Shown here: piece by piece, positions 1 through 64,000 of the stretch
How the letters are laid out: every line of letters starts with the position of its first letter
How positions within the stretch are numbered: the first letter of the stretch is position 1
From: a virus
Virus record (IMG/VR): IMGVR_UViG_3300046660_000352
Span: 1-64,000 of that record
Direction: 5' to 3' (one strand)
Length of the DNA: 64,000 bases
Made by a program: the position numbers and the translations under genes
The notes under the pieces: generated by a model
The model's input: the letters and a program-made list of their open reading frames with translations, nothing else
Told to the model about the DNA's origin: nothing
The model's database searches: none

Positions 1-1847
1 TGGGTTCCGTGACCGGCAACATGGTCACCAACCCGGGCTTCGAGGATGCCTCCCGCGTCGGCTGGACCCTGACCCAGAGCGACAGCACGCTGGCCACAAC
101 GGTCGCCAAGATCGAGATCGCTCAAGGTGGGTACCCGGCGCGATCCGGTCAGGGCAAGGCCGCCCTGGGGGTCAACAACACCGGCACCGCGACCGCGACC
201 AGCGACCCCTTCCCAATCGTCGCCGGGCAGACGTACATGTTCCGGTACTGGTACTACGGCATTGGACACCTGCACGTCACCTTCGAGACCAGCCCGGACA
301 AGGTCACCTGGACCGACCAGATGGCTGGGGTCAACGACGTCACCTACAACGCTGCGGCGTACGCCGAGGACATCTTCGAGATGACGGCGCCCACCGGGGC
401 ACTGTGGGGCCGGGTCACCTTCCAGCAGTTGAACCCCGGCTCGTACGGGTTGTCCACCTCGTCGTTCTCCTACATCTGTGTGGATGACGTCCTCGTCATG
501 CGCGAGGGCTACGGCGCTACGGATATTTCGGCCGCTGGTGTCCGGCTGTTCGGGCCGGACGGATCGCTCGGCACGGAACTGACCACGTCCAACGCCTATG
601 CCACCTTCGCGGGCGGAGCAGCGAGCATCGACCCCAACGGCGTGGGTACTTTCAATTCGGTCTTCACCCCGCAGCGCCCGGCGGGGGCGTCCTCCGACGA
701 CCCGACCGGACAGATCTGGTACCAGGGCCAGGAACTGGGATCCCTGCTGTGGAACATGCCGTGGGGCATGGTCACCTACGAACGAGGGTGGACCTTCAGG
801 CCCGCCAACGACGTGAACGGCAACCAGACCTACTACACCACCCAGACCGGCCTAATAGAACTGTCCTTCACCGCCGTCGAGGGCCGCATGTACCGCGTCG
901 TGGGGAAGTCCCAGTTCGACTTCAACGGAGGCGCCGCCACCACGCCTAACGAGTTCGAGACCGCTATCACCCTCTCCGGCACCACAACCACCGTCAATGG
1001 CTGCACGGTCATCACGCCGAACGGGGCCAGCCCCAGGGTGACTGACACCATGATCGCCCGCGCGTTCTCGTTGTCCTACGACGGCACCGGCACGGACTTC
1101 ACCGGATACGTGGAGGGCGTCATCATCTGCTCCGCCGACGGTGGTGGCCTGTACAGCGCGACGACCTGTCTTGCACCTGGTGAGCACCGAATCCTCTGGT
1201 GTGCCCAGAAGCACTCGGGTACGGCAACCGGCTGGGGTATGCGTAACTACAACCCCGCGCAGTCCTCAGACTTCTACGTCGAGGACATCGGTCCAGCCGT
1301 TCCCGAGGGCGGTGTGTACAACACAGGCGGCGCGGTCGTGACGGCGACGAAGACGTACACGAAGACGTACAACGCCGTGTGGTCCCGCCGGTACGGAAAC
1401 GCCGGATACACCGATGGCACCGTGTACCAGGGCTACTACTCCAGCACCTGGGGCACGCAGAAGTCGATGGTCTACTTCGGCACCCAGCCCTTCACAGACA
1501 TGGGTTCCACGGCGAAGGTCTCCAAGGTCGAGGTCTACCTCTACAACAACCACTGGTACTACAACGGGGGTGGCACGGCGCACATCGGTGCATTCACCGG
1601 AACCACCGAGCCGACGTCTTTCGGTGGTAGCGGTGTGAACCTTACTGTTTCCGCCTGGCCTGTTGGCGCCGGAAAGTGGGTAACCCTGCCGTCGTCCTGG
1701 AATTCAACTTGGAACGCGGCCACCCCGTATCGTGGGATAACGCTAGGTGCGGATCTTGGATCCAGCACCGACAAGACCTACTACGGGTACTTCGCCGGTG
1801 TCGGGGATTCCCACCCTCCGCAGTTGCGTATCACCTACACCAAGTGA
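1..1847 (+). CDS. Tail fibre / minor tail protein, C-terminal part (5' partial)
   Basis: The frame is open to the window edge, so this is the C-terminal 615 or so codons of a longer protein; the GTG at 9 is unlikely to be the true start. The first residues (N-x-V-T-N-P-G-F-E) and the following 160 residues look like a CBM4/9-type carbohydrate-binding jelly roll. A similar module lies in the protein at 6716. The last 150 residues are rich in Tyr, Thr, Gly and Trp and lack Cys, as is common in receptor-binding tail proteins. Its place before the gp25/baseplate J genes supports a virion tip role, probably binding host surface glycans. The exact function is inferred. Confidence 0.6.
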   Translation, partial: GSVTGNMVTNPGFEDASRVGWTLTQSDSTLATTVAKIEIAQGGYPARSGQGKAALGVNNTGTATATSDPFPIVAGQTYMFRYWYYGIGHLHVTFETSPDKVTWTDQMAGVNDVTYNAAAYAEDIFEMTAPTGALWGRVTFQQLNPGSYGLSTSSFSYICVDDVLVMREGYGATDISAAGVRLFGPDGSLGTELTTSNAYATFAGGAASIDPNGVGTFNSVFTPQRPAGASSDDPTGQIWYQGQELGSLLWNMPWGMVTYERGWTFRPANDVNGNQTYYTTQTGLIELSFTAVEGRMYRVVGKSQFDFNGGAATTPNEFETAITLSGTTTTVNGCTVITPNGASPRVTDTMIARAFSLSYDGTGTDFTGYVEGVIICSADGGGLYSATTCLAPGEHRILWCAQKHSGTATGWGMRNYNPAQSSDFYVEDIGPAVPEGGVYNTGGAVVTATKTYTKTYNAVWSRRYGNAGYTDGTVYQGYYSSTWGTQKSMVYFGTQPFTDMGSTAKVSKVEVYLYNNHWYYNGGGTAHIGAFTGTTEPTSFGGSGVNLTVSAWPVGAGKWVTLPSSWNSTWNAATPYRGITLGADLGSSTDKTYYGYFAGVGDSHPPQLRITYTK

Positions 1848-1859
1848 GGAAGTCACTTA

Positions 1860-2162
1860 ATGCCTGACATTACCGTCACGGTTCCTGACGACGTCTGGCC
1901 GCGCGTCGCTGCCGCGTTCCACACCTGCTACCCGAACAACGTCGAAACCCCGGACGTGGACCTCGTTCAGTTGGCCGCCAAGTCCTACATCCGAGACATC
2001 TGGGTCAGCACCGAGCAGGCGACGAACTCGAACGCTGGGGCTCCGCGCTACAACCAGGCGGCCGAGGACTACAACGTCGCACGGCAGGCGGTCGACGCCG
2101 ACATCCAGGCGCAGAACAACCAGGTCCTCGCGGATTCCCAGGTCGCGTTCCCCGGAATCTGA
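1860..2162 (+). CDS. Small conserved tail-module protein, unknown function
   Basis: 100 residues. An AGGAAG ribosome-binding site lies about 7 bases before the ATG. The protein is acidic and appears alpha-helical (a DLVQLAAKSYIRDIW-like helix, then a Gln/Ala/Asn-rich helix to the C-terminus), with no signal peptide or Cys. It sits 12 bases after the fibre-like gene and before the gp25-like gene, so it is probably a small virion or assembly protein. I do not recognise the family. Confidence 0.65.
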   Translation: MPDITVTVPDDVWPRVAAAFHTCYPNNVETPDVDLVQLAAKSYIRDIWVSTEQATNSNAGAPRYNQAAEDYNVARQAVDADIQAQNNQVLADSQVAFPGI

Positions 2163-2164
2163 CG

Positions 2165-2193
2165 TAGAACCGTAAGTGCAATCTCGGTAGGCA
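2165..2193 (+). promoter_or_regulatory. Possible promoter with ACCGTAAGT element upstream of gp25-like gene
   Basis: TAGAAC (2165-2170) and TAGGCA (2188-2193) are spaced by 17 bases. The spacer carries ACCGTAAGT, similar to the GAAGCCGTAAT operator-promoter motif found elsewhere in the window. Both hexamers are weak, so this is tentative. If real, transcripts would begin near 2200, inside the loop of the 2177-2230 inverted repeat and just before the SD sequence. Confidence 0.35.
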
Positions 2194-2230
2194 TTCCTGG
2201 GAGAATGCAAGCATGCCTACCGAGATTGCA
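2177..2230 (+). promoter_or_regulatory. Long inverted repeat burying the gp25-like start codon
   Basis: The arms 2177-2194 and 2213-2230 are perfect 18-base complements; with a G-U and two A-U pairs the RNA stem extends to 21 pairs (2174-2194 with 2213-2233). The right arm begins with the ATG of the next gene; the 18-base loop holds the GGGAG Shine-Dalgarno. A smaller, mutually exclusive hairpin (GCATTC 2191-2196 with GAATGC 2203-2208) would leave the start codon free. Translational control of the baseplate gene is inferred. Confidence 0.7.
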
Positions 2231-2632
2231 TTTCCGTTTCGCCTAGCGTCCGACGGCACTATCGCCGTCGAGACGAATCCGGACAGGCAGATCGCCCAGC
2301 ATGTGAATGCGCTCATCGGCACGCAGCCGGGGGAGCGGGTCATGCTCCCGGATTACGGGGTTCCCGTGGCTGATCTGCTGTTCGACCCTGACGCGTCCTT
2401 TGTCGCGCAGGAGATCAGCCGTGCCGTAACCACGGCTTTCAATACGTACGAGCCCGGTGTGGTCCTCCAGAAGGCGACCCCTATCCCGGACTCCACGCAG
2501 ATGTCCCTCGCTCGTATCGAGGTCGACTACATCCGCCGCGAGGACGGGGCGTCCCCTTCCAGCCTGGCTCTCCAGTCCAACACAGCAGTCGTCCGGGTCG
2601 GCGGCACCGTAAGCGAGGTCATCAGTGGCTGA
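2213..2632 (+). CDS. Baseplate wedge protein, gp25/W-like
   Basis: 139 residues, the usual length for the GPW/gp25 family. The signature part is at about residues 25-60: a helix with N-A-L-I-G-T, then Q-P-G-E-R-V-M-L-P-D-Y-G, then D-L-L-F-D-P. In contractile tails and related injection systems this protein forms the inner baseplate wedge around the tube, next to the J-like protein encoded directly downstream. The gene overlaps the next by 8 bases, implying coupled translation. The ATG lies within a long inverted repeat (2177-2230), so its translation may be controlled. Family assignment is from the motif. Confidence 0.88.
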   Translation: MPTEIAFPFRLASDGTIAVETNPDRQIAQHVNALIGTQPGERVMLPDYGVPVADLLFDPDASFVAQEISRAVTTAFNTYEPGVVLQKATPIPDSTQMSLARIEVDYIRREDGASPSSLALQSNTAVVRVGGTVSEVISG

Positions 2633-4097
2633 CGTTCCCGCGATCGACTACACCTCACGCGACTACGAGGGCTTCAAGTCGTCCCTGCTCGACTTCGCCT
2701 CGCGTGCCTTCCCCCAGTGGGTGCCCTCCTCCGAGGGCGACTTCGGCGTGCTCCTGGTCGAGCTGTTCTCCTACCTCGGGGACAGCCTCTCCTACTACGG
2801 CGACCGGCTCCAGCAGGAGTCCTTCCTGCCCACCGCGACGCAGCGGCTGTCCCTGCTCCAGATCTCCGACCTGCTCGGCTACCAGCCGTCCAACGGCGTA
2901 CCGGCTACCGGAACCGTCACCTTCCAGACGTCCAACCCGGGCCCGGCCGTCACCGTGCCTGCGGGCACACAGGTCGTCACCGACTACATCGACACCATCG
3001 ACTCGCCGATCACGTACGAGACCGACACCGACGTCACCGTGCCCAAGAACGGTGGCACCGCGACCGTCTCCGTCACCCAGGGAGTCACCCGCACCCAGGT
3101 CAACGTCGGCACCAGCTCGGGCCTGCCTGTGCAGGAGTTCCGGCTGCCCGACGTTCCCGTCATCGGCGGCACGGTCCGCGTGTACGTGGACGACGTCGAC
3201 ACCCTCACCGAGTGGACGTACATCGACTACATCGTGGACGCCGACCCGAGCGACCGCGTCTTCAGCACCTACCTGGACGAGGCGGGTGCCACGTGGATCC
3301 GCTTCGGCGACAACATCAACGGCGCCATCCCGACCACCAACCTGACCATCTACGCCACCTACCGAGTGGGCGGCGGGACGGTCGGCAACGTGAACGCGGG
3401 CGTGGTCAACGCCATCGCGGACTCCACCCTGCCTGGTGTCACCTTCTCGCAGGACTCCAGCGGCAATGCGATCTCCTCCGTCATGACCGGCGGGGCTGAC
3501 CCGGAGACCAACGACCAGATCCGCGCCAACGCCCCGCGCATCTTCCGCACCCAGGACCGCTGCGTCACCCTGGCCGACTTCTCCGACCTCGCGCTGACCA
3601 TCCCCGGCATCGTCCGGGCCAACGCCATCGCGTCGACCTACACCTCGATCTCGGTGTTCGTCATCGGCTCCGCCGGAGGAGCCCCGAGCACGACCACCCT
3701 CCAGAACGTGCAGACCAGCCTCCAGGCCAAGGCCCTGGCAGGCACCACGGTCACTGTGTCCGGCCCGACCACGGTCAAGGTGAACGTGGGCAACTCCTCG
3801 AACCCGATCACCGTCGAGTGCTGGCCCCGCTACTCCCGGGCCTCCGTCCTCTACGACGTGCAGCAGGCGCTGAAGACGATGCTCTCCTTCGCGAACGTCG
3901 ACTTCGGCATGCGCCTGACCCTCTCCGACTTCTACAAAACGATCCTGGACGTGGAGGGAGTCCGCTACGTCGACATCCCCCTGATTGCCCGCGCCGACGC
4001 GGCCCAGACCGGGACCGCCGACATCGTCATGCGCGCCTGGGAAATCCCCACGGTCGGCAACATCGCCAACATCACCATGACCGGAGGTATCGGCTGA
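2625..4097 (+). CDS. Baseplate J-like protein
   Basis: 490 residues with a GTG start overlapping the gp25-like gene. The N-terminus has the typical J/gp6 pattern: I-D-Y-T-S-R-D-Y-E-G-F, then S-E-G-D-F-G-V-L-L-V-E-L, a helix ending in Y-Y-G-D-R, and L-L-G-Y-Q-P. The middle has beta-rich segments and a G-G-A-D-P-E-T-N-D-Q-I-R stretch typical of the family; the C-terminus carries the fold seen as A-D-F-S-D-L-A-L and V-E-G-V-R-Y-V-D. It should form the wedge ring with the gp25-like protein. Its stop overlaps the next ATG (TGATG). Confidence 0.88.
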   Translation: MADVPAIDYTSRDYEGFKSSLLDFASRAFPQWVPSSEGDFGVLLVELFSYLGDSLSYYGDRLQQESFLPTATQRLSLLQISDLLGYQPSNGVPATGTVTFQTSNPGPAVTVPAGTQVVTDYIDTIDSPITYETDTDVTVPKNGGTATVSVTQGVTRTQVNVGTSSGLPVQEFRLPDVPVIGGTVRVYVDDVDTLTEWTYIDYIVDADPSDRVFSTYLDEAGATWIRFGDNINGAIPTTNLTIYATYRVGGGTVGNVNAGVVNAIADSTLPGVTFSQDSSGNAISSVMTGGADPETNDQIRANAPRIFRTQDRCVTLADFSDLALTIPGIVRANAIASTYTSISVFVIGSAGGAPSTTTLQNVQTSLQAKALAGTTVTVSGPTTVKVNVGNSSNPITVECWPRYSRASVLYDVQQALKTMLSFANVDFGMRLTLSDFYKTILDVEGVRYVDIPLIARADAAQTGTADIVMRAWEIPTVGNIANITMTGGIG

Positions 4098-4732
4098 TGG
4101 CCGCCGTCTACCCGAAGCAGTACAAGTCCTTCACCGTGCACAAGAACCTGGTGGAGGACATCGACGCATCCCACGTCAACAACCTCCAGGACGAGGTGCT
4201 GGCCCTTCAGCAGACCCTGGGCATCCTGCCGCACCAGGACACCGGCCTGAAGATGAAGACCAACACCTACGCCTCCGTCGCGGCCCGGCTCGACGCCATC
4301 CAGCGCGGCCACGGCATACCCGCGTGCTACGTGTCCAAGACGTCTGACACCGTCAAGGGAGGCGCGACCAAGACGATCTCCTTCTCCCGGCCGTCGGCGG
4401 CCCAGGACCCCGAGGGACTGTTCAACGGGCACTCGATCACGGCCAACCGCACCGGCTGGTGGATCGTCTTCGGCCGAGTCATGTGGGCCAACGCCACCGG
4501 CTCGAACGCCACGGGCGCCGACCGGCAGATCAACATCGCAGTCGGCGGCGGTCAGGTGATGTCCCAGGACCTCCAACCGATCACCGACGGAAACTCCCAC
4601 ATGCACATCGGCTGGCAGGGATGGGTCACCGCAGGCAAGGCCATCGACCTCACCCTCTACCACCCGCTGGCCACCAAGACCCTGCAACTCCAGAACCTGC
4701 ACCTGAGCGCGGTCATGATCCGGGAGGCGTGA
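4097..4732 (+). CDS. Baseplate-module protein, unknown
   Basis: 211 residues. The start is the ATG in the TGATG junction with the J-like gene; the open frame continues upstream, but only this start fits the coupling. The N-terminal 70 residues are helical and include K-N-L-V-E-D-I-D-A-S-H-V-N-N-L-Q-D-E-V, a pattern often seen in small baseplate or trimerising proteins. The rest is beta-rich with many Thr, Gly and Trp, resembling a C1q/TNF-like or head-binding domain. It is probably a virion component between J and the tail-I-like protein. Function is inferred from position. Confidence 0.7.
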   Translation: MAAVYPKQYKSFTVHKNLVEDIDASHVNNLQDEVLALQQTLGILPHQDTGLKMKTNTYASVAARLDAIQRGHGIPACYVSKTSDTVKGGATKTISFSRPSAAQDPEGLFNGHSITANRTGWWIVFGRVMWANATGSNATGADRQINIAVGGGQVMSQDLQPITDGNSHMHIGWQGWVTAGKAIDLTLYHPLATKTLQLQNLHLSAVMIREA

Positions 4733-4733
4733 G

Positions 4734-6716
4734 GTGGGAACGTACGGCGTTTCCCTGTACGGGCTGTCGAAATACGGGACGGACATCCATCCCGACTTCG
4801 ACGTCAGCCCGTTCACAGCCACGCCCGTGGACTACTCCACCGTGCTGCTGGACTGGAAGGCCCCGGCGGGTACGTGGGACTCCCTGCGGCTGATCCGCAA
4901 CCGGTACGGCTGGGCGGTCAACGAGAACGATGGCGAGATCCTGCTCGACCAGACCCACGCCGCGACCTCGTTCTCCGACAAGGGCGTGGTCGGCGGGCAC
5001 TGGCTGTACTACACGATCTTCATCTCCGCGTCCGGCCAGTGGTCCCGGGCGGGAACCATCTCGTGCCTGATGCCGAAGAACAACGGCTACACCGAGCTGC
5101 TGTACGACCTGATCCCCGACCACTACAAGGTCGACGTCCAGCCGGGCAACAACGTCACCGACGACTCCAACACGCTCAACCCCTACCTGACCCCGTTCCT
5201 GTCGATCTTCGGGTTCGGGTTCGACATCGTGAAGAGCTACTACGACTCCAACCGGTACACCAACGACGCGATGCGCACGCGCTTCGACAACATCGCCCAG
5301 TTGGCCAACCAGTTCGGGATCCAGTACGAGGCCAGCGCCCCGGCCTACCTCTTCCGCCAGCGCGTGCGGGACGCGGCCACTCTCGGCCGCCAGAAGGGCA
5401 CCCTGGAGCAGATCCGCTCGATCATCTCCGAGACCACCGGATACGACGCCGACCTGAGCATCGGCGACAACCTGATGCTCTCCGACGACCAGGCCGACTT
5501 CGACCACCCGACGTTCCCGCAGTGGGACTCGGGCGTGAACTACGCCTCCGGGGAGAAGGTGGAGTTCGGCTCGTACCTGTACCAGGCGGGCTCCTCCGGC
5601 GCGTACGGACAGGCCCAGGCACCCACCGGCACCAACGCCTCCAACGCGTACTGGACCGTCGTCTCGTACGGCACCGACGCCACCCTGGTCGACGCCAACG
5701 GACACGTGGCGGGCTGGGAAGAGATCTCCTTCACCGCCGGTGTCTCCCCGGGCACCAACGGCGTCCTGGTGGGCATCGGCGTGCAGAACCCGACCGACCC
5801 CAACGACAAAGCAGGGAACGCGCTGTGGGTGCGCAACACCAACTCCGGAGGCTCAGTCGCCACGATGGGTGTGCGTTCCGTCGGACGACTGTCCGGCCAG
5901 GCGACGATGGACCCGCAGCAGCCGGTCCTGTTCGGCGTCCCCGTGCCCTACACCTGGCAGGTGTGGGACAACAGCGTCGACTACCAGCCCGGTGACATGG
6001 TCATCTTTCACGGCCGCATCTACCAGGCGCTCACCGCGTCCCTGAACGTCGCGCCACCGGACACCCCGACGGCCAACGCGCAATGGACACCGCTGGGTTA
6101 CGACGACCGCGTGCAGATGTGCCTGTCCGGCTACGCGCAGGCGTACTCCGGCGAGCAGAGGTCGGTGTACCCCTTCGTCGAGTACTACGACTCCCACGGC
6201 GCCCTGATCACCTCCCTGTACTCCGACGCCGTCCCGGCCTACACCGTGCTCGATTCCTTCAGCCAGGGCTGGGTCGACTGGACCACCCGCACCACGGACC
6301 TGGGCGGCGCCTCCTGGACCGAGACGTTGGGCCAGTGGACCTCCGGCGGCTACGCGGGAGGATCGGCCTACCCGGTAGGCGCCACGGCGTCCATCGCCAC
6401 CGTTCCCGGCCACGCCGACGGGACAGTGGCAGCAACGTTCCTCACCAGCCCGTCTAACGCCCTGCGGCAGGGAGTGGTGTTCCGGCTCCAGGACGCCTCC
6501 AACTACTGGCGAGCGGGCCGCACAGGACTCCACCGCATCGAGGCCGGATCCTGGGTCGCCACCTACGCCTACTCCCAGACCTTCCTGGACGGGGACCGCA
6601 TCACGGTCGCCTTCTCCGGGAGCAACATCACCGTGCAGAGGAACGGAACCCAGGTGCTCACCCTTACTAACTCGACGTTCAGCACGGCCACCAAGGTCGG
6701 AATGGTGGTGACCTGA
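4734..6716 (+). CDS. Multidomain baseplate/tail protein (tail protein I-like with carbohydrate-binding repeats)
   Basis: 660 residues, GTG start one base after the previous stop. Domain reading: about 20-110 looks like an FN3-type fold (L-L-D-W-K-A-P). About 115-245 resembles phage tail protein I (Y-D-L-I-P-D-H-Y, then R-F-D-N-I-A-Q-L-A, then R-Q-K-G-T-L-E-Q-I-R). Two ChiC/CBM5-12-like repeats follow at about 260-305 and 405-450 (W-D-x-G/S-V-x-Y, Y-Q-A, Y/Q-W-T). The end is a beta-sandwich of LamG/CBM type. It probably links the baseplate to glycan-binding modules. The fusion is unusual. Confidence 0.7.
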   Translation: MGTYGVSLYGLSKYGTDIHPDFDVSPFTATPVDYSTVLLDWKAPAGTWDSLRLIRNRYGWAVNENDGEILLDQTHAATSFSDKGVVGGHWLYYTIFISASGQWSRAGTISCLMPKNNGYTELLYDLIPDHYKVDVQPGNNVTDDSNTLNPYLTPFLSIFGFGFDIVKSYYDSNRYTNDAMRTRFDNIAQLANQFGIQYEASAPAYLFRQRVRDAATLGRQKGTLEQIRSIISETTGYDADLSIGDNLMLSDDQADFDHPTFPQWDSGVNYASGEKVEFGSYLYQAGSSGAYGQAQAPTGTNASNAYWTVVSYGTDATLVDANGHVAGWEEISFTAGVSPGTNGVLVGIGVQNPTDPNDKAGNALWVRNTNSGGSVATMGVRSVGRLSGQATMDPQQPVLFGVPVPYTWQVWDNSVDYQPGDMVIFHGRIYQALTASLNVAPPDTPTANAQWTPLGYDDRVQMCLSGYAQAYSGEQRSVYPFVEYYDSHGALITSLYSDAVPAYTVLDSFSQGWVDWTTRTTDLGGASWTETLGQWTSGGYAGGSAYPVGATASIATVPGHADGTVAATFLTSPSNALRQGVVFRLQDASNYWRAGRTGLHRIEAGSWVATYAYSQTFLDGDRITVAFSGSNITVQRNGTQVLTLTNSTFSTATKVGMVVT

Positions 6717-7942
6717 TGACCACGCACAACCTCACCTTCGTCAACGACGACGACTTCGCCCCGGTCGTCTCCTTTTCCGGCAGCATCGTCGGCCGCCGGT
6801 TCAGGGTGTTCGGTCCCACGCTCGGCGGCCAGGTCACCCTCGACGGCACGCTGGCCATCAAGATCCCGCGCCCGCAGCCGCTGGCTCCCGAGGCCGGGCA
6901 GATCTCCTTCCAGGGTCACCTCTCGGCCGGAATCAAGGCGCCCGCCGCAGCGTTCAAGGACTTCGCCCACTACCCGTACGCGGGCGTCGACCCGGCCATG
7001 GCGTGGACCGGTATCAACTCCGGTGCGCTTCAGTCGGCTCCCGCTGGCTCCTACAGCCGCGCCTACGCCGCGTTCACCGGCCCGGTGGACTACCCGGTAT
7101 CCGGTGGCGGCTACGCCTGGAAGCGGGCCGCGTACGCCTCTGTCGGGTTCAAGTTCGCGAGCATGTCGGTGAACAAACACCAGATTTTGGATGCGGTCCA
7201 GTTCGAGGCGCTGCCGGTCGGGTCAACCGGCCCCAGCGCATACCAGAACGCCCGCGAGATCCAGGCCATCATCAAGCCGTCCCGGCTGAACTACGCGACC
7301 AACCCCAACTTCGAGAGCGGGCTGACTGGCTACGGTCCGACCGGCCAGGCCACCCATGCGCTGGACTCCTTCTCCTGGCGGGGCACCCAGGCTCTCAAGG
7401 TCACCGTGCCCACCACGGCCACACAGGACAGCGGCCTGTCCTTCCAGGTGTCCGGCATGATCCCGGGCCGTACGTACACCATGAGCGCCCGCGTGGCCAT
7501 CGCCCAGGGCTGTGGGGACATCGCCCCCTGGTCCGGCGCGGGGGCAGTGCAGTTGGGCGCGGTGAAGTGGACGCAGGCAGCCAACCGCAGGGACCCGGCC
7601 CAGAAGCGGTGGCGCACGCTGTACGTCACCTTCACGACGCCGTCGTCCTCGCTGTACGTCGGCATGAACGTCCTGAAGCCCACCATGATCCCGGGCACGG
7701 CGAGCATCTTCTGGGCCGACGGCGTCCTGGTCGAGGAAGGTACCTCCGTCCGCGACTACTTCGACGGCTCGATGGGATCGGACTACCTGTGGGAGCAGGG
7801 GGGCAGCCCCAACCTGGCCCGCTCGTACTTCTACGAGAACTACGTCGAGCGCAGTTACCTGATCCGCACCCTGCTCGAAGAGAATGTTCCTCTGGGAATC
7901 ACGGCGGCCGTACCTCAGTACGCCGTTCTGCCGACCCAGTAA
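6716..7942 (+). CDS. Tail protein with carbohydrate-binding module
   Basis: 408 residues, ATG in a TGATG junction with the previous gene. The central and C-terminal parts (about 195-350) show a CBM4/9-like pattern: N-Y-A-T-N-P-N-F-E-S-G-L, then S-W-R-G-T-Q-A-L-K-V, then Y-T-M-S-A-R-V and a D-G-V-L-V-E-E-G-T end strand. This matches the N-terminal part of the protein at the window start. The last 50 residues differ and include an R-S-Y-F-Y-E-N-Y motif. It is probably a receptor-binding or tail appendage protein, and is the last structural gene before the membrane proteins. Confidence 0.65.
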   Translation: MTTHNLTFVNDDDFAPVVSFSGSIVGRRFRVFGPTLGGQVTLDGTLAIKIPRPQPLAPEAGQISFQGHLSAGIKAPAAAFKDFAHYPYAGVDPAMAWTGINSGALQSAPAGSYSRAYAAFTGPVDYPVSGGGYAWKRAAYASVGFKFASMSVNKHQILDAVQFEALPVGSTGPSAYQNAREIQAIIKPSRLNYATNPNFESGLTGYGPTGQATHALDSFSWRGTQALKVTVPTTATQDSGLSFQVSGMIPGRTYTMSARVAIAQGCGDIAPWSGAGAVQLGAVKWTQAANRRDPAQKRWRTLYVTFTTPSSSLYVGMNVLKPTMIPGTASIFWADGVLVEEGTSVRDYFDGSMGSDYLWEQGGSPNLARSYFYENYVERSYLIRTLLEENVPLGITAAVPQYAVLPTQ

Positions 7943-7963
7943 CCACGACCCGTAAGGATCCCC

Positions 7964-8575
7964 ATGCTTACCAACTACGCCGACGTGGCGGCCCTCGCCG
8001 TCGGCCTGGTCCTGCCCGCCATTGTGGCGGTGTTCACCAAGCCGTCGACCAACCCCACCGTCAAGGGCTTCGCGCACGCCGTCCTGGCCCTCGCCACCGG
8101 CTCCCTGGCCACCTACAAGGCCGACCCGTCGAACTTCGTGTGGGCGCCCGCTGTGATCGCCGCGTTCCTGGCCTGGCTGTCCGGCACGGCGTTCTACCAC
8201 TCCCTGCTGAAGAAGTACTCCTGGTTCGGTGCGCTCCAGAACCTGTTCGTGTCCGAGGTCGAGAGCCGTCTTAATACCCACGGCGCCGACGTCGAGCGGT
8301 ACTTCGAGGTGGCGCAGGCGGCCGAGCTGGCCGAGGACGCGCAGGGCATCACCAACGACTTCCCCTTGAGCACCGACGTGGTTCAGTCCGGCGTGGAGGA
8401 GGCCGTCAAGGCGGCCGAGGAGATCCCCGTCGTCGGCACGGTCGTCCAGCGCTTCGAGACGGTCGCGGTCCCGGCGATCATTACGGCCGTGGAGGCTGTC
8501 GCGGCGCCGGTCGTCGAGAACTCCACCCCTGCCGTCGCTGTGCAGCCTGGCGGCCTGGGTCCGAGGGCGATCTGA
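7964..8575 (+). CDS. Holin-like membrane protein
   Basis: 203 residues; TAAGGA ribosome-binding site 6 bases before the ATG. Three hydrophobic stretches (about 8-26, 34-50 and 57-77) are followed by a soluble acidic, Ala/Val/Glu-rich tail of about 110 residues. Two or three membrane segments, a cytoplasmic tail and a place directly after the tail genes are typical of phage holins. The tail holds CTTAATAC at 8270, the first copy of the window-wide motif (codons 103-105). A role in lysis is inferred; the endolysin lies far away at 35.1 kb. Confidence 0.55.
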   Translation: MLTNYADVAALAVGLVLPAIVAVFTKPSTNPTVKGFAHAVLALATGSLATYKADPSNFVWAPAVIAAFLAWLSGTAFYHSLLKKYSWFGALQNLFVSEVESRLNTHGADVERYFEVAQAAELAEDAQGITNDFPLSTDVVQSGVEEAVKAAEEIPVVGTVVQRFETVAVPAIITAVEAVAAPVVENSTPAVAVQPGGLGPRAI

Positions 8576-8577
8576 CC

Positions 8578-8865
8578 ATGGACTGGTTCCGGCTGCTGCT
8601 GATCGCCTTCGCCACCTTCACCGCGTGGGAGTGGCTGCGCGACGTCCTGCCTGTCGCTATCCCGGCCGCCCTTCAGCCGCCCGTGGTCGTGGGGCTGGCC
8701 TACGAGGTGCAGCGTGTTCCCGGCCCGTGGCTGGCCGCTGGGGCGGCTGCTGGAGTCGTGGCGGTACTGCACGCGCAGGTACGGGGCAGCGGGGCGGAGA
8801 CGACCTCTCTGCGCCTGCCGCGCAGGCACCCGAACACCGGGCGGAGAGTCCCCGACCTCCCCTGA
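8578..8865 (+). CDS. Small membrane protein, possible second holin/antiholin
   Basis: 95 residues, starting two bases after the previous stop, so translated from the same operon. Two hydrophobic helices are visible (about 5-18 and 48-66), with a basic Arg-rich C-terminus that would stay in the cytoplasm. Paired small membrane proteins at the end of a structural module often act as holin and antiholin, but nothing in the sequence proves it. A strong terminator follows. Confidence 0.55.
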   Translation: MDWFRLLLIAFATFTAWEWLRDVLPVAIPAALQPPVVVGLAYEVQRVPGPWLAAGAAAGVVAVLHAQVRGSGAETTSLRLPRRHPNTGRRVPDLP

Positions 8866-8880
8866 TTGTCAAGCACAAGC

Positions 8881-8915
8881 AAAACCCCGCTAGACAAGCG
8901 GGGTTTTCTTGCTTT
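8881..8915 (+). terminator. Rho-independent terminator closing the structural module
   Basis: Ten-base perfect stem AAAACCCCGC (8881-8890) with GCGGGGTTTT (8898-8907), loop TAGACAA, then a T-rich tail with TTGCTTTT. It separates the late structural genes from the replication module. Confidence 0.88.
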
Positions 8916-8917
8916 TA

Positions 8918-8928
8918 GAAGCCGTAAT
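8918..8928 (+). promoter_or_regulatory. GAAGCCGTAAT operator overlapping a start codon
   Basis: A single exact copy of the operator motif. Its last two bases are the first bases of the ATG of the AT-hook gene, and it directly follows the terminator at 8881. A bound regulator here would cover the translation start as well as any promoter. I see no good -35. Confidence 0.6.
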
Positions 8929-10216
8929 GGCTAAGGTCTTCCTTGTTGCCAACCACGGCAGCGACCACCACAACACTGGAGCAGACTTGAGCAAGCAGCC
9001 CATCACCCTGGCCTTCGCTGGTTCCGCCGACATCGACCCCGAGAACGTCAAGGACCTGCTCAACGACTGGCTCGGCTTCGGCGACGAGGACAAGGACGGC
9101 TTCTTCGAGCCGAGCGACCGCGAGATCAACCTCATCTTCCCGGTCACCCGGGAGCACCTGTCCGACGGCCTGGAAGCGGTCCTCGGCTGGGCCGAGAAGG
9201 CCGACCTCCCCTACGTCGCCGTCGCCGACAACAAGCGCAGCCGCGCCACCGAGCAGATCCTCAAGGACGCCGAGGAGACCGTCCACGTCGCCAACGTCAC
9301 GGCCGGTGTGGTCGACCTGCTGAAGAAGGCCGACAGCGCGGGCGACGAGGTCCACGTCATCCTGCTGTGGGGCGACGAGGGCAGCGAGCAGGCCGAACTC
9401 CTCCTGGACGCCGCCGACCAGGCGGGCTTCAAGGCCAAGGACCTCACCGCCGGACTCGACGACATCTCCTTCGGTGAGCAGCCGCAGGCCGAGGAGCCGG
9501 AGGAGGAGCCGCAGCCCGAGCCGGAGCCGGAGCCCGAGCCGGAGGCCCCCAAGCGTGGTCGCCGTCGTGGCCGTCGCTCTGAGCCCGAGGAGGCCGAGCC
9601 GGAGGAGGAGCCGCTGACCGAGGAGGACGCGCCGGAGGAGCCCAAGCAGGAGGAGCCCAAGCGCGGCCGTCGCGGTCGCAAGGTCGAGCCGGAGCCCGAG
9701 GAGCACCCGGTCGAGCAGGACATCCAGGAGCAGCAGGAGGACCTGGAGCAGGAGGTCAACCGCGCCGCGCAGAAGATCCAGCGTGAGGCCACCCCGGTCC
9801 CCGACAAGGAGATCGACCTCATCCTCATCGGCAACGCTTTGGAGGGTGCCTACAACGCCTTCCGCCTGGAGGACGAGCGCAACGCGGTCATCAACCAGGC
9901 CGAGGTCCGCCTCCGGCCGCTGACCGAACTGCTGGCCAAGGCGCTTAATATCGTGGCCGACTCGGTCCACGACAAGGAGGCCGAGGAGCAGGAGCGCCCG
10001 GCCGAGAAGAAGGCCGAGGAGCCGGAGGAGGAGCAGACCTCCGGACGCCGTCGCCGTGGACGTCCGCGCGACGAGAGCAAGACGTTTGCCTTCCTGGTCG
10101 ACGACGAGGGCAACTACAGCCGTCGCGGCCGTGGCCGTATCCCGGCCGGACAGACCGTCGTACACCTGACCCGGGCGGAGATCGAGGAGAAGGGCCTCGA
10201 ACTCGACTCGGAGTGA
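8927..10216 (+). CDS. AT-hook, Glu/Pro-rich DNA-binding protein
   Basis: About 429 residues if started at ATG 8927, which I prefer to the upstream TTG because the mature-looking M-A-K-V-F-L-V-A begins there. Residues 1-180 form an alpha/beta domain of unknown family. Residues 185-280 are a low-complexity acidic Pro/Glu tract interrupted by basic clusters (K-R-G-R-R-R-G-R, K-R-G-R-R-G-R-K). A further cluster, G-R-R-R-R-G-R-P-R, has the core of an AT-hook, and the C-terminus ends with R-R-G-R-G-R-I-P. It probably binds AT-rich or bent DNA, perhaps as a nucleoid or silencing factor. GAAGCCGTAAT overlaps its start, and CTTAATAT lies at 9944. Confidence 0.7.
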   Translation: MAKVFLVANHGSDHHNTGADLSKQPITLAFAGSADIDPENVKDLLNDWLGFGDEDKDGFFEPSDREINLIFPVTREHLSDGLEAVLGWAEKADLPYVAVADNKRSRATEQILKDAEETVHVANVTAGVVDLLKKADSAGDEVHVILLWGDEGSEQAELLLDAADQAGFKAKDLTAGLDDISFGEQPQAEEPEEEPQPEPEPEPEPEAPKRGRRRGRRSEPEEAEPEEEPLTEEDAPEEPKQEEPKRGRRGRKVEPEPEEHPVEQDIQEQQEDLEQEVNRAAQKIQREATPVPDKEIDLILIGNALEGAYNAFRLEDERNAVINQAEVRLRPLTELLAKALNIVADSVHDKEAEEQERPAEKKAEEPEEEQTSGRRRRGRPRDESKTFAFLVDDEGNYSRRGRGRIPAGQTVVHLTRAEIEEKGLELDSE

Positions 10217-10221
10217 GTAAC

Positions 10222-10280
10222 GCAAAAGCCCCCGGCGCTGAAGAGGTTCGAGACCTCGATTCACTGCCGGGGGCTTTTGC
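10222..10280 (+). terminator. Terminator with a tRNA T-arm-like inner hairpin
   Basis: Fifteen-base perfect arms GCAAAAGCCCCCGGC (10222-10236) and GCCGGGGGCTTTTGC (10266-10280). The loop contains a second hairpin GAGG-TTCGAGA-CCTC, which is identical in form to a tRNA T-arm. The outer stem is symmetrical and could terminate transcription in both directions. Confidence 0.8.
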
Positions 10281-10330
10281 CCACCACACCCCGAGGCCCA
10301 CCACAAACCCCGAGATGGGAAGAACCTAAC

Positions 10331-10378
10331 ATGTCGAGCCGACTTAATATCAACGGCGGATTCGGAGCCGCCGAGTGA
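10331..10378 (+). CDS. 15-residue mini-ORF carrying the CTTAATA motif
   Basis: ATG at 10331 with a GGGAAGAA-type ribosome-binding site, 15 codons, TGA at 10376. Its residues 5-7 are Leu-Asn-Ile, encoded by CTTAATATC. It overlaps the next gene by GTGA, so it may act as a translational lead-in for the replication protein. A similar mini-ORF with the same motif and the same kind of overlap lies at 15315. No independent protein function can be seen. Confidence 0.55.
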   Translation: MSSRLNINGGFGAAE

Positions 10379-11388
10379 GCATCATGATCATGTCGGAAGT
10401 CTTCACGCAGTCCGACACCCGCCTGGCCACGCGCCTGGTTCTGCTCGCGCTGGCGGACGCCGCCAACGACTCCCACCGCATGTGCTGGGAGTCCGTCGAC
10501 ACCATCGCGGCCAAGGCCAGAGTCTCGCGGCGCCAGGTGTTCACCGCGCTGGCGACCCTGGAGGAACGCCGCGTCGTCGAGCACGTCCCGGACGCGGAGA
10601 AGCCTGCCGAGGCCGAGCGGTACAAGTCCGTGGTGCGCCGGGTACTTCCGGTATCGGAATGGCTCCCGGAGCCTTCCAAGGGTGCAGAATCCGCACCCCT
10701 CTCTGAGGGTGCAGAATCCGCACAGGTGTCGAAGTTTTCACCTAACCCCAATAACCAACTAGAAGTTAGAGATATAGAAGAAACTACGTTTCTTCCACCG
10801 CGCCGGTCGGCACGGTCCAATCCCGGCGAGGCCGAGGAGATCCCTGTGAGGCCGGGTGCTCGGGGCTGGAATGCGGTTGCGGCTCCCAAGCGTGGCGGTC
10901 GGAAGAAGACCCGGAAGCAGCAGGCGGAGGAGGCCGCCCTGGCGGAGAAGGAACTCGACCCGGCGTACGTCGTGGCCCAGGCCCTCGGCGAGGAAGATCC
11001 AGGAAGCAGCCCCGCTGGCCGTCTCCCGGCTTCGGACGACGACCTGGCCCCTCCGGTCCGGCGACCTCGTGAGAAGCGCTCCAAGAGGCCGTCGGAGGAA
11101 CTGGCCGAGTTCTTCGGGAAGCGGGCCGAGGAGGTAGGCCACCCGGTACCCGGCGCCACCAATCTCAGCGCCCTCTACGGGAACTTCGGCCGGTGGATGG
11201 CCCAGGGCCTGGAACGGGAGACCATCCGGCAGATGATCATCACCTACTGGTCGTCCTCCTGGAACCGGTCGGAGAACCACCCGGCCTGGAAGGACTTCCT
11301 CGGCGCCCGTGGGCTGCTGACGGAGCGGCTGGGCAAGGTCGACAACACGATGGAGAAGCACCGGCACGACGAGTCCTTCTGGGACTGA
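10375..11388 (+). CDS. Winged-helix replication protein (DnaD/RepO-like)
   Basis: 337 residues from GTG 10375; ATG 10384 or 10390 are alternatives. Residues 1-95 form a winged-helix domain of the phage replication type (R-L-A-T-R-L-V-L-L-A-L-A-D, C-W-E-S-V-D-T-I-A, S-R-R-Q-V-F-T-A-L). A long charged, disordered linker follows. The C-terminal 75 residues (L-S-A-L-Y-G-N-F, Y-W-S-S-S-W, H-P-A-W-K-D-F) resemble the DnaD-type tail of helicase-recruiting proteins. The DnaC-like and DnaB-like genes follow, so it probably recognises the phage origin and helps load helicase. It could also bind the operator motif; that is untested. Confidence 0.7.
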   Translation: MSIMIMSEVFTQSDTRLATRLVLLALADAANDSHRMCWESVDTIAAKARVSRRQVFTALATLEERRVVEHVPDAEKPAEAERYKSVVRRVLPVSEWLPEPSKGAESAPLSEGAESAQVSKFSPNPNNQLEVRDIEETTFLPPRRSARSNPGEAEEIPVRPGARGWNAVAAPKRGGRKKTRKQQAEEAALAEKELDPAYVVAQALGEEDPGSSPAGRLPASDDDLAPPVRRPREKRSKRPSEELAEFFGKRAEEVGHPVPGATNLSALYGNFGRWMAQGLERETIRQMIITYWSSSWNRSENHPAWKDFLGARGLLTERLGKVDNTMEKHRHDESFWD

Positions 11389-11395
11389 TGCCACC

Positions 11396-11434
11396 AGGGG
11401 CGGGCTGCTACGGCGGTCCGCCCCTTACGTTTTC
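11396..11434 (+). terminator. Terminator after the winged-helix replication gene
   Basis: AGGGGCGG (11396-11403) pairs with CCGCCCCT (11418-11425), 14-base loop, followed by TTACGTTTT. It is directly followed by the operator/promoter of the DnaC-like gene. Confidence 0.75.
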
Positions 11435-11436
11435 CC

Positions 11437-11473
11437 GAAGGCGTATTCCGAAAGCCGTAATCTGTGGTAGCCT
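11437..11473 (+). promoter_or_regulatory. Promoter with two 14-bp-spaced operator copies (DnaC-like gene)
   Basis: GAAGGCGTATT (11437-11447) and AAAGCCGTAAT (11451-11461) begin exactly 14 bases apart. A -10-like TAGCCT lies at 11468-11473, with a weak -35 (ATTCCG, 11445-11450) at 17 bases. The second operator fills the -35/-10 spacer, so a bound protein would block or replace sigma contacts. Confidence 0.65.
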
Positions 11474-11510
11474 CCTGAGCGTTGAACCACCACCACACAA
11501 GGAGGCAACC
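11466..11510 (+). promoter_or_regulatory. Anti-SD hairpin overlapping the -10 element
   Basis: GGTAGCCTCCT (11466-11476) can pair with AGGAGGCAACC (11500-11510), which contains the ribosome-binding site of the DnaC-like gene (10 of 11 positions). The left arm includes the -10 hexamer, so only read-through transcripts would carry it and be shut off. Confidence 0.5.
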
Positions 11511-12170
11511 GTGGCGACAGACCCCCGGGTCCACGCCTTGCGGCTCAAGGAGTACGGCATCCCCGCGCACTACCGTCACCTGCGGCTTAATACCGTGGCG
11601 GACACCGCTGAGTCCGCCGCCTGTCGTACCTGGCTCGACGAACTGCGCGACCACTACGTCACCGACAAGCGGCCCCTCACGGAGTACCCCGAGGACTGGT
11701 CCCAGATCGGTAAGGGCCTGCTGCTCGTCGGCCCGCCCGGGACCGGCAAGACGACCCTCGCGACGGCCACCCTGCTGGAGGTCTACTACGCCCACCGGCT
11801 CCCGGTGCACTGGCTGGCCTACGCCGACTTCGTGAAGGACTCCATCGAGAAGATGGGCCTTCAGGACCGGGCCGAGCCCGAGGCCGTCGCACGGTGGTGG
11901 GACATCCAGGACAAGATCGTGGCGGCCGAGAAGGCCCCCGTCCTCGTCCTGGACGACGTCGGCAAGGAGCACCGGACCAAGACCGGCTACGCCGAGGGCC
12001 TGCTGGACACCCTGCTGCGCCAGCGTCACCGCGAGGCCCGGCCCACGATCGTCACCTCGAACCTCCCGCCCCGGGAGTGGGGCGCCGTCTACAACCCCAC
12101 GATGGGCTCCTTCATCCAGCAGGCCTTCACACACGTCAAGTTGATCGGAGAGGACCGCCGTGCAGCCTGA
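11511..12170 (+). CDS. DnaC/IstB-like helicase-loader ATPase
   Basis: 219 residues. GTG 11511 is chosen because AAGGAGG lies 6 bases upstream; the open frame extends further back without a ribosome-binding site. Walker A is G-P-P-G-T-G-K-T at residues 74-81; Walker B is V-L-V-L-D-D-V at 144-150; a sensor-1-like T-S-N-L lies near 182. This is the AAA+ core of DnaC-type loaders that place the replicative helicase on DNA; the helicase is three genes downstream. CTTAATAC is at 11586 (codons 26-28), before the ATPase core. Overlaps the next gene by 11 bases. Confidence 0.85.
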   Translation: MATDPRVHALRLKEYGIPAHYRHLRLNTVADTAESAACRTWLDELRDHYVTDKRPLTEYPEDWSQIGKGLLLVGPPGTGKTTLATATLLEVYYAHRLPVHWLAYADFVKDSIEKMGLQDRAEPEAVARWWDIQDKIVAAEKAPVLVLDDVGKEHRTKTGYAEGLLDTLLRQRHREARPTIVTSNLPPREWGAVYNPTMGSFIQQAFTHVKLIGEDRRAA

Positions 12171-12393
12171 ATACGAGCAGACGCCTCTCCCGTTCGAGGA
12201 CGAGGTTTTGGTGCTTCTCTACAAACGGGAAGTGCCGGACCATCGCCTCCCCGAGCACTGGGCCTCCCTGGAGTGGACCGTCCGCAGCCGCGCTAAGCAC
12301 CTCGGCTTCGACCTCGTGCGCACCCGCCGGTTCCAGAAGTGGGAGGGCGACACGCTTAATATCTCGCTCCGCGCGGAAGCGGAGCGCACCTGA
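12160..12393 (+). CDS. Small protein of the helicase operon, unknown
   Basis: 77 residues, GTG start inside the end of the loader gene. The protein is charged, with a central W-A-S-L-E-W-T-V-R-S-R-A-K-H helix. The motif CTTAATAT at 12355 encodes Leu-Asn-Ile 13 residues from the end. Its stop overlaps the next ATG (TGATG). Co-translation with the loader and helicase suggests a replication accessory role; I do not recognise it. Confidence 0.6.
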   Translation: MQPEYEQTPLPFEDEVLVLLYKREVPDHRLPEHWASLEWTVRSRAKHLGFDLVRTRRFQKWEGDTLNISLRAEAERT

Positions 12394-12851
12394 TGCAGGG
12401 CGGCGACATCTCCAACGAGGTCGTCCCCCGCTTGGTCATCGCCTACGAGGGCATGCTCGGCGTCCTGCCGGAGAAGCCCGAGGGGTACGTGCACGAGCTG
12501 GTTGCCCGCAAGTTCGGGCGCCGCGCTCGCATGGCCAAGCGGACCGTGGACGCGTACGAGATCAACGACGCGCTGGCCCGGGTCATCTGGGACACCGTCT
12601 GGCGCTTCAAGTACTCGGTCGACGTCGTCACCTACCTCGGGGACGACGCTGTCGAGCCCCTGGAGGCCCGCCTGGACGCCGAGGGGCTTCCCATCGGCCG
12701 GGTGTGGTCCACGACCCCGGAGCGGCTGGCCAGACGCCTGCCCTACATGCCGGACGTAGCCGCGATCTTCGACAACGAACACCACCTGATCTTCGGCAGC
12801 AAGGGACGCTCTCTGCCCGCTGCTCCCACCACCTTGATCGGAGCACTGTAA
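12393..12851 (+). CDS. Conserved protein between helicase loader and helicase
   Basis: 152 residues. N-terminal half helical and basic (V-A-R-K-F-G-R-R-A-R-M-A-K-R); the C-terminal half contains L-P-Y-M-P-D-V-A-A-I-F-D-N-E-H-H, ending with a Leu-rich tail. No Walker or Cys motifs. It directly abuts the helicase gene (stop followed by GTG), so translation is coupled. It may be a replication accessory factor; no family is recognised. Confidence 0.6.
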   Translation: MQGGDISNEVVPRLVIAYEGMLGVLPEKPEGYVHELVARKFGRRARMAKRTVDAYEINDALARVIWDTVWRFKYSVDVVTYLGDDAVEPLEARLDAEGLPIGRVWSTTPERLARRLPYMPDVAAIFDNEHHLIFGSKGRSLPAAPTTLIGAL

Positions 12852-14120
12852 GTGGCTGACTTCGAGCGCTTGCTCGTGTCCCGCGTCATCCAGGACAAGG
12901 ACCTGAACGACGTCGCGGAAGCGGGCATCACCGCCGAGTTCTTCGGCGACCCGGACAACAAGGCCGTCTTCAAGGCCATCCTGCGGCACAAGGCCACGTA
13001 CGGCGAGATCCCCAGCCTCGCCACCATCAAGACCGACTTCCCCACGTACAAGTTCGTCAAGGTCGAGGACAGCATGCTGGTGCTGACCGACCGGCTCCGC
13101 GAGCAGCACACCCTGGACCTGCTGGAGCAGGGCCTGGCCGACTCGGTCGACGCCCACGAGGAGGGCAACGCGCTGGCCGCCATGGCAGCGCTACACAAGA
13201 CCCTCGCGGACATCGCCTCGGCGGTTCCCAACGCCCGCGACACCGACCTGACCGAGACGGGCCACGAACGCCTCGCGCGGTACCTCACGCTCAAGGACCT
13301 GCCCGACGGGCTCCGGGGCATACCAACCGGCTTCACGACGATCGACAGGGCCACCCAGGGCCTCCAGAAAGAGCAACTGGTCACCTTCGTCGGCCCGCCG
13401 AAGGCCGGTAAGTCGACGCTGTTGTTGCTCGCTGCCATGGCCGCCCACCTGCACGGGGAGCGTCCGCTTTTTATTGGCTTCGAGATGAGCAATGAGGAGC
13501 AGGAGGAACGTTTCGACGCCATCCGCGCGGGGATTTCCCACGCCCGGCTGAGAAACGGAACACTCAAGAAGGCCGAGTGGGACAAACTCGAAAGGGCCCT
13601 GCGGGAACTGGAGGCTATGCCTTCGTTCTTCCTGTCCTCGGACTCCATGAATGCGACGACGCTTACCGGTGTGCAGTCGAAGATCGACCACATCCGGCCG
13701 ACGATCGTATTCGTGGACGGCATCTACATGATGCAGGACGAACTCGGCGAGGCTCAGGGATCCAGCCAGGCGCTTACGAACCTCACCCGAGGGTTCAAGC
13801 GCATGGCGAAGAACCTGCAACTCCCGATCGTCATTTCCACGCAGGTCCTGGAATGGAAGATGAACAAGAAGAAGGGCATCACCTCCGACTCCATCGGATA
13901 TTCGTCCTCCTTCGCCCAAGACTCCGACGTGATTCTCGGTGTCGAGTCCACGGACGACGCGAACATCAACAAGATCAAGGTCGTCCTGGCCCGTAACTGC
14001 CCGCCCATCGAGACGTACTGCCAGTGGGACTGGGAGACGGGCAAGTTCGAGGAACTGAACGAGGACCCGTTCGCCATGGACGAGATGAACACCGATGGCT
14101 ATGTCGGCTCCTCCTTCTGA
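12852..14120 (+). CDS. Replicative DNA helicase, DnaB-like
   Basis: 422 residues. The N-terminal 130 residues are helical, like the DnaB N-terminal collar domain. The RecA-like core has Walker A G-P-P-K-A-G-K-S at 181-188, a G-F-E-M-S-N-E-E helicase motif 1a, a Walker B-like hydrophobic strand ending V-F-V-D-G-I at about 283, and S-T-Q-V-L near 325. Length matches phage DnaB helicases. It should unwind the fork as a hexamer, loaded by the DnaC-like protein and paired with the primase. No CTTAATA motif is inside this gene. Confidence 0.9.
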   Translation: MADFERLLVSRVIQDKDLNDVAEAGITAEFFGDPDNKAVFKAILRHKATYGEIPSLATIKTDFPTYKFVKVEDSMLVLTDRLREQHTLDLLEQGLADSVDAHEEGNALAAMAALHKTLADIASAVPNARDTDLTETGHERLARYLTLKDLPDGLRGIPTGFTTIDRATQGLQKEQLVTFVGPPKAGKSTLLLLAAMAAHLHGERPLFIGFEMSNEEQEERFDAIRAGISHARLRNGTLKKAEWDKLERALRELEAMPSFFLSSDSMNATTLTGVQSKIDHIRPTIVFVDGIYMMQDELGEAQGSSQALTNLTRGFKRMAKNLQLPIVISTQVLEWKMNKKKGITSDSIGYSSSFAQDSDVILGVESTDDANINKIKVVLARNCPPIETYCQWDWETGKFEELNEDPFAMDEMNTDGYVGSSF

Positions 14121-14397
14121 GCCCCGGCTGGTGGTCCTCGCCGGGAACTTCCGGGAGTTCCAGTTCTGGTGCCGGGAGAACAACCGCAATCCCCGTGACC
14201 GGAATCTGATCTACGCCAGCGAAATGCACCGGCTGCGCGGCCTCGGGCCAGTCCGATTCATAACGTACGGAACTTGGTACTGGCGCCGCGACGCCTGGGA
14301 AATGAAGAGTTACCTGACATACCTGGAGAGGAGATACCAGTGCCCCGAGCAAAAGCCGGATGGGACGCAATCGGAAACCCCGTCCCTGGAAACGTGA
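14101..14397 (+). CDS. Small conserved protein between helicase and primase
   Basis: 98 residues from ATG 14101 (ATG 14095 also possible), overlapping the helicase end by 20 bases. Reads as a compact alpha/beta protein with L-V-V-L-A-G-N-F-R-E-F, W-C-R-E-N-N and Y-A-S-E-M-H-R-L-R-G-L. This is a phage-type small domain often found near replication genes, sometimes annotated as a Rossmann-like hypothetical. It overlaps the primase start by 58 bases. Function unknown. Confidence 0.6.
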   Translation: MSAPPSEPRLVVLAGNFREFQFWCRENNRNPRDRNLIYASEMHRLRGLGPVRFITYGTWYWRRDAWEMKSYLTYLERRYQCPEQKPDGTQSETPSLET

Positions 14398-15305
14398 CCG
14401 CGTGCCTGGACACGCTCGGCCTTGACTACAAGGTCCAGGGAGACGAAATACATATGCCGTGCCCCATGCACGAGCAGCGCACCGGAAAGAAAGACGCACA
14501 CCCATCCTTCTCTATAAACTTCGACGAGGGCTATTTCAACTGCTTCTCCTGCGGATACCGAGGGGCTTTCTGGGTCCTCGTACGGGACATCCAGGAGGCC
14601 ACCGACGCGGAGGCCAAGAACTGGGTCCGGCGCAGGGGAGGAGCGGAGCGGGTACGGAAGTACCTGGAGAAGAAGAAGGAGCAGCGCCCCGACAAGGTCG
14701 ACACGACCAAGCAGATAAATGAGGCGTCGCTGGCCCTGTACACCGTGCCGCCGCTGAGCGCCTGCGCCGAGCGGTTCTTCATGCCGGAGGACGCTGAGGC
14801 GTGCGGGGTGCTGTGGGATCCGGCCCGGGACATGTGGATCGTTCCGGTGCGCGACCCGGACACCGGGATGCTGTGGGGCTGGCAGGAGAAGAACGCCCGC
14901 TACTTCCGCAACCGGCCGCCGGGCATGGCCAAGTCCAAGACGCTCTTCGGCCTGCACACCTACGACGACGACGTGGCCGTGCTGGTCGAGTCGCCGCTGG
15001 ACGTGGCCCGTCTGTGGACCTGCGGGATCCGGGGAGGGCTGGCCTCCTACGGCGCCGGAGTTTCTGACTCGCAGATGTCCCTGATCCGCGACCACTTCGA
15101 CACCGTGATCATCGCCCTCGACAACGACGACGCCGGGGCGGAGGCGTGCAAGCGGCTGCTGGAGGAGTGGACCGGCCGGGGCCTGACCCTGAAGTTCCTC
15201 GACTACTCCGTGGCCCCTCACGCCAAGGACCCCGGCGACATGAACGCTGACCAGATCAAGGCCGCTGTACGCGGCGCCTACTCGTCCATCCTCGCTCGCT
15301 TCTAG
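14340..15305 (+). CDS. DnaG-type DNA primase
   Basis: 321 residues from GTG 14340, preceded by GGAGAGGAG; the frame is open further upstream but lacks a ribosome-binding site. A zinc-binding ribbon is present: Cys41, His44, Cys68 and Cys71 (CHC2-type). The TOPRIM core follows at about 215-275: V-L-V-E-S-P-L-D, G-L-A-S-Y-G, and I-I-A-L-D-N-D-D-A-G. It is short for a bacterial primase and lacks the C-terminal helicase-binding domain, as in many phages. It makes RNA primers at the fork opened by the DnaB-like helicase. Confidence 0.9.
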   Translation: MPRAKAGWDAIGNPVPGNVTACLDTLGLDYKVQGDEIHMPCPMHEQRTGKKDAHPSFSINFDEGYFNCFSCGYRGAFWVLVRDIQEATDAEAKNWVRRRGGAERVRKYLEKKKEQRPDKVDTTKQINEASLALYTVPPLSACAERFFMPEDAEACGVLWDPARDMWIVPVRDPDTGMLWGWQEKNARYFRNRPPGMAKSKTLFGLHTYDDDVAVLVESPLDVARLWTCGIRGGLASYGAGVSDSQMSLIRDHFDTVIIALDNDDAGAEACKRLLEEWTGRGLTLKFLDYSVAPHAKDPGDMNADQIKAAVRGAYSSILARF

Positions 15306-15314
15306 GAGATCACC

Positions 15315-15359
15315 ATGACCCGGCTTAATACCTGCCCCCGCAAGGGGGACCACCGATGA
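15315..15359 (+). CDS. 14-residue mini-ORF carrying the CTTAATA motif
   Basis: ATG 15315 with AGGAG 7 bases upstream; 14 codons; TGA at 15357 overlaps the ATG of the next gene (ATGA). Residues 4-6 are Leu-Asn-Thr (CTTAATACC at 15324). Like the mini-ORF at 10331, it consists of little besides the motif and a coupled stop/start, so it may deliver the motif or ribosomes to the downstream gene. It contains a CCCCCGCAAGGGGG hairpin. Confidence 0.55.
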   Translation: MTRLNTCPRKGDHR

Positions 15360-15652
15360 AGGCACCCGAGGGCTACGAGCACCTGGGTGAGGACTTCTGG
15401 GCCCGCGTCGAGCCGGACCCGGACACCGACTGCCTCATCTTCCAGTCCACCGCGACGCGCCCGTACTACCAGGGCAAGACCCTGCTGTCCTTCCTGACCG
15501 GCGGGGACGGCCGACAGAAGCACCGCGCGTGCAGGCGCCGGATGTGTGCCAACCCGGACCACATCCAGGACGGGCACTTCGACATGGGGACGCCGTACGC
15601 CCGGCGCCCCCGGTCGCGGAGTCAGTTCGCGCGGCAGTACTCACAGTGCTGA
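15356..15652 (+). CDS. Small HNH-like protein
   Basis: 98 residues, ATG in an ATGA junction. The C-terminal half has R-A-C-R-R-R-M-C-A-N-P-D-H-I-Q, matching the C-x4-C-x-N-P-x-H-hydrophobic pattern of small phage HNH nucleases. The first catalytic His is less clear (Q-K-H-R-A-C), so activity is uncertain. It may be a homing or nicking enzyme, or a zinc-binding remnant. It overlaps the helicase start by 7 bases. Confidence 0.6.
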   Translation: MKAPEGYEHLGEDFWARVEPDPDTDCLIFQSTATRPYYQGKTLLSFLTGGDGRQKHRACRRRMCANPDHIQDGHFDMGTPYARRPRSRSQFARQYSQC

Positions 15653-17286
15653 CGGTCGACCTGCACGGCTATCAGGAGTCGGCGGTCGACCGCGCTGTGG
15701 AGCGCGGCTCTCTCCTGATCGCGTACGAGATGGGCCTGGGCAAGACCGTCATCGCCCTGGCCGCCATTGAGGAGCTGCTGGAGAAGGGGGAGGTCGAGAC
15801 CGCCGTCATCGTGGTCCCGGCCAACCTGAAGTACCAGTGGGCCAAGTCCATCGCCCGCCTCACCGACGTGCCGACCCGCGTGGTCACGGTGCGCGAGGAC
15901 GGGCTGAAGCAGGAGATCACCGTCCCGACGGAGGAGTACTGCGTCCTGATCGACGGCGACGCGAAGAAGCGAGCCGGGCTGTACGCCAAGGTCAAGACGC
16001 TCCGGCCGGACTACGTGATCCTCGGCTACGAGAACGTCGTCAATGACTGGAACTACGTCAGGAGGATCAAGCCGGAGTGCATCGTCCTGGACGAGTGCAC
16101 GGCCATCAAGACCTTCCGGGCCCAGCGCACGCGGAAGATCAAGAGGCTCACGGCGCCGTTCCGCTTCGGCATGACCGGCACCCCGGTCGAGAACGGGAAG
16201 CCCGAGGAACTGTTCTCGATCATGCAGTGGGTCGACGACCAGGTCCTGGGCCGGTTCGACCTGTTCGACAAGACGTACATCGTGCGCAACCGCTTCGGCG
16301 GGGTGCAGAACTACAGGAACCTGCCGGTGCTGCACGCCAAGCTGGCCGACGTCATGGTCCGCAAGACGCGGCTGGACGAAGACGTCCGGCCGTACCTGCC
16401 CGAGGTGCAGGAGTCCGTCATCCCGGTCGTCCTGGACGCGAAGACGAGGAAGGCGTACCGGGCCATCGCGGCCGACCTGCTCGCCGAGCTGCGGGCAGCC
16501 GGGCCGACGATGGGTGACTTCGATCTGTTCGCGCACTACCACGGGGGAGAGGCGGCCAACGAGAACAGCCAGCAGGGCAAGATCATGAGCCGCATGCAGG
16601 CGCTCGACATGCTGCTGAACCACCCGGACCTGATCGTCATGTCCGGGCAGAGTTACGAGGAGAGCCAGGAGGCACGATCGCGCGGCGCCGAGAAGAAGGT
16701 GTGGCCGGGCTCGAAGTACGCCTACGAGGTGTGGCAGTCCGGCCTGCTCGATGACGTCACCACGGCCCCGAAACTGGACGCCGTGGCGGCAGCGGTCGAG
16801 GACATCATGGCGGTGCCCGGCAACAAGATCATCGTGTTCAGCGTCAACCCCGACATGCTGGACCTGCTCGGTGACCGGCTGCCGGAGGGCTCGTTCGTCA
16901 CCTACACCGGCCGCATGTCCTCGGCAGCCAAGGCCTATGCCGCCCAGCGGTTCGAGACCGACGGACAGTGTCAGGTGTTCCTGTCCTCCCATGCGGGGGC
17001 GTTCGGCACCGACCTGTACATGGCCAATTACTTGATCAACTACGACCTCGCCTGGTCGGCCGGGAAGCAGGACCAGATCAACGCCCGGCACAACCGCGCG
17101 AGCAGCCAGTTCAAGGACATCTACATCCTGAACGCCGTCACCCAGGGCACCACCGAGCCGCGCAAGCTAGCGATGCTGGCGCACAAGCGGAGGGTGGGCA
17201 GCGCCATCACAGACGGGCGCGGGGCCGACGAGAAGGGTCGGATCGAGAACGACGTTCAGACCCTGACGCAGTGCCTGGAGGCGTAA
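15646..17286 (+). CDS. SNF2/DEAD-type superfamily 2 helicase
   Basis: About 546 residues from GTG 15646, just before the previous stop; upstream sequence in this frame lies inside the HNH-like gene. Motif I G-L-G-K-T at residues 30-34, motif II D-E-C-T at 149-152, and motif III G-M-T-G-T-P near 177-182. The C-terminal RecA domain has I-I-V-F-S-V, F-V-T-Y-T-G, S-S-H-A-G-A-F-G-T-D-L and Q-D-Q-I-N-A-R-H-N-R-A. This is the order of a SNF2-like ATPase. It could remodel protein-DNA complexes or replication forks. The DECT box instead of DEAH is a mild variant. Confidence 0.85.
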   Translation: MLTVDLHGYQESAVDRAVERGSLLIAYEMGLGKTVIALAAIEELLEKGEVETAVIVVPANLKYQWAKSIARLTDVPTRVVTVREDGLKQEITVPTEEYCVLIDGDAKKRAGLYAKVKTLRPDYVILGYENVVNDWNYVRRIKPECIVLDECTAIKTFRAQRTRKIKRLTAPFRFGMTGTPVENGKPEELFSIMQWVDDQVLGRFDLFDKTYIVRNRFGGVQNYRNLPVLHAKLADVMVRKTRLDEDVRPYLPEVQESVIPVVLDAKTRKAYRAIAADLLAELRAAGPTMGDFDLFAHYHGGEAANENSQQGKIMSRMQALDMLLNHPDLIVMSGQSYEESQEARSRGAEKKVWPGSKYAYEVWQSGLLDDVTTAPKLDAVAAAVEDIMAVPGNKIIVFSVNPDMLDLLGDRLPEGSFVTYTGRMSSAAKAYAAQRFETDGQCQVFLSSHAGAFGTDLYMANYLINYDLAWSAGKQDQINARHNRASSQFKDIYILNAVTQGTTEPRKLAMLAHKRRVGSAITDGRGADEKGRIENDVQTLTQCLEA

Positions 17287-17304
17287 CTTCCAGGATCGCA
17301 CGAC

Positions 17305-17376
17305 GGACGTCGAGTGGTTCTAAAGCCGTAATCGCATGGCACCATCAAGGCATGCGAGAAGAACCACTCGACGTCC
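17305..17376 (+). promoter_or_regulatory. 17-bp inverted repeat flanking an operator and a start codon
   Basis: Perfect arms 17305-17321 and 17360-17376. The 38-base centre holds AAAGCCGTAAT (17322-17332) and the ATG at 17352; the right arm covers codons 3-9. Only transcripts entering from upstream would contain both arms. This parallels the 2177-2230 repeat. Confidence 0.7.
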
Positions 17377-17486
17377 TGCTCCGTGAGGGGATTGGGGACG
17401 TCATAAGCCCACCCGAGGAGCGAGAGGACTGGGATCTGACCCCCGTCCGCCTGGCGCTCCGAGGTGCCCCAGCCGACCGCTGGTGA
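17352..17486 (+). CDS. 44-residue acidic protein, unknown
   Basis: ATG 17352 with only a weak CAAGG upstream; 44 codons. Its short sequence is acidic with a P-P-E-E-R-E-D-W-D segment and no hydrophobic stretch. Support for it comes from the context: it lies just downstream of an operator motif and its first codons form one arm of a 17-bp inverted repeat. It ends before the TTGACA promoter at 17514. Could be a small regulator or host-takeover peptide; no family recognised. Confidence 0.45.
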   Translation: MREEPLDVLLREGIGDVISPPEEREDWDLTPVRLALRGAPADRW

Positions 17487-17513
17487 CCTTGTAAAGCAGT
17501 TCGGTGGAATCTG

Positions 17514-17542
17514 TTGACATCCGCATATGCCAAACGTAGAGT
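17514..17542 (+). promoter_or_regulatory. Sigma-70/HrdB-type promoter
   Basis: TTGACA (17514-17519), 17-base spacer, TAGAGT (17537-17542). Drives the DUF4258-like gene at 17598. Downstream GTCCTC can pair with GAGGAC of the ribosome-binding site. Confidence 0.8.
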
Positions 17543-17597
17543 CGTCCTCACGAAGCGTTAATCGAACGAAGGATCGAACAGCTCGCAGGAGGACATC

Positions 17598-17945
17598 GTG
17601 ACCACCATCGCGGAAGCGCTCGGCATCACCTGGGGGAGCAACAGAGCCACCGACTCCCCGGAGTACCGGCTGACCTACCACGCGCAGAAGCAGGCCGCCC
17701 TGAAGGGCTGGAGCAGCGCGCAGGTCCTGGAGGCCGCCGACCGGCCGCAGCACACCTCCCCGTCCAGCCGGTTCCCCGGCCAGTGGCGCCACGTCCGAGG
17801 CGACATCGTCGCCGTCGTCGACCCGGCCGACCACCGCGTCATCACCGTCTACCAGGACGTCGCCGAGACCACTCTCCGCACCGACCAGACCGACGCCGAC
17901 GCGCAGCGCTACGCCAAAGGCCACTCCGGTCTCGGCTGCAAGTAA
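17598..17945 (+). CDS. DUF4258-like small protein
   Basis: 115 residues, GTG start, AGGAGGAC 6 bases upstream, own strong promoter at 17514. The core Y-R-L-T-Y-H-A-Q-K-Q-A-A-L-K-G-W-S, then V-L-E-A, and a closing V-A-V-V-D-P-A-D-H-R-V-I-T-V-Y strand matches the DUF4258/RelE-like small domain (H-A-x-x-R-A pattern, final ITVY strand). Such proteins are small toxins or RNA-interacting proteins in some genomes; activity here is unknown. It is the only gene of its transcription unit, consistent with early expression. Confidence 0.6.
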   Translation: MTTIAEALGITWGSNRATDSPEYRLTYHAQKQAALKGWSSAQVLEAADRPQHTSPSSRFPGQWRHVRGDIVAVVDPADHRVITVYQDVAETTLRTDQTDADAQRYAKGHSGLGCK

Positions 17946-18000
17946 CGGCTTCAAGAAGACGTAATCCAATATGGACAATCTCGAAGACGTAATGTAGAGT
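17945..18000 (+). promoter_or_regulatory. Promoter with palindromic and 28-bp-spaced operators
   Basis: ACGGCTTC (17945-17952) faces GAAGACGTAAT (17955-17965) across two bases; a second GAAGACGTAAT begins at 17983, exactly 28 (2 x 14) bases on. TGGACA (17972-17977) and TAGAGT (17995-18000) are 17 bases apart; the second operator fills their spacer. Feeds the gene at 18050. Confidence 0.75.
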
Positions 18001-18049
18001 CGGACCTGCTCAACCGACCTACTACTCCGTAGAAAGAGAGCCCCGCTCT

Positions 18050-18526
18050 ATGGCTACCGTGCAGAGACGAGCAACCCAGCGCATCGAGCGCCCTATCTCC
18101 CTCACCCAGTCCGCGCCCTGGGAGAAGACCCGCCAGTTCCTGGCCCTGAAGTTCCAGGAGACCGAGATCGTCACCCGCAAGAACAAGTTGCGCGACGAGG
18201 TCAGCGTCCACGTGGACGCCAACGGCGACATCGACGAGAAGGGCAGCAAGTTCTGGAAGTTGGACCCTCCCATCGAGGTCAACGGCCAGAAGTTCACCGA
18301 GGTCAAGCGCGAGCGCCGCGTCAGCGTGAGCCTGGACGCCGAGAAGGCCGAGGAACTGGCCGTCGCCAAGGGCATCCGCGACCGGGTCTTCAAGGAAGTC
18401 ACCACCGAGGTCCTGGACCAGGACGAGTTGTACGTCCTCAACCAGGAAGGCGTCCTCAGCGACGAGGAACTGGACGGCCTGTTCGTCGAGACCGAGTCCT
18501 TCGCGTTCAAGCCCATCCGTGGCTGA
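18050..18526 (+). CDS. Conserved protein heading the SSB/polymerase operon
   Basis: 158 residues, ATG 18050; basic N-terminus (R-R-A-T-Q-R-I-E-R), mixed charged core with K-F-W-K-L-D-P-P, and an acidic C-terminus (S-D-E-E-L-D-G-L-F). The -10 region upstream (TAGAG-T-CGG) can pair with CCG-CTCTA at the start codon, so read-through mRNA may be masked. It starts the MerR-SSB-polymerase gene run, hence a replication-linked role is likely. Family not recognised. Confidence 0.6.
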   Translation: MATVQRRATQRIERPISLTQSAPWEKTRQFLALKFQETEIVTRKNKLRDEVSVHVDANGDIDEKGSKFWKLDPPIEVNGQKFTEVKRERRVSVSLDAEKAEELAVAKGIRDRVFKEVTTEVLDQDELYVLNQEGVLSDEELDGLFVETESFAFKPIRG

Positions 18527-18541
18527 TAGGAGCACCACCAC

Positions 18542-19012
18542 ATGAACACCATCGCCGACACCATCGACAAGGCCTTCGCCGAGATCGGTGAGCAGTTCTA
18601 CCCCGGATCGACGCGCCCCCTGGTACGTCACCGCAACCGGCTTAATACCGAGGCCGCCCCGTCGGCGGCCGATCCCGGATCATGGGATGCCAAGCCCCGT
18701 AAGTACGTCGTGGCCGGAGTCGAGACGGAGTTCTTCACCGTCGGCGACCTCGCCAAGGCGCTGGGACGGCAGCCCGTGACGATCCGGAAGTGGGAGCGGG
18801 AAGGGGTCATCCCCAAGTCCACCTACCAGTCGCCGGGCAAGGACGGAGATGTACGCGGCCGACGCCGCCTGTACACCCGCCAGCAGGTCGAGGGCATGGT
18901 CCGCATCGCCTACGAGGAAGGCGTCCTCGTCTCCCACCAGAAGCCGATCAAGGGCACCCGCTTCACCGAGCGCATCATCGACCTCTTCAAGGTCCTGGCG
19001 GGCGACGAGTGA
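18542..19012 (+). CDS. MerR-family-like DNA-binding protein
   Basis: 156 residues; AGGAGC upstream of ATG. The first 55 residues are variable and hold CTTAATAC (18641, codons 34-36). From about 62 to 130 is a MerR-type helix-turn-helix: F-F-T-V-G-D-L-A-K-A-L-G-R, T-I-R-K-W-E-R-E-G-V-I-P, then a wing with R-R-L-Y-T-R-Q-Q-V. The basic wing and short length fit phage excisionase- or MerR-like regulators. It could bind the GAAGCCGTAAT operators; that is only a guess from proximity. Confidence 0.75.
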   Translation: MNTIADTIDKAFAEIGEQFYPGSTRPLVRHRNRLNTEAAPSAADPGSWDAKPRKYVVAGVETEFFTVGDLAKALGRQPVTIRKWEREGVIPKSTYQSPGKDGDVRGRRRLYTRQQVEGMVRIAYEEGVLVSHQKPIKGTRFTERIIDLFKVLAGDE

Positions 19013-19245
19013 GGATCGTCAAGAGCCAGAAGCACCACGTGTCCATGGGGAACTTCGAGTGGGTGGAGTTCGGCTACGAGGTCGACATCTCCACCGACGA
19101 CTTCCCCAAGGCACGCACCCTCGACGACCTGGACAAGGTCGCCACCGACCAGATCACCAAGGCCCTCGCGGCCGACATCGAGGAAGCCCGGCTGAACACG
19201 GGCGAAGCATCCTCGTACGTCCATCTCTACCAGCAGGAGAACTGA
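19009..19245 (+). CDS. Small acidic protein upstream of SSB, unknown
   Basis: 78 residues from GTG 19009, which overlaps the MerR-like stop (GTGA). Reads as beta strands (W-V-E-F-G-Y-E-V-D-I) followed by a helix with D-K-V-A-T-D-Q-I-T-K-A-L. The alternative ATG inside (19045) would lose the first strand. Being co-translated with the MerR-like gene and SSB, it likely belongs to the replication operon. Not recognised. Confidence 0.6.
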   Translation: MRIVKSQKHHVSMGNFEWVEFGYEVDISTDDFPKARTLDDLDKVATDQITKALAADIEEARLNTGEASSYVHLYQQEN

Positions 19246-20058
19246 ATGCCCCGCACCCTTACCCGCCGCCGCACCGCCCGCGACACCGAGGCGTACTCCC
19301 CGGCCGACGAGCCGGAGGACGAGAAGGGCTACGCGGAGGAAGAGGACGAGGCTCCGGCCCGTGGCTCCCGCCGTGGCTCGCGCCGGTCGCTTAATACCGA
19401 GGAGGCCGACACCTCCCGACGCTCGCGCCGTGCCTCGCGTGACGAGGACGACGACGAGGACGACGAGCCCGCGCCGAAGGTCGGCGGCCGTGGCTGGGGC
19501 TCGTACGAGAAGACCAAGCAGGCGTCCTCCGGCTTCCCGGACAACTTCAAGGCGGGCAGCGAGTCCGTGATCGTGAAGATCCTGGACGAGGAACCGTTCC
19601 TGGTCTTCCTCCAGCACTGGATCGAGCGCTCGGGCAAGAAGTCCTTCACCTGCCTGGAGAGCAAGTGCCCGCTGTGCGACGACGCGGGTGACAAGCCCAG
19701 CCAGCAGATCTCCTTCAACGTCATCGACTTCACCGACCCCGAGGACCCGCAGGTCAAGGTCTGGCAGGTCGGCCCGATGGTCGCGGACATCCTGAAGAAC
19801 TACTCCAAGGACAAGAAGACCGCCCCGATCAACCGGGACGACCTCTACTTCTCCGTCCGCAAGGAGACCAAGAACAAGAAGACCAACTACTACATCACGC
19901 CGGTCAAGGAACGTGACCTCCTCGACGACTGGGACATCGAGCCCCTGACCGAGGAGGACCTGGAGACGTTCGACGCCAAGGCGTACGACGCGGACATCCT
20001 CCAGGTCACCCGTCGCAGCGAACTCAAGACCATCGTCCGGGAAATCCTGAACGACTGA
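19246..20058 (+). CDS. Single-stranded DNA-binding protein, gp32-like
   Basis: 270 residues, ATG right after the previous stop. The first 85 residues are charged and disordered (Arg/Ser clusters, acidic runs) and contain CTTAATAC at 19390. The core, about 90-230, holds a gp32-like zinc site C-L-E-S-K-C-P-L-C at about 138-146 with S-F-N-V-I-D-F-T-D and a K-N-K-K-T-N-Y-Y strand. It should coat ssDNA at forks and recombination sites; the polymerase follows. Assignment rests on the zinc motif and context. Confidence 0.75.
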   Translation: MPRTLTRRRTARDTEAYSPADEPEDEKGYAEEEDEAPARGSRRGSRRSLNTEEADTSRRSRRASRDEDDDEDDEPAPKVGGRGWGSYEKTKQASSGFPDNFKAGSESVIVKILDEEPFLVFLQHWIERSGKKSFTCLESKCPLCDDAGDKPSQQISFNVIDFTDPEDPQVKVWQVGPMVADILKNYSKDKKTAPINRDDLYFSVRKETKNKKTNYYITPVKERDLLDDWDIEPLTEEDLETFDAKAYDADILQVTRRSELKTIVREILND

Positions 20059-20070
20059 CCTGCCTCCCAC

Positions 20071-20103
20071 GGGGAGGTTCCAGCACCGCGCTGGGGCCTC
20101 CCC
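20071..20103 (+). terminator. GC-rich hairpin between SSB and polymerase
   Basis: GGGGAGG (20071-20077) with CCTCCCC (20097-20103), and an inner CCAGC/GCTGG stem; no T-run. It may attenuate rather than stop transcription into the polymerase gene. Confidence 0.5.
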
Positions 20104-20137
20104 TCAGCTTTCCCATCCACCACCACCGGAGCCCGCC

Positions 20138-22117
20138 GTGCAGATCCGCAACTCCGTCATCCTCACCCCCGACCGGCTTAATACCGTGGTCGAGCGCTTC
20201 ATGGAGCGCCCGGCCTTCACCTTCGACATCGAGACGTTCGGCGCCTTCCGGAACGTCCCGACGCAGAACGTCGCCAACTGGGTCTCCCTGGCCGCCGACG
20301 GCATGGCCTACGCCATCCCCTTCGGCCACCCCAACGGCGACGTCCTGGTGAGCAAGGCCACCCGCAAGAAGAACCGGCTGACAGGCAAGTTCGACGCCAT
20401 CCCGGCCGTCTACGACGCCCCGCCGGAGCAGATGCTCCCGTCCGAAGTGTTCAGCATCCTCAAGCCGCTGTTCTTCGCCGAAGACAAGATCAAGATCGCG
20501 CACAACGCCACATTCGACCTGATCTCCACGGCGAAGTACTGGGGCGAGATCGCACCGCCGGAGTACTCCGACACGATCGTCCTTCAGTGGTTGTGCGACG
20601 AGAACATGAAGCAGAAGGGCCTCAAGGAACTCGTCAAGCGCTACTACAAGGTCGACTACGACACCGAGAACGTCGGCAAGCAGGTCGAGGCCCACCCGTT
20701 CTCCAAGGTCGCGCACTACGCCTACATGGACGCCAAGTACACCTGGCTGCTGTGGAAGCGGTTCCAGCGGCAGATCCAGGAGCAGGGCCTGACCCACGTC
20801 CGGCGGCTGGAGGAGGACGTCCTGGGGGTGCTGCTCGACATGGGCATCACCGGGGCGCCGGTCGACGAGGCCGCGATGCGCGAGCTGGTCACGGACATGT
20901 CCGCCCGGCTGGTCGACATCGAGGCGGACATCTACCGGGCCGCAGGCAAGCAGTTCAACCTCAACGCCCCGGCGCAGAAGGCCGAGGTGCTGTACGCCCC
21001 CAAGAGCGAGGGCGGTCAGGGCCTCAAGCCGATGAAGCCCACCGACGGTGGGAAGAAGAAGCGGGACACGGGCCAGGCGCTGGAGTGGAAGGACTTCAGC
21101 ACCGACTCCGACAGCCTGGAGAAGCACGAGAACAACGCGGTCGTCAAGAAGCTGCTGGAGTACGCGGAAGTCAGCAAGCTGCTCGACTACCCCATCGCGT
21201 ACCTCGGTGTGGAGGGCGACCCGAAGAAGCCGTGCCGGATCTTCGACGGCCGGATCCACGCCGACTTCGTCCAGTACGGAACGGTGACCGGCCGGTTCTC
21301 CTGCCGCGAACCCAACCTCCAGAACATCCCCCGACCCGACACCGACCTCGGTAAGCGGATCCGTGGCCTGTTCGTCGCGCCGCCCGGCTACAAGCTGGTC
21401 GTCGCGGACTACGGGCAGATCGAACTCGTCGTGCTCGCGCACTTCATCGGTCGTGGTGACCTCTACAAGGGGTTCCACAACGGAGTCGACCCGCACTCGG
21501 CGACGGCCGCCGCGCTCATGGGCGTGGACCCGCAGGAGTTCATGCGGCGGGTCAAGGAAGGCGACCGCACCTGTATCGACTTCCGCCAGGTCGCCAAGGG
21601 CATCAACTTCGCCGTCGTGTACGGCGCGGGCCCGGACAAGGTCGCCTCGATGGCAGGCATCACCGTGAAGGAAGCCAAGCGCTTCATGGAGATGCACCAG
21701 AAGATGTTCCCGGAGGTCTACCGCTTCAAGGAGGAAGTGGTACGGGTCTGCCGGTCGCGTCGGCCTCCGCACATCCGCACCCTGCTCGGCCGCAAGCGGC
21801 GCCTGCCGCTCATCCTCAGCCAGAACAACGGCCTGCGGATGGGTGCCGAGCGCCAGGCGGTGAACTCCCTGATCCAGGGGAGCGCGGCCGACCTGATCAA
21901 GTTGGCGATGATCCGGCTGAACAACGCCCTGCCGGACGATATGCGCCTGATCCTCTCCGTGCACGACGAACTCGTGACGCTCGCGCCGGAGGACCGGGCC
22001 GAGGAATGTGCCGCGCTGGTGAAGGAAGCCATGCTGGGCGAAGGAATCCAGAAACTGCTCAAGGTTCCGCTCTCTTCGGACGTGAAGATCGTGGACCGCT
22101 GGTCGGAGGCAAAGTAA
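20138..22117 (+). CDS. Family A DNA polymerase with 3'-5' exonuclease
   Basis: 659 residues, GTG 20138. Exonuclease motifs: D-I-E at 30-32, A-H-N-A-T-F-D at 121-127, Y-x3-D at 194-198. Polymerase motifs: A, D-Y-G-Q-I-E-L from 424 (Gly where Ser is usual); B, R-x3-K-x3-F-x3-Y-G from Arg483, with Phe491; C, V-H-D-E-L from 608. There is no 5'-3' exonuclease domain. This is a replicative phage PolA acting with the DnaB-type helicase and SSB. CTTAATAC at 20177 (codons 14-16) lies before the exonuclease core. Confidence 0.95.
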   Translation: MQIRNSVILTPDRLNTVVERFMERPAFTFDIETFGAFRNVPTQNVANWVSLAADGMAYAIPFGHPNGDVLVSKATRKKNRLTGKFDAIPAVYDAPPEQMLPSEVFSILKPLFFAEDKIKIAHNATFDLISTAKYWGEIAPPEYSDTIVLQWLCDENMKQKGLKELVKRYYKVDYDTENVGKQVEAHPFSKVAHYAYMDAKYTWLLWKRFQRQIQEQGLTHVRRLEEDVLGVLLDMGITGAPVDEAAMRELVTDMSARLVDIEADIYRAAGKQFNLNAPAQKAEVLYAPKSEGGQGLKPMKPTDGGKKKRDTGQALEWKDFSTDSDSLEKHENNAVVKKLLEYAEVSKLLDYPIAYLGVEGDPKKPCRIFDGRIHADFVQYGTVTGRFSCREPNLQNIPRPDTDLGKRIRGLFVAPPGYKLVVADYGQIELVVLAHFIGRGDLYKGFHNGVDPHSATAAALMGVDPQEFMRRVKEGDRTCIDFRQVAKGINFAVVYGAGPDKVASMAGITVKEAKRFMEMHQKMFPEVYRFKEEVVRVCRSRRPPHIRTLLGRKRRLPLILSQNNGLRMGAERQAVNSLIQGSAADLIKLAMIRLNNALPDDMRLILSVHDELVTLAPEDRAEECAALVKEAMLGEGIQKLLKVPLSSDVKIVDRWSEAK

Positions 22118-22584
22118 TGGGACTCTTCAGTTGGAAGAAGGACGACGAAGTGCCCGACGGGCTTAATACCGAGGAGGAAGACCTCCAGGTCGACCTCTAC
22201 ACCCCGCAAATGCTGACCAAGCGGCTGCTCTGGGACATCGTCCCGTGCAGCCAGGTCGAGGCACTGATCCCGCTCATGAACCTCACCCCGGACAGCCAGG
22301 ACGTCTCCGAAATGGAGCACCAGGCCAGTCACGACCGAATCGACCAACTCACACCGCTGAGGGAAATGCTAGCGCTGCTCATCCCGCTAGTTTCTGGCAT
22401 TACTGCCTCGGCTATGCTGGTTAACTCTGGCAATTCCATGGACGAGGAAACCGCAGCAGTTCTCCAGCGGCATCATTCCGTAGTCGTCCGCGCCGGAGTA
22501 GTGGCGGTCCTCGCCAATCTCCTCGATATGGGAATCATCAGTTACGCGGATGGAGTGCAGTTCGGTGACCAACTTCTGGGCTAA
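22117..22584 (+). CDS. Conserved protein after the polymerase, unknown
   Basis: 155 residues; ATG in a TAATG junction with the polymerase stop. The N-terminus (W-K-K-D-D-E, then CTTAATAC at 22162 encoding Leu-Asn-Thr) is charged; the middle has a Leu/Ile-rich helix (M-L-A-L-L-I-P-L-V-S-G-I) and R-H-H-S-V-V-V-R-A-G-V-V. It appears helical and soluble or membrane-peripheral. No known motif. Codon use is slightly less GC-rich at its 3' end. It overlaps the next gene. Confidence 0.6.
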   Translation: MGLFSWKKDDEVPDGLNTEEEDLQVDLYTPQMLTKRLLWDIVPCSQVEALIPLMNLTPDSQDVSEMEHQASHDRIDQLTPLREMLALLIPLVSGITASAMLVNSGNSMDEETAAVLQRHHSVVVRAGVVAVLANLLDMGIISYADGVQFGDQLLG

Positions 22585-23011
22585 CAAACTGGGGGCGGCC
22601 CGACCGGCCGCCCCGGCCCCGGCCCCGGCGCCGGTCCAGCAGCAGCAGGTCGGCGGCCCGTGGTGGGCCACCCCGCAACAGCAGCCCTACCCCCCGCAGC
22701 AGGTAGTCCAGCAGACAGTGCCAGAACCACAGCAGAAGGCTCCGGCCCGCGCGATGGTGGCCAAGCAGGACACCCACTGCCCGGAGTGCCAAGGCACGAA
22801 CTACTTCCGCCCCGTGGGAATGATGAACGCTATGGCTCAGTGCTACGAGTGCGGCTACAACCCGCGCTTCCAGCAGAGCACCGCTGGACTGCCGTCCGGC
22901 AGCGGAGGAGACGGTCCCGCCACCCCAGCCAAGCAGATCGCGTCCGGCGGTCTGGGAGGCCGGAGCAACTACAACCCGGGCGCCATCATCAGGGCCGACG
23001 GCTCGGTCTAG
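22565..23011 (+). CDS. Zinc-ribbon protein with Pro/Gln-rich linker
   Basis: 148 residues from GTG 22565 (ATG 22550 possible). Residues 15-60 are Ala/Pro/Gln-rich and disordered. A zinc ribbon follows: H-C-P-E-C and, 22 residues on, C-Y-E-C-G-Y. The C-terminus is Gly/Ser-rich and ends in A-D-G-S-V. Zinc ribbons with flexible arms occur in phage proteins that contact nucleic acid or polymerase. The exact role is unknown; it precedes the reductase. Confidence 0.6.
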   Translation: MTNFWANKLGAARPAAPAPAPAPVQQQQVGGPWWATPQQQPYPPQQVVQQTVPEPQQKAPARAMVAKQDTHCPECQGTNYFRPVGMMNAMAQCYECGYNPRFQQSTAGLPSGSGGDGPATPAKQIASGGLGGRSNYNPGAIIRADGSV

Positions 23012-23042
23012 CGCCCACTCCTCCCTGACGCATCACTACTGA

Positions 23043-25001
23043 ATGGAATTACTGGTGACCTCCCTGCTCACCCCCGCCGGTGACCTTGCCGACCCTTACC
23101 GCTCCTTCATCGCAAAGTCGCGATACTCCAGGTGGATCGAAGAGGACAACCGGCGCGAGACCTGGTCCGAGACCGTCGCCCGATACGTGACGTTCATGCT
23201 CGGCCAGTTGAAGGACAAGCACGACTACACCCCCGACCCTGCCGTGGTCGACGAGATCCACGCGGCCATCCTCAACCACGAGGTCATGCCGTCCATGCGC
23301 GCGGTCATGACGGCCGGGCCCGCCCTGGACCGCTCGAACATCGCGGGCTTCAACTGTTCGTACCTCCCGCTGAAGGACGCCCGCGCTCTGGACGAGCTGC
23401 TGTACGTCCTCATGAACGGCACGGGCGTGGGTTACTCGGTCGAGAAGCAGTACACCGACCAGTTGCCTGCCGTTCCGGCCGTCCTGCGTGCGGCTGCTGA
23501 CGTGATCGTGGTCGAGGACTCCAAGGAGGGCTGGGGTTACGCGTTCCGGTCCCTGCTGGAGGGCCTGTGGCAGGGCGAGGTGCGTCACTGGGACCTGTCC
23601 CAGGTGCGACCGGCGGGCGCACGTCTTAATACCTTCGGAGGGCGAGCCTCCGGCCCGGGTCCGCTGGACGACCTGTTCACCTTCACCGTGCAGAAGTTCC
23701 ACGAGGCCGCCGGTCGCAACTTCCGGCCGATCGAGGTCCACGACACCGCCTGCAAGATCGCGTCCGTAGTGGTCGTCGGTGGTGTCCGCCGGTCGGCGAT
23801 GATCTCCCTGTCCGACCTGGACGACCGCGAGATGGCCGAGGCCAAGAGCGGGGAGTGGTGGGTCGAGCACCCCTACCGCGCCCTGGCGAACAACTCGGCC
23901 GTCTACACCGACGGCATGCGCTACGAGGACTTCCACACCGAGTGGGACTCCCTCGTAGCCAGCGGCTCGGGCGAGCGCGGCATCTTCCACCGTGGGGCGG
24001 CGCAGAGGCAGGCCGCGAAGTTCGGGCGCCGGGAGGAGGACACCGACTACGGGACCAACCCCTGTAGCGAGATCATTCTACGGCCGTTCTCGTTCTGCAA
24101 TCTCTCCGAGGTCGTCGTGCGGCCGGAGGACACCCCCGAGGACTTGTACCGCAAGGTGCGCCTGGCGTCCGTCCTGGGCACCTGGCAGAGCACGCTGACC
24201 GACTATCCCTACCTGCGCGAGGAGTGGCGTAAGAACGCGGAAGAGGAGCGCCTGCTGGGTGTCTCCCTCACCGGGGTCTACGGCAACCGCTGGACCAACG
24301 GCACGGTCAACCTGAAGACGACCGAGGTGCTGCTGGCAGACCTGCGCGGGAGTGTGGTGGAGGCCAACGCGGCCGAGGCTGCACGCATCGGCATCCAGGC
24401 GTCGGCTGCGACCACCTGCGTCAAGCCGTCCGGCACGGTCTCCCAGTTGGTCGACTGTGAGTCCGGCCTGCACCAGAAGCACGCGAAGTTCTACAAGCGG
24501 CGGGTGCGGGTGGACAAGAAGGACCCGATCGCGTTCGTGCTCATCGACTCGGGCCTGCCGTACGAGGAGGACTCCTACAACGCCGCCGCGTGGGTGTTCA
24601 CCTTCCCGCAGAAGGCAGGCGAGGACGCCCTGGTACGTGACGACGTGAGCGCCATCGAGCACCTGGAATTGTGGTTGGCCTTCCAGAGGCACTGGTGCGA
24701 GCACAAGCCGTCGGTGACCATCAGCGTCCGCGAGCACGAGTGGGAGCAGGTCGGCGAGTGGGTGTGGGAGCACCTGGCCGAGATCTCTGGTGTCTCCTTC
24801 CTGCCCTTCAGCGAGCACACGTACGTCCAGGCGCCGTACGAGGAGATCACGCAGGAGGAGTACGAGGCTCTGGCGTCCAAGGAGCACCGCGTGGAGTGGT
24901 CGGACCTGGCGTTCTACGAGACATACGACCAGACCGTGGGGTCGCAGGAACTGGCCTGCGTCGCGGGCGTGTGTGAGGTCGTCGACCTCGTGACCACCTG
25001 A
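23043..25001 (+). CDS. Class II (B12-dependent) ribonucleotide reductase
   Basis: 652 residues from ATG 23043 (GTG 23055 possible), close to the length of monomeric adenosylcobalamin-dependent ribonucleoside triphosphate reductase. Recognisable parts: Y-L-P-L-K-D after an early N-C-S-Y active-site Cys, G-T-G-V-G-Y-S-V-E, N-P-C-S-E-I-I-L with Cys341, and a C-terminal redox pair Cys639-x4-Cys644. It makes deoxynucleotides from ribonucleotides without oxygen or an R2 subunit, supplying phage replication together with ThyX and the dNMP kinase. CTTAATAC at 23625. Confidence 0.9.
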   Translation: MELLVTSLLTPAGDLADPYRSFIAKSRYSRWIEEDNRRETWSETVARYVTFMLGQLKDKHDYTPDPAVVDEIHAAILNHEVMPSMRAVMTAGPALDRSNIAGFNCSYLPLKDARALDELLYVLMNGTGVGYSVEKQYTDQLPAVPAVLRAAADVIVVEDSKEGWGYAFRSLLEGLWQGEVRHWDLSQVRPAGARLNTFGGRASGPGPLDDLFTFTVQKFHEAAGRNFRPIEVHDTACKIASVVVVGGVRRSAMISLSDLDDREMAEAKSGEWWVEHPYRALANNSAVYTDGMRYEDFHTEWDSLVASGSGERGIFHRGAAQRQAAKFGRREEDTDYGTNPCSEIILRPFSFCNLSEVVVRPEDTPEDLYRKVRLASVLGTWQSTLTDYPYLREEWRKNAEEERLLGVSLTGVYGNRWTNGTVNLKTTEVLLADLRGSVVEANAAEAARIGIQASAATTCVKPSGTVSQLVDCESGLHQKHAKFYKRRVRVDKKDPIAFVLIDSGLPYEEDSYNAAAWVFTFPQKAGEDALVRDDVSAIEHLELWLAFQRHWCEHKPSVTISVREHEWEQVGEWVWEHLAEISGVSFLPFSEHTYVQAPYEEITQEEYEALASKEHRVEWSDLAFYETYDQTVGSQELACVAGVCEVVDLVTT

Positions 25002-25045
25002 AATTCATCAAAAGATCTTGCTCTGACTAGTTGATACGTAGCTGG

Positions 25046-25090
25046 ACCGGTAGTCCCTCACCGATTACGGTATTGGGACTACCGGTTCTG
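25046..25090 (+). terminator. Terminator-like hairpin before recA
   Basis: Perfect 12-base stem ACCGGTAGTCCC (25046-25057) with GGGACTACCGGT (25075-25086), 17-base loop, followed by TCTGCTTT. It separates the reductase from the RecA-like gene. The loop carries an ATTACGG operator half-site. Confidence 0.75.
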
Positions 25091-25116
25091 CTTTACGGCT
25101 TCGGCATTACGGGATT
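25064..25116 (+). promoter_or_regulatory. Three inverted-orientation operator half-sites before recA
   Basis: ATTACGG (25064), TTTACGGCTTC (25092) and ATTACGGGATT (25106) begin 28 and then 14 bases apart, the same phase as at other promoters of this genome. I could not identify a convincing -35/-10 pair here. Confidence 0.6.
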
Positions 25117-25132
25117 GGAAGACACACCACAC

Positions 25133-26335
25133 ATGGCACTTAATACCTGCGCGGGCGGCCCCGACAAGGAAGCCCTCGCGCTCATCGCAAAGATCAACAA
25201 GGAACACCCGGGCGCAGTCTGTTTCGCCTCCGAGATGCGCATCCCCAAGCGGTTCACCTCCGGCTCCCTGAGCCTGGACATCGCCCTCGGCGGCGGCTGG
25301 CCGGGCAACCAGTGGGTCGAGGTCATCGGCCGCGAGTCCCACGGCAAGACCGCCATCGTCTACAAGACCCTCTCGGCCAACCAGAAGAAGGACCCGAACT
25401 TCACCTGCCTGTGGATCGCCGCAGAGCACTACGACGTCGACCAGGCCGAAGCCCTCGGCGTCGACAACGAGCGCGTCCTGGTCGTCCCCACCCAGGCCAT
25501 GGAGTTCGCCTACCAGACCATGCTCGACTTCGCCGCCAGCCGGTCCGTCGACATGATCGTCCTCGACTCCTACCCGGCGCTCATCGCCGACGAGGAGTCG
25601 GAGAAGGACATGGACGAGGCCGTCATGGCACTCGGTGCCCGCCTCACCGGCAAGTTCTTCCGCAAGAGCGGGGCGGCCACCAAGCGATCCATGACGGACA
25701 CCGACGACCGGCCGCTGCTCGGCATCGTGATCAACCAGTACCGCGACGCCATCGGCAAGTTCTCCCCGCACGGCACCCCGACCACGACCCCGGGCGGCAA
25801 CGCCAAGAACTACGCGTTCTACACCCGCGTCGAGGTCCGGCGCGACGAGTGGATCCAGGAGGCCCGGCCCGGCAAGGGCAAGGTCAACGTCGGCCAGGTC
25901 ATCAAGGTCAAGACCATCAAGAACAAGTCGGCCGCCCCGCAGCAGACCGCCACCATCGACTTCTACTTCCGCTCCGCCCCGTTCCTGAACTTCGCTCGCG
26001 GTGACTTCGACACCGTGAAGGAGATCATGATCATGGGGATCCTCTTCGACGTCATCCAGCGCAAGGGCGCCTACTTCCAGATCGACAACGGGGAGTACGA
26101 CGACAAGGGCAAGCCGGTCCTGCGCTGGCAGGGCAAGGACCCCATGCTCGACCACGTCCGACAGGACCTGGACCTCCAGGAGTCCCTGTACGAGAAGATC
26201 CTCATCGCCTCCAAGAAGGTCGACGAACGGTCCATCTCCGAAGAGGACCTGGACGCCGCCGAATCGGCCGGGACCAAGAAGGTCAGCCGACGGCCCAAGG
26301 CCGAGGACGAGGCGCTTAATACCGAGGCCGCCTGA
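25133..26335 (+). CDS. RecA-like recombinase
   Basis: 400 residues. ATG 25133 is chosen over an upstream TTG because that longer start would read through the regulatory hairpin. Walker A is G-R-E-S-H-G-K-T at 66-73 (variant of G-P-E-S-S-G-K-T); Walker B V-D-M-I-V-L-D-S-Y at about 139-147; N-Q-Y-R-D loop near 203. Residues 240-330 give the strand-rich C-terminal part. The gene has CTTAATAC at both ends: codons 3-5 (25139) and just before the stop (26315). Roles in recombination-driven replication and repair are inferred from the family. Confidence 0.88.
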   Translation: MALNTCAGGPDKEALALIAKINKEHPGAVCFASEMRIPKRFTSGSLSLDIALGGGWPGNQWVEVIGRESHGKTAIVYKTLSANQKKDPNFTCLWIAAEHYDVDQAEALGVDNERVLVVPTQAMEFAYQTMLDFAASRSVDMIVLDSYPALIADEESEKDMDEAVMALGARLTGKFFRKSGAATKRSMTDTDDRPLLGIVINQYRDAIGKFSPHGTPTTTPGGNAKNYAFYTRVEVRRDEWIQEARPGKGKVNVGQVIKVKTIKNKSAAPQQTATIDFYFRSAPFLNFARGDFDTVKEIMIMGILFDVIQRKGAYFQIDNGEYDDKGKPVLRWQGKDPMLDHVRQDLDLQESLYEKILIASKKVDERSISEEDLDAAESAGTKKVSRRPKAEDEALNTEAA

Positions 26336-26547
26336 TGGTGGCCCTGCTCTCGACACTCCTGGCTGTAGCAGCCCTCTACATCGTGGTCCTCGGCGCCCGG
26401 TACTCCCGGCGCCAGGGCCGCGCCCACCGCAAGTTCCTCGTCCTCACCTACCTCCTGGAGAAGTCCTATGGCGGACATGCTGAAGAAGTCCCAGAAGCAG
26501 GAGAGGCGGGGGGCGGAACTCCTCGGCGGGACGGTGAACGCGGGTAG
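26335..26547 (+). CDS. Small single-pass membrane protein
   Basis: 70 residues, ATG overlapping the recA stop (TGATG). One strongly hydrophobic helix at 2-21 (A-L-L-S-T-L-L-A-V-A-A-L-Y-I-V-V-L), followed by Arg-rich cytoplasmic residues, so the C-terminus should be inside. The last 27 codons overlap the next gene in another frame. A real gene is likely because of the coupled start and the hydrophobic helix, but the long overlap is unusual. Function unknown. Confidence 0.5.
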   Translation: MVALLSTLLAVAALYIVVLGARYSRRQGRAHRKFLVLTYLLEKSYGGHAEEVPEAGEAGGGTPRRDGERG

Positions 26548-26812
26548 TGGAAACGGCTGGGTCCGGAAGAACGACGTACGGACCCCGGAGTACTCCGTCG
26601 AATACAAGGTCACCGGCAAGAAGCAGTACGCCCTCAAAGACGCAGAACTCCAGACCGCAGAGAAACAGGCCCTCCTCGACGGCAGGGAAATGCTCTTCGG
26701 GATCCAGATGGACAGCGGAAGGACCTGGATCGTGATGTCCGAGGAAACTTTCCTCACGCTTAATACCAAGGCGTTCCCGGAGGTCGACCCCGACGAGGTG
26801 CTGTCGTGGTAA
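26468..26812 (+). CDS. Resolvase-like PD-(D/E)XK protein
   Basis: 114 residues, ATG with GGAGAAG upstream. The pattern R-G-A-E-L-L-G-G, V-R-K-N-D-V-R-T-P, E-Y-S-V-E-Y-K-V-T-G resembles a small PD-(D/E)XK nuclease of the Holliday-junction-resolvase type (E, D, E-x-K). It lies between RecA and the Cas4-like exonuclease, so recombination processing is likely. CTTAATAC at 26759 encodes Leu-Asn-Thr 17 residues from the end. Activity not proven. Confidence 0.65.
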   Translation: MADMLKKSQKQERRGAELLGGTVNAGSGNGWVRKNDVRTPEYSVEYKVTGKKQYALKDAELQTAEKQALLDGREMLFGIQMDSGRTWIVMSEETFLTLNTKAFPEVDPDEVLSW

Positions 26813-27231
26813 TGCACCTGCGGATCAACGCCCCCGAATGGGACGGCGGAGGGAATCCGGACAAGGAAGCCTCCTGCCGGAAGTTCCGGCCGACCAGAGA
26901 ACATGACGACTTCTTCGGAGACGGTACCGGAGAGGAGTCCGAGGCGAAGCACATATGCAACGGCACCTATACCGACCAGGTGTGCCCGCTGCGCGAACAG
27001 TGTCTCCAATTCGCTCTGGTCAACAACGAGCACTACGGCGTCTGGGGCGGACTCACCGTCCTGGAGCGGGCCTACATCAGGAGGTTCGTCCCCAAGGAAG
27101 ACTGGAGTTTCGAGAATGCCCCGACCCGCGAAGACCTCCTCCGCGTCTGGCCGGACCGGGTCGCGCCGGAAGACCTCGACGACGAAGACGACGGGGAAGA
27201 TGGCAGCGCTGGCGGAGGCGAAGAAGAGTAA
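26812..27231 (+). CDS. WhiB-like (Wbl) iron-sulfur regulator
   Basis: 139 residues; ATG 26812 in a TAATG junction, GTG 26806 also possible. Four Cys: Cys22, Cys49, Cys58, Cys64, followed by G-V-W-G-G-L (73-78) and basic R-A-Y-I-R-R. The C-P-x-R-x-x-C pair and the GVWGG turn define the Wbl family, which binds sigma-factor region 4 through a 4Fe-4S cluster. The spacing between Cys49 and Cys58 is eight residues instead of two, a clear departure. Acidic C-terminal tail. Phage Wbl proteins can redirect or block host transcription. Confidence 0.85.
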   Translation: MHLRINAPEWDGGGNPDKEASCRKFRPTREHDDFFGDGTGEESEAKHICNGTYTDQVCPLREQCLQFALVNNEHYGVWGGLTVLERAYIRRFVPKEDWSFENAPTREDLLRVWPDRVAPEDLDDEDDGEDGSAGGGEEE

Positions 27232-28378
27232 GTCCGTCCTCCTCGGCGACATCCACAAGCACTTGCTCGACCAGCACGACAAGCCGACCGACCGGCGGCA
27301 GGACATCATCCACCCCAGCGAGATGGCCAAGAGCGACTGGTGCCCCCGTCAGACCTACTACAGGCTGGCGGGGGCTTCCCCCGAGAAGGGCCGCTCGTTC
27401 TCCGCCCAACTGGAGGGCGTCTTCGCCGAGGGCCACATGATCCACGCGAAGTGGCAGAAGTGGCTCCAGGACATGGACCGGCTGTGGGGCAAGTGGAAGT
27501 GCCCGGTGTGCGACTACTGGGAGATGGGCACGGGCGGACGCAAGACCTGCCAGTCGTGCCGCAACCGCACCGACAGCGCGGGCTACCCGGTCTACCTGGA
27601 GTACGCCGAGGTGCCGGTGCACGCCGAGTCCGAGTTCCTGATCGCCGGGCACGAGGACGGCGCCATCGAGGACCTGAGCGCCCTGGTGGAGATCAAGTCC
27701 ATCGGCATCGGCACCGTGCGTTTCGATCAGCCCGAGCTGCTGCGCGAATACACGGTGAAGACCCTGGACGGCAAGACAGTCATCGACCTGGACGGCCTGT
27801 GGAAGGGGCTCCGGCGCCCGTTCGGCAGCCACATACGGCAGACCCAGATATACCTGCGGCTCTGCCAGGAGATGGGCCTGCCGTTCGACAAGGTCATCTT
27901 CCTCTACGAGTACAAGGCGACGCAGGCCCACAAGGAATTCGTCGTCAAGTACAACCCGGAGATCGCCGAGCCGCTGTTCGAGACCGCGCTCGACATCAAA
28001 TACGCCCTGAAGAAGGGCAAGCCACCACCCCGGCCGGAATTCTGCGGCCAGGACAAGAAGACCTGTAAAGAGTGTCCCTTCTTCAATACCTGCTGGGAGA
28101 CCACCACCGATGAGCAGAGCGGTAGCACGGAGGGGCTGGGAAGCAGTCCAGACCCCGAGCCAGAAGGCAGTACGACGGCTGGAGCGGGACGACCTGTACC
28201 TGCCTCCGAAGCCGGAGGGCGACGCGCCCGAACTGCCAGCGGATCCCACCGAACTCGACGACAGCGAACTGATGAGTTTGTTCGCCAGGACAACGGCGTG
28301 GGTGGAGTACACGGGCAGCCGACTGGCAGCGGCGGAGGTGGACGAAAAGTCGTGCGTCGACACACTCGAAGCACATAA
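27200..28378 (+). CDS. Cas4/RecB-like exonuclease with Fe-S cluster
   Basis: 392 residues from ATG 27200. The H-P-S-E-M-A-K-S-D-W-C-P-R-Q start has Cys48; the cluster completes with Cys282, Cys289, Cys292 and Cys298 (C-x2-C-x5-C). The nuclease core has G-H-E-D-G and L-V-E-I-K-S with Q-T-Q-I-Y-L-R-L. Cas4/AddB-type nucleases resect DNA ends for recombination and fit beside RecA. After Cys298-Trp the next 92 residues are low-complexity and lie over the next gene in another frame: the likely original end is near 28110, so a frameshift is possible. Confidence 0.8.
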   Translation: MAALAEAKKSKSVLLGDIHKHLLDQHDKPTDRRQDIIHPSEMAKSDWCPRQTYYRLAGASPEKGRSFSAQLEGVFAEGHMIHAKWQKWLQDMDRLWGKWKCPVCDYWEMGTGGRKTCQSCRNRTDSAGYPVYLEYAEVPVHAESEFLIAGHEDGAIEDLSALVEIKSIGIGTVRFDQPELLREYTVKTLDGKTVIDLDGLWKGLRRPFGSHIRQTQIYLRLCQEMGLPFDKVIFLYEYKATQAHKEFVVKYNPEIAEPLFETALDIKYALKKGKPPPRPEFCGQDKKTCKECPFFNTCWETTTDEQSGSTEGLGSSPDPEPEGSTTAGAGRPVPASEAGGRRARTASGSHRTRRQRTDEFVRQDNGVGGVHGQPTGSGGGGRKVVRRHTRST

Positions 28379-28619
28379 GGCCCTATCCGCCGTCCGCAAT
28401 GCGGGCCAGAAGACAGTGACGCAGGCAAAGGCGAAGGCGTACGAGGACCCGGAGTACATCGAGGCCCAGGAGGCCAAGACGGCCGCCTACGCCTACCGCA
28501 AGATGGTCCAGGCCCTGCACTCCTCCGCCGAACTGCGCAACACCCTGCTGAGCCGTGAACTGACCCGCCGGGTCGGCCGTGGTGACCGCGAGGCCCGTGC
28601 CGGACGGATGAGCGCGTGA
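28110..28619 (+). CDS. Conserved helical protein overlapping the exonuclease end
   Basis: 169 residues; ATG 28110. Predicted helical, charged, with two long coiled-coil-like stretches (residues 75-110 and 115-160) rich in Ala, Glu and Lys. It shares 269 bases with the end of the exonuclease frame, and I consider this frame the real one because its codons follow the genome's GC bias. The ATGA at its start looks like the usual stop/start junction whose upstream stop has been lost. May be a recombination mediator; unproven. Confidence 0.6.
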   Translation: MSRAVARRGWEAVQTPSQKAVRRLERDDLYLPPKPEGDAPELPADPTELDDSELMSLFARTTAWVEYTGSRLAAAEVDEKSCVDTLEAHKALSAVRNAGQKTVTQAKAKAYEDPEYIEAQEAKTAAYAYRKMVQALHSSAELRNTLLSRELTRRVGRGDREARAGRMSA

Positions 28620-29041
28620 GGACCGTACGCCGCAAGGTGACGCGCATGGAGCAGCCCCGGCCGCCGTGGGAGTGGCGACCCTCCTTCCGGGCCGGGGCGC
28701 CCCGCACGTGCCTGTCTTCCTACCGGGACCCGGTCTACATCCGCAGCGGTGAGCACGTCTTCAAGGTCGGCCAGTTCGACTGGATGCTGAGGCTGTACCA
28801 GCACGTCGGCGTCTCGGAGAAGTCCGTCCGGTGGGATGGCTACGTCCTGTATGACCTGGATTACGAGATACCCCTAATCAGGTTGTCAACGGATTGGATT
28901 GAGTACGTTGACAACCATCGAGAGATGGTGTTTCGTATCTCCAAGAAGGAAGCGCTGGCGGCCGGAGGAGAGGTTGATACCCCCGACGGCCCCCGCTTCG
29001 GAATCCCACTCAGCGCTTACTCGTCCTACGAAGGGGACTGA
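28616..29041 (+). CDS. Conserved protein before thyX, unknown
   Basis: 141 residues from GTG 28616 (GTGA junction; ATG 28646 is an alternative). Mixed alpha/beta, with W-E-W-R-P-S-F-R near the start, Y-V-L-Y-D-L-D-Y-E-I-P and a closing Y-S-S-Y-E-G-D. The middle section around 28870-28940 is AT-richer than its neighbours. Sits in the nucleotide-metabolism run but has no recognisable motif. Confidence 0.6.
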   Translation: MRTVRRKVTRMEQPRPPWEWRPSFRAGAPRTCLSSYRDPVYIRSGEHVFKVGQFDWMLRLYQHVGVSEKSVRWDGYVLYDLDYEIPLIRLSTDWIEYVDNHREMVFRISKKEALAAGGEVDTPDGPRFGIPLSAYSSYEGD

Positions 29042-29049
29042 CCACCACC

Positions 29050-29784
29050 ATGACGCTTAATACCGAGGCGACCATCACGGACGTCACCCTCCGCTCCGAG
29101 ATCACCGCGACGCTCGACGTGGACAACCTCGCCGGGTCCGACGCGAAGATCTGCCAGGCAGCCCGCGTCTCCACCGTCGGGACGGCTGCGGCGGAAACCA
29201 AGGAGGCCAAGGGCCTGATCAACTACCTGATGCGGGACCGCCACGGCAGCCCCTTCGAGCACGGGCAGTTGTCCTTCCTCGTGGAGGCCCCGATCTTCGT
29301 CGCCCGCGAGTTCATGCGCCACAGGGTCGGCTGGTCTTATAACGAAACCAGTGGCAGGTACAGGGAGTTGGAGCCGGTCTTCTACATGCCTTCGGCGCAC
29401 CGCCCGCTGACTCAGACAGGCAAGCCGGGTCGTTATCGCTTCGAGCACGGCACCCAGGAGCAGTACCTGTCCGTCGAGCACTCCTTCGGCGTCATCTACC
29501 GCGCCGCCTACAGCCACTACCAGCAGATGCTGAAGGACGGAGTCGCCCGCGAGGTCGCCCGCAGCGTCCTTCCGGTCGGCATGTACACCTCGTTCTACGC
29601 CACCTGCAACCCCCGGTCCCTGATGCACTTCCTGGGCCTGCGCACACAGAGCGAGTTCGCCACGTTCCCCTCCTTCCCCCAGGAGGAGATCGAGCGGGTG
29701 GCCATGTACATGGAAGCCGCTTTCGCCGAGCACTTTCCGCTCACCTGGGAAGCGTTCCTCGACAACGGAAGGGTCGCCCCGTGA
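29050..29784 (+). CDS. thyX: FAD-dependent thymidylate synthase ThyX
   Basis: 244 residues, ATG 29050. The ThyX signature is present at residues 90-104: R-H-R-V-G-W-S-Y-N-E-T-S-G-R-Y, matching R-H-R-x7-8-S; N-P-R-S-L-M-H-F-L-G-L-R is the second conserved block near 190. It methylates dUMP to dTMP with methylene-THF and NADPH, feeding phage DNA synthesis beside the reductase and dNMP kinase. The start context C-A-C-C-A-C-C-ATG-ACG-CTTAATACC is repeated almost exactly at 63100. CTTAATAC at 29056 is codons 3-5. Confidence 0.95.
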   Translation: MTLNTEATITDVTLRSEITATLDVDNLAGSDAKICQAARVSTVGTAAAETKEAKGLINYLMRDRHGSPFEHGQLSFLVEAPIFVAREFMRHRVGWSYNETSGRYRELEPVFYMPSAHRPLTQTGKPGRYRFEHGTQEQYLSVEHSFGVIYRAAYSHYQQMLKDGVAREVARSVLPVGMYTSFYATCNPRSLMHFLGLRTQSEFATFPSFPQEEIERVAMYMEAAFAEHFPLTWEAFLDNGRVAP

Positions 29785-29942
29785 CCAGACGCAACGATGA
29801 CCGGCCCACGACGATCGTGGCCCTCACCCTCCTGGCCCTGCTGATCAGCCTGTCCTTCTGGTCATGGACATCCGCTCCCTGCGGCCTCTGGAAGTTCGCT
29901 ACGGCCGGAGAGGCGCCCGCGCGGTGCCTGATGCACCGATGA
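29781..29942 (+). CDS. 53-residue membrane protein, unknown
   Basis: GTG 29781 overlaps the thyX stop (GTGA) and the TGA at 29940 overlaps the next ATG (ATGA), so it is framed by coupled junctions on both sides. A basic N-terminus is followed by a hydrophobic helix (residues 12-28, T-I-V-A-L-T-L-L-A-L-L-I-S-L-S) and a short tail with two Cys, probably outside the cell. Reads as a small inner-membrane protein. Function unknown. Confidence 0.65.
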   Translation: MTRRNDDRPTTIVALTLLALLISLSFWSWTSAPCGLWKFATAGEAPARCLMHR

Positions 29943-30298
29943 ACACAGCCCTCGTCCTCGCGATCATCGTGGTCTGGGTCGGCCTCATGATGTTCATGGC
30001 CTGGGCCCTGATCAACCTCCGCACCCAACTCGACCGCAAGATCGACGAACTCGCCATGGAGCGCGAGCGGCGCCGCAGGACCGAGAAGCAGGCCCTCGCG
30101 CTCGTCGAGAAGGTCACCCCGCTGATCGAGCAGACCGACTGGATGACCGGCCGCTGGCATGGCCAGTTCAACACCCTCCAGCGCCTGGAGGCCAACCGCA
30201 ACGTCAAGGTCGTCGAGGCCCGCCGGGCCCTGTGGGACATCCCCCTCGTCCGCGACCACATAGCCACCCACACCAACTTCTCCGGAGATACCAAGTGA
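29939..30298 (+). CDS. Membrane-anchored coiled-coil protein
   Basis: 119 residues from ATG 29939; the open frame extends upstream but only this start is coupled. One hydrophobic helix (3-25, A-L-V-L-A-I-I-V-V-W-V-G-L-M-M-F) precedes a charged coiled-coil (about 30-62, R-T-Q-L-D-R-K-I-D-E-L-A-M-E-R-E-R-R-R-R). This is an N-in or N-out single-span protein, possibly a partner of the preceding one. Overlaps the kinase gene by GTGA. Confidence 0.65.
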   Translation: MNTALVLAIIVVWVGLMMFMAWALINLRTQLDRKIDELAMERERRRRTEKQALALVEKVTPLIEQTDWMTGRWHGQFNTLQRLEANRNVKVVEARRALWDIPLVRDHIATHTNFSGDTK

Positions 30299-30897
30299 AC
30301 ACCACCACCGCCCCCGTTGACGACGACACCGAGATCGTCGAATCCTGGCTCCCGCAGTACATCGGCCTCCATGGCTTCGCCGGGGCCGGTAAGGACACCG
30401 TCGCCAAGATCCTGGAGAAGTACGGCTACACCCGCGTCGCGTTCGGCGACAAGTTGCGCGAGGCCCTGTACGTCCTCAACCCCCTCGTCGAGGAGGGATA
30501 CGGCGGCGTCGAGTACCGCGTCCAGTACCTCGTGGACAAGTACGGGTGGGACTCCGTCAAGCGGAACTCCCCCGAGGTTCGCAGGCTGCTCCAGGTCCTG
30601 GGCACCGAGGTCGGCCGGGAGATGATCGACCAGAACGTGTGGGTCAACTCCGTCTTCAAGGCCCTCGAAGAGGACAAGAAGTACGTCTTCACCGACGTTC
30701 GCTTCGTCAACGAGCACCAGGCCATCGACAGCCGCCTCGGCCTGCTGGTCAAGATAGACCGGCCCGGCGTCGGCCCCGTCAACGACCACAAGAGCGACAA
30801 GGGACTGCCGGACCAGTGGTTCGACGCCTCGATCGTCAACGACGGCACGATCGAGGACCTTAATACCAAGGTCCGCGAGATCCTGAGGCTCGCATGA
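30295..30897 (+). CDS. Deoxynucleoside monophosphate kinase
   Basis: 200 residues from GTG 30295. A P-loop G-F-A-G-A-G-K-D-T at residues 27-35, then V-A-F-G-D-K-L-R-E-A-L near 50 and F-T-D-V-R-F-V-N-E near 140, matches the phage dNMP kinase (T4 gp1-like) fold. It phosphorylates dNMPs including dTMP from ThyX. CTTAATAC at 30859 gives Leu-Asn-Thr near the C-terminus. It overlaps the nuclease gene by ATGA. Confidence 0.88.
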   Translation: MNTTTAPVDDDTEIVESWLPQYIGLHGFAGAGKDTVAKILEKYGYTRVAFGDKLREALYVLNPLVEEGYGGVEYRVQYLVDKYGWDSVKRNSPEVRRLLQVLGTEVGREMIDQNVWVNSVFKALEEDKKYVFTDVRFVNEHQAIDSRLGLLVKIDRPGVGPVNDHKSDKGLPDQWFDASIVNDGTIEDLNTKVREILRLA

Positions 30898-31232
30898 CGA
30901 ACCGGTCGAAGCAGAAGGGGACGAGTTTCGAGTCCTCCGTCCTCCCGGCCATCAAGGAAAAGCAGCCGCTGGCCGAGCGCCGCGCCCTGGAAGGCAAGCA
31001 GGACAAGGGCGACTTCTACATCCCCGGTGAGGACCGCTTCGTCATCGAGGCGAAGAACCACAAGGAGATGGGCCTATCCGGCTGGCTGAAGGAAGCCGCC
31101 ACCGAGGCCACCAATGCGGGAGTCCCGCACGGAGTCGTCTTCCACAAGAAGAGGGGTACTACGGACCCCAGAGAGCAGTACGCGACGATGACTGTCGGCG
31201 CGTTCCTTGACCTCGTCTATCCCAAAGAGTAG
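30894..31232 (+). CDS. Holliday-junction-resolvase-like nuclease
   Basis: 112 residues. Pattern: K-G-T-S-F-E, then G-K-Q-D-K-G-D-F-Y-I, V-I-E-A-K-N-H-K, and a final Y-A-T-M-T-V. These are the E, D and E-x-K residues of a PD-(D/E)XK resolvase-like phage nuclease (residue spacing as in small Hjc-type or endonuclease VII-unrelated enzymes). It would cut branched DNA before packaging. A second such protein lies at 26468. Terminator follows. Confidence 0.75.
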   Translation: MTNRSKQKGTSFESSVLPAIKEKQPLAERRALEGKQDKGDFYIPGEDRFVIEAKNHKEMGLSGWLKEAATEATNAGVPHGVVFHKKRGTTDPREQYATMTVGAFLDLVYPKE

Positions 31233-31247
31233 CAACTCCGCACGCGG

Positions 31248-31288
31248 CAGGCCCAGGGTGAGGACGACGCCCCTGGGCCTGTTGTCAT
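31248..31288 (+). terminator. Terminator ending the nucleotide-metabolism run
   Basis: CAGGCCCAGGG (31248-31258) with CCCTGGGCCTG (31271-31281), 12-base loop, then TTGTCATT. Confidence 0.78.
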
Positions 31289-31313
31289 TAACACAAGATT
31301 CCTGCGTCTCCGT

Positions 31314-31335
31314 ATTCTCGAATTGTGACGAGAAT
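31314..31335 (+). promoter_or_regulatory. Inverted repeat in the spoVS-like leader
   Basis: ATTCTCG (31314-31320) and CGAGAAT (31329-31335) form a perfect 7-base palindrome with an 8-base centre in an AT-richer leader. It may be an operator or an RNA hairpin. Possible -10 TATTCT at 31313 without a good -35. Confidence 0.4.
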
Positions 31336-31355
31336 CGGACACATAGGAGTCACCA

Positions 31356-31655
31356 ATGGGAGTTCAGTACGACGGCGAGGAGGCCAGTAACGAGGTCATC
31401 CTCCGGGTCAAGAGTTCGTCGTCCGCCGCCAGTGTGGCCAGCGCCATCTCGCACGCCGTCTACGACGGCAAGCGTGTCACTCTACGGGCCATCGGCGCCG
31501 GAGCCGTAAATCAGGGCGTCAAGGCAATCGCCATCGCCAACAGTTTCGTCGCGCCCCGGGGAATCGTTCTCGATACTCGGCCTGGGTTCACTACGGTGAA
31601 CACCCCCGATGCCGGGGAAATCAGCGCGATCCTGCTGCGGATCTTGGTCCACTGA
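31356..31655 (+). CDS. SpoVS-like protein
   Basis: 99 residues, TAGGAG upstream of ATG. The pattern V-K-S-S-S-S-A-A-S-V-A-S-A-I, then R-A-I-G-A-G-A-V-N-Q-G-V-K-A-I-A-I-A, F-V-A-P-R-G and P-G-F-T-T-V closely follows stage V sporulation protein S, an Alba-like nucleic-acid-binding fold. SpoVS influences sporulation and septation in Bacillus and is found in some spore-forming actinobacteria. In a phage it may disturb host development or bind phage DNA/RNA. Stands alone between a terminator and the next unit. Confidence 0.85.
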   Translation: MGVQYDGEEASNEVILRVKSSSSAASVASAISHAVYDGKRVTLRAIGAGAVNQGVKAIAIANSFVAPRGIVLDTRPGFTTVNTPDAGEISAILLRILVH

Positions 31656-31686
31656 AGTTCTAATCTGCTGCCTTTCCGTCTTTACA

Positions 31687-31704
31687 CTGGGTTTGATCCA
31701 GTGG
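31687..31704 (+). promoter_or_regulatory. Small hairpin at a ribosome-binding site
   Basis: CACTGG and CCAGTG flank GTTTGAT immediately before the GGAGG of the gene at 31712, so the stem may control access of ribosomes. Confidence 0.4.
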
Positions 31705-31711
31705 AGGCGAA

Positions 31712-31990
31712 ATGAATGGTGTTTCGGACGGGCGCAACGGCTCGTTTTCGACGGGCGCAATGGAAACAAAGTTCCCGTCCGCACAGCCGATCCGTACGCA
31801 GCGCTTTACCCCGACGTCTGTCTTCGACGAGAAGCAGGTGCGCGGCTCCGCAAACGGTCTGGGCTCTGAGGACTACGACCGAAAGCGCATCGGCGGCGGT
31901 TTCGCTCCTTCGCTCAACGGCGCTTCGTCGCAGACCTACGACAGCCGGTTGTGGATCGACAAGAACCCGTACCGCACCCTCGGCGGCTAA
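31712..31990 (+). CDS. Small conserved protein, unknown
   Basis: 92 residues, ATG with GGAGG 6 bases upstream. Polar, Gly/Ser/Asn-rich, with F-T-P-T-S-V-F-D-E-K and R-L-W-I-D-K-N-P-Y near the C-terminus. Appears largely disordered. The gene heads a run of small Lys/Arg/Gly-rich proteins (31.7-33.0 kb) that may be minor virion or DNA-associated proteins. Not recognised. Confidence 0.65.
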   Translation: MNGVSDGRNGSFSTGAMETKFPSAQPIRTQRFTPTSVFDEKQVRGSANGLGSEDYDRKRIGGGFAPSLNGASSQTYDSRLWIDKNPYRTLGG

Positions 31991-32004
31991 CCAAGGAGCC
32001 AGCA

Positions 32005-32343
32005 GTGGCGAAGAAGAAGGACAACATCGTGACGACGGACAACCCGTCGCTGCGTCCGACCATGGGCACCGACGCCTCCCGTCTCGGCAACGTGGCCAAG
32101 CCGATCAAGGGCCGGTCCGTCCCGAAGAAGAACCAGTCCAAGGGCGGCTTCCTGGAGTCGGCGACGGCCTCGCACCGTCCCAACATCATGGAGCGCAACG
32201 GCGCCTCGCTGCGGCCGACCGCGATCCTGTACCAGGCCAACGCGGCTGAGTCCGGGGTCGTCCAGCGCAACGTCGTGACCGTCCCGAGCGCCGTCGGCAA
32301 CCGGGACTTTTATCTCCGGCGCCAGTACCGACAGGGCGCGTGA
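32005..32343 (+). CDS. Small basic protein, unknown
   Basis: 112 residues from GTG 32005 with AAGGAG upstream; the longer open frame lacks a ribosome-binding site. Starts A-K-K-K-D, with basic segments and R-P-T-M-G-T-D-A-S-R-L and a V-P-S-A-V-G-N-R-D-F-Y-L-R-R-Q-Y end. Same style as its neighbours (low complexity, basic). Possibly virion-associated; function unknown. Confidence 0.62.
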   Translation: MAKKKDNIVTTDNPSLRPTMGTDASRLGNVAKPIKGRSVPKKNQSKGGFLESATASHRPNIMERNGASLRPTAILYQANAAESGVVQRNVVTVPSAVGNRDFYLRRQYRQGA

Positions 32344-32354
32344 CGTAGGCAGCC

Positions 32355-32912
32355 ATGTCCAGCAACTGGTCGTACAACACGCCGTACGCCATCGGACAGC
32401 CGGGCGCTCCAGTGCGCGCGAATGGTGGAGCAGGAACAGATGCTCTCTCCTTCCGCGACGGACTGGACGCCCGGCGCGCTGCTATGGGCGCTCGCACGCC
32501 TTCAGCGGACTACCCCGACGGCTACCTCGGCACGATCAACGACAGACGACGCGACCGCGTCATGGAGGGCGTTCAGAAGCGCCTGACCGACCGCAGCTAT
32601 CAGCGCGGTGTCCACAAGGGCGACGTCATCGACCGCTCCGACTACTTCTGGCCGGACGTGGGCGGGGTCAACCCGCAGGCCGGTCTCGTCTACGAGGCCC
32701 AGGGCCTGAAGTGGACGCAGAAGGGCGACGTCACCGAGCGGCTGGCCCACATGGGCAAGAACCAGGCGCTCTCCCCGGCCGAGATGGGCGCCCTTCAGCA
32801 GAAATACGGCATCTCCGAGGTCATGGCCGACATCGACCCGGTCCGCAGCGAGCGGCTGAAGAAGCTGCTGCCGTCCGCGTCGCCGTACAACTCGCCCGAC
32901 CAGTGGAGGTGA
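32355..32912 (+). CDS. Conserved polar protein, unknown
   Basis: 185 residues. Polar N-terminus, then R-D-G-L-D-A-R-R-A-A-M-G-A-R, Y-P-D-G-Y-L-G-T-I-N-D-R-R-R-D, Y-F-W-P-D-V-G-G-V-N and a Leu/Lys-rich C-terminus ending D-Q-W-R. Reads as an internal virion or scaffold-like protein. No membrane segment or motif. Confidence 0.62.
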   Translation: MSSNWSYNTPYAIGQPGAPVRANGGAGTDALSFRDGLDARRAAMGARTPSADYPDGYLGTINDRRRDRVMEGVQKRLTDRSYQRGVHKGDVIDRSDYFWPDVGGVNPQAGLVYEAQGLKWTQKGDVTERLAHMGKNQALSPAEMGALQQKYGISEVMADIDPVRSERLKKLLPSASPYNSPDQWR

Positions 32913-32914
32913 GT

Positions 32915-33028
32915 GTGCGCACTCAGGAGTTCCGGGGCCAGATCCAGGCGATCAAGAAGGCCACCCCCAAGAGCCCGGCGCAGTCCGAACGCGACGCGCA
33001 GAAGACCCAGGGAGCAGGTTCGTCGTAA
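32915..33028 (+). CDS. 37-residue basic peptide
   Basis: GTG 32915 follows GGAGG (32905-32909) and starts 3 bases after the previous stop; its TAA overlaps the next ATG (TAATG). Basic, polar (R-T-Q-E-F-R-G-Q-I-Q-A-I-K-K-A). The tight junctions support it as a real gene. Not recognised. Confidence 0.5.
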   Translation: MRTQEFRGQIQAIKKATPKSPAQSERDAQKTQGAGSS

Positions 33029-34383
33029 TGGCAGGAAAGACTCCGGCCCAGAAGGGCGCGGACACGCGCAAGTACAACAGCGAAGTGAAGGCCGCCACCA
33101 CCAAGCGTGAGACGTTCGAGGCGTCCAACCCCGAGCGGTTCAAGACCATCCAGGACCAGCCCGGTGCCGGTCGCACGCCACGGCAGTCGTACTCCCTGAT
33201 GGGGAACACCGACAAGGCGCCGAACCTGCACGGCCAGATGGAACTCGCGGGCCCCGAGGGATCCGACGTCTGGCACGGGCAGCACACCATGGCCCCGGTC
33301 AAGGACATGATGCCGGTCAACCGGCGCTGGGAGGACCACTCCCCGCACGAGCAGGCCCGCGTGCTGCGCTCGGCCGCGAAGTTCGGCGTCACCCCCGACT
33401 CGGCGCACCGCGCGCTGGGTGCCCAGGTCGACCGCGCCTACGCCCACGAGGGCGGGCACCACGACTCGTTCTACAGCCCGGCCGAGGACCACACCCGCGA
33501 TGGTTCCCTGAGCCCGCGTGCGCGCCTGAAGGTGTCGGCCAAGGAGAACGGCGTCCCCTTCGGCGTCCAGGCCGCTGCGAACGCGATCACGTCCCCGCAG
33601 AACGTCTTCGTGCGGCCGGACAAGGAGACCGGCAAGGCCGTCTACCCCAACGACGAGGCGGCCAGCCACGCGATCCAGTGGGCGAAGTCCGGCAAGACCG
33701 GCGACGACTACCACTACCACCCGGACTACCACGTGCCACGCGAGGACAAGGTCGAGAAGACCGTCACCTCGAAGACGGGCCAGAAGTCCACGGAACTGGT
33801 GAAGAAGGAAGGCGACAACCGCGCCTACCCGGTCAACGGCTACCCGCGTAACCACGCGCTCGCCATCGACGTGACGCACCAGGTGCTCAACGGCAAGCAG
33901 TTGTCGAACGCGTGGAAGCCGACGGCCGGTGAGAAGGTCTCGGCCTATCACAACTCGTGGGTCGACCCCCATGGCTCCTCGCAGTTCTGGGTGTCGGACA
34001 CGCACAGCGGTGGTGGTGCCTTCGCTCCGCACCTGGAGGCCAAGAAGGGTCCCGGGAGTCAGCAGGCCTACATGGGCATCAAGGGCATCCACGCGTTCCA
34101 CGACCACGTCGCCCGGAACGTCATGTCCGAGCGGGGTCTCAACAGCCTCACGAACATGCAGTCCGCGCAGTGGTCGGAGGAGAAGCGGCGACGGGGCGAC
34201 AAGCACGACGCGTCGCTTAATACCTACGGCAAGGGCAGCGGGCTTAATACCCAGGGTGTCGGACACCCGGATCCGGATCACGAAGCCCCGAAGGGCGGCT
34301 GGTACGACCGTCCGAAGGCGGATCGGGGAAATCCGTACCCGAACAAGTTGAACGCCACCCAGTTCACGCTGCCGGAGCACTGA
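33028..34383 (+). CDS. Large conserved protein with histidine-rich blocks, unknown
   Basis: 451 residues. Central region, about 100-330, holds F-G-V-T-P-D-S-A-H-R-A-L-G, H-E-G-G-H-H-D-S-F-Y, N-A-I-T-S-P-Q-N-V-F-V and A-S-H-A-I-Q-W-A, separated by Lys-rich linkers. The His-rich start could bind metal. The last 100 residues are disordered and contain two CTTAATAC copies (34216 and 34243, 27 bases apart). It may be an internal virion or ejected protein. I do not recognise a named family. Confidence 0.65.
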   Translation: MAGKTPAQKGADTRKYNSEVKAATTKRETFEASNPERFKTIQDQPGAGRTPRQSYSLMGNTDKAPNLHGQMELAGPEGSDVWHGQHTMAPVKDMMPVNRRWEDHSPHEQARVLRSAAKFGVTPDSAHRALGAQVDRAYAHEGGHHDSFYSPAEDHTRDGSLSPRARLKVSAKENGVPFGVQAAANAITSPQNVFVRPDKETGKAVYPNDEAASHAIQWAKSGKTGDDYHYHPDYHVPREDKVEKTVTSKTGQKSTELVKKEGDNRAYPVNGYPRNHALAIDVTHQVLNGKQLSNAWKPTAGEKVSAYHNSWVDPHGSSQFWVSDTHSGGGAFAPHLEAKKGPGSQQAYMGIKGIHAFHDHVARNVMSERGLNSLTNMQSAQWSEEKRRRGDKHDASLNTYGKGSGLNTQGVGHPDPDHEAPKGGWYDRPKADRGNPYPNKLNATQFTLPEH

Positions 34384-34384
34384 G

Positions 34385-34681
34385 GTGCCAGCGGATTCCG
34401 TCTACGACAGGACGCATCCGTGGGATTCCCTCCCTGAGCGGATTCTCACGGATGCGCTTTCCGTCGCAAACATCCCGGGCGATGTGCTCGCACTCCAGAG
34501 CGCACCGCCCCCGGTCGTCCGGCCTCTTTTCCCTCCGAGGTTCGGATACAGGGACACGGCCCTGGGAATTCAGGACGTGCTCCAGGTAGACAAGGTGTAT
34601 CCCTCGCCCTCGACGAACTCCTATACGGGAACTCAAGGCGGATACTCTGGTAGTTCAAGGCCAACCATCGGGGGCTTTTAA
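34385..34681 (+). CDS. Small polar protein, unknown
   Basis: 98 residues, GTG start one base after the previous stop. Polar, Pro/Ser/Gly-rich, with W-D-S-L-P-E-R-I-L-T-D-A-L and R-P-L-F-P-P-R-F-G-Y. The C-terminus is Tyr/Gly/Ser-rich and may be flexible. Its stop overlaps the next ATG (TAATG). Function unknown. Confidence 0.6.
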   Translation: MPADSVYDRTHPWDSLPERILTDALSVANIPGDVLALQSAPPPVVRPLFPPRFGYRDTALGIQDVLQVDKVYPSPSTNSYTGTQGGYSGSSRPTIGGF

Positions 34682-34845
34682 TGTCCAAACACAAGACGCA
34701 CCGCGCCGACGACAAGCGCCGCGCCGGAATGTCGGACAACGTGCGCTGGAAGGCGCAGGCGGGATCAACCGGTTCCGCCAGGCCGCTGGCGATTTTCAAC
34801 GACCGGCGTGACGGTAAGAACGGCAACGGAAAGCGAGCGAAGTAA
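34681..34845 (+). CDS. 54-residue basic protein
   Basis: ATG 34681 in a TAATG junction, 54 codons, TAA overlapping the next ATG. Very basic (H-K-T-H-R-A-D-D-K-R-R, ending G-K-R-A-K). Probably binds nucleic acid or is a small virion component. Not recognised. Confidence 0.65.
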   Translation: MSKHKTHRADDKRRAGMSDNVRWKAQAGSTGSARPLAIFNDRRDGKNGNGKRAK

Positions 34846-35093
34846 TGGCGTACGCACCCTCGCGTTCGATGAACGCGGAACTGAACGAGGGCGCCACCGA
34901 CGGCAAGTACAAGAAGATCGTCGTCGACCGTGGCGGCCTGGGTGTTGCCAACTCGGCCACCGTGCGCCACCGCGTCGACCTCAACGACGTCTGGTACGGC
35001 CGCCACGAGGACGAGGTCAAGGTCCGCCCCGACGGCAAGGCCGTGCACACCCCCAACTACGTCCAGACCCCACCGAGCCAGGCAGGATTCTGA
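34845..35093 (+). CDS. Small conserved protein before the endolysin
   Basis: 82 residues, ATG in TAATG. Reads as a beta-rich domain: K-I-V-V-D-R-G-G-L-G-V, T-V-R-H-R-V-D-L-N-D-V-W-Y, E-V-K-V-R-P-D-G-K. Immediately upstream of the lysin by 5 bases. Function unknown. Confidence 0.62.
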   Translation: MAYAPSRSMNAELNEGATDGKYKKIVVDRGGLGVANSATVRHRVDLNDVWYGRHEDEVKVRPDGKAVHTPNYVQTPPSQAGF

Positions 35094-35098
35094 GTCTG

Positions 35099-36088
35099 AT
35101 GTCCCTCCACGGAGTCGACCTCTCCAACAACAACGACGCCGCGCACATCGCGTCGGCCATCGCCAGCAAGAACAACGCCTTCATCATCGCCAAGGCGTCC
35201 GAGGGCGAGCACACGGGCGACACGCGGCACGCCAGCATCGTGAAGGCCACCCGGGCCGCGAAGAAGCCCCTGGGCCACTACCACTTCGCTCACCCGACCC
35301 AGGACGCGGTGACCGAGGCCAAGCACTTCCTGTCTGCTGCGGGCGCCCAGGCGGGCGAGGTCCTGGCGCTCGACCTGGAGGCGTCCGAGGGCTCCTGGAG
35401 CCAGCGTCTGAACTACGCCCTGAAGTTCCTGGCGTACGTGAAGGCGCAGACGAAGGCGTCCCCTCTCCTGTACACCTACACCTCCTACCTCACCGGCCTG
35501 CTCGGTGTGGCTTCGGACGCGCAGAAGAAGGAACTGCGGTCCTACCCGCTGTGGGTAGCCGACCCGAACAACCCGGCCGGGCACCCGCTGACCGAGGGCT
35601 GGGCGACGTGGACCGTGCACCAGTACGGCATCGTCGGCGGCCTCGACCAGAACCTGCTGAACGGGGACCTTAATACCTGGAAGGCCCTGGCCATCCCGGC
35701 CAAGATCGTCAAGCCGCCCGCGCCGCCCGCGCCGCCCGCGCCTCCGGCTCCGTCCAAGCCAACTCCTCCTCCTCCTGCTCCAACCCCTGCGAAGGCGTAC
35801 ACGATGGTGATCTTCGGCGAGAACATCGACTCCATGACCGCTGCGGCGGCCACTGACGCGTTCCAGCCCAAGGGTGCCGTCGCCACTGGCCGTCTGGACG
35901 TGGCCAAGGCCGCTCTGGCTGCCGGTGACGTCGTCGTCGCGGTCGGCGGTCCGGCCAATGCAGCCCTTGGCTACGCGCACGCGAAGTCCGGCACGGTGGC
36001 CGTCTCCGGCAAGAAGGTGTCCGTCCAGGGCGCCACGGCCGGTGACTCCTACGTGCTGCTCGGCCGCTACCTGGCGACCGGCAAGTAA
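35099..36088 (+). CDS. GH25 endolysin (N-acetylmuramidase) with wall-binding domain
   Basis: 329 residues from ATG 35099. N-terminal catalytic domain: H-G-V-D-L-S at 4-9 with Asp7, K-A-S-E-G near 36-40, L-D-L-E with Asp92 and Glu94, and Y-T-Y-T-S-Y near 122. This is the GH25 lysozyme fold, hydrolysing the beta-1,4 muramyl bond. A Pro/Ala linker (about 203-235) leads to a cell-wall-binding repeat-2-like domain (about 236-329; I-F-G-E-N-I-D-S-M, V-V-A-V-G-G-P-A-N-A-A-L-G-Y). No signal peptide, so release needs a holin. CTTAATAC at 35669 is at the domain boundary. Confidence 0.9.
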   Translation: MSLHGVDLSNNNDAAHIASAIASKNNAFIIAKASEGEHTGDTRHASIVKATRAAKKPLGHYHFAHPTQDAVTEAKHFLSAAGAQAGEVLALDLEASEGSWSQRLNYALKFLAYVKAQTKASPLLYTYTSYLTGLLGVASDAQKKELRSYPLWVADPNNPAGHPLTEGWATWTVHQYGIVGGLDQNLLNGDLNTWKALAIPAKIVKPPAPPAPPAPPAPSKPTPPPPAPTPAKAYTMVIFGENIDSMTAAAATDAFQPKGAVATGRLDVAKAALAAGDVVVAVGGPANAALGYAHAKSGTVAVSGKKVSVQGATAGDSYVLLGRYLATGK

Positions 36089-36096
36089 CCCACTTC

Positions 36097-36147
36097 GTTA
36101 CGGCATCCCCATTACGTCTTCCAAAGGCGTAGTGGGGATGCTATGTT
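36097..36147 (+). promoter_or_regulatory. Promoter with two 14-bp-spaced operators inside a hairpin
   Basis: GTTACGG (36097) and ATTACGT (36111) are exactly 14 bases apart. TTCCAA (36119-36124) and TATGTT (36142-36147) are 17 bases apart. GCATCCCCATTACG (36104-36117) pairs with CGTAGTGGGGATGC (36129-36142), giving a 14-base stem with one wobble that may also end lysin transcripts. Confidence 0.65.
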
Positions 36148-36180
36148 TGGTCCCTGAACAGCCCCTTGAGGAAGGACACC

Positions 36181-36666
36181 ATGGCCGAGCACGTACGGCT
36201 CCTGCTCTGTAAGACCTGCGGCAGCCTCGAAGAACTGCCCGACTACGAGGGCGACCCGCGCAGGGACTTCCTCCTCGAAGCCCTGGTCCAGAAGCACCCC
36301 GACCACATCGCCCACCCGCTGCTGCGCGTGGAGAAGAAGCACTGGGACAGTCCCTCCACCCGCGACACGATCATCGCCAAGATCCGCGAGAACACGGGAC
36401 ACACCGGCTTCGACCCGGCGTTCTACAACGCCAAGAACACCTTCCAGGAAGACGCCCACGCCTGCTGGCAGAAGCACCTGCGCAACCCCGGCTGCAACGA
36501 CTACAAGACCGCCTCCAAGCGGCTCACGCCGGACACCGCCGCAGAGCGCAAGGCGGCAGGTATGCCGAAGTACAGCAGCGCCCAGGACCGCTACCTCTGC
36601 GAGTTCTGCCCCGTGCACTCCCTGGTCGTAACTGCCGCGCGCCGCAAGGCCGGGATGTACAAGTAA
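36181..36666 (+). CDS. Cys-pair protein after the endolysin, unknown
   Basis: 161 residues from ATG 36181, with TTGAGGAAGG upstream. Two Cys pairs, C-K-T-C near 10-13 and C-E-F-C near 140-143, could form one zinc site that joins the ends. The middle is charged and helical (R-D-T-I-I-A-K-I-R-E-N, Y-N-A-K-N-T-F-Q-E-D). Has its own operator-controlled promoter. Function unknown. Confidence 0.65.
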   Translation: MAEHVRLLLCKTCGSLEELPDYEGDPRRDFLLEALVQKHPDHIAHPLLRVEKKHWDSPSTRDTIIAKIRENTGHTGFDPAFYNAKNTFQEDAHACWQKHLRNPGCNDYKTASKRLTPDTAAERKAAGMPKYSSAQDRYLCEFCPVHSLVVTAARRKAGMYK

Positions 36667-36695
36667 CCCCACCCGAACCACATCTGGAGCACTAC

Positions 36696-37085
36696 ATGCC
36701 CAACATCCCGATCCTCGGTCAGACCAGCAGCGCCGACAAGCCGCTTAATACCGACGACCTCACCCCCGAGCAGCGCGAGACCCTGGCCAGGATGGCCGAG
36801 GAGAACCCGCCCTCCGAGGACGAGATCGGCACCCCCGTCACCACGGCGTTCCTCGTCGCTGTCGGCCTGGACGGTGCGGTCGTGGCCACCTCCGACCTCA
36901 CCCAGCAGTTCGTCCCCCGGCGCGGAGCCACCCCCGACGACATCTACGGTGCGGCCTCCGTCGTGCTGAAGGACCTTGAGGTCATGGAGACCGCCTCCAG
37001 GACCCAGCAGGCGATGATGATGATGGGCCAGGCCATGCAGCAACAGCAGCAGGAAGCCGCGCTGCGCTCCCGCCTGAAACTCTGA
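36696..37085 (+). CDS. Conserved acidic protein, unknown
   Basis: 129 residues. N-terminal part carries CTTAATAC (36744, codons 17-19) in a disordered stretch, followed by an acidic helix, a V-T-T-A-F-L-V-A-V-G-L-D-G-A-V-V-A-T-S-D-L strand pair, and a Met/Gln-rich C-terminal helix (M-M-M-M-G-Q-A-M-Q-Q-Q-Q-Q). No motif recognised. A strong terminator follows. Confidence 0.65.
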   Translation: MPNIPILGQTSSADKPLNTDDLTPEQRETLARMAEENPPSEDEIGTPVTTAFLVAVGLDGAVVATSDLTQQFVPRRGATPDDIYGAASVVLKDLEVMETASRTQQAMMMMGQAMQQQQQEAALRSRLKL

Positions 37086-37100
37086 ACGAAATAGCAACTA

Positions 37101-37150
37101 GAAAGCCCCCAGTCTCCCTCCATATCGGATTGGATTCTGGGGGCTTTCCC
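37101..37150 (+). terminator. Terminator
   Basis: GAAAGCCCCCAG (37101-37112) with CTGGGGGCTTTC (37137-37148), perfect 12-base stem, followed by CCTATT. Separates the acidic gene from the nucleotidyltransferase-like gene. Confidence 0.85.
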
Positions 37151-37172
37151 TATTCCAGCTAGAATCGAAGGC

Positions 37173-38165
37173 ATGGCCGGATACGAGTTCTACCTCAATC
37201 GCGCAATCACCCAGGGACAGCAGCCCGACATTCACACGGGCGCCTCCGGGTATTTCAGCACGCCCCAGGCAGGGCTCGACCCGCACATCTTCGACGGCGA
37301 CCACATCAAGCCGGACGTCCGCGACCACATCCTCGGCGTGCTTAATACCTACCTCGACGGCCACTACCAGGGCGTACGCGCCTGGCTGGCCGCCTGGCTG
37401 GCCGGATCCGGCATCTCCTTCCAGTGGGCCGGAGACCGTGGAAACGGCGACCTCGACGTCCTCTTCGGAATCGACTTCCCGAAGTTCTACGAGATGAACC
37501 CCACCTACCAGGGAATCTCCGAAGCCGAATTCTCCGACCTGATGAACTCGGACCTGAAGAAGAACCTGTGGCCGCACACCGCGATCACCGATTTTCATGG
37601 CCAGGTCTACGAGGTCACGTACTACCTGAACCCCGGAACCACGTCGAATTCCATCGCGGCCATCAACCCGTACGCCGCCTACAACCTCACCCGTGACCGC
37701 TGGGACATCCGGCCGCCGTCCCTGCCCACCGACCCCCACAGCCTGTACCCGAAGCACTGGTGGGACGCCGTGCAGACGGAAGAGGCCCACGCCCGCACGC
37801 TGATCGAGCGCTACAGCCACCTGCGCTCGACGGCCTCCAGCGCCTCCCCGAACTCGGCCACGTGGCACAACTCCCTGGCCTCCCAGAAGATCGTCGTCGA
37901 GCAGGCCAAGGCCCTCTTCGACGACATCCACATCGGCCGCAAGCAAGCCTTCGGCCCAGGGGGATCCGGCTACGGCGACTACTACAACTTCCGCTGGCAG
38001 GCACACAAGCAGGCAGGCACGGTCCAGGCCCTGAACTCCCTGGCCACAACGGACGTCGAGGCCCACAAGGCGCAGGAGACCGACCTCTACGGGGCTCCAC
38101 TCGATGACGCCGCCACCGCGCTCGCGAAGGCGGCTCTTTGGAACACCCCCTACCGGAGGTCGTGA
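37173..38165 (+). CDS. Nucleotidyltransferase-like protein
   Basis: 330 residues, ATG 37173. Near residues 86-105, A-G-D-R-G-N-G-D-L-D-V-L-F-G-I-D resembles the hG-x-G-x-D-h-D catalytic strand of pol-beta-type nucleotidyltransferases, followed by F-Y-E-M-N-P. The rest is helical with many Trp and His. It may modify tRNA or a small molecule; I cannot name the substrate. CTTAATAC at 37341 (codons 57-59) is just before the catalytic strand. Confidence 0.6.
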   Translation: MAGYEFYLNRAITQGQQPDIHTGASGYFSTPQAGLDPHIFDGDHIKPDVRDHILGVLNTYLDGHYQGVRAWLAAWLAGSGISFQWAGDRGNGDLDVLFGIDFPKFYEMNPTYQGISEAEFSDLMNSDLKKNLWPHTAITDFHGQVYEVTYYLNPGTTSNSIAAINPYAAYNLTRDRWDIRPPSLPTDPHSLYPKHWWDAVQTEEAHARTLIERYSHLRSTASSASPNSATWHNSLASQKIVVEQAKALFDDIHIGRKQAFGPGGSGYGDYYNFRWQAHKQAGTVQALNSLATTDVEAHKAQETDLYGAPLDDAATALAKAALWNTPYRRS

Positions 38166-38995
38166 TGGCCAACCCCCTCGGGCCGCAGTTCGAGCAGACC
38201 GCACTGCCGGTCCCGCTGGACACCAAGTCCCCGCAGGCGAAGAAGCAGAACGCACTGCGCGCCCAGTACCACCTGACGCGCGACACCCCGCTGCACCTTC
38301 AAACGCACTACAAACCCGGCGCGCTTAATATCCCGCATCCCACCCCCAACCCGGGCGGGATGCACACCAAGGTCACCGCCATCGGCTCCCCGCGCGACCA
38401 CGACCTGATCCACGACGAGGAGCGCACCAACTACCCCCAGTCCGAGGGGCAGATGGTCATGGGCCCGCCGCACAACCCGCAGCAGTTCGGGCACCTGGAC
38501 GGCCACGGCAACGTCGTCGACCCCAAGATCGGTGACCGCTGGTACGAGAAGCACGGCCCGCAGATGAGCCACGGCAACGAGGCGTTCTGGAACAAGCACG
38601 CCACAGTGCAGCGCATCAGCACCAGCTCGGTGCTGCACACCGGCCAGACCGCGTTCGAGACCGGATCCCACTCCTACATCACCGGCCCGCTCGACCCCGA
38701 CCACCCGCACGTCAAGGTCGTCGTCCAGGGCGGCACACCGTACGTCGCCGACGCGCACCACCGGCTCGCTGAAGCGCGCGGCCGGGGAGACACCCACGTC
38801 GGCGCCCAGGTGCTCAACCTCGACCAGTTCAAGGCCGAGCAACTGCCGAAGATCAAGAAGAAGTCGGCACCCGAGGACGTCGTCGAGCACCTGGTCAAGC
38901 ACCACGGCTACAGCCCGAACATGAACGCCAAGAACGCCTTCCAGACGCACGAGACCGAGCACCGAACCGGCCTCCACGAGCACGAGCACGGGTGA
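38165..38995 (+). CDS. ParB-like-fold protein
   Basis: 276 residues from ATG 38165 (TGATG junction). The C-terminal half includes V-V-V-Q-G-G-T-P-Y-V-A-D-A-H-H-R-L-A-E-A-R-G-R-G, matching the ParB/sulfiredoxin-type core (D-G-H-H-R-L). The N-terminal half is polar and His-rich with several H-x-x-D/E motifs, and CTTAATAT at 38324. Such phage proteins can be ParB-like nucleases or binders. The family call is by the short core only. Confidence 0.6.
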   Translation: MANPLGPQFEQTALPVPLDTKSPQAKKQNALRAQYHLTRDTPLHLQTHYKPGALNIPHPTPNPGGMHTKVTAIGSPRDHDLIHDEERTNYPQSEGQMVMGPPHNPQQFGHLDGHGNVVDPKIGDRWYEKHGPQMSHGNEAFWNKHATVQRISTSSVLHTGQTAFETGSHSYITGPLDPDHPHVKVVVQGGTPYVADAHHRLAEARGRGDTHVGAQVLNLDQFKAEQLPKIKKKSAPEDVVEHLVKHHGYSPNMNAKNAFQTHETEHRTGLHEHEHG

Positions 38996-39002
38996 CGGCG
39001 CC

Positions 39003-39497
39003 ATGTCTGCAACCGTCGCCATCGTCATCGAAGGTGTGCTCTCCCGCGAGGTCGGAGAAGCCGTCATCCACCAGGGCCAGCGCCTGTACTGGGGCCTGAT
39101 GGAGTCCTACAAGGTCGCCCTCATCAGCGACCGCGAGGACATCGAGCCGGTCCAGTACTGGCTGAAGGTCAACGGCTTCAACAAGCACCCCTACCTGATC
39201 CCCGCCAACCCCCTGGACCCCGAGGACCCCGCCGAGCGCCGCATGCGGCAGATCGGACGCCTTCGGCAGGCCGGATGCAACGTCGAGCTGCTGGTCGAAC
39301 CCAATCCGCAGATCGCCGCGCACGTCATGTCCCAGGGCGTCGGGGTCCTCAACTACCTGCACCCCAACTACTCCTCCCCGCGCTTCCGGCCGGACTACCG
39401 CGACACCGTCACGCCCTGGTCCGAACTGGTCGGCGAGGTCGAGCGGCAACGAGCACTACGCGAAGAAGACCCGAGACCACACATGGAGATCCTGTGA
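39003..39497 (+). CDS. HAD-like or Rossmann-like conserved protein
   Basis: 164 residues. Starts A-T-V-A-I-V-I-E-G-V-L-S, with helix L-Y-W-G-L-M-E-S-Y-K-V-A-L-I-S-D-R-E, then L-L-V-E-P-N-P-Q-I-A and V-L-N-Y-L-H-P-N-Y. The order of strands and helices resembles a HAD phosphatase cap region, but the usual D-x-D nucleophile is replaced by I-E-G, so activity is doubtful. Its stop overlaps the next GTG. Confidence 0.5.
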   Translation: MSATVAIVIEGVLSREVGEAVIHQGQRLYWGLMESYKVALISDREDIEPVQYWLKVNGFNKHPYLIPANPLDPEDPAERRMRQIGRLRQAGCNVELLVEPNPQIAAHVMSQGVGVLNYLHPNYSSPRFRPDYRDTVTPWSELVGEVERQRALREEDPRPHMEIL

Positions 39498-39784
39498 CCG
39501 TCGCCCTGGTGATCACTATTACCCGCATCCTCAACGCGGCCGTCGGCGCCGCGTTCTCGGCCCTGCTGCTGCGGGCCTCCATCCCCGTCTGGCGCCAGCT
39601 CGGCGCCGCAGAGAAGTGGCTGTCCGCCGCCCTGTTCCTCTACAGCGCCAACGTCGCCGTCTTCTGCGCCGTCTTCTGGACCTCGCCCTCGTCCGGCCGG
39701 TCCTGGATCAACGTCGGCTTCCTCTTCTCCCTCCTCGCCGCGCACCGCTACCTCTACTTCGTCCGAAGGGACACACGACCATGA
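39494..39784 (+). CDS. Three-helix membrane protein
   Basis: 96 residues from GTG 39494 (GTGA junction). Three hydrophobic helices, about 3-27, 41-60 and 71-89, with short connecting loops. This topology resembles class I holins, but it lies 3.5 kb after the endolysin. It may instead be another inner-membrane phage protein. The next gene overlaps by ATGA. Confidence 0.6.
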   Translation: MTVALVITITRILNAAVGAAFSALLLRASIPVWRQLGAAEKWLSAALFLYSANVAVFCAVFWTSPSSGRSWINVGFLFSLLAAHRYLYFVRRDTRP

Positions 39785-40755
39785 GCGTCGATGGCATACA
39801 CGCGATCACCAGCAAGTTCAAGGAGCGCTGGCTGAGCCCGCTCCAGTTCCCCGGCGCCCACCGCTCCGTCGAGCAGCGCCTGGACGACCTGGAGAACGCC
39901 AAGCAGGGCCAGCAGCCCGCCAACTCCCGCATCAAGATCCGCGTCAAGGGCCAGAAGAGCCAGGCGCCCGCCCCGCAGGCGTCTCCGGCCGCCCGCGAGG
40001 AGATCAAGCGCGTCGGCGAGGACCACGTCTCGGACTCCTACGGCTGGCACGCGCAGCACTCCACCGCTGGGACCGACCTGCTGCACACCTTCAACCAGCG
40101 CATGGACGCCATCCAGGCGCAGAAGAAGCCGTCGGAGTCCGGTGGCTGGGCCGCCTACAACGACACCTTCGGCGCGGGTGCCAAGTCGACCGCCAGCCCG
40201 TCCCCGGCGCCCGGCGGCCAGGCGGAGTGGCGAGACCACGGCCAGGGTCACCAGATCCGCACCTACCCGACCTACAACCCCGACGGCTCGCGCGGCGCCC
40301 GCAAGATCGGCATCCGGCCCAAGCCGGGAGGTGCCTCGCCCGCCGAGGTGTCCCCGGTCCAGAGCCCGCAGCAGTTCAGCCAGGGCAACTTCGCTCCGGC
40401 CGCCAAGGCTGCTCCCCGCCCGGCGCGTACGAACTCCACCCCTGTGGTGCGGGCGGCCCCCCAGCCTTCTGCCGGTGGTGTCGGCAAGGGCGTACAGCGC
40501 GGCCTGTTTCCTCCCGGCGAGTCCGGGCCGAAGGTCAAGGCCGTCCGGCAGCGGGAGGACAAGCCGGTCCAGCCGGGGCCTGGCAAGGGCCAGATGTCGT
40601 TCGACGACCTGACGCCCAAGCCGAGCGCGGCGCGTAAGAAGGCCGCTCCCAAGGCTCCTTCGGCGAGTGAGTGGCACTCGATGCTCACCGACTCCGTCAA
40701 TGAGCGCAAGAAGTCGAAGAAGCCCCCGGCCCCCGGCCAGGGCTCGCTCTTCTAG
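39781..40755 (+). CDS. Disordered Pro/Ala/Lys-rich protein with clamp-motif-like C-terminus
   Basis: 324 residues from ATG 39781. An N-terminal helical stretch (1-50; W-L-S-P-L-Q-F-P-G, V-E-Q-R-L-D-D-L-E-N) is followed by about 250 residues of low complexity rich in Pro, Ala, Lys and Gln. G-Q-M-S-F-D-D-L occurs near 272 and the protein ends G-Q-G-S-L-F, which resembles a beta-clamp-binding peptide (Q-x-S/D-L-F). It may tether to the host sliding clamp or the virion; both are guesses. Confidence 0.55.
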   Translation: MSVDGIHAITSKFKERWLSPLQFPGAHRSVEQRLDDLENAKQGQQPANSRIKIRVKGQKSQAPAPQASPAAREEIKRVGEDHVSDSYGWHAQHSTAGTDLLHTFNQRMDAIQAQKKPSESGGWAAYNDTFGAGAKSTASPSPAPGGQAEWRDHGQGHQIRTYPTYNPDGSRGARKIGIRPKPGGASPAEVSPVQSPQQFSQGNFAPAAKAAPRPARTNSTPVVRAAPQPSAGGVGKGVQRGLFPPGESGPKVKAVRQREDKPVQPGPGKGQMSFDDLTPKPSAARKKAAPKAPSASEWHSMLTDSVNERKKSKKPPAPGQGSLF

Positions 40756-40785
40756 ACCACCAATTCAGATTCGGAGAAACAACCC

Positions 40786-42324
40786 GTGGAACTGTACTTC
40801 GGCGGATCCGAGATCCCCGGCTGGCGCAAGATGCTGGCCGAGGAAGGCGTCGAGAACGTCTCCCTGTCCTACATGGGGCTGCGGAGGCGCACCAAGTTCT
40901 CCCGGCCGTGGCTCATCGAGGACCACTACCTGGAGGGCCAGAAGGTTTTCCTCGACTCCGGTGCCTACACCGTGAACAAGGCCGAGGACGACAAGTACTC
41001 GATAGGTGAACTCAAGGAAATCGCCGCGCACTACGAAGCCTTCGTCCAGCAGAACATCGACTCGCTTAATATGGTGTCCGAGTTCGACGCGGTCGTTCTC
41101 GGACGGGAATGGATAGAGGCCCGGCGCGAGGATTTCTGGGAGGACCTGCCGGAGGACAAGTTCCTTCCTATCTGGCACGCGGAATGGGGCGTCGATGAAC
41201 TCGACCGCCTCGCGCAGCGCTACAAGCGTGTCGGAATTACTCAGACGGATTTGGACGGACGGAATCTCGCTCCCGTTCTCAACGAGATCACCCGGAAATA
41301 CGGAACCCTTCTCCACGGCGTCGCAATGACGAAGCCTGCGGAAATGGCAGCGGTCACCTGGGATTCCGTCGCGTCCACCTCCTGGATTTCCCCCTCGCAG
41401 TACGGTGACACCATCGTGTGGACCGGCCGGGAATTGAAGCGGTACCCGAAGAAATACAAGGACCAGGCCCGAAAGCGGCACCGCACTCTTTTCCAGGAAG
41501 CAGGCTTCGACCCGGACAAGATCGAGGACGGCGACAACAACGAGGTACTGCGGTTCACCATCTGGTCGTGGCAGCAACTCGCGGCCTCCATCGAGCAGCA
41601 CCGTGCGCCCGAGGCCGATCCAGTTACTACTTCCGCTTCAGGGATACTCTCCGCTTTCTCTCAAACGCAGGGGGGCACAGTTGATACGACCACCGGAGAA
41701 CTGGTCAACGGCGTAACAACTCCCACCCCTCGCAGGGAGCGGGCGCGTACCAACTTGCCGGTCATCGGCGTGGTGCAGGAGAAGGAGGTCTACACCGACC
41801 CCGACGACGGCGTGAACAAGGAGCGCGACGTCCCGCTGGTGACCGTCCGCTCGCAGTCCATGCGGGTGTGCTCGGCGTGCTTCCTGGCCCAGAAGTGCCC
41901 GGCCTTCGACAAGGACGCGAACTGCGCGTACGACATTCCGGTCGAAGTGAAGAGCAAGCAGCAGATGGCCTCGCTCCAGAATTCGCTCATCGAGATGCAG
42001 ACGCAGCGGGTCTTCTTCATGAAGATGGTCGAGGATATGACCGGCGGCTACGCGGATCCGAACCTGTCTGGTGAGATCGACCGTCTCCAGAAACTGGTGA
42101 AGGTGAAGACCGAACTGGAGCAGGATTCCTTCTCCGTGAAACTGGAGGCTAAGGGGAACGGAGCCCAGGCCGGTATGATCAGTCGCCTGTTCGGAAAGGA
42201 CGCCGGGGAGCAGATGACCGCCCTCGACCGCCCTGTATCAGCGGACCGGATGATCGAGTCCGGCAGCGGATTCATTGACGCGGAAATCGTCGATGTACCA
42301 ACTTTCTACAACCAGGAAGGTTAG
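40786..42324 (+). CDS. TGT/DpdA-like protein (possible 7-deazaguanine DNA modification)
   Basis: 512 residues, GTG 40786. Residues 1-270 look like a TIM-barrel enzyme of the queuine tRNA-ribosyltransferase (TGT) type: V-F-L-D-S-G-A-Y-T at 55-63, F-V-Q-Q-N-I-D near 85, H-A-E-W-G-V-D near 129, and L-H-G-V-A near 176. The C-terminal part holds Cys362, Cys365, Cys371 and Cys380, a possible metal or Fe-S site. Phage relatives (DpdA) insert 7-deazaguanines in DNA; no preQ0 synthesis genes are visible here. CTTAATAT at 41065. The assignment is tentative. Confidence 0.5.
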   Translation: MELYFGGSEIPGWRKMLAEEGVENVSLSYMGLRRRTKFSRPWLIEDHYLEGQKVFLDSGAYTVNKAEDDKYSIGELKEIAAHYEAFVQQNIDSLNMVSEFDAVVLGREWIEARREDFWEDLPEDKFLPIWHAEWGVDELDRLAQRYKRVGITQTDLDGRNLAPVLNEITRKYGTLLHGVAMTKPAEMAAVTWDSVASTSWISPSQYGDTIVWTGRELKRYPKKYKDQARKRHRTLFQEAGFDPDKIEDGDNNEVLRFTIWSWQQLAASIEQHRAPEADPVTTSASGILSAFSQTQGGTVDTTTGELVNGVTTPTPRRERARTNLPVIGVVQEKEVYTDPDDGVNKERDVPLVTVRSQSMRVCSACFLAQKCPAFDKDANCAYDIPVEVKSKQQMASLQNSLIEMQTQRVFFMKMVEDMTGGYADPNLSGEIDRLQKLVKVKTELEQDSFSVKLEAKGNGAQAGMISRLFGKDAGEQMTALDRPVSADRMIESGSGFIDAEIVDVPTFYNQEG

Positions 42325-42336
42325 TTAGTACTTCTC

Positions 42337-42486
42337 ATGAGCGCGCACGTGCATGCAGTGTCTTTCGCCGACAGCGGCGACAGCGCGGCGGAAGAGGTCG
42401 AGTGCAAGCGGTGCTACGGCACTGGAGAGGACCGCGACGGAGCGGACTGTGTCCCCTGCGAGGGCTACGGTACGGTGCTGGTATGA
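42337..42486 (+). CDS. 49-residue DnaJ-type zinc-ribbon protein
   Basis: ATG 42337; 49 codons; the TGA at 42484 overlaps the next ATG (ATGA). Two C-x2-C-x-G-x-G units (C-K-R-C-Y-G-T-G and C-V-P-C-E-G-Y-G) make one complete zinc centre like half of the DnaJ central domain. It lacks a J-domain. May act as a small zinc chaperone or RNA-binding protein. Shifts of such elements occur in many phages. Confidence 0.6.
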   Translation: MSAHVHAVSFADSGDSAAEEVECKRCYGTGEDRDGADCVPCEGYGTVLV

Positions 42487-42866
42487 ACAGATTCCGCCGA
42501 GTAAAGGCCGCCCTCATCGCCATCGGATTTCTCGCGATTCCTGCGATCGGAATTTCCGTGATCCCCGAGCAGCATTCCGCCGGGCTTAATACCGGAGTTT
42601 CCCAGTCGGATTCTCCCAGAACCGAGGGGGATTCCAATCCGCAGCCCGTCGCCACGGTAACCCGCTACGCGGAGGCGCCAGCAAAGGCGGATACCACGGG
42701 CACATGCAAGGTGTCCATAGTGGTCGGGCCTTCGCCCGCAGTCACACCTACGTCCACGGCTACGCCGTACGCGCCTGTATATGGGCTCGCACATACGCAT
42801 TCCGTGCAGGTCAAGATTCCGTGCCCCGTGAAGACGGTGACGGAAACACCAACGTCTACCAAGTAA
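42483..42866 (+). CDS. Membrane-anchored or secreted Thr/Pro-rich protein
   Basis: 127 residues from ATG 42483. N-terminus R-F-R-R-V-K then a hydrophobic helix (9-27, A-A-L-I-A-I-G-F-L-A-I-P-A-I-G-I), a signal anchor or signal peptide. The rest is Thr/Pro-rich with two Cys. Exported location is likely. CTTAATAC at 42585 is the last copy before the 18-kb gap. Function unknown; superinfection exclusion is one possibility. Confidence 0.6.
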   Translation: MNRFRRVKAALIAIGFLAIPAIGISVIPEQHSAGLNTGVSQSDSPRTEGDSNPQPVATVTRYAEAPAKADTTGTCKVSIVVGPSPAVTPTSTATPYAPVYGLAHTHSVQVKIPCPVKTVTETPTSTK

Positions 42867-42887
42867 TCCGCCACAAGGTCAACACCT

Positions 42888-42930
42888 GAAAGCCGTGAGC
42901 CGCATGTGATGCAGCTCACGGCTTTCTTCG
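42888..42930 (+). terminator. Terminator
   Basis: GAAAGCCGTGAGC (42888-42900) with GCTCACGGCTTTC (42914-42926), perfect 13-base stem, then TTCGTTA. Marks the border between the replication/lysis block and the early-type region. Confidence 0.85.
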
Positions 42931-42979
42931 TTACGTCATGTAGATTACGGCTTGACGATTACGGCTTCCGGAGTAGTGT
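42930..42979 (+). promoter_or_regulatory. Promoter with three 14-bp-phased operators
   Basis: GTTACG (42930), ATTACGG (42944) and ATTACGGCTTC (42958) begin exactly 14 bases apart. TTGACG (42952-42957) and TAGTGT (42974-42979) are 16 bases apart; the third operator fills the spacer. Drives the gene at 43025. Confidence 0.85.
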
Positions 42980-43024
42980 TCTCCCTGTCAACACCAACCG
43001 CCCCCGCAGCAGGAGGAGCACCCC

Positions 43025-43378
43025 ATGGCCGACAGCAGCGTCCGCGACTACCTCGCCCTGGAGAAGAAGTACACCGAGGTGTTCAACCTCGTGGGCCAGG
43101 GAGAGGACCTGAACATCGACGACCTGCGCCGCGCACTGGACGACATCTACAACGCGGGCCGCGACAAGGGCCGCCCCATCGTCGGCGTAGCTGGCCGCAC
43201 GGCCCAGTTGGAGATCAACGACCTCGCCGTCCGGCTGGAGGACGGAGGCATGTCCGAGAGGAGCGCCCGCCGCGAAGCCGAGCGCATCGGCGCCGTGATC
43301 CGCTCCGAGGGCTTCAAGCACGGCCTCGCCGAGGCCAAGCGCAAGGTCCTCGCCGCCCTCACCGGCAAGGAGGTCTGA
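43025..43378 (+). CDS. Small helical protein, unknown
   Basis: 117 residues, ATG with AGGAGGAG upstream in the shared leader. All-helical, charged: Y-L-A-L-E-K-K-Y-T-E-V-F, I-D-D-L-R-R-A-L-D-D-I-Y-N-A-G, R-S-A-R-R-E-A-E-R-I-G. Controlled by the triple-operator promoter. No family recognised. Confidence 0.65.
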   Translation: MADSSVRDYLALEKKYTEVFNLVGQGEDLNIDDLRRALDDIYNAGRDKGRPIVGVAGRTAQLEINDLAVRLEDGGMSERSARREAERIGAVIRSEGFKHGLAEAKRKVLAALTGKEV

Positions 43379-43381
43379 GCC

Positions 43382-43891
43382 ATGCGGGACAACCAGATGA
43401 GCAAGGTCTACAACGCCGAAAACCTCGTCATGGACGTGCTGGCCACCGTCGCCAAGACCGACGCCCGCACCTTCGACTTCTACGGCTCGACCCTGGTCCT
43501 GCCCGACGAGCGTAAGTTCGGCAACCTCGACGGCGTCCAGCGCTACATCGACCAGGTCCTCGGCCTGAACTGGGTACGCGCCACCTGGCCCACGCAGGCC
43601 GCGCAGCCGGTCACGGTCCGCGCCCGCAAGGGTGCCTCCTGGGCCACCTACCGCCTCGGGGTCATCGCGGTGCCCGACCACAAGCAGGGTATCTCCTGGG
43701 CCATGCGCGAGATGGTCATCATCCACGAGCTGGCCCACCACCTCGCCCGGGGCGGAGAGTCCCACGGCGTGCATTTCGTCTCCACCTACCTGCACCTGGT
43801 CAAGGAGCTGGTCGGCGACGAGGTCGGCCTGCTGCTCACCGACGCCTTCGCCAGCAACGGTGTCGCCTTCGGCGCCCTCGTCGCGGCCTAG
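43382..43891 (+). CDS. Putative zinc metallohydrolase, TIGR04338-like
   Basis: 169 residues. H-E-L-A-H-H near residues 117-122 gives the H-E-x-x-H zinc site, with a further G-E-S-H-G-V-H-F near 128-135 supplying a third ligand. N-terminal Y-N-A-E-N-L-V and L-V-L-P-D-E-R-K-F-G match the small actinobacterial putative metallohydrolase family (TIGR04338) from memory. May cut a host peptide or modify a small molecule. Co-transcribed with the upstream small gene. Confidence 0.75.
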   Translation: MRDNQMSKVYNAENLVMDVLATVAKTDARTFDFYGSTLVLPDERKFGNLDGVQRYIDQVLGLNWVRATWPTQAAQPVTVRARKGASWATYRLGVIAVPDHKQGISWAMREMVIIHELAHHLARGGESHGVHFVSTYLHLVKELVGDEVGLLLTDAFASNGVAFGALVAA

Positions 43892-43912
43892 CAAGCAACA
43901 TCTGGAAATCGC

Positions 43913-43941
43913 TTGACAAGGGTTTCGTGAACCCGTAAGTT
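43913..43941 (+). promoter_or_regulatory. Promoter with palindromic spacer
   Basis: TTGACA (43913-43918), 17-base spacer, TAAGTT (43936-43941). The spacer contains GGGTT-TCGTG-AACCC, a possible operator different from GAAGCCGTAAT. Confidence 0.8.
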
Positions 43942-43980
43942 CTACCTCATCAACCGCCCCCGCAACAGGAGGAGCCCACG

Positions 43981-44835
43981 ATGGCTGACCGCATGCTCGA
44001 CAAGCTGGCCAAGATCCTCAACCAGGCCGAGAACGCCTCCAGCCCCGAGGAGGCCGCGACCTACATGAAGAAGGCGCAGGCCCTGGCCACCCTCGGCAGC
44101 ATCGACCTCGCCGTGGCCCGGCAGCACACCGCCAAGCGTGAGCAGCGCGAGCAGCCGACCCACAAGCACATCACCATCGGCCAGTCCCGCAAGAACAACA
44201 ACGCCCGCTTGGTGAACCTGTTCATCGCCATCGCCGACAACAACGACGTCAAGGTCAACATCGCGATGAACTCCACCTTCGTCATCGCCTTCGGCATGCC
44301 GTCGGACATCGAGGTCGTCGAGGTCCTGTACGCCTCCCTGCTTTACCAGATGACCGAGGCCGCCAACTCCTGGCTGAAGACCGGCGAGTACAAGCAGGAG
44401 AAGGTCCTGCGGCAGGTGACCAAGCGCGACGACTGGGGCACCTACAAGGACCTGGAGGAGCGCTCGATGGATGGCCGCACCGCCCGAGCCAACTTCTACG
44501 ACGCCTTCACCCGGCGCATCTCCTCGCGCCTGTGGGAGGCCCGCCAGGAGGCCCTGGAGGCGGCCAAGGGGAACGTCTACACCCTGCCCACCACGGGTGA
44601 GAACGGCGTGGAGTACGAGATCGAGGTGACCGCCGAACTGGTCCTCTTCGACAAGAAGAAGGAGATCGGCGCCTACTACGAGAAGGCCTCCACCGCCAAG
44701 GGCTCCTGGAAGGGCTCCAGCCGCACCACCGCGTACAGCACCACCGCCCGTGTGGCCGGTGACAACGCGGGCCAGTCCGCCCGCCTCGGCAGCGCCAAGG
44801 CCATCGGCGGCCAGCGCACCCCCCTCGCCGCCTGA
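43981..44835 (+). CDS. DUF2786 domain protein
   Basis: 284 residues, ATG with AGGAGGAG upstream. The first 45 residues (L-D-K-L-A-K-I-L-N-Q-A-E, then S-S-P-E-E-A-A-T-Y-M-K-K-A-Q-A-L) match the DUF2786 helical domain common in actinobacterial phages and plasmids. The rest is a mixed domain with a Leu-Tyr-rich helix and a Ser/Thr/Ala-rich end. Function unknown; likely expressed early from its own promoter at 43913. Confidence 0.78.
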   Translation: MADRMLDKLAKILNQAENASSPEEAATYMKKAQALATLGSIDLAVARQHTAKREQREQPTHKHITIGQSRKNNNARLVNLFIAIADNNDVKVNIAMNSTFVIAFGMPSDIEVVEVLYASLLYQMTEAANSWLKTGEYKQEKVLRQVTKRDDWGTYKDLEERSMDGRTARANFYDAFTRRISSRLWEARQEALEAAKGNVYTLPTTGENGVEYEIEVTAELVLFDKKKEIGAYYEKASTAKGSWKGSSRTTAYSTTARVAGDNAGQSARLGSAKAIGGQRTPLAA

Positions 44836-44855
44836 GACCCTAGGAGATCGCCAGC

Positions 44856-45086
44856 ATGCGCACCATCGCCCGCACCGCCACGAAGAAGATCGAGGCCATC
44901 AAGGCCGACTTCACCAACTGCCGCGCCTACAACGGCACGGAGATGGTACCCGTGGACGCCGACCGCGCCTGGAAGGCCCTCGCGACCTACCCCAAGGCCC
45001 GGCTGATCGAGTCCACCGACGGCGCCCGCTACACCGTCCAGGTGAACAGCGGCCTGTGGTACTACCTGGAGCGCCCCGCCGCGTGA
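44856..45086 (+). CDS. Small basic protein, unknown
   Basis: 76 residues; TAGGAG upstream of ATG. Helix I-E-A-I-K-A-D-F-T-N, then W-K-A-L-A-T-Y-P-K and a beta hairpin ending W-Y-Y-L. Follows the DUF2786 gene by 20 bases and is closed by a terminator. No match recognised. Confidence 0.65.
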   Translation: MRTIARTATKKIEAIKADFTNCRAYNGTEMVPVDADRAWKALATYPKARLIESTDGARYTVQVNSGLWYYLERPAA

Positions 45087-45105
45087 TCCTGACGCACCCC
45101 CTGCG

Positions 45106-45146
45106 TACGGGCCGTCCGACTCGACACCTGAGCCGGGCGGCCCGTA
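45106..45146 (+). terminator. Hairpin terminator without T-run
   Basis: TACGGGCCG (45106-45114) with CGGCCCGTA (45138-45146). Follows the gene ending at 45086. Confidence 0.6.
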
Positions 45147-45189
45147 GCCTTCCCACGAACATCCATCCCCGTACCAGGAGGAGCCCGCC

Positions 45190-45525
45190 ATGCCCGCGCC
45201 CCGCAGCATGTCCCGCAGCGACTACGAGACCCTGTCCGCCGCCATCGCCGACTCGGACGACCAGGACATCAACGCCCGCCGCAACATCGCCTTCAACATC
45301 GCCGACGCCCTCACCGGCACGGGCGACCGCTTCGACCCCATCCTGTGGCTGCGCCAGTGCAAGATCGGCCCGTTCTCCCCGGCCGACGTGGCCGACTGGT
45401 CCACCCGCCTGGAACTGCGCATCAAGGCCATCGGCAGGAAGCGCCTCAACTCCCTGGAGATGGGCTACGACATCGAGCAGTACATCGACGCAAGCGGTTC
45501 GCCGATTGCGATTGACAAGGCGTAG
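45190..45525 (+). CDS. Small helical protein, unknown
   Basis: 111 residues, AGGAGGAG in the shared leader before ATG. Helical and charged: Y-E-T-L-S-A-A-I, D-I-N-A-R-R-N-I-A-F-N-I-A-D-A-L, L-N-S-L-E-M-G-Y-D-I. The TTGACA of the next promoter overlaps its last codons. No family recognised. Confidence 0.65.
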   Translation: MPAPRSMSRSDYETLSAAIADSDDQDINARRNIAFNIADALTGTGDRFDPILWLRQCKIGPFSPADVADWSTRLELRIKAIGRKRLNSLEMGYDIEQYIDASGSPIAIDKA

Positions 45526-45540
45526 TCGCCCCCATAGAGT
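45512..45540 (+). promoter_or_regulatory. Sigma-70/HrdB-type promoter
   Basis: TTGACA (45512-45517), 17-base spacer, TAGAGT (45535-45540), identical -10 to that at 17537. Drives the gene at 45583. TTACCTG (45542-45548) can pair with CAGGTGA at the start codon (45580-45586). Confidence 0.88.
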
Positions 45541-45582
45541 CTTACCTGTCAGCAACAACCGCCCCGAAACAGGAGGCACCAG

Positions 45583-46440
45583 GTGAACCTCACCACCGCC
45601 ACCCCCGTCGAGGTCGACACCGTCCTCGCCAACGCCTACGGCAAGATCGCCGACCTCACCAGCCAGCAGCACCGCCTCACCGCCACGGTGTCCCGCATCG
45701 ACGAGGCCGAGCCCGGGTCCTACCAGTCCATGCTCCCGGCCTACTCCCCGGAGAACCGCGCCAAGCTGGTCGGCGAGATCGCAGCGCTCCAAGAGCGCAT
45801 CCAGGGAATCCTTCAGGCCGAGGTGTACCCCTGCGAGGCGCAGTACCACGAGCGTCGCTGGACCCGGTACTACCTGGTCGACAACACCAACGGGCACGTC
45901 CACAAGGACACCCACTGCGCCTCCTGCTTCCCCACCACCCGGTACGCGTGGCTGGTCGAGCAGTCCGGCATGTCGGCCGAGGAGCTGGTCGTCCTGGCGG
46001 GCGAGAAGTCGTGCACCGTCTGCTTCCCGTGGGCCCCGGTCGACGTCCTCAAGCAGAAGACGAAGCTGGAGGCGCCGGAGCGCAAGGCCGCCCGCCTGGA
46101 GCGTGAGGCCAAGAAGGCAGCGGCAGCCGCGAAGAAAGCCGCCAAGGCCATCGCCAACCCCGACGGCACCCCGCTTGAGGTCTTCGACTGGCGCGTCCCC
46201 GAGCGTCAGCGCAAGACCCGCAGCGGCATCGTCACCGAGCCTGCGCACGACCGCTTCGAGACCATCGCGACCCTGGCCGCCGCCCGCTCCTGGCTGGCCG
46301 ACCAGTACGAGACGTGGCGGGGCAACGATGGCACCCACCGCGACGTGAACAAGGTCGCCGAGGCCGTCGCGGACAAGGAGGGCAAGACCACCGAGGTGGT
46401 CATCGACGAGGCCAAGAAGCGCGCGGCCCGCCGCAAGTAG
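45583..46440 (+). CDS. Cys-rich conserved protein, unknown
   Basis: 285 residues, GTG 45583. N-terminal coiled-coil (15-75). The middle has a H-V-H-K-D-T-H-C-A-S-C-F and, 35 residues later, S-C-T-V-C-F-P-W, likely a treble-clef-type zinc site. Then an Ala/Lys-rich coiled coil (165-190) and a helical C-terminus. Zinc and coiled-coil content suggests nucleic-acid or protein binding. Family not recognised. Confidence 0.65.
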   Translation: MNLTTATPVEVDTVLANAYGKIADLTSQQHRLTATVSRIDEAEPGSYQSMLPAYSPENRAKLVGEIAALQERIQGILQAEVYPCEAQYHERRWTRYYLVDNTNGHVHKDTHCASCFPTTRYAWLVEQSGMSAEELVVLAGEKSCTVCFPWAPVDVLKQKTKLEAPERKAARLEREAKKAAAAAKKAAKAIANPDGTPLEVFDWRVPERQRKTRSGIVTEPAHDRFETIATLAAARSWLADQYETWRGNDGTHRDVNKVAEAVADKEGKTTEVVIDEAKKRAARRK

Positions 46441-46496
46441 AGCCGTAACTCGGAAGCCGTAGGGGAGAAGCCATAACCTGGAATCTTCCCTACGGC
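46439..46496 (+). promoter_or_regulatory. Three 14-bp-phased operators plus hairpin
   Basis: AGAGCCGTAAC (46439), GAAGCCGTAGG (46453) and GAAGCCATAAC (46467) begin exactly 14 bases apart. GCCGTAGGGGAGA (46456-46468) pairs with TCTTCCCTACGGC (46484-46496). The first site overlaps the previous stop. No -35 is clear. Confidence 0.75.
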
Positions 46497-46509
46497 CCCG
46501 GAGGCACCC

Positions 46510-46656
46510 GTGAACGACCAGCAGCAGACCCCCGAGCATGTCCGCGCCGTCCAGGAGCGTCGGCGCAGCGGAGCGGCCGGAGGCCACGATTCCCGCCCCC
46601 GCAAGCAGCGCACGCGCAAGACTGCCAAGCACGCAGCCATACGAGAGCAGGAGTAG
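46510..46656 (+). CDS. 48-residue basic protein
   Basis: GTG 46510 with GGAGG 7 bases upstream; 48 codons; TAG at 46654, next ATG 3 bases on. Strongly basic (R-R-R-S-G, R-P-R-K-Q-R-T-R-K-T-A-K). Could bind DNA or RNA. It is the first gene after a triple-operator site. Confidence 0.6.
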   Translation: MNDQQQTPEHVRAVQERRRSGAAGGHDSRPRKQRTRKTAKHAAIREQE

Positions 46657-46659
46657 GGC

Positions 46660-47064
46660 ATGGACGCCAAGGCCACCGCGAAGTACCTGGAGCGCCGTAT
46701 CGGCGACGCCGTCAAGGAGGCGACCGCCGTCCGCGCGGAGCTGTCCAGGGAGTTGGTCAAGCCCCTGGCGAAGGGCAGCCGAGCCACCTCCTCGCACACC
46801 CTGGACCGCCTCATCGACTTCGAGGCCGTCGCCGTCTCCTGGTTGGAGATCCACGAGACCGCCGGGGGCCCCCTGGAGGAGGTCGGCCACGAGGACTTCC
46901 TGAAGGCCGTACACAAGGTGCGCGCTGAGATCACCCAATGGCTGCGCACCTCCCGGCACGCCAACACCGGAACCTACGGCACGCAGGCCCTGGCCCAGCA
47001 CAACGCGGCAACCAAGGTGCTGTCTAGCACGGACATCATCGAACTCATCGACGAGGAGAACTGA
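46660..47064 (+). CDS. Helical protein, unknown
   Basis: 134 residues. Long amphipathic helices (Y-L-E-R-R-I-G-D-A-V-K-E-A, V-R-A-E-L-S-R-E-L-V-K, L-D-R-L-I-D-F-E-A-V). A-K-G-S-R-A-T-S linker. Followed after two bases by the next gene. Function unknown. Confidence 0.62.
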   Translation: MDAKATAKYLERRIGDAVKEATAVRAELSRELVKPLAKGSRATSSHTLDRLIDFEAVAVSWLEIHETAGGPLEEVGHEDFLKAVHKVRAEITQWLRTSRHANTGTYGTQALAQHNAATKVLSSTDIIELIDEEN

Positions 47065-47066
47065 TC

Positions 47067-47252
47067 ATGGCGTACAGCAACGAGGTCATCGAGGCCCTGG
47101 CCTGGCTGCGCAAGGGCTGGGACGGCGACAACAGCGAGCGGGCCATCACCTCATTCGAGGCGCTGGACAACGCGGGCGTCTTCCGCGAGCTGGACGAGCA
47201 GACCGACTACACCCCGGCCGAGGAGATCCTGGCCCGGACCGAGAAGGGCTGA
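47067..47252 (+). CDS. 61-residue acidic protein
   Basis: ATG 47067; 61 codons. Acidic, with E-A-L-A-W-L-R-K-G-W-D-G-D-N and D-E-Q-T-D-Y-T-P-A-E. Compact alpha/beta look. No family recognised. Confidence 0.58.
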   Translation: MAYSNEVIEALAWLRKGWDGDNSERAITSFEALDNAGVFRELDEQTDYTPAEEILARTEKG

Positions 47253-47254
47253 TC

Positions 47255-47383
47255 GTGTGTAAGTGCAGGGCCACCACCTACCAGGGCCACATCAAGAAGG
47301 TCGAGCAGGACGGCTATCCGGCCCACGTCTACAAGGGCCACTACTGGGCCCCGACGGACGACGCAGCTACCCCCCAGCACTGA
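47255..47383 (+). CDS. 42-residue protein
   Basis: GTG 47255, two bases after the previous stop, 42 codons. Starts C-K-C-R-A-T-T-Y-Q-G-H, with H-V-Y-K-G-H-Y-W-A-P. Possibly binds metal through the Cys and His residues. Tight spacing supports it; too short for more. Confidence 0.48.
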   Translation: MCKCRATTYQGHIKKVEQDGYPAHVYKGHYWAPTDDAATPQH

Positions 47384-47414
47384 CTACCCACCCCGCATCA
47401 GGAGGAGCACCACC

Positions 47415-47765
47415 ATGAAGATCATCCCCACCAACTGGACCACCCGCCGCGAGGTCTTCGTCCCCGTCGAGGACGGTCCGACCATCCCCACCGGGGCCTA
47501 CTCGGGCCGGGCCAAGGACAAGGAGATGAAGGTCGTCCGGTTCCACCTGACCTACTGGCCGAGCAACGGCGAGTGGACGACCGCGTCCCTGCCGGTCATC
47601 GGGGTCCTGCTGAAGCAGGACGGTACGCCGGGACAGGTTGAGCACCTGACCTCCTTCTCCCTGGAGAACGACGACACCCCGCAGTGGGTGAGGGACGTCG
47701 TCGAGCACTTCCGCCCGAAGGAGCCCGCGCCGACCTCGCCGGACTCCCTGGAACTCAGCGTCTGA
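47415..47765 (+). CDS. Conserved beta-rich protein, unknown
   Basis: 116 residues, ATG with AGGAGGAG upstream (shared leader). Beta strands V-F-V-P-V-E-D-G-P-T-I, K-V-V-R-F-H-L-T-Y-W, S-L-P-V-I-G-V-L-L, then W-V-R-D-V-V-E-H-F and a Pro-rich end. No motif recognised. Short operon with the next gene. Confidence 0.62.
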   Translation: MKIIPTNWTTRREVFVPVEDGPTIPTGAYSGRAKDKEMKVVRFHLTYWPSNGEWTTASLPVIGVLLKQDGTPGQVEHLTSFSLENDDTPQWVRDVVEHFRPKEPAPTSPDSLELSV

Positions 47766-47782
47766 CCTACGAGGAGCACGTC

Positions 47783-48025
47783 ATGACCGAGCAGTCCGAA
47801 GAGCTGAAGTGCCTGGAGGACAACACGGGCGCGTGCAGCGGCCCCGTGGAGTTCCGTGACCCGCTGTCCGGCACGGGCAAGTCCTTCCCGCGCTGCGCCG
47901 CCCACTGGTCGGCACGGCTGAAGAAGCAGGAGGAGATCGTCGCCCGGTACGCGCCGTTCTCCGACGTCCCGCCGACCGGCTTCGACCCGACGTACGCGGG
48001 CGAGCGCTGGGACGAGGACTACTGA
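47783..48025 (+). CDS. Small Cys-containing protein, unknown
   Basis: 80 residues from ATG 47783 (GAGGAG upstream). Three Cys: C-L-E-D-N-T-G-A-C and R-C-A-A-H-W, maybe one zinc site with His. Basic-acidic C-terminus ending R-W-D-E-D-Y. Function unknown. Confidence 0.6.
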   Translation: MTEQSEELKCLEDNTGACSGPVEFRDPLSGTGKSFPRCAAHWSARLKKQEEIVARYAPFSDVPPTGFDPTYAGERWDEDY

Positions 48026-48036
48026 TAGCAAGCACT

Positions 48037-48078
48037 TTAAGGGGATCGCTTGACAACTGTCGAGGGGTCCCCTTAACT
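48037..48078 (+). promoter_or_regulatory. Promoter flanked by a 9-bp inverted repeat
   Basis: TTGACA (48050-48055) and TTAACT (48073-48078) with 17-base spacer. TTAAGGGGA (48037-48045) and TCCCCTTAA (48068-48076) are perfect complements around the -35; the right arm overlaps the -10. Probably an operator, or a terminator of the preceding gene. Confidence 0.8.
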
Positions 48079-48114
48079 GTTGTCTGACAACGCACCCCAC
48101 ACCAGGAGGAGCAG

Positions 48115-48357
48115 ATGGCAGGCAGTCCGTTCCGATCCGTACTGCTGGCCGAGCGCCAGGAGGCCGCCGACGAGCTGATCAGGCAGCGCGAGAAATCGCT
48201 GAAAGTCCTGGAGAGCCGCTGGCGCAAGGAGTCCAGGGCAGCCCGCCAGCGCATCCTCATGACCCGCATCCAGGCGACGCGCAACAGCCTTGTCAGTTGG
48301 CAGGACTACATTGCCCAGGGATGCCCGCGCGTTGACAACGCCACCACCCGAGTCTGA
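48115..48357 (+). CDS. Small coiled-coil protein, unknown
   Basis: 80 residues, ATG with AGGAGGAG upstream. Long amphipathic helix: L-A-E-R-Q-E-A-A-D-E-L-I-R-Q-R-E-K-S-L. Its stop is followed by AGGAGGAG and the next gene after 13 bases. May partner the 48371 protein. Function unknown. Confidence 0.6.
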   Translation: MAGSPFRSVLLAERQEAADELIRQREKSLKVLESRWRKESRAARQRILMTRIQATRNSLVSWQDYIAQGCPRVDNATTRV

Positions 48358-48370
48358 GGAGGAGCACACC

Positions 48371-49225
48371 ATGGCCACCGATGAAGAGGTCATCGAAGAG
48401 CTGCGCGCGTACATGGTCCAGCACGGCTGGAGCAGGCCCAAGGCGGAAGCGCAGTCCCGCATGTGGTTCGACTTCCTCGCCCCGCGTATCCGCCAGCAGG
48501 AACAGATGGCAGCGAAGAAGCAGCCCGTTCTCAAGCCCGGCGAGGTGCCCGTGCGCGAGCTGGTCGTCGGCGACATCATCGAGGAGCGGTACCCGAACTG
48601 GAGCCGTCGGAAGATCGTCACGAACATCACCGAGAGGTCCGCCGTCTTCCGCACTGACAACGGCCAGGACGGTCGCGCTGCGCTCACATCGAAGCGCAAG
48701 GGCAAGGTCACCGACAACCAGGTCGTCAAGGTGGGGCACTATGACCTCACCGACCAGTTGCTAGGGGAGCTGTCGCTCTGGCACTCCATGGGCGACCTCC
48801 GGCGCGCGCGGTGGAGGCGTGGACTGCTGGAGGGGCTGCCGCCGTTCTATGCGATCTTCGGGTACGCCAGCATGGAGGAGATGTCGTTCGGGGACATGGT
48901 GCGCGGTGAGACCGTCGACACGGTGACGGTTGCCGGTGGCGTACGTGTGAACGTCAAGCGGTACGACAACGAGCAGACCGTCGTGGACGGAAAGACCGTC
49001 TCCATGACGTGCTGGGGAGCCTCCGTGGTGGACCCCGAGCACGACCACGAGTTCGGGGTCCTGGGCTGGCGCTACCGGGACCAGGACACCGCACGTAAGA
49101 CCATCGACATGCTCGACCAGTCGCTCCGGGGTGGCTACAACCTGGAGATGGCCGTGCGCACGGTGTGCAATGTGGGCAACGACAACCTGCCTACGATCGA
49201 CCGGTGGAAGCAGGGGAAGGGCTGA
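48371..49225 (+). CDS. Conserved protein, unknown
   Basis: 284 residues from ATG 48371; the open frame is longer but this start has AGGAGGAG. Residues 1-50 helical (W-S-R-P-K-A-E-A-Q-S-R-M-W-F-D-F-L-A). 60-110 form an SH3/KOW-like strand set (E-R-Y-P-N-W-S-R-R-K-I-V-T-N-I). The remainder is mixed with A-I-F-G-Y-A-S-M-E-E-M and C-W-G-A-S-V-V-D-P-E-H. No motif that would give a function. Confidence 0.62.
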   Translation: MATDEEVIEELRAYMVQHGWSRPKAEAQSRMWFDFLAPRIRQQEQMAAKKQPVLKPGEVPVRELVVGDIIEERYPNWSRRKIVTNITERSAVFRTDNGQDGRAALTSKRKGKVTDNQVVKVGHYDLTDQLLGELSLWHSMGDLRRARWRRGLLEGLPPFYAIFGYASMEEMSFGDMVRGETVDTVTVAGGVRVNVKRYDNEQTVVDGKTVSMTCWGASVVDPEHDHEFGVLGWRYRDQDTARKTIDMLDQSLRGGYNLEMAVRTVCNVGNDNLPTIDRWKQGKG

Positions 49226-49229
49226 CGCT

Positions 49230-49442
49230 GTGGAGAACTTCAAGGTCCTGTGGACCGACACCAACGGACACGCGCACGTATCTGTCGTGAGCTACGACAA
49301 GACCAGCGCCGACCGCCGGGCCGAGGAGCTGCGGGCCGACATGACCAACGTCTCGGTCGTCCCCGTCTTCCCGCCCAACTGGACGTTCGAGCAGCAGCCC
49401 AAGGGGCGCATCGTCCAGCGCAGGCACACCGCAGTCAAGTAA
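49230..49442 (+). CDS. Small protein, unknown
   Basis: 70 residues from GTG 49230. Beta-alpha-beta: F-K-V-L-W-T-D-T-N-G-H-A-H-V-S, R-R-A-E-E-L-R-A-D-M, V-S-V-V-P-V-F-P. Basic C-terminus. Precedes the TTGACA promoter. Not recognised. Confidence 0.6.
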   Translation: MENFKVLWTDTNGHAHVSVVSYDKTSADRRAEELRADMTNVSVVPVFPPNWTFEQQPKGRIVQRRHTAVK

Positions 49443-49456
49443 GTTCCTGAGACTAC

Positions 49457-49486
49457 TTGACAACGCGTAACGATGACGACTAGCTT
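49457..49486 (+). promoter_or_regulatory. Sigma-70/HrdB-type promoter
   Basis: TTGACA (49457-49462), 18-base spacer, TAGCTT (49481-49486). Followed by CGTCCTGTCACC, which recurs after other early promoters of this region. Confidence 0.78.
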
Positions 49487-49527
49487 CGTCCTGTCACCAA
49501 CCACCCCGCCCGAATAAGGAGCGAAGG

Positions 49528-49935
49528 ATGAGCGAGCCGACGTTCAACGTCACCCTCACCCGCGCACAGGTCGTCGCCCTGCTGGTCGACGGGAACGCGC
49601 AGAAGTTCCCCACCCTGGACAGCTCAGACGCCACGGTTGGCTTCTTCGCCGACCTCAAGACCTGGTACCTGGACAACAGCACCGACAAGGCCACGTCCTT
49701 CTGGGCGCAGATCAAGGACAGCCACGAGGGCGCCGGATGGCGCACGGTCGGTACCTCCGACAAGAGCGGCCACGACGCGGCATGGGGAGCCCTCACCGAC
49801 GACATGCAGCGCCGTCACCTCCGCTACGGCGAGCTGGCCGCGCACATCGCCGACATGGAGAACGGCGACGTTCTGTCGGCCGAGGACGGCACCGAGTACC
49901 GCATCCTCAAGCCCGGTCAGGAGATCACCCGGTGA
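49528..49935 (+). CDS. Small conserved protein, unknown
   Basis: 135 residues, ATG with TAAGGAGCG upstream. Helical, with Q-V-V-A-L-L-V-D-G-N-A-Q-K-F, A-D-L-K-T-W-Y-L-D and R-Y-G-E-L-A-A-H-I-A-D-M. Ends with beta E-Y-R-I-L-K-P-G. No family recognised. Confidence 0.62.
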   Translation: MSEPTFNVTLTRAQVVALLVDGNAQKFPTLDSSDATVGFFADLKTWYLDNSTDKATSFWAQIKDSHEGAGWRTVGTSDKSGHDAAWGALTDDMQRRHLRYGELAAHIADMENGDVLSAEDGTEYRILKPGQEITR

Positions 49936-50393
49936 GCACGCCCCCCTTGGTCTGCAAGACCTGCAAGCGTCCCCTTGAGCGCCACATCGAAGCGGGTACG
50001 GGGGAGGAATCCTGGCGGCATCACGAACAGGATTCCCTCTCCGGCCACAAGCCAATTCCCGTGGAACCCGAGGACGGAAAAGTCCACGGGCGCTGCGACT
50101 TCTGCAACCTGGATCTCGGGGCGGAAAAGTTCGTCCTGCCGGTGGCGGATTTCGTGGCGGGACGGCACCCGGTCAGCGGCAAGATGCAGGGCTACGAGGG
50201 CGACTGGATGGCCTGCGGAAACTGCGCCCTACTGATCGACACCAACCAGTGGTCGGCGCTGCTGCGCAGGGTCCAGCACTACTGGGAGCAGGACCATGGG
50301 ATGGCTGCCCCGCCGGACAAGAAGACCGGCTGGGCCCACCTGTACCGGCTGCTGCGGCGCAACATCATCGGAGCGCTCCGCCCGGCCGAGTAG
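49932..50393 (+). CDS. Zinc-binding protein with three C-x2-C pairs
   Basis: 153 residues from GTG 49932 (GTGA junction). Cys pairs: C-K-T-C at 8-11, C-D-F-C near 55-58, and C-G-N-C near 97-100. Zinc ribbons are likely. The C-terminal 45 residues are basic and helical. Probably nucleic-acid-binding. Ends just before a strong terminator. Confidence 0.65.
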   Translation: MSTPPLVCKTCKRPLERHIEAGTGEESWRHHEQDSLSGHKPIPVEPEDGKVHGRCDFCNLDLGAEKFVLPVADFVAGRHPVSGKMQGYEGDWMACGNCALLIDTNQWSALLRRVQHYWEQDHGMAAPPDKKTGWAHLYRLLRRNIIGALRPAE

Positions 50394-50406
50394 TCCCGGA
50401 CATGAC

Positions 50407-50450
50407 GAAGGCCCCCACCGAATCGAGCTGGCCGGTGGGGGCCTTCGGCG
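50407..50450 (+). terminator. Terminator
   Basis: GAAGGCCCCCACCG (50407-50420) with CGGTGGGGGCCTTC (50433-50446), 14-base perfect stem. The hairpin at 52252 is nearly the same, so they are a repeated terminator. Confidence 0.85.
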
Positions 50451-50487
50451 TCCATGAGAACACGCGCAAGCCGCTGAGGCAAACGGG

Positions 50488-50516
50488 TAGACAACGGCTT
50501 CCGGAAGCCGTAATGT
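50488..50516 (+). promoter_or_regulatory. Promoter with palindromic operator in the spacer
   Basis: TAGACA (50488-50493), 17-base spacer, TAATGT (50511-50516). The spacer plus one base is the perfect 18-base palindrome ACGGCTTCCGGAAGCCGT (50494-50511), two facing operator halves with a 2-base gap. Drives the gene at 50556. Confidence 0.85.
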
Positions 50517-50555
50517 CATGCACGTCAACAACCCGCCCCGCATCAGGAGGCCCGC

Positions 50556-52235
50556 ATGTCCGCGCGAATCGACAGCTACCAGCTCGCCACCACCCTCGCG
50601 AAGATCGAGAAGATCAACGAGCGCGCGGCCAAAAAGGGCCTGTCCGGCCGCCTGGACCTGGACGTGACCGAGGTCGAGGTGAAGACCAAGGACGACCTGG
50701 GCTTCGAGGTCGTCGAGATCCTGTACGACGTCTTCTTCACGGGCGAGGCGCCCAAGCACGACGGCTGGGTGTTCCTCGCGACCCTGGACTGGGACCCGAA
50801 CGCGGGCCTGATCGTGCGCACCGCTCCCGGAGTCCACTCCGTCGACCGCGAGGGCCTGCGCGAGGGTGCATGCGACCACTGCAACAAGGACCGCATGCGC
50901 CGCGAGACCTTCCTCGTCAAGCACGAGGAGACCGGCGAGGAGAAGCAGATCGGGCGCTCCTGCATCAAGGACTTCCTCGGCTGGGACACCACCGTCGCCT
51001 GGCCCACCAGCCCCGCCGACGACGACGAGGAGAAGGAGTTCTACGGCATGGGCGGCGGGGACCGCGACGTGTCCACCGAGACCGTCCTGGCCTACGCCTG
51101 GGCCTGCGTCAAGGCGTTCGGCTTCGTCCGCAGCCAGGACTACCACGCCACCCCCACCGTGCACCTCGTGCGCAACGCGATCAGCCCCTCCCGCTCCCGG
51201 CGTGACAAGGAGTTCGCCGAGAAGATGGCGCCGCTGGCCGGGGAGGCCAAGGGCAAGGCCGCCGAGATCCGCGCGTTCATCCTGTCCGGTGACTTCTCCG
51301 GCACCTCGGAGTACGTCACCAACCTGAAGGCCATCGCGGGCGCCAAGATGGTCTCCTCGCGCAACTTCGGCATCCTCGTCTCCGCCCCGCAGGCCTGGGC
51401 CCGCTTCAACGAGCAGACCCTCATCCGCAAGCAGCGCGAGGGCAAGCCGTCGGAGTGGATCGGCACCGCGCCCGACAAGGCCGCCGGGGTCAAGGGCTCG
51501 CGTATCACCTTCACCGGCATCGTGGAGTCCATCCGCTACATCGACGGCTTCTATAGCTCGACCACCCTCTACCAGGTGCGCGCCGAGGACTCCGGCGTCG
51601 TCGTGAAGTGGTTCGCGTCCACCAACGCGCTCGGCGAGGACACGGGCGTGCGCGTCACCCTCCGGGGCACCGTCAAGGAGCACGACGACTACAAGGGCAA
51701 CAAGGCCACCGTCCTTACCCGCTGCACCCTGGTCGAGGACAACGTCACCGAGCCCAAGCCGTATGAGATCGACGCCCCCGCCAAGAAGCGCACCCCGCGC
51801 AAGAAGGCCGCTGCTGCGCCCGCTCCGGCCCCCGTCGAGGAGGCCCCGGCCCCCGCGCCCGTAGTCGAGGAGATCGCCCCGGAAATCGCCGAGGAGACCC
51901 CGCAGGAAACCACATCGGATTCTGTCGCGGACACCACCGCGAACGACGACCAGAATCGCCTGGCGTACTACGCGGGCGGCGCGGACGGGTTCGTCCGCTC
52001 GATCGCCGACAACGCCGAGGAGGAATCCAACTTCCGAGCCCGGATGGATTCCCGTCAGATGTGGGTCCGGCTCGGTGAGGACGTCGAGCTGATGTCCATG
52101 GCGGATGCCTTCGACCTGATGGCCCAGGCATACGCCGAGGGCGCCGAGTGGGTCGACGGGGTCGGCATCGACGCCGCCAACTGGGGCGGGCTGCTGCTGG
52201 CCATCGGCCAGGCCGCCGAGGCCGCCACCGTCTGA
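50556..52235 (+). CDS. OB-fold/zinc protein, unknown
   Basis: 559 residues. N-terminal domain (1-100) resembles a beta-rich module; C-D-H-C-N-K-D-R near 107-114 with a later R-S-C-I-K-D-F-L suggests a zinc site, seen in actinobacterial plasmid and phage proteins. Residues 305-385 (G-S-R-I-T-F-T-G-I-V-E, V-R-V-T-L-R-G-T-V-K-E-H, Y-K-G-N-K-A-T-V-L) read as an OB-fold that could bind ssDNA or RNA. An Ala/Pro/Glu linker leads to a C-terminal helical domain. Single-gene transcription unit. Function unknown. Confidence 0.7.
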   Translation: MSARIDSYQLATTLAKIEKINERAAKKGLSGRLDLDVTEVEVKTKDDLGFEVVEILYDVFFTGEAPKHDGWVFLATLDWDPNAGLIVRTAPGVHSVDREGLREGACDHCNKDRMRRETFLVKHEETGEEKQIGRSCIKDFLGWDTTVAWPTSPADDDEEKEFYGMGGGDRDVSTETVLAYAWACVKAFGFVRSQDYHATPTVHLVRNAISPSRSRRDKEFAEKMAPLAGEAKGKAAEIRAFILSGDFSGTSEYVTNLKAIAGAKMVSSRNFGILVSAPQAWARFNEQTLIRKQREGKPSEWIGTAPDKAAGVKGSRITFTGIVESIRYIDGFYSSTTLYQVRAEDSGVVVKWFASTNALGEDTGVRVTLRGTVKEHDDYKGNKATVLTRCTLVEDNVTEPKPYEIDAPAKKRTPRKKAAAAPAPAPVEEAPAPAPVVEEIAPEIAEETPQETTSDSVADTTANDDQNRLAYYAGGADGFVRSIADNAEEESNFRARMDSRQMWVRLGEDVELMSMADAFDLMAQAYAEGAEWVDGVGIDAANWGGLLLAIGQAAEAATV

Positions 52236-52251
52236 CCCCGGGCATGCAAAA

Positions 52252-52290
52252 GGCCCCCACCGCGTCCCGCTGGCCGGTGGGGGCCCTGTT
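52252..52290 (+). terminator. Terminator
   Basis: GGCCCCCACCG (52252-52262) with CGGTGGGGGCC (52275-52285), followed by CTGTTG. Close copy of the terminator at 50407. Confidence 0.82.
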
Positions 52291-52375
52291 GTGTCCGGCC
52301 CCCAGGAGAACACGCCCCCGCCCGGCCGCTGATCACAGCTTCATAACGCCTTGTAAATCCATGTGCTCAAAGGGC

Positions 52376-52404
52376 TTGACAAGGGGTTCCCCCTACGGAA
52401 AAGT
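52376..52404 (+). promoter_or_regulatory. Promoter with weak -10
   Basis: GGCTTGACAAG carries a consensus -35 TTGACA (52376-52381). AAAAGT (52399-52404) lies 17 bases on but is a weak -10. The spacer has AGGGG-TT-CCCCCT, a possible operator. Confidence 0.55.
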
Positions 52405-52442
52405 CAGCGCTCCCAACACACCCGCACGAAGGAGCAGACGAC

Positions 52443-53396
52443 ATGAGCCGCACGATCACCCGCCCCCAGGGAATCGCCCTCCGCAACGCCGACTGGCTGC
52501 CGGAAGAGCTGCTGACGCCTAACGACGCGCTGCGCTCCCGCTACGTGGTCAGCGCCCGCACCAACACCTGTGCCGCCCTGGTCCGCCTGGGCCTGGCCGA
52601 GGAGCTGAACGGGCAGTACGTACTCACCCGCGCCGGGGAGACCGTCCGCGCCATCACTGATCTGCCCGCGTACCTGCCCCGCCTGGACACGGTCGCCAAC
52701 ATCGTTGCCGCTGCGGCCGAGGAAGACACCATGGCGGCCGAGGAGCAGGCGCGGCCGAGCGACGGCACGTACTACCCGGCCGAGGCTGGCGCGCGTGGCT
52801 GGCGTGACGCTGTGCCGCTGTGGTTGGACGGCCGCCGGGTCTCCGCCATCGTCGAGAATGACGGGCAGGACCTTTACGTCTTCCTCGGTACCGAGACCAT
52901 TTACGACGGCGACATGCCCACGGGCATCACGGGTGACGGCGACGTGAGCACCTGGGTTCGCCAGTACGCCACCGGGTACGTGTGGGCCGCTGAGTACCGC
53001 ACGCTGTGGAGCTACCGCAACCACGCCGGGTACGTCGTGGGCCCGTACTCCGACGCGGAGTTCGCCGCCACCGGCAAGAGCGCCGAAGCGTACTGCCGGG
53101 GCATCGTCGACACGGTCGGCGCCGGTGAGGTGATCCGTACGGACCGCACCCCGGAGCACTTCGACACGGTCGGCCGCAACTGGACCGACGTGCGCACCGT
53201 CGTGCACGCCGTCGGCCGCTTCGCCGAGGAGGCCCCCCAGGAGCCGCAGGAGGACGCCCCCGCGCCCGTCTCCGGCCTTCCCCTGCCCATCGTGACCACG
53301 GATGAGCTGCTGTCCCTGCTGGGCCCGCTCACGGACGCGGAGCGGCTGGCCGTCGACCTGGCCGAACTGGACGCCCCCACCGACCCCACCGCCTAG
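52443..53396 (+). CDS. Winged-helix-like N-terminal protein, unknown
   Basis: 317 residues, ATG 52443 with AAGGAG upstream. Residues 15-75 look like a winged helix (N-T-C-A-A-L-V-R-L-G-L-A-E-E-L, G-Q-Y-V-L-T-R-A-G-E). Residues 100-235 are mixed with many Tyr and Trp; C-terminus is Pro/Ala/Glu-rich and ends with a Leu-rich helix. DNA-binding is possible but unproven. Monocistronic. Confidence 0.62.
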   Translation: MSRTITRPQGIALRNADWLPEELLTPNDALRSRYVVSARTNTCAALVRLGLAEELNGQYVLTRAGETVRAITDLPAYLPRLDTVANIVAAAAEEDTMAAEEQARPSDGTYYPAEAGARGWRDAVPLWLDGRRVSAIVENDGQDLYVFLGTETIYDGDMPTGITGDGDVSTWVRQYATGYVWAAEYRTLWSYRNHAGYVVGPYSDAEFAATGKSAEAYCRGIVDTVGAGEVIRTDRTPEHFDTVGRNWTDVRTVVHAVGRFAEEAPQEPQEDAPAPVSGLPLPIVTTDELLSLLGPLTDAERLAVDLAELDAPTDPTA

Positions 53397-53426
53397 GTCA
53401 CATCTCTATAAAGACTTGTCCAGCGA

Positions 53427-53466
53427 TCCCCGAAACTGGCTTTACAAGCCGTAATCGGGGTACGTT
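53427..53466 (+). promoter_or_regulatory. Operator and promoter inside a nested hairpin
   Basis: AAGCCGTAAT (53446-53455) is one half of GGCTT-TAC-AAGCC, nested in CCCCGA/TCGGGG. TACGTT (53461-53466) may be a -10; -35 is poor (TGGCTT at 18 bases). Ends the previous gene and starts the next. Confidence 0.55.
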
Positions 53467-53512
53467 GGCAACACAACAACACACACCAACCGCCCCGCAA
53501 CAGGAGGCCGCA

Positions 53513-54256
53513 ATGCGCACCGCCAACATCCCCGCCCTGACCGTCTCGCCCATCCGCGCCATCGTCGAGGGCTCGCGCAACTTCTGCGCCAAGGCCGGAC
53601 TGTCCACCCGCGACCACTGGGACTACTCCCGCGTGATCGTCGCCCCGTCGGCCGTCGAGAAGATCGCCGACGCGTACGCCGCTCTCCCGTTCATCGACAA
53701 CGCCGCCCCGGCTGCGTGGCGCGCCATGGCCGAGGGGGTCAAGCGTCAGTACGAGTTCATGACCGCCCCCGCGTCGCGCGGTGGCCTGGGCATCGCCGTG
53801 AGCGTCGAGGACGCCGACCCGTACGACATGGACAAGCAGGGCACCCGCGCGTTCTTCGAGGACGTCCGCAACGGCCGGATGCGCATCCTGTCGACGGCCG
53901 CCACGGGTGGTCACTTCTTCTTCGACGACGACACGAACGACCAGTTCCGCGCCGTACACGACGTGTTCGGCCACTGCGGCACCGGGCGCGGCGTCGACCG
54001 CCACGGGGAGGAAGCGGCCTTCCGTAAGCACTCCCTGATGTTCTCCCCGCTCGCCCGTAAGGCGCTGGCCACGGAGACCCGCGCGCAGAATCACGCGATG
54101 ATCGCGGCCGGTGGCGTCTTCCAGACGCAGAAGGTCGCCGTTATGCCGCACTGGGCGCGGCAGTTCGAAGCCGTCCGCCCGTCCTCCCTCGCGGAGTACC
54201 GCGCCACGTTCAAGCAGGCGCAGAAGATGCACGCCGCGCAGGGCCTCGCCGAGTAG
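53513..54256 (+). CDS. Conserved V-H-D-V-F-G-H protein, possible metalloenzyme
   Basis: 247 residues from ATG 53513 with AACAGGAGG upstream. A central region at about 140-200 has F-R-A-V-H-D-V-F-G-H-C-G-T-G-R, then R-H-G-E-E-A-A-F and T-E-T-R-A-Q-N. The His, Asp and Glu residues in order look like a metal site. The N-terminus has P-x-x-F-C-A-K-A. The pattern is clearly conserved-looking but I cannot name its enzyme. It may be an early-gene hydrolase or hydroxylase. Confidence 0.62.
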   Translation: MRTANIPALTVSPIRAIVEGSRNFCAKAGLSTRDHWDYSRVIVAPSAVEKIADAYAALPFIDNAAPAAWRAMAEGVKRQYEFMTAPASRGGLGIAVSVEDADPYDMDKQGTRAFFEDVRNGRMRILSTAATGGHFFFDDDTNDQFRAVHDVFGHCGTGRGVDRHGEEAAFRKHSLMFSPLARKALATETRAQNHAMIAAGGVFQTQKVAVMPHWARQFEAVRPSSLAEYRATFKQAQKMHAAQGLAE

Positions 54257-54273
54257 CACCCGCCCCACACCAC

Positions 54274-54300
54274 GGGGGCCGGGGAAACGCTCCGGCCCCC
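54274..54300 (+). terminator. GC-rich hairpin terminator
   Basis: GGGGGCCGG (54274-54282) with CCGGCCCCC (54292-54300), loop of 9; short T-run absent. Confidence 0.6.
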
Positions 54301-54328
54301 TCCCACCACCGCCCAGGGAGGGCACACC

Positions 54329-54502
54329 ATGAACGTCTACAAGATCAATTCCGGTCACTGGGGCTGGCTGCATGCGGCTGAGATCAAAGTGGAGGGCCCG
54401 TTCCTGCGCCTGCTCGACGTCACCCGCGACGACAAGCCGTTCTATCCCGAGTGCATGATCCCCGTCGCTGACGCGAAGCTGATCATCCCGCCGACCGTCT
54501 GA
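54329..54502 (+). CDS. 57-residue protein, unknown
   Basis: ATG 54329 with GGGAGGG upstream; 57 codons; TGA at 54500. Beta-rich with W-G-W-L-H-A-A-E-I-K-V and F-Y-P-E-C-M-I-P-V. Spacing of 53 bases to the next gene, in which the shared leader lies. Looks like a real small gene; no family recognised. Confidence 0.6.
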   Translation: MNVYKINSGHWGWLHAAEIKVEGPFLRLLDVTRDDKPFYPECMIPVADAKLIIPPTV

Positions 54503-54555
54503 GCAACCGCCCCACCGCACCCCCCAACACCCGCCCCACATCAGGAGGTAACCCC

Positions 54556-55170
54556 ATGCGCATCACCCACACCACCGCCGCCATGGTCGCCGCCCACCTC
54601 GGCGCCCTCACCCATGAGCGCGTGTCCGTTCAGGTCGGCACCGGCCGCGACGGCAAGGGGTACCGCGTGACCGTCGCCGCATCCCCGCTCGCGCGTCAGC
54701 TCACGTGGGATTCCGCGCGCAACGAGGGACGCCAGGCCATCGCGTACATGCTCGGCGCTGTGGACGCCTACACCGACGGGGCCGCATTCGACCGCGTCCA
54801 GTTCCTGGCCGACCTGCTCCGCGAACTGGCGTACCGGCCGGAGCTGTCCAACTCCCTGACCCTGGGCCGTGAGGACGGCACCGCCGCCCGCGTACAGTCC
54901 GGCCAGAACACCGCGCCGAAGGGAGACGCCCCCGTGTCTGTTGAGTTCGCCCCCGACGAGGAGACGCCCACGGGTGAGGACCTGGACCGCGACAACGCGC
55001 GTGACGGGCTGCTGGCCGAGTGGGACCACACCTGCACCGCCTACCCGTACGTCACGGTAGGCATGGTGTGGGAGGTCAAGCGTTACGCCCTGGTCTACGG
55101 CGTCGACCTGCCCGACCTGGCCGACCGGGACGCCGTACGCGCGTTCGTGGGCGCCGCCCGCACCGCCTAG
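54556..55170 (+). CDS. Conserved protein, unknown
   Basis: 204 residues, ATG with TCAGGAGGTAA upstream. N-terminal helices (A-A-M-V-A-A-H-L-G-A-L), Y-R-V-T-V-A-A-S, then R-Q-A-I-A-Y-M-L-G-A-V-D-A-Y and a Pro/Glu linker before a C-terminal W-E-V-K-R-Y-A-L helix. Last gene before the 1-kb non-coding region. Function unknown. Confidence 0.62.
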   Translation: MRITHTTAAMVAAHLGALTHERVSVQVGTGRDGKGYRVTVAASPLARQLTWDSARNEGRQAIAYMLGAVDAYTDGAAFDRVQFLADLLRELAYRPELSNSLTLGREDGTAARVQSGQNTAPKGDAPVSVEFAPDEETPTGEDLDRDNARDGLLAEWDHTCTAYPYVTVGMVWEVKRYALVYGVDLPDLADRDAVRAFVGAARTA

Positions 55171-55190
55171 CCACAGCAGGGCCACGACAG

Positions 55191-55232
55191 CCCCTCACCG
55201 CCCAATCCCGGGCCGGTGGGGGGCTTTCTCGT
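55191..55232 (+). terminator. Imperfect terminator after the last gene of the run
   Basis: GCCCCTCACCGCCC pairs imperfectly with GGGCCGGTGGGGGGC, followed by TTTCTCGTGTTT. Ends transcription from the gene at 54556. Confidence 0.6.
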
Positions 55233-55577
55233 GTTTACCCCCATGGACGCCCTACAGCGCCCCCACACGTCCACGCAGCGCCCCGCATGACCGCACGGCC
55301 GCCCGTGGTCCTGGTCGCCCAATTCGGGGCCGGGGGAAGGCTCCCCACTGCTGACCACACCCAGGGACACAGCACTACGACATGCACGGCCATGCGGTCG
55401 CCAGGCTCACAGCCAATACGCCGTAACTCCCTGGCTCCCTGGTTGTCGAGTTGCTACAGCGAACGCCACCCCTCCATATGTCGGGGCATATTTGCAGCAA
55501 CGCAAATCAGCGATTTGGGGTAGTGGCCTGCTGAATAACGCCGAATTGCCATGCATAATATGCGTCTCGCCCAGGGG

Positions 55578-55605
55578 TTGACAGGCCCTAGAGGGTGTGT
55601 ATGGG
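55578..55605 (+). promoter_or_regulatory. Promoter-like sequence in the non-coding region
   Basis: TTGACA (55578-55583), 16-base spacer, TATGGG (55600-55605). No gene follows in the next 500 bases, so the transcript, if any, would be non-coding. TTGACG at 55692 with TGTAAG (55714) is a second candidate. Confidence 0.4.
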
Positions 55606-55838
55606 TGCCGGGCGTGGTGCAGGTCACACCAAAAGCAAGGGTGCAGATACCGAGAGGAAGCGCGAGGCTTGATATTGCCCAGCTCAAGGGGTTGACGCGG
55701 CGGATGTCAATAGTGTAAGGCCAATGAATAAATATTCGACCCCCCTACCCTTAAGTGCAAATTTGCGGAAGCAAAGGGCCTAGACAGCCGCGCAGCGCAA
55801 CGATTGGTGGGACCGGACAGTGTCACAGTGGCCGGGGG

Positions 55839-56058
55839 ATTCGGGGAATTGGGGGATCGGGGGGATTTGCGGCAGTGGCGCCCGAGGCGCTAGGGTCATC
55901 GCGCTGTGTTCGTCTCGGCTAGGGATGGATGCGCAGAAAGCAACGAGCCCCACAGTCATGCAGTCCGGCCAGCCCGCCGGGTGACTGTGGGGCTCGTTGT
56001 GTTGTGGACCCGTGGTCAATTCGGGGAATTGGGGGGAGCGGAGATTCGGGGAATTGGG
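55839..56058. repeat. Three copies of ATTCGGGGAATTGGG
   Basis: Copies at 55839-55853, 56019-56033 and 56044-56058. The second lies in the perfect palindrome CAATTC-GGG-GAATTG (56017-56031). A partial copy CAATTCGGGG is at 55320. Two copies are 25 bases apart. These look like protein-binding sites. Confidence 0.7.
55942..55998. terminator. Strong bidirectional terminator
   Basis: Seventeen-base perfect arms (55942-55958 and 55982-55998: AACGAGCCCCACAGTCA with TGACTGTGGGGCTCGTT), 23-base loop, TTGT after. It lies within the non-coding region, 500 bases from the nearest upstream gene; it therefore ends a transcript whose origin is unclear. Confidence 0.85.
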
Positions 56059-56173
56059 ATATCAAGCGGGAAGGTCAACGCGCTTGACGAGGGGAAGTTG
56101 ACCATGCAAAATCAGCCACGACGGCGGGGCCAGGGGGGCACCAGCAAGCCGTCGTACAGGGAGGGTTGAGCAA

Positions 56174-56677
56174 GTGAGCGAGACGAACGAGCTGGCGGAC
56201 GGGGACCTCGTGATAGAGGAGCCGCAGGTCGAGGAGAAGCAGGGCGGCGGCAAGGCGAAGTGGCTCGCGGTGGGTGCGAGTGGGGTCGCGGTGCTGGCCA
56301 TAGCCGCTGCGGTGGGAGTAGGGGTGTACGGGCAGAACCAGGTCGACGCCGTGCGCAAGGGGGAGCACAAGGCGCAGGCCGAGGTGAAGTCGCTGAAGAA
56401 CCAGCCGCCGAAGGTGGTCACGAAGACGGTGACCAAGAAGGTGCCGACGTTCGGGAAGTCGACGCTCATGGGGGTGTACGCGTCGGCTGCGATCCAGGCG
56501 GGCGCCGAGTACGACAGCGCGGGCAACGTGGTGTTCACGCCGAACGACACGACGTGCTCCGACCAGTACACGAGTCTCAGCGGTCAGTACACGACGGTCG
56601 CGATCGACCGGGGCACGTTCATGACGGCGTGCTTGCAGAGCCTGCCGCAGACGCTCAAGAAGGACACCACGCCGTAA
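56174..56677 (+). CDS. Membrane-anchored extracytoplasmic protein
   Basis: 167 residues, GTG 56174. Acidic N-terminus, a hydrophobic helix at about 31-51 (A-V-G-A-S-G-V-A-V-L-A-I-A-A-A-V-G-V), then a coiled-coil-like Lys/Val stretch and an ordered domain with D-T-T-C-S and M-T-A-C, possibly a disulfide. Typical type II membrane protein with an external domain; superinfection exclusion is one possibility. Not recognised. Confidence 0.65.
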   Translation: MSETNELADGDLVIEEPQVEEKQGGGKAKWLAVGASGVAVLAIAAAVGVGVYGQNQVDAVRKGEHKAQAEVKSLKNQPPKVVTKTVTKKVPTFGKSTLMGVYASAAIQAGAEYDSAGNVVFTPNDTTCSDQYTSLSGQYTTVAIDRGTFMTACLQSLPQTLKKDTTP

Positions 56678-56690
56678 CTGCCGTACGCGA

Positions 56691-56735
56691 GGCCCCTGGG
56701 GATGCAACTGGTCCCTGGGGGCTCTTTGCGTTCAG
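56691..56735 (+). terminator. Imperfect terminator
   Basis: GGCCCCTGGGG and CCCTGGGGGCT pair with a TG/TG mismatch, followed by CTTTGCGTT. Confidence 0.6.
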
Positions 56736-56768
56736 TCGGGGAGGGCGCAAGCGGGTACATGAAACCGC

Positions 56769-56797
56769 TTGACAAGGGGGAGGGGTACCGATAGCCT
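56769..56797 (+). promoter_or_regulatory. Sigma-70/HrdB-type promoter
   Basis: TTGACA (56769-56774), 17-base spacer, TAGCCT (56792-56797). The GCTTGACAAG context matches promoters at 43913, 48050 and 52376. Drives the 56831-59015 gene run. Confidence 0.85.
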
Positions 56798-56830
56798 TAT
56801 CCCGTAATTGAGGACCGCGAGGAGGACGAG

Positions 56831-57037
56831 TTGGACGAGGGCGCGTACAAGACGCTGTCGCTGCTGGAGCTGACCGGCCCGGCACCGCTGACCGCCACGC
56901 ACAAGCGGAGCATGGCGACGCTGACGTGGTTGGTCGACCAGGGGTTCGTCGAGACGTACGGGTCGTCGTACGAGGGGACCATGCAGATCACGGACGCGGG
57001 CCGCGAGGCGCTGGCACGACACAGGGAGCAGCAGTGA
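56831..57037 (+). CDS. Small winged-helix protein
   Basis: 68 residues, TTG start with GAGGAGGA 5 bases upstream. Reads as a winged helix: Y-K-T-L-S-L-L-E-L-T-G, H-K-R-S-M-A-T-L-T-W-L-V-D-Q-G-F, T-D-A-G-R-E-A-L. Likely a small DNA-binding regulator at the head of the operon. Overlaps the next gene by GTGA. Confidence 0.65.
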   Translation: MDEGAYKTLSLLELTGPAPLTATHKRSMATLTWLVDQGFVETYGSSYEGTMQITDAGREALARHREQQ

Positions 57038-57303
57038 GCGAGTCGGCGGAGGCGCGGAGCGCCGAGGTGTACGTCCTGGCCCTGAGCGTCGGTCCGGACG
57101 CCGTGAGCACGGACTTGGAACTGCTCAAGCGACGTGCTGAGAAGAAGGAGGAGTGGCACGCCTCCGAGTTCAAGTGGGAGCGCGACAAGTACACCGGCTG
57201 GACCGAACGCCTGCTGCTCCGCTACCTCTCCAAGGACACCGGCCGGTGGAACAAGAGCGGTTACTACATCGACAAGGTGCCGGTCCTGGAGGCTTCCGAG
57301 TGA
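57034..57303 (+). CDS. Small protein, unknown
   Basis: 89 residues from GTG 57034. Beta strand V-Y-V-L-A-L-S-V, then a charged helix (L-L-K-R-R-A-E-K-K-E-E-W) and R-L-L-L-R-Y-L-S-K. Coupled by GTGA on both sides. No family recognised. Confidence 0.6.
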   Translation: MSESAEARSAEVYVLALSVGPDAVSTDLELLKRRAEKKEEWHASEFKWERDKYTGWTERLLLRYLSKDTGRWNKSGYYIDKVPVLEASE

Positions 57304-57497
57304 ACGTCGACTGGCGAACGATCGAGGACAAGTTGCTGCGCCAGGCCGCCAAGGCGAAGTCCTTCCGCGAGCTGTACGGAGATGCGTACGGCGGGGGGAG
57401 CGCGAAGCGCGTACCGGGGCGGTCGATCACCGGCAGAATGTCCGTAGCACCTCCGCCGTACCACCCGGTGAGACCTGGGGAATTGCGCGACCTGTAG
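57300..57497 (+). CDS. 65-residue basic protein
   Basis: GTG 57300 (GTGA junction). Helix W-R-T-I-E-D-K-L-L-R-Q-A-A, followed by R-E-L-Y-G-D-A-Y and a Pro-rich C-terminus. Small and basic. Function unknown. Confidence 0.58.
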   Translation: MNVDWRTIEDKLLRQAAKAKSFRELYGDAYGGGSAKRVPGRSITGRMSVAPPPYHPVRPGELRDL

Positions 57498-57549
57498 GTG
57501 CAAGCCGGCGAATTTCGAGCATTTAAAAATGGCGGGGAGGGTTTGGAAG

Positions 57550-58272
57550 ATGGCCAAGCTGAAGGACGACGGCGAGTTCCAGGTTGAGGGCGCGGTCAAG
57601 ATGTGGCTGCCCCTGGAGCCGGAGGACGGCGAGCGCGTCAGGATCAACTCCGCGAAGGAGATCTGGCCGGAGCAGGTGTGGCTCAACGTCAACCAGGAGA
57701 ACGGCAACTGGGTCGTGGGCACCGCCTCCGTGAAGGGGCGCCTCTACCGCAAGGACAACACTGTCGGAGAGCGGTGGGACGAGCGGTTGTACTCGGGCCC
57801 GCACGACGACGGGGAGTTCGAGGGTCCGGACTGGCTGGTCGACCTCATCAGCAGGGAGGTCCCGCGCCGACTGGGTGCCGATGGCGGGGGCCCCCTTACG
57901 GATAAGCAGGTCTACGAACTCAACAACCGACTGAACTCGAACCTCGGACTCCAGCCGACTCGCAAGGTGCTGGAGGACGTGCTCGGCTCGGTGCCGGTTG
58001 CGCTGCGCGAGCCGGTCAAGGAGGTCAGCCCGCAGCGGTCGCAGTTCGACTCCGCGCTCCGTGTGCTGCTGATGCGGGAGAACCTGGACGGCACCGAGTG
58101 GGCGATCCGGCAGTTGCGGGAGGGATCCGACGCGGCGCGGGTGGTGGCGGAAGAAAGCACCGAGTTGCGCCTCGACAAGGACCTCATGTGGATGACGCTG
58201 GGGCTGGCTGCTGACGAGTTGGAGAAGCTGCTCGACAAGCGCGCGGCCGAGCTGGCCACGAAGGGGAACTGA
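57550..58272 (+). CDS. Conserved protein, unknown
   Basis: 240 residues from ATG 57550, with GGGAGG 9 bases upstream; ATG 57529 is an alternative with poorer spacing. Beta-rich 1-95 (K-M-W-L-P-L-E-P, W-L-N-V-N-Q-E-N-G-N-W), then a helical middle and an acidic C-terminal coiled coil (L-A-A-D-E-L-E-K-L-L-D-K-R). No known motif. Confidence 0.6.
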   Translation: MAKLKDDGEFQVEGAVKMWLPLEPEDGERVRINSAKEIWPEQVWLNVNQENGNWVVGTASVKGRLYRKDNTVGERWDERLYSGPHDDGEFEGPDWLVDLISREVPRRLGADGGGPLTDKQVYELNNRLNSNLGLQPTRKVLEDVLGSVPVALREPVKEVSPQRSQFDSALRVLLMRENLDGTEWAIRQLREGSDAARVVAEESTELRLDKDLMWMTLGLAADELEKLLDKRAAELATKGN

Positions 58273-58273
58273 C

Positions 58274-58576
58274 GTGGGTGGTGAACCGAAACTGCGGAAG
58301 GTCGAGACGCCGGAGGATTCCGACGCGTTGGCGACCTATGAGGTGCTGGTCGATGGTGTGGTGATCGGTGACGTCTCCAAGTACGAGAAGCAGAGCCACG
58401 ACTACCGGCAGACCTACAGGCGTTCCCGTGAGGTCACGAGGACCTACTGGCTGGGGAAGGTGCGCGGCCAGTTCGCTCGGGATCTGGTGAGCGAACGCGA
58501 TACGCGGTCGTACGCGGTATACGACGTCAGGGCCAACTATGTCCCGGAAGTGACTGACTCTGAGGGGGAGAACTGA
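58274..58576 (+). CDS. Small protein, unknown
   Basis: 100 residues, GTG one base after the previous stop. Strands Y-E-V-L-V-D-G-V-V-I-G-D-V, then a basic R-Q-T-Y-R-R-S-R-E-V-T stretch. May bind nucleic acid. Followed by the next ATG after one base. Confidence 0.58.
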   Translation: MGGEPKLRKVETPEDSDALATYEVLVDGVVIGDVSKYEKQSHDYRQTYRRSREVTRTYWLGKVRGQFARDLVSERDTRSYAVYDVRANYVPEVTDSEGEN

Positions 58577-58577
58577 C

Positions 58578-59015
58578 ATGTGGAAGTTGCGGGTCTACGA
58601 GCCCAAGAAGCCGGGCCAGCGGAAGCTGCCCTGGTACGACACTGACGCGCACGGCCCGGAGGACGCAGCGCAGGCCCTCCGCAACCTGATGTCCAGCCGC
58701 GTCGGGGTGGTGCGGGTGGACATCACCTCGGAGGACTACGAACCGGACCCCGCCCCGCCGGTCAAGGCGCAGCGGCTGGAGTGGTGGCAGGACCGCTCGT
58801 ACACGATGGGTGAGCGCTGGGAGGGCACGGTTGGCGGCGAGCTGGTGGCCTCCGTCGTGCACCACAGCGCGGAGCACAGCGGGAAGTGCCACTACTCCGT
58901 GCACCTCGGTCCGTTCGGCAAGGCAGTTGTGGACGTCGCGAACGTCGAGGCCGGAAAGCGTGCGGCGCAGCGGGCGCTGGACAAGGCTGTGCAGAAGCTG
59001 TTGGGAGAGAACTGA
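58578..59015 (+). CDS. Small alpha/beta protein, unknown
   Basis: 145 residues, ATG 58578. Begins W-K-L-R-V-Y-E-P-K-K-P and has W-Q-D-R-S-Y-T-M-G-E-R-W, V-H-L-G-P-F-G-K and a C-terminal helix A-A-Q-R-A-L-D-K-A-V-Q-K. A compact domain. No family recognised. Confidence 0.6.
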   Translation: MWKLRVYEPKKPGQRKLPWYDTDAHGPEDAAQALRNLMSSRVGVVRVDITSEDYEPDPAPPVKAQRLEWWQDRSYTMGERWEGTVGGELVASVVHHSAEHSGKCHYSVHLGPFGKAVVDVANVEAGKRAAQRALDKAVQKLLGEN

Positions 59016-59020
59016 GACGT

Positions 59021-59428
59021 ATGAGCAAGCCCGGCAACATAACCCTCCCCAAGTCCACCGTCTACGACTACTTCACGGAGAAGGGCATCGACGCGGGCGC
59101 CGTGGTCAAGGCGTGGATCGAGGCATGGGCTGACAAGGTCCCCTCGGGCACCCAGATGATCCTGGCGAAGATGCGGTGCACGCTGGCTGGCGGCCCGTGT
59201 GGCTGCCCGCCCCACGCTTACATCTACAAATGCCAGGGCCCGTACCTGGGCATCCCGGTGGAGATCCTGATCGACGTGCTCTTCCCGCCGGACGGGAGTC
59301 CGTGCGCCGTGCCTGGCGTGGAGGGCCTGGAGCTGCCCGGCCCTGAGTACTTCATGAAGGGCGACGGTACCGGCGTGGAGCAGGAGTTCCTGAGCAAGAC
59401 CCTCGTGAAGTACATCCAGAAAGTCTGA
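59021..59428 (+). CDS. Cys-containing protein, unknown
   Basis: 135 residues from ATG 59021. Four to six Cys: M-R-C-T-L-A-G-G-P-C-G-C-P-P-H and Y-K-C-Q, likely a zinc or disulfide site near residues 50-70. V-Y-D-Y-F-T-E-K-G-I-D precedes. Last gene of the run. Function unknown. Confidence 0.62.
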   Translation: MSKPGNITLPKSTVYDYFTEKGIDAGAVVKAWIEAWADKVPSGTQMILAKMRCTLAGGPCGCPPHAYIYKCQGPYLGIPVEILIDVLFPPDGSPCAVPGVEGLELPGPEYFMKGDGTGVEQEFLSKTLVKYIQKV

Positions 59429-59459
59429 CGTACTGCCGTAACGAACTAGGAGGAGTTAC

Positions 59460-59780
59460 GTGATCGAGCAGCAGGACCTGGAGGAGCGTCTGAAGGCGGA
59501 CCTGGAGACGCACGGATTCCCTCACTCGCCGAAGGGCAGCGGTGCGGAGGGGTGGAAGGTCTTCCTGTTCCAGGGGCACGGTGAGGCTGCGCTGATGTGG
59601 GCCAGGCCGGATGACCGCGATAACGTGGAGGCCGGGATCGCGAGGGACCTCGACGACCAGTACTTCCGTACGTCGCACCTGGAGAAGATCCTGGCCATCC
59701 TCCAGACGCGCGGGTACGGCGCCGAGCTGGAGTTCATGGGCGAGACACCCCGGATCACTATCGCGCGCATCCCTGCCTGA
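59460..59780 (+). CDS. Small protein, unknown
   Basis: 106 residues, GTG 59460 with AGGAGGAGTTAC upstream. Alpha/beta: E-E-R-L-K-A-D-L-E-T-H-G-F, W-K-V-F-L-F-Q-G-H-G-E, and I-L-A-I-L-Q-T-R-G-Y-G-A. Ends before a strong terminator. No match. Confidence 0.6.
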   Translation: MIEQQDLEERLKADLETHGFPHSPKGSGAEGWKVFLFQGHGEAALMWARPDDRDNVEAGIARDLDDQYFRTSHLEKILAILQTRGYGAELEFMGETPRITIARIPA

Positions 59781-59794
59781 CGTACAGCCGTAGG

Positions 59795-59835
59795 AGGCCC
59801 CTGCCTGGGAGACCAGGTGGGGGCCTTCTTCATGC
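59795..59835 (+). terminator. Terminator
   Basis: AGGCCCC (59795-59801) with GGGGCCT (59820-59826) and an inner CCTGG-GAGA-CCAGG stem, then TCTTCATGCTT. Confidence 0.85.
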
Positions 59836-59860
59836 TTGGAAAGCTGTTTGATGAAACGCC

Positions 59861-59930
59861 TTGACGAGACCTACCAACTCCGATAGATTCTCATTACTGC
59901 TTCGGAAGCCGTAAGTACGAAGCCGTAAAG
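59861..59930 (+). promoter_or_regulatory. Promoter with palindromic and tandem operators downstream
   Basis: TTGACG (59861-59866), 17-base spacer, TAGATT (59884-59889). ATTACTGCTTC (59893-59903) faces GAAGCCGTAAG (59905-59915) across one base; a further GAAGCCGTAAA starts at 59919, exactly 14 bases on. Here the operators lie over the transcription start rather than in the spacer. Drives the gene at 59941. Confidence 0.85.
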
Positions 59931-59940
59931 AGGAGGAATC

Positions 59941-60198
59941 GTGGCGCAGAAGAGGGCACCGCATAAGGTCGGGGACCGAGTCGCGATCATGTACGACCAC
60001 CGCCTGGCCCCGGGGATCGTGCTCAAGATCGAGCAGGGTTCCTCCGGTTCCTGGCGTGGTGACGTCCGCACCTCCGACGGCGTCCTGGAGAACCGTTCGC
60101 TCCACCGGGACTACGTGATGAAGCAGTCCGCGCTGGAGCCCTCGACCCGCGAGATCTGGGGCCCGTACTGGGAGGGCCTGGAGAAGGAGGGCGAGTGA
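59941..60198 (+). CDS. Small SH3-barrel-like protein
   Basis: 85 residues, GTG with AGAGGAGG upstream. H-K-V-G-D-R-V-A-I-M-Y-D-H-R-L-A-P-G-I-V and V-R-T-S-D-G-V-L-E-N read as SH3/KOW-like strands that often bind nucleic acid or proteins. Basic to neutral. GTGA junction with the next gene. Confidence 0.6.
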   Translation: MAQKRAPHKVGDRVAIMYDHRLAPGIVLKIEQGSSGSWRGDVRTSDGVLENRSLHRDYVMKQSALEPSTREIWGPYWEGLEKEGE

Positions 60199-60563
60199 GC
60201 AAGCACTGCCCAACGGCCTATTACGGAGACCTCGTGCGCTGGCGGGGGCTGGTCGGCATCGTCGACCGCGAGTGGTCGGAGTACGACCCCACCGGGGAGC
60301 GTGAGGGCTGGCACCTCGTGCTGTTCGAGGGCGGCCTCAAGAAGTGGGGCCCGCCGAACGAGATCGAACGTCTCTCGGCCGAGTTCCTGGGGATGCCGAA
60401 CGAGAACCACTTCCCCAACTACCTGGAGCCGCTGACGCTCTGGCAGCAGATCCCGCATGGGTTCGACGAGTACCTGACGTGGGACATGGACGCGGGCTGC
60501 ATGTACTGCGGCCTCGACGAGGGCAACGCAATCCATCTATCCGAGGAGACCGCTGATGTATGA
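60195..60563 (+). CDS. SH3-barrel-like protein with C-terminal Cys pair
   Basis: 122 residues from GTG 60195. Starts Y-G-D-L-V-R-W-R-G-L-V-G-I-V-D-R-E-W, similar to the previous protein, so the two may be related. Near the end, C-M-Y-C-G is a half zinc site. Overlaps the next gene by 8 bases. Confidence 0.6.
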   Translation: MSKHCPTAYYGDLVRWRGLVGIVDREWSEYDPTGEREGWHLVLFEGGLKKWGPPNEIERLSAEFLGMPNENHFPNYLEPLTLWQQIPHGFDEYLTWDMDAGCMYCGLDEGNAIHLSEETADV

Positions 60564-60711
60564 GAACCCCGTCGACCGGTGGGTGCACGAGGAGGGCCCT
60601 CTGGAGGTCGGTGAGCTGGGTGCCGGGGTCGGTATCGACCCGAGTCTGTGCGGTGACGGCTTCCCGAAGGGTGAGTGCCCGAACGGCGACCGCTGCGCCG
60701 TCAAGGGCTAG
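60556..60711 (+). CDS. 51-residue Cys-containing protein
   Basis: ATG 60556 (60560 is out of frame); 51 codons. Starts Y-E-N-P-V-D-R-W-V-H, with L-C-G-D-G-F-P-K-G-E-C-P-N-G-D-R-C at the C-terminus: three Cys that may bind metal. Last gene before an operator-containing gap. No family recognised. Confidence 0.58.
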   Translation: MYENPVDRWVHEEGPLEVGELGAGVGIDPSLCGDGFPKGECPNGDRCAVKG

Positions 60712-60718
60712 CTGAGTC

Positions 60719-60764
60719 TCCGGTCCGGTCCGCCGACAGATAGGGGTCGACGGGCCGGACCGGA
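60719..60764 (+). terminator. Hairpin terminator overlapping a -35
   Basis: TCCGGTCCGG (60719-60728) with CCGGACCGGA (60755-60764), loop 26. Ends the previous operon; its right arm overlaps the promoter at 60747. Confidence 0.65.
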
Positions 60765-60795
60765 TCGGGTAGATTACGGCTTCCGAAGCCGTAAT
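60747..60795 (+). promoter_or_regulatory. Promoter with near-perfect palindromic operator
   Basis: TCGACG (60747-60752), 17-base spacer, TAGATT (60770-60775). The palindrome ATTACGGCTTC-C-GAAGCCGTAAT (60773-60795) has perfect 11-base arms and covers the -10 and start site, the best operator of the window. Confidence 0.85.
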
Positions 60796-60810
60796 AAAGA
60801 AGGGGAACTC

Positions 60811-61140
60811 GTGAAGCGGCTTAATACCTACGCGGCGTCGGCCGCGCTCGTGGGGGCGCTCGTCCTCACCGGCTGTGGGTCGGACATCGACCACGGCACG
60901 ATCACCGGCAAGCGATACGTGCCGGAAGACACCTACACGTACATGCAGCCGATCTACACGACGCAGTGCTCGGGATCCGGCTCGTCGCAGGTCTGCTACT
61001 CGACGATCTCGATGTACATCCCTATCTCGCAGACGGACCCGGAGTGCTGGCGGCTCGACCTCCGGGACGGCAAGAAGACGGGCCACGTATGCGTCTCCAA
61101 GTCGGCCTGGGAGAAGGCGAAGCCCGGCGGGTCCTGGTAG
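60811..61140 (+). CDS. Lipoprotein
   Basis: 109 residues, GTG with AAGGGG upstream. Signal peptide with basic start (K-R-L-N-T), hydrophobic core (A-A-S-A-A-L-V-G-A-L-V) and lipobox L-T-G-C at 19-22, so Cys22 should be lipidated and the protein exported. The mature part is Tyr/Thr-rich with Cys pairs that could form disulfides. Phage lipoproteins often block superinfection. CTTAATAC at 60820 lies in the signal peptide (codons 4-6). Strong operator control upstream. Confidence 0.75.
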   Translation: MKRLNTYAASAALVGALVLTGCGSDIDHGTITGKRYVPEDTYTYMQPIYTTQCSGSGSSQVCYSTISMYIPISQTDPECWRLDLRDGKKTGHVCVSKSAWEKAKPGGSW

Positions 61141-61328
61141 TGGCCAAGCCCAAGAGCCTGGACGACAAGACCCGCGCGGCTCGGGCGATCAGGCGGGCCG
61201 GGGCGAGTCAGCCCCAGCTCGACGCCTACGAACTGGCGGTGCTCCGAGAGGTCATGAGCCACGGAAGCATCAGCGGCAACGCCAGCGCGTACGTGCTGGA
61301 CCGAATCCACGAACTGGAGGAAGCGTGA
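61140..61328 (+). CDS. 62-residue helical protein
   Basis: GTG 61140 overlapping the lipoprotein stop. Basic, helical: D-K-T-R-A-A-R-A-I-R-R-A-G, L-R-E-V-M-S-H-G-S-I, ending in an acidic helix. Coupled with the next gene by GTGA. Unknown. Confidence 0.55.
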   Translation: MAKPKSLDDKTRAARAIRRAGASQPQLDAYELAVLREVMSHGSISGNASAYVLDRIHELEEA

Positions 61329-61687
61329 ACGCGCCGATGACGGAAGACCCAAGGTTCGAGCGACTGCCGAAGTGGGTCAAGGACCGCGTCCGAGCGAAGG
61401 ACGAGAGGATCGCGCGCTTGGAGCAGGAGCTGGCCGCCGCGCGGGCCCTGCTGAACGAGGGGCCGGAGGACGCCGCTGTGGTCATTGACCCGTACAGCGC
61501 GAACCGGCAGCCGCTGCACGGCAACCCGACCATCGAGTTCCGGTGGAAGCAGCCGGGCGAGAAGTTCTGGACGTACTTCCTGGTGCGGCTGGAGGAGGAC
61601 CGGCGGCTGGAGATCCACGCGAGCAGCAGTCTCGTGATCCATCCGTCCTCGGGCAACGCAGTACGGGCGGAGGTGGTCGGCCGTTGA
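61325..61687 (+). CDS. Coiled-coil/beta protein, unknown
   Basis: 120 residues from GTG 61325. A coiled-coil helix (R-V-R-A-K-D-E-R-I-A-R-L-E-Q-E-L) is followed by a beta domain with F-R-W-K-Q-P-G-E-K-F-W-T-Y-F. No family recognised. Coupled to the next gene by TTGA. Confidence 0.58.
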   Translation: MNAPMTEDPRFERLPKWVKDRVRAKDERIARLEQELAAARALLNEGPEDAAVVIDPYSANRQPLHGNPTIEFRWKQPGEKFWTYFLVRLEEDRRLEIHASSSLVIHPSSGNAVRAEVVGR

Positions 61688-61932
61688 GCGGACTCACCCC
61701 GTTTGAGCAAAAGGTCATCACGCGATACCGAGAGCAGCAGTGGAAGGAGAAGAGGATGGACAGCCCCCTGATGGTCGACTACCTGGGGTTCATCGAGAGG
61801 TTCAGGGCGGGCCCGCGCCAGCAGCGCATCCGCATCCGTCCCGAGACGCTGTCTCGCTGTGAGCAGTCGGTGGGGACGGCGGCCTACGCCCGCTGGTACC
61901 TCGGCCAGCTCGCTGAGCGGCTTAATACCTAG
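61684..61932 (+). CDS. 82-residue basic protein ending in the CTTAATA motif
   Basis: TTG 61684 overlaps the previous stop (TTGA). Basic helices (E-Q-K-V-I-T-R-Y-R-E-Q-Q-W-K-E-K-R, R-Q-Q-R-I-R-I-R-P). The last three codons are Leu-Asn-Thr, CTTAATACC directly before TAG (61921-61932). A hairpin terminator follows. Confidence 0.6.
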   Translation: MSGLTPFEQKVITRYREQQWKEKRMDSPLMVDYLGFIERFRAGPRQQRIRIRPETLSRCEQSVGTAAYARWYLGQLAERLNT

Positions 61933-61943
61933 ATGGGTATTCG

Positions 61944-61976
61944 GGCGTCCGGCAGACGGCAGATCCACCGGACGCC
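61944..61976 (+). terminator. Terminator
   Basis: GGCGTCCGG (61944-61952) with CCGGACGCC (61968-61976), 15-base loop, weak T-run. Confidence 0.7.
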
Positions 61977-62006
61977 TGTCCCACCGACGAGAGGTGCACA
62001 CTCTCA

Positions 62007-62693
62007 ATGGGACTCACCAAGCCTATCCAGAGCTGGCGCGAGAGTCGCGCGAGCAAGACTGAGACAGACCCTGTCTCGCCCCCGTCTCAGCCGTTCAACG
62101 GCCTGCACGCGACCGGTCTGGTCATCGGGTTCACTCTGATCCTGGTGGCGCTGGCGTTCGTGGCGCTGGTCGGTATGCGGGTGAGCTGGGTACCCCTTCG
62201 AGACACCGCAGACGGCATCGGCCTGCACGAGGTCAGGGAGTACTACCCCCTGGTCATCGACGGGCTGGACGGTCTGGGTGTGGTCGCCTCGCTGGCGCTG
62301 GTCGGCTCCCCGGGATACCGGTGGGCGATCGGCACGGTGGTCGGTCTCACCGCTGTCTCACTCGTTCTCAACGTCGCCCACGGCTCTGCGTACGCGCATG
62401 TGACGGGGCAGTCCGCGAAGACGACGTGGGGGCACGTGATCCTGGCCTCGGCCGCTCCGACCATCTGCATCGCACTGGGGACGCACCTGGCCGCACTCAC
62501 CTTCCACCGGCTCGCCGGGGTGCTGAGACAGCGGCGAGACAGCAGTGAGGTGACCCTGGTCACCGCCAAGCAGTTGGCCGAGCTGCTTGAGGTGAAGCCG
62601 AGCACGATCAGCACGTGGGTCGACCGGGGCAAGCTCACCCCTGTCTCGAAGGACCCCGACGGCCGCAACCTGTTCGACCCTTCGTCTCTGTGA
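62007..62693 (+). CDS. DUF2637-like membrane protein with C-terminal HTH
   Basis: 228 residues, ATG 62007. Four hydrophobic helices (about 34-56, 90-102, 106-126, 138-160) and a polar N-terminus. The C-terminal 50 residues are a MerR/excisionase-type HTH (T-A-K-Q-L-A-E-L-L-E-V-K-P-S-T-I-S-T-W-V-D-R-G). DUF2637-like membrane proteins are typical of Streptomyces plasmids and spread loci; the HTH on the same chain is unusual. It may link membrane position to DNA binding. Confidence 0.75.
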   Translation: MGLTKPIQSWRESRASKTETDPVSPPSQPFNGLHATGLVIGFTLILVALAFVALVGMRVSWVPLRDTADGIGLHEVREYYPLVIDGLDGLGVVASLALVGSPGYRWAIGTVVGLTAVSLVLNVAHGSAYAHVTGQSAKTTWGHVILASAAPTICIALGTHLAALTFHRLAGVLRQRRDSSEVTLVTAKQLAELLEVKPSTISTWVDRGKLTPVSKDPDGRNLFDPSSL

Positions 62694-62699
62694 CAGCTC

Positions 62700-62727
62700 G
62701 CGGGGGCTCGGTACGCCGGGCCCCCGC
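62700..62727 (+). terminator. Terminator-like hairpin
   Basis: GCGGGGGC (62700-62707) with GCCCCCGC (62720-62727), 12-base loop, no T-run. Just after the membrane/HTH gene. Confidence 0.6.
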
Positions 62728-62744
62728 CCATCCCAGGAGGACCT

Positions 62745-62981
62745 GTGTCCGACTCCATCGAGATCCCCATACCGCTGATCCAGGTCGTCACGACGGAGTC
62801 CTGGAAGAGCGCCGGGTGGACCGGCTACCGAGAGTTCACCTGCACCATCTCCATCGGCGACGTCGTGCTCCTGGAGCGCAGGGGCGACGACGAGGAGGAC
62901 TTCCGAATGCACCTGGACCGTCTCCGCGAGGAGACCGTCAACGAGTTCGCAACGCGCCTGAAGGAGGTGCTGGGCCTGTGA
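62745..62981 (+). CDS. Small protein, unknown
   Basis: 78 residues, GTG with AGGAGGA upstream. Beta V-V-T-T-E-S-W-K-S-A-G-W, F-T-C-T-I-S-I-G-D-V-V-L-L-E, then helical R-L-R-E-E-T-V-N-E-F. Coupled to the next gene by GTGA. No match. Confidence 0.58.
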   Translation: MSDSIEIPIPLIQVVTTESWKSAGWTGYREFTCTISIGDVVLLERRGDDEEDFRMHLDRLREETVNEFATRLKEVLGL

Positions 62982-63094
62982 GTCTTCAGTCCCTGCTGGA
63001 GTACATGGGAATCGACACGGACCTGATCATCATCGACGAGATCAACGACTTCACCACCGAGCCCGCCGAGGGCCCCGAGTACGACTGTTCCTGA
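62978..63094 (+). CDS. 38-residue acidic protein
   Basis: GTG 62978 overlapping the previous stop; 38 codons. Hydrophobic-acidic start L-Q-S-L-L-E-Y-M, then I-I-I-D-E-I-N-D and a Pro/Glu tail. The tight junctions support it. Too small to assign. Confidence 0.5.
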   Translation: MSLQSLLEYMGIDTDLIIIDEINDFTTEPAEGPEYDCS

Positions 63095-63106
63095 GAGGAC
63101 ACCACC

Positions 63107-63574
63107 ATGACGCTTAATACCTCGGCCTCCCGTGAGGCCGTAGAGATCACCCTGGACGAGGCGAAGACGCTGCTGGCTCGCGCGGTCGAGGAGCGGGGCG
63201 CCGACTACACGTACAAGATGCTCACGGTCGAGTTGGAGCCGGGCCGCCAGGAGTCGCTGTGTGCGTACTTCGATCCGCAGACGAAGGTGCCGTCGTGCAT
63301 CGTCGGCCAGGTGCTGTCCTACAAGGGCGTCACGTTCGACGACATGGCCGCCAAGGACAAGAACGTCTACGCCTCGGCGGGGACGCTGATCGACACCGCG
63401 TTCATCAAGGCTGACAGCGAGACGCGGGCGCTGCTGGAGACCGTGCAGTCCGAGCAGGACTCCGGTATGCCGTGGGGCCAGGCCGTCGAAGAGGCGCTGT
63501 CGACGTACGAGGAAGTGGCGCAGGGCTACGAGGAGGCGGGTTACGACGACCCCTCCGAGGCGTACTGGTTCTGA
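63107..63574 (+). CDS. Conserved acidic protein, unknown
   Basis: 155 residues, ATG 63107; the start context repeats that of thyX, with CTTAATAC at 63113 (codons 3-5). Alpha/beta, acidic, with L-L-A-R-A-V-E-E-R-G-A-D-Y, C-A-Y-F-D-P-Q-T-K-V-P-S-C-I-V-G-Q and a Glu/Tyr-rich end. Its stop overlaps the next ATG (TGATG). No family recognised. Confidence 0.62.
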   Translation: MTLNTSASREAVEITLDEAKTLLARAVEERGADYTYKMLTVELEPGRQESLCAYFDPQTKVPSCIVGQVLSYKGVTFDDMAAKDKNVYASAGTLIDTAFIKADSETRALLETVQSEQDSGMPWGQAVEEALSTYEEVAQGYEEAGYDDPSEAYWF

Positions 63575-64000
63575 TGGGGACGCCGAACATACTGCTGCGC
63601 GGGGTCGTGGGCTCGACAGCCTTCGGCCTCGCCCGGCCCGGGTCCGACATCGACAGCCTGGGCATCTTCGTCCGTCCGACGGCCGAGTTCTTCCGTATCG
63701 GCGCCCGCAACAGCGACTCGCTGGTGACCACGGCTCCGGACGTCACCCTGCACGAGGTCGGCAAGTACGTGAACCTCGCGCTGAAGTGCAACCCGACGAT
63801 CATGGACCTGATGTACCTGGAGGAGTACGAGCAGCAGTCCTGGGAGGGGGAGTGGCTGGTCGACATCCGCGAGGACTTCCTGTCCGAGGGCTACGTGCGC
63901 GCCGCGTACGGCGGCTACGCCATGGGCCAGATCAAGCGCATCAAGCAGGAGCTGGCCAACGAGGCCAGGCAGACGCGGGTGGCCAAGCACGCCAGGCACT
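63574..64000 (+). CDS. Nucleotidyltransferase, N-terminal part (3' partial)
   Basis: At least 142 residues from ATG 63574 (TGATG junction), running off the window. The start G-S-T-A-F-G-L with G13-S14 and S-D-I-D (24-27) matches the G-S-x10-D-x-D catalytic signature of stand-alone pol-beta-type nucleotidyltransferases found in phage and RNA-repair loci. F-V-R-P-T-A-E-F-F and Y-L-E-E-Y follow as in that family. Substrate not known; an RNA end-repair role is possible. Confidence 0.78.
   Translation, partial: MGTPNILLRGVVGSTAFGLARPGSDIDSLGIFVRPTAEFFRIGARNSDSLVTTAPDVTLHEVGKYVNLALKCNPTIMDLMYLEEYEQQSWEGEWLVDIREDFLSEGYVRAAYGGYAMGQIKRIKQELANEARQTRVAKHARH

Follow-up and report, generated by a model that had tools for sequence, protein, structure and literature searches.

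In bacteriophage T4, the long early and middle transcripts of the genes e, soc, 49 and I-TevI carry a hairpin which hides the start codon, and late transcripts, which come from a promoter located within or next to the left arm of this hairpin, lack the arm and are translated, the effect being 100-fold for gene e (PMC3014915, PMC2988022). For sigG of Bacillus subtilis, a hairpin of at least 20 base pairs was proposed to block the translation of read-through RNA; RNA initiated at the promoter of sigG itself is unable to form it (PMC5942855). Inverted repeats of 17 bp near gene starts, the ESAS, were described for cluster K mycobacteriophages. They have one common consensus, precede both a 13-bp element and the start codon, and are little supported as mRNA hairpins (PMC3203893). 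Finally, T4 gene 25 has a conserved hairpin between the Shine-Dalgarno sequence and the AUG, which aids initiation (PMC3014915).

Two hairpins enclosing a start codon were identified in the window analyzed here, a stretch of 64,000 nucleotides taken from a virus record of 72,226 bases. Among annotated phages, those of Streptomyces such as BRock (Borockvirus) come closest, with 36-40% protein identity. One hairpin belongs to a 44-aa ORF behind a helicase gene, the other one to the gp25 baseplate-wedge gene. With a probability of roughly 0.7, these hairpins block translation except of a leaderless mRNA that begins locally. The trick as such is known from phage T4, and its leaderless form looks new.

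As in T4 gene e and I-TevI, the start would be sequestered in a long RNA, which was computed here from folds, covariation and opening costs. The local mRNA of the gene e type has a leader with a Shine-Dalgarno sequence and starts at the late promoter TATAAATA, whereas a leaderless one is predicted here, with the promoter-like word inside the loop and a right arm made up of coding sequence that begins at the ATG or downstream of it. Since TATAAATA is absent from both loops, which have TGGCACCAT and TGGGAGAAT, the hairpins are placed outside the T4 late system, though they may work alike. With sigG they share the proposal that only read-through RNA of an upstream operon is blocked; sigG differs in its bacterial chromosome, its leader mRNA with a ribosome-binding site and its sporulation sigma factors. 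The ESAS are likewise 17-bp inverted repeats near starts in actinobacterial phages, but the arms found here are gene-specific in sequence, enclose the start and covary. Membership in the ESAS/SAS was rejected, as the two stems have no sequence in common and flank the start on both sides rather than preceding it; the 13-bp GGGATAGGAGCCC gave two weak matches against 2.35 expected, neither of them at the hairpin genes. T4 gene 25 resembles its homologous wedge gene in having a conserved hairpin in the initiation region, but the T4 hairpin helps initiation and the one at gp25 is proposed to mask the start. In Borockvirus, gp25 has a plain Shine-Dalgarno sequence and no hairpin.

The left arm of the first hairpin, GGACGTCGAGTGGTTCT (17305-17321, plus strand), is the perfect complement of the right arm (17360-17376), with zero mismatches over 17 bp and 38 nt between the arms; both AAAGCCGTAAT and the ATG at 17352 lie inside. 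This repeat, already reported in a first-pass annotation, was confirmed: the record contains five perfectly complementary 17-mer pairs at most 60 nt apart (longer repeats counted more than once), and none occurred in 60 dinucleotide shuffles of it. As RNA, the segment 17305-17376 folds with -44.1 kcal/mol (z -8.0). The annotation had missed an inner stem of 7 bp, in which TCGCATG (17332-17338) pairs with CATGCGA (17351-17357) and therefore with the start codon itself, and which has 91% of its cells paired in relatives. It had also left the ORF undescribed.

Judged by its protein, which is conserved across 39 loci, the 44-aa ORF MREEPLDVLLREG... (17352-17486, plus strand) is a real gene; the protein had zero matches in Pfam, PHROGs or phage records. 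Its codons 3-9 form the right arm, and synonymous variation is 0.10 in codons 2-9 vs. 0.24 in codons 10-42. A Shine-Dalgarno sequence was not recognized before the ATG, nor is one evident in the aligned sequences of relatives. The upstream gene (15529-17286, plus strand, start codon uncertain) encodes a SNF2-type DNA helicase, as had been annotated (Pfam SNF2-rel_dom, E 4e-28, and Helicase_C; PHROG 62, DNA helicase). The next gene downstream (17598) has a promoter of the ordinary sigma-70-like type (TTGACA-17-TAGAGT, 17514-17542, plus strand), which is kept in relatives.

The same design had been suggested for positions 2174-2233, and a conserved hairpin (z -7.1) indeed encloses the start codon of gp25 there (2213-2632, plus strand; Pfam GPW_gp25, E 4e-13), with the same -10-like word six nucleotides before the ATG. 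From the fold and the relatives, its left arm comprises 2172-2194 and its right arm 2213-2235 on the plus strand, the latter corresponding to the first 8 codons. The transcript of gp25 is predicted to start on its own ATG, and a GGGAG is located 9 nt 5′ of this codon. A search of bacterial genomes for gp25 returned none, blastn of both hairpin regions against phage records gave no match, and Rfam had 0 matches at the gathering score for the hairpins.

A search with the helicase as query yielded 56 relatives, of which 37 have the 17305 hairpin, in 21 distinct versions. The hairpin is real and conserved. Among the distinct versions, both-side changes occur at 3 pairs (5 cells), values reached by 1/500 and 0/500 shuffles, respectively; in the outer stem, for example, GGACGTC/GACGTCC is replaced by GCACGTC/GACGTGC in three relatives (L010, L011, L014). 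In total 96.2% of the cells are paired, compared to 30-46% in slid controls, and pairing in the outer stem is broken at two pair positions, in 4 and 2 sequences. One-sided changes that preserve pairing in the outer helix comprise 5 types leading to G-U on the plus strand and 0 leading to A-C, as expected if the RNA of the plus strand forms the helix. For the gp25 hairpin, 16 distinct relatives show both-side changes at 2 pairs (8 cells), with 96.5% of the cells paired. As the relatives are closely akin, this covariation stems from few independent events, which counts against the proposed model. It is likely that the hairpins act on RNA by masking the start.

The cost of opening was computed for the start region from -5 to +16 in read-through RNA and for the first 16 bases in RNA initiated at the ATG. 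In read-through RNA it amounts to 21.3 kcal/mol for the small ORF and 26.9 kcal/mol for gp25, in leaderless RNA to only 1.8 and 5.8 kcal/mol, with a median of 9.1 kcal/mol for 99 genes of the window. The local RNA is thus predicted to escape the masking and the read-through RNA is not.

According to this model, a polymerase entering from the upstream gene, i.e., the helicase gene or, for gp25, the tail genes, would transcribe both arms. The left arm would then pair with the first codons and hide the start, so that the small ORF and gp25 would not be translated from this RNA, while genes further downstream on it would be unaffected by the hairpin. A separate extended -10 promoter in the loop would start transcription at the A of the ATG and provide a leaderless mRNA without left arm, which would be translated. 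This way, the 44-aa gene and the wedge gene would be expressed only with their own promoter active, regardless of the upstream operon. We infer that such read-through RNA is produced and then silenced, and that the promoter follows a timing of its own. Against the model it has to be said that it gives no reason for silencing the wedge gene in read-through RNA of the tail operon. If it is correct, the classical trick of T4 gene e extends to relatives of Streptomyces phages and is joined there with leaderless initiation, a promoter in the loop and a transcript from the ATG being the most economical form of such a lock. It would offer a testable route, from sequence only, to separately timed genes inside phage operons, and would point to separate control of the conserved small gene that follows the helicase.

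The promoter is suggested by the pattern TGNNANNAT-N6-ATG, the sole feature common to the two loops, which are otherwise unrelated in sequence. It appears as TGG-CACCAT at 17337-17345 and as TGG-GAGAAT at 2198-2206, both on the plus strand and with the ATG 6 nt on. The pattern is invariant in 21/21 distinct small-ORF and 16/16 distinct gp25 sequences, and in this record it is found at the two hairpin starts and nowhere else. Eight records with both genes contain exactly two copies each, always at these two starts. Shuffled genomes have about 0.4 copies per genome, the backward-read pattern had one match in 13 records (0 to 1 each), and other spacings between TGNNANNAT and an ATG revealed nothing recurrent. 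In the otherwise variable loop of the small ORF, the A and AT of the word never change although they are unpaired; the TG, which is invariant as well, is also part of the inner stem and its conservation is therefore not independent.

The word is also retained in relatives without hairpin. In more distant relatives, gp25 has TGGGATGAT-N6-ATG (L235, L243), TGAGATAAT-N6-ATG (L237-L239) or TGAGATAAT-N7-ATG (L240-L242, L244), and the small ORF of L045 is preceded by TGAGATCCT-N6-ATG. As TGAGATAAT closely resembles the extended -10 box TGNTATAAT and is six or seven bases distant from the ATG, transcription would begin on the A of the start codon. In the suggested order of events, the promoter-like word came first and the hairpin later, in one subgroup.

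Against the model, the match to TATAAT is only 3/6 for CACCAT and 4/6 for GAGAAT, neither word has a -35 box, and a consensus promoter scan reported neither of them. The -35 box would fall in the left arm, which is itself tied to the coding sequence, and this may account for its absence. Promoters of Mycobacterium tuberculosis as a rule have a -10 but no -35 motif; a TGN preceding the -10 raises activity, and a quarter of the genes are leaderless (PMC3898074). From the conservation and spacing of the word we infer that it is a promoter and that the start is on the ATG (17352 for the small ORF, which lacks a Shine-Dalgarno sequence); a local leaderless promoter in the loop is likely. The first-pass annotation had assumed that only read-through RNA from the helicase gene carries both arms, and had named the lack of a transcription start between 17322 and 17352 as refutation. 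The assumption holds provided that transcription starts between the arms, and the invariant word predicts such a start. The idea that a phage sigma factor reads the promoter was dropped, as relatives gave only weak region-4 matches and this record gave none. Separately, the gene at 37173 follows a terminator-like repeat (37130-37172), is without Shine-Dalgarno sequence and has TAGAAT-N7-ATG; it may likewise be expressed without a leader, and no hairpin masks its start.

Instead of acting as a switch, the hairpin could be present in all mRNA of the two genes, with no local promoter, and constantly damp translation to a very low protein level or be opened by a factor; the word in the loop would then be a Shine-Dalgarno sequence (gp25) or a part of the RNA structure. 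The GGGAG upstream of gp25 could indeed be a weak Shine-Dalgarno sequence, which also counts against the promoter, and in the word of the small ORF the TG pairs within the inner stem. Furthermore, wedge proteins of T4-like baseplates are needed in few copies. On the other hand, GGGAG is changed to GGGAC in L106 with the -10 word kept, which weakens the reading as Shine-Dalgarno sequence, and the small ORF has no recognized one, like the aligned sequences of its relatives. The word is retained at 6-7 nt from the ATG in relatives without hairpin, and opening costs of 21-27 kcal/mol would silence rather than damp. Constant damping is thus unlikely, although it is the strongest of the alternatives.

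Somewhat less probable still is a site for RNase III or other processing, or a stabilizer at the 3′ end of the upstream message, with the masking of the start being incidental. Long perfect stems are generally substrates of RNase III, and the arms start about 10-18 nt past the upstream stop codons. However, cleavage of the right arm would hit the first codons and ruin the downstream message, and such a role does not explain why both loops have the -10 word at a constant distance. Neither a U-tract nor a terminator was found: intrinsic terminators (a stem followed by a T run) are absent at the two hairpins, where scans for ordinary sigma-70 promoters were negative as well.

Translational coupling, in which the hairpin is opened by ribosomes that complete the upstream gene and the translation of both genes is thereby linked, would fit the positions of the upstream stops, which precede the arms by about 10 nt at gp25 and about 18 nt at the small ORF. 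A terminating ribosome covers about 10-12 nt beyond the stop codon, though, and would not open a stem of 17-23 bp. Moreover, the gene upstream of gp25 differs among relatives while the hairpin is constant, making coupling very improbable. This gene (9-2162 in the window; L085, L090, L105, L109, L111) varies by what are apparently exchanged tail-fibre-like modules. After different tail-fibre-like genes, the left arm lies about 18-21 nt further upstream in L090/L092/L093, L105 and L111; in L112 it is gone and the -10 word is kept, which counts against the proposed model. It is possible, though less likely than not, that the two genes form a regulon in which only leaderless mRNA is translated, with a dedicated extended -10 promoter in the start-masking loop, and that the left arm was retained or rebuilt at shifted positions after module exchange (L090, L105, L111), so that the masking itself would be under selection.

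The word in the 17305 loop that had been called an operator, AAGCCGTAAT (17323-17332, plus strand), is repeated in the genome, mostly in intergenic positions. Its core CCGTAAT belongs to AAGNCGTAA, with 17 copies in the record, 5-12 in relatives and 0-2 for the backward control; of the form A[AGC]GCCGTAA, 12/14 copies are intergenic, whereas intergenic DNA makes up 8%. The description of the hairpin as built around an operator did not hold, as an essential role of the word is ruled out by L015, L029 and L033, which have kept the hairpin and lost CCGTAAT from the loop. CCGTAAT could therefore act, at best, as a dispensable second control on the local promoter. AAGNCGTAA may be the site of a putative phage regulator and is present in every relative searched. 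In the window it occurs at 8919, 11452, 17323, 25093, 42945/42959, 53446, 59906/59920 and 60774/60786, sometimes paired 14 bp apart, and includes one 23-bp palindrome, ATTACGGCTTCCGAAGCCGTAAT (60773-60795). A purely DNA-level element, i.e., a palindrome bound by a protein or a hot spot of recombination for which RNA is irrelevant, could draw on this word and on the gene exchange beside the gp25 hairpin, but it hardly comes into consideration, as the two stems have no shared sequence, changes in the outer helix preserve G-U pairs of the plus strand and the right arm is under coding constraint.

The start-enclosing hairpin is a two-gene device. The suggestion that it might be a rule in this phage was not borne out, as the only convincing cases in a scan of the window are the 44-aa ORF and gp25, and in a relative of 105,651 bases such hairpins are likewise located solely at these genes. 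A 25-nt hairpin at 55934-56006 lies in a region of about 800 bases with poor coding character and TTCGGGGAATTGGGG repeats; it has neither a convincing gene nor an Rfam match and may be an origin or another element acting in cis. In the relative behind L033, the arm pair CGTTCCGTAATCCTC/GAGGATTACGGAATG touches an ATG codon (L119, 8782-8843), as does a 24-bp hairpin in L124 (3198-3276, positions 103198-103276 of the record).

Follow-up and report, generated by a model that had tools for sequence, protein, structure and literature searches.

Streptomyces myoviruses are the closest described relatives of the phage analysed here, and one of them, BRock, has a 221-bp direct terminal repeat (PMC7453282); our search of the literature found no study of the terminal repeats of these phages beyond that announcement. 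In the general scheme for such phages, as outlined in excerpts of PMC5557969, staggered nicks are made and 3' extension duplicates the repeat. T7, an unrelated podovirus, has a 160-bp repeat. Parts of PMC5557969 and PMC10438801 likewise describe the T7 repeat as a short one at the concatemer junction, with its second copy made by extension at staggered nicks. Passages of the same two papers state that assemblers can place such repeats inside contigs.

The window (the whole stretch of DNA analysed, 64,000 nt) is part of a 72,226-bp (~72 kb) IMG/VR virus record. It encodes phage genes for baseplate, DNA polymerase, UvsX-like recombinase, DnaB, primase, DnaC-like loader and queuine tRNA-ribosyltransferase, and the + strand carries nearly all called genes. 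By polymerase, the closest named phages are the Streptomyces phages BRock, Alone3, LuckySocke, pSt2308 and GiJojo, with ~51% identity; the phage is a relative of the Streptomyces myoviruses BRock, GiJojo and LuckySocke. Judged from sequence comparison, a gene-free gap of the window is most probably a collapsed concatemer junction, at which the physical ends of a linear phage genome are joined, and its core is predicted to be a short direct terminal repeat.

The gene-free gap

An earlier note on this DNA described a gap without genes, with a drop in GC, repeats and an orphan terminator, and all of these are real. Specifically, there is no convincing ORF between the + strand genes that end at 55170 and start at 56174, and Rfam and ARAGORN gave no matches over the window. 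The drop in GC corresponds to the AT-richest 340 bp of the window (55443-55782), with 45.9% AT against a window mean of 34.4 (sd 3.2). Three copies of ATTCGGGGAATTGGG are present, at 55839, 56019 and 56044, and the palindrome reported for one of them was found at the second copy, which is part of CAATTC-GGG-GAATTG, an inverted repeat that is perfect on both sides of GGG. A hairpin at 55937-56003, with a stem of 23 and an RNA folding z of -6.1, forms the orphan terminator, and no gene precedes it. The promoter-like words are also present, as TTGACA (55578-55583), a 16-base spacer and TATGGG; a simple promoter scan does not report the pair. The main features of the gap are as follows.

55189..55225, + strand: terminator hairpin after the upstream gene, with stem 15, loop 7 and a T-rich tail; it precedes the block in 14 of 14 loci
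55321..55865, no strand: conserved non-coding block, 545 bp, a mosaic of invariant words with 69-96% identity among relatives
55937..56003, + strand: orphan hairpin terminator, between ATTCGGGGAATTGGG copies 1 and 2; a large hairpin follows the block in 4 of 14 loci
56019..56033, + strand: ATTCGGGGAATTGGG copy 2
56044..56058, + strand: ATTCGGGGAATTGGG copy 3
56084..56112, + strand: promoter-like site before the next gene, from a consensus scan only

The orphan terminator is a variable insert. A nearly identical relative (G001) is without the 180 bp between ATTCGGGGAATTGGG copies 1 and 2 that hold the hairpin.

Conservation of the block

The proposal that the region is conserved, functional and non-coding is borne out by comparison of relatives, which defines the block of ~545 bp that includes the AT-richest 340 bp. 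Related viral contigs were collected via three proteins and via patterns taken from the block. The block is matched in all 13 records found via the proteins, in two of them below full length, and one further protein-found contig ends inside the block and matches it up to the contig end; a remote protein match of 31% (L024) stands outside the 13. The block is also matched in 3/3 and 1/1 records found by pattern, where the match is there by construction. The genes flanking the block differ between relatives despite its 69-96% identity.

Within the block, invariant words alternate with variable stretches. Nine runs of at least 8 conserved columns were counted among 14 sequences; in 1000 shuffles the mean number was 0.61 and the highest 4. 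Block identity to distant relatives is 66-68%, which is no higher than at the 4-fold sites of a neighbouring gene (72-78%) and disfavours strong overall constraint; the signal lies in the block pattern. A hidden gene was rejected: no reading frame stays open throughout, and of 13 aligned sequences 11 have indels of a length not divisible by 3, with none in the remaining two.

DnaA boxes, with up to 2 mismatches allowed, were absent between 55441 and 55865. Bacterial genomes searched with two block patterns gave no matches, nor did phage and plasmid collections searched at the DNA level with the gap locus. Eight other contigs that contain TTGTCGAGTTGCTACA have no block apart from that word, and KimJongPhill, the nearest phage for the gene at 50556, has no synteny at the gap.

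GC skew at the block

The earlier note also named GC skew as a check, and the check was informative, with a step at the block. The largest jump of each long contig, calculated in 3-kb windows, is no more than 240 bp away from the block midpoint (11 of 11), and with 700 bp on each side omitted the skew maximum is still within 1 kb of the block in 10 of 10 contigs. Across ten contigs, mean skew is -0.13 in the left kilobase and +0.20 on the right, and is about zero within 5 kb. Third-position skew flips sign at the block while the coding strand is unchanged. In the named phages, skew is negative to the left and positive to the right of the junction (4/4), a comparison confounded by the coding strand, which also changes there. 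The location near a shift in compositional bias is like that of oriE, oriF and oriG of T4 (excerpts of PMC3016281); in T4 the shift accompanies a changed transcription direction, unlike in the window.

Correspondence to the genome ends of named phages

Exact direct terminal repeats are present in all four linear named records, namely Alone3 (197 bp), GiJojo (197 bp), LuckySocke (344 bp) and BRock (221 bp). The block is at the syntenic position of the ends of the named genomes, as defined by distances to terminase, DnaB, polymerase and Tgt. Features in the window at or near the predicted ends are as follows.

about 55450..55780, no strand: direct terminal repeat, predicted by synteny and by homology to the repeats of named phages; single copy in the assembly, edges +/- ~10 bp
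55441..55450, + strand: GGTTGTCGAG at the predicted left edge, with an inverted partner at 55780-55789; the pattern was chosen after seeing both
55780..55789, - strand: CTAGACAGCC, the inverted counterpart of 55441-55450, at the predicted right edge, which reads GGCC|TAG like that of LuckySocke
55486..55775, no strand: TTTGC/GCAAA motifs in the predicted repeat, with TGAATA also present twice
55732..55754, + strand: ATATTCGACCCCCCTACCCTTAA, which matches the right part of LuckySocke's terminal repeat at 22/23 bases
55815..55830, + strand: GGACAGTGTCACAGTG, a conserved run just inside the predicted left genome end
55834..55864, + strand: G-quadruplex motif GGGGGATTCGGGGAATTGGGGGATCGGGGGG, four runs of at least 4 G, containing ATTCGGGGAATTGGG copy 1

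The LuckySocke counterpart of ATATTCGACCCCCCTACCCTTAA is ATATTCGACCCCCCTACCTTTAA, and the local alignment has a z of 10.3. GGCC|TAG comes after this 23-base match in both phages, at the repeat edge of LuckySocke and at the predicted edge in the window. Beyond the repeat edge, GiJojo has GGACAGTATCAGAGTG, which is similar to GGACAGTGTCACAGTG of the window. When a model of the block was compared with 13 targets including decoys, the best two matches were repeat edges, those of LuckySocke (E 0.0013) and GiJojo (E 0.37); in pSt2308 the same place was matched at E 12, and for BRock and Alone3 the joined ends gave no match to the model. In direct alignment with the block, the BRock ends score weakly (best z 4.2) and the Alone3 ends at chance (best z 1.6), and these two phages are linked to the block by position and motif content. 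A motif search of BRock with up to 2 mismatches gave no long block motif, which at first suggested that the region is lacking there.

The predicted repeat resembles those of BRock (Borockvirus), Alone3, GiJojo and LuckySocke in gene order, in the gene-free junction and in being AT-rich, and shares with them TTTGC or TGAATA motifs and the right edge CC|TAG. It differs in being predicted from a single copy in the assembly, in having both motif types, and in the G-quadruplex motif just inside the left end; the named phages differ from the window in having the genes left of the junction on the other strand.

Short motifs and the G-quadruplex motif

The 600 bp around the block midpoint of the window contain 6 TTTGC, 5 of them inside the predicted repeat, compared with at most 3 in any other interval of the record; for TGAATA the numbers are 2 at the block and at most 1 elsewhere. 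Of 11 contigs, 6 have more TTTGC in the block than in any other interval, and 10 have more TGAATA there. The motif type switches by lineage, with TTTGC in some phages and TGAATA in others, which is unusual. The block of contig G017 has 11 TTTGC and no TGAATA; three named repeats have 9, 9 and 10 TTTGC, and the BRock repeat has 4 TGAATA. None of 4229 other intervals of GiJojo has more than 3 TTTGC, and none of 4439 of BRock has more than 2 TGAATA. TTTGC was rejected as an iteron of the O gene, with 0 copies in four of eight O-gene windows.

The pSt2308 GenBank record holds an internal stretch of 313 bp that is like a terminal repeat (L135:8675-8987; record 16675-16987) and contains 12 TTTGC.

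No motif on the + strand of the window other than GGGGGATTCGGGGAATTGGGGGATCGGGGGG has four runs of at least 4 G. Of 16 aligned sequences that extend to the site, the window among them, 13 have it in the same position; with G017, which is without it, the count is 13 of 17. In its most divergent carrier the loops are changed and the G runs are kept. Such a motif just inside a predicted left genome end is unusual.

Edges of the repeat and a proposed model for its duplication

Each of the four linear named records has ACTA|GG at both limits of its repeat, in the top strand on the left and in the bottom strand on the right. In the window the inverted cut site is weak: the right edge shows no more than CTA|GG, and the inverted word at 55441 and 55780 is another one, GGYTGTCKAG, noticed post hoc. 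A sister contig of 37,968 bp ends at ~55463, near the predicted left edge, and lends weak support to a junction. Overlaps between contigs, at an offset of ~105-106 kb, result in a circular map, and no contig of this group has the repeat at both ends. Internal placement of the repeat by the assembler would explain both the circular overlaps and the pSt2308 record, which appears to be permuted. Likewise, the joining of two genome ends would account for the absence of genes from the gap, the step in skew and the changed gene set.

We propose the following course of events. Phage DNA would replicate into concatemers with one repeat per junction. The terminase would then find the junction, and opposite strands would be nicked at the two repeat edges, as suggested by the inverted ACTA|GG of the named relatives. 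The nicks would leave 3' ends pointing inward into the repeat, and their extension would copy the repeat onto both products, as in the scheme of PMC5557969. As a consequence, the left-hand genome would end with a full repeat and the right-hand genome would begin with one. Likely sites for binding by the packaging complex, or by another end-binding protein, are the short motifs in the repeat and the invariant flanking words. A broader proposal, offered tentatively and rather doubtful at present, is a combined packaging and replication element, in which the repeat with its lineage-switching motif and mirror-image nick sites would be joined by a G-quadruplex just inside the left end that acts as a control on priming, on the processing of the ends or on packaging initiation.

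Alternative explanations

The earlier note suggested an origin, a non-coding RNA or a control hub. None of these is the best reading, because by synteny the block falls at the physical ends of the named relatives' genomes, and it has sequence and short motifs in common with the direct terminal repeats there.

An internal origin was the working model until the ends of the named phages were read, and it is now an improbable rival. It would be an origin like SPP1 oriR, bound by a lambda-O-like initiator, with forks that start or stall at the block and thereby give the skew step. The phage does have such an initiator: 10375-12170 contains a lambda-O-like initiator gene (PHROG 391; 10.4-11.4 kb) followed by the DnaC-like loader gene. 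The O-like gene contains two perfect 18-bp palindromic iterons (10679 and 10706) and then the AT-richest 60 bp of the window (10735-10794), and each of the 8 contigs with an O gene has palindromic iterons in it. The Bacillus phage SPP1 has two origins, one within the initiator gene and the other in an extended non-coding gap (parts of PMC6316719 and PMC3485210). The block shares with oriR, as described in these papers, a long non-coding gap, short repeats and an AT-rich stretch far from an iteron-bearing initiator gene. The AT-rich stretch with short direct motifs and the origin-type skew step also fit an origin, and the invariant word AAGGGTGCAGATAC (55637-55650) resembles half of the O-gene iteron GGGTGCAGA, a sequence resemblance that is suggestive only. 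However, the block corresponds to physical ends in the named phages, and most of its motifs are unlike the O-gene iterons, a difference from oriR. Full O-type iterons are at the O gene in 8/8 contigs, but in the block they occur only with 1-2 mismatches and in 3 of 11 contigs. Moreover, there is no skew step at the O gene in the four contigs computed, and the positive skew to the right of the block is gone within about 5 kb. SPP1 itself packages by headful, whereas the site described here matches genome ends. There is probably a separate lambda-like origin in the O-like gene, and origin function at or near the genome ends is possible.

Less likely still is a control region for the early genes to the right, in which transcription would give rise to the skew. 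Two TTGACA words are conserved within the block and the positive skew fades rightwards, both in favour of this explanation. Nevertheless, the promoter-like site before the next gene is separate from the block, the window has a terminator between the block and that gene, 545 bp with nine conserved runs is more than a promoter, and the likeness to terminal repeats would be left unexplained.

A non-coding RNA that ends at the orphan hairpin is the least probable of all: the promoter-like words, the strong hairpin and two overlapping minus-strand alignment windows with low energies (55544-55730; z -4.0 and -3.1) speak for it, but no Rfam covariance model reaches its gathering score in the window, the hairpin occurs in 4 of 14 loci, and most of 28 folding tests are near zero without a consistent signal.

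Implications of the proposed joined genome ends

If the block marks joined genome ends, metagenomic phage records can conceal physical ends inside contigs, and a gene-free block, a GC-skew step and dense short motifs together would mark such ends from sequence alone. Marks of this kind would help in locating termini in a group of phages for which metagenomes are the main source. With mirror-image cut sites in the four named phages, nick-and-fill duplication of the repeat can be put to a direct test, and a search for the end-binding protein can start from the switch between two motif types.

Other observations

The queuine tRNA-ribosyltransferase gene (40786-42324; PHROG 887) is conserved in BRock, and its product may have a role in DNA base modification.

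A protein that tracks the motif type was sought among 90 families. The single outlier resembles a tail spike with collagen-like repeats and was judged to be a mosaic host-range change. The tail-spike-like gene has no match in G016 or in the record of the window. In G017 it directly follows the terminase gene (L123:6546-8753), and it is partly present in G013; host-range mosaicism at this gene is likely.
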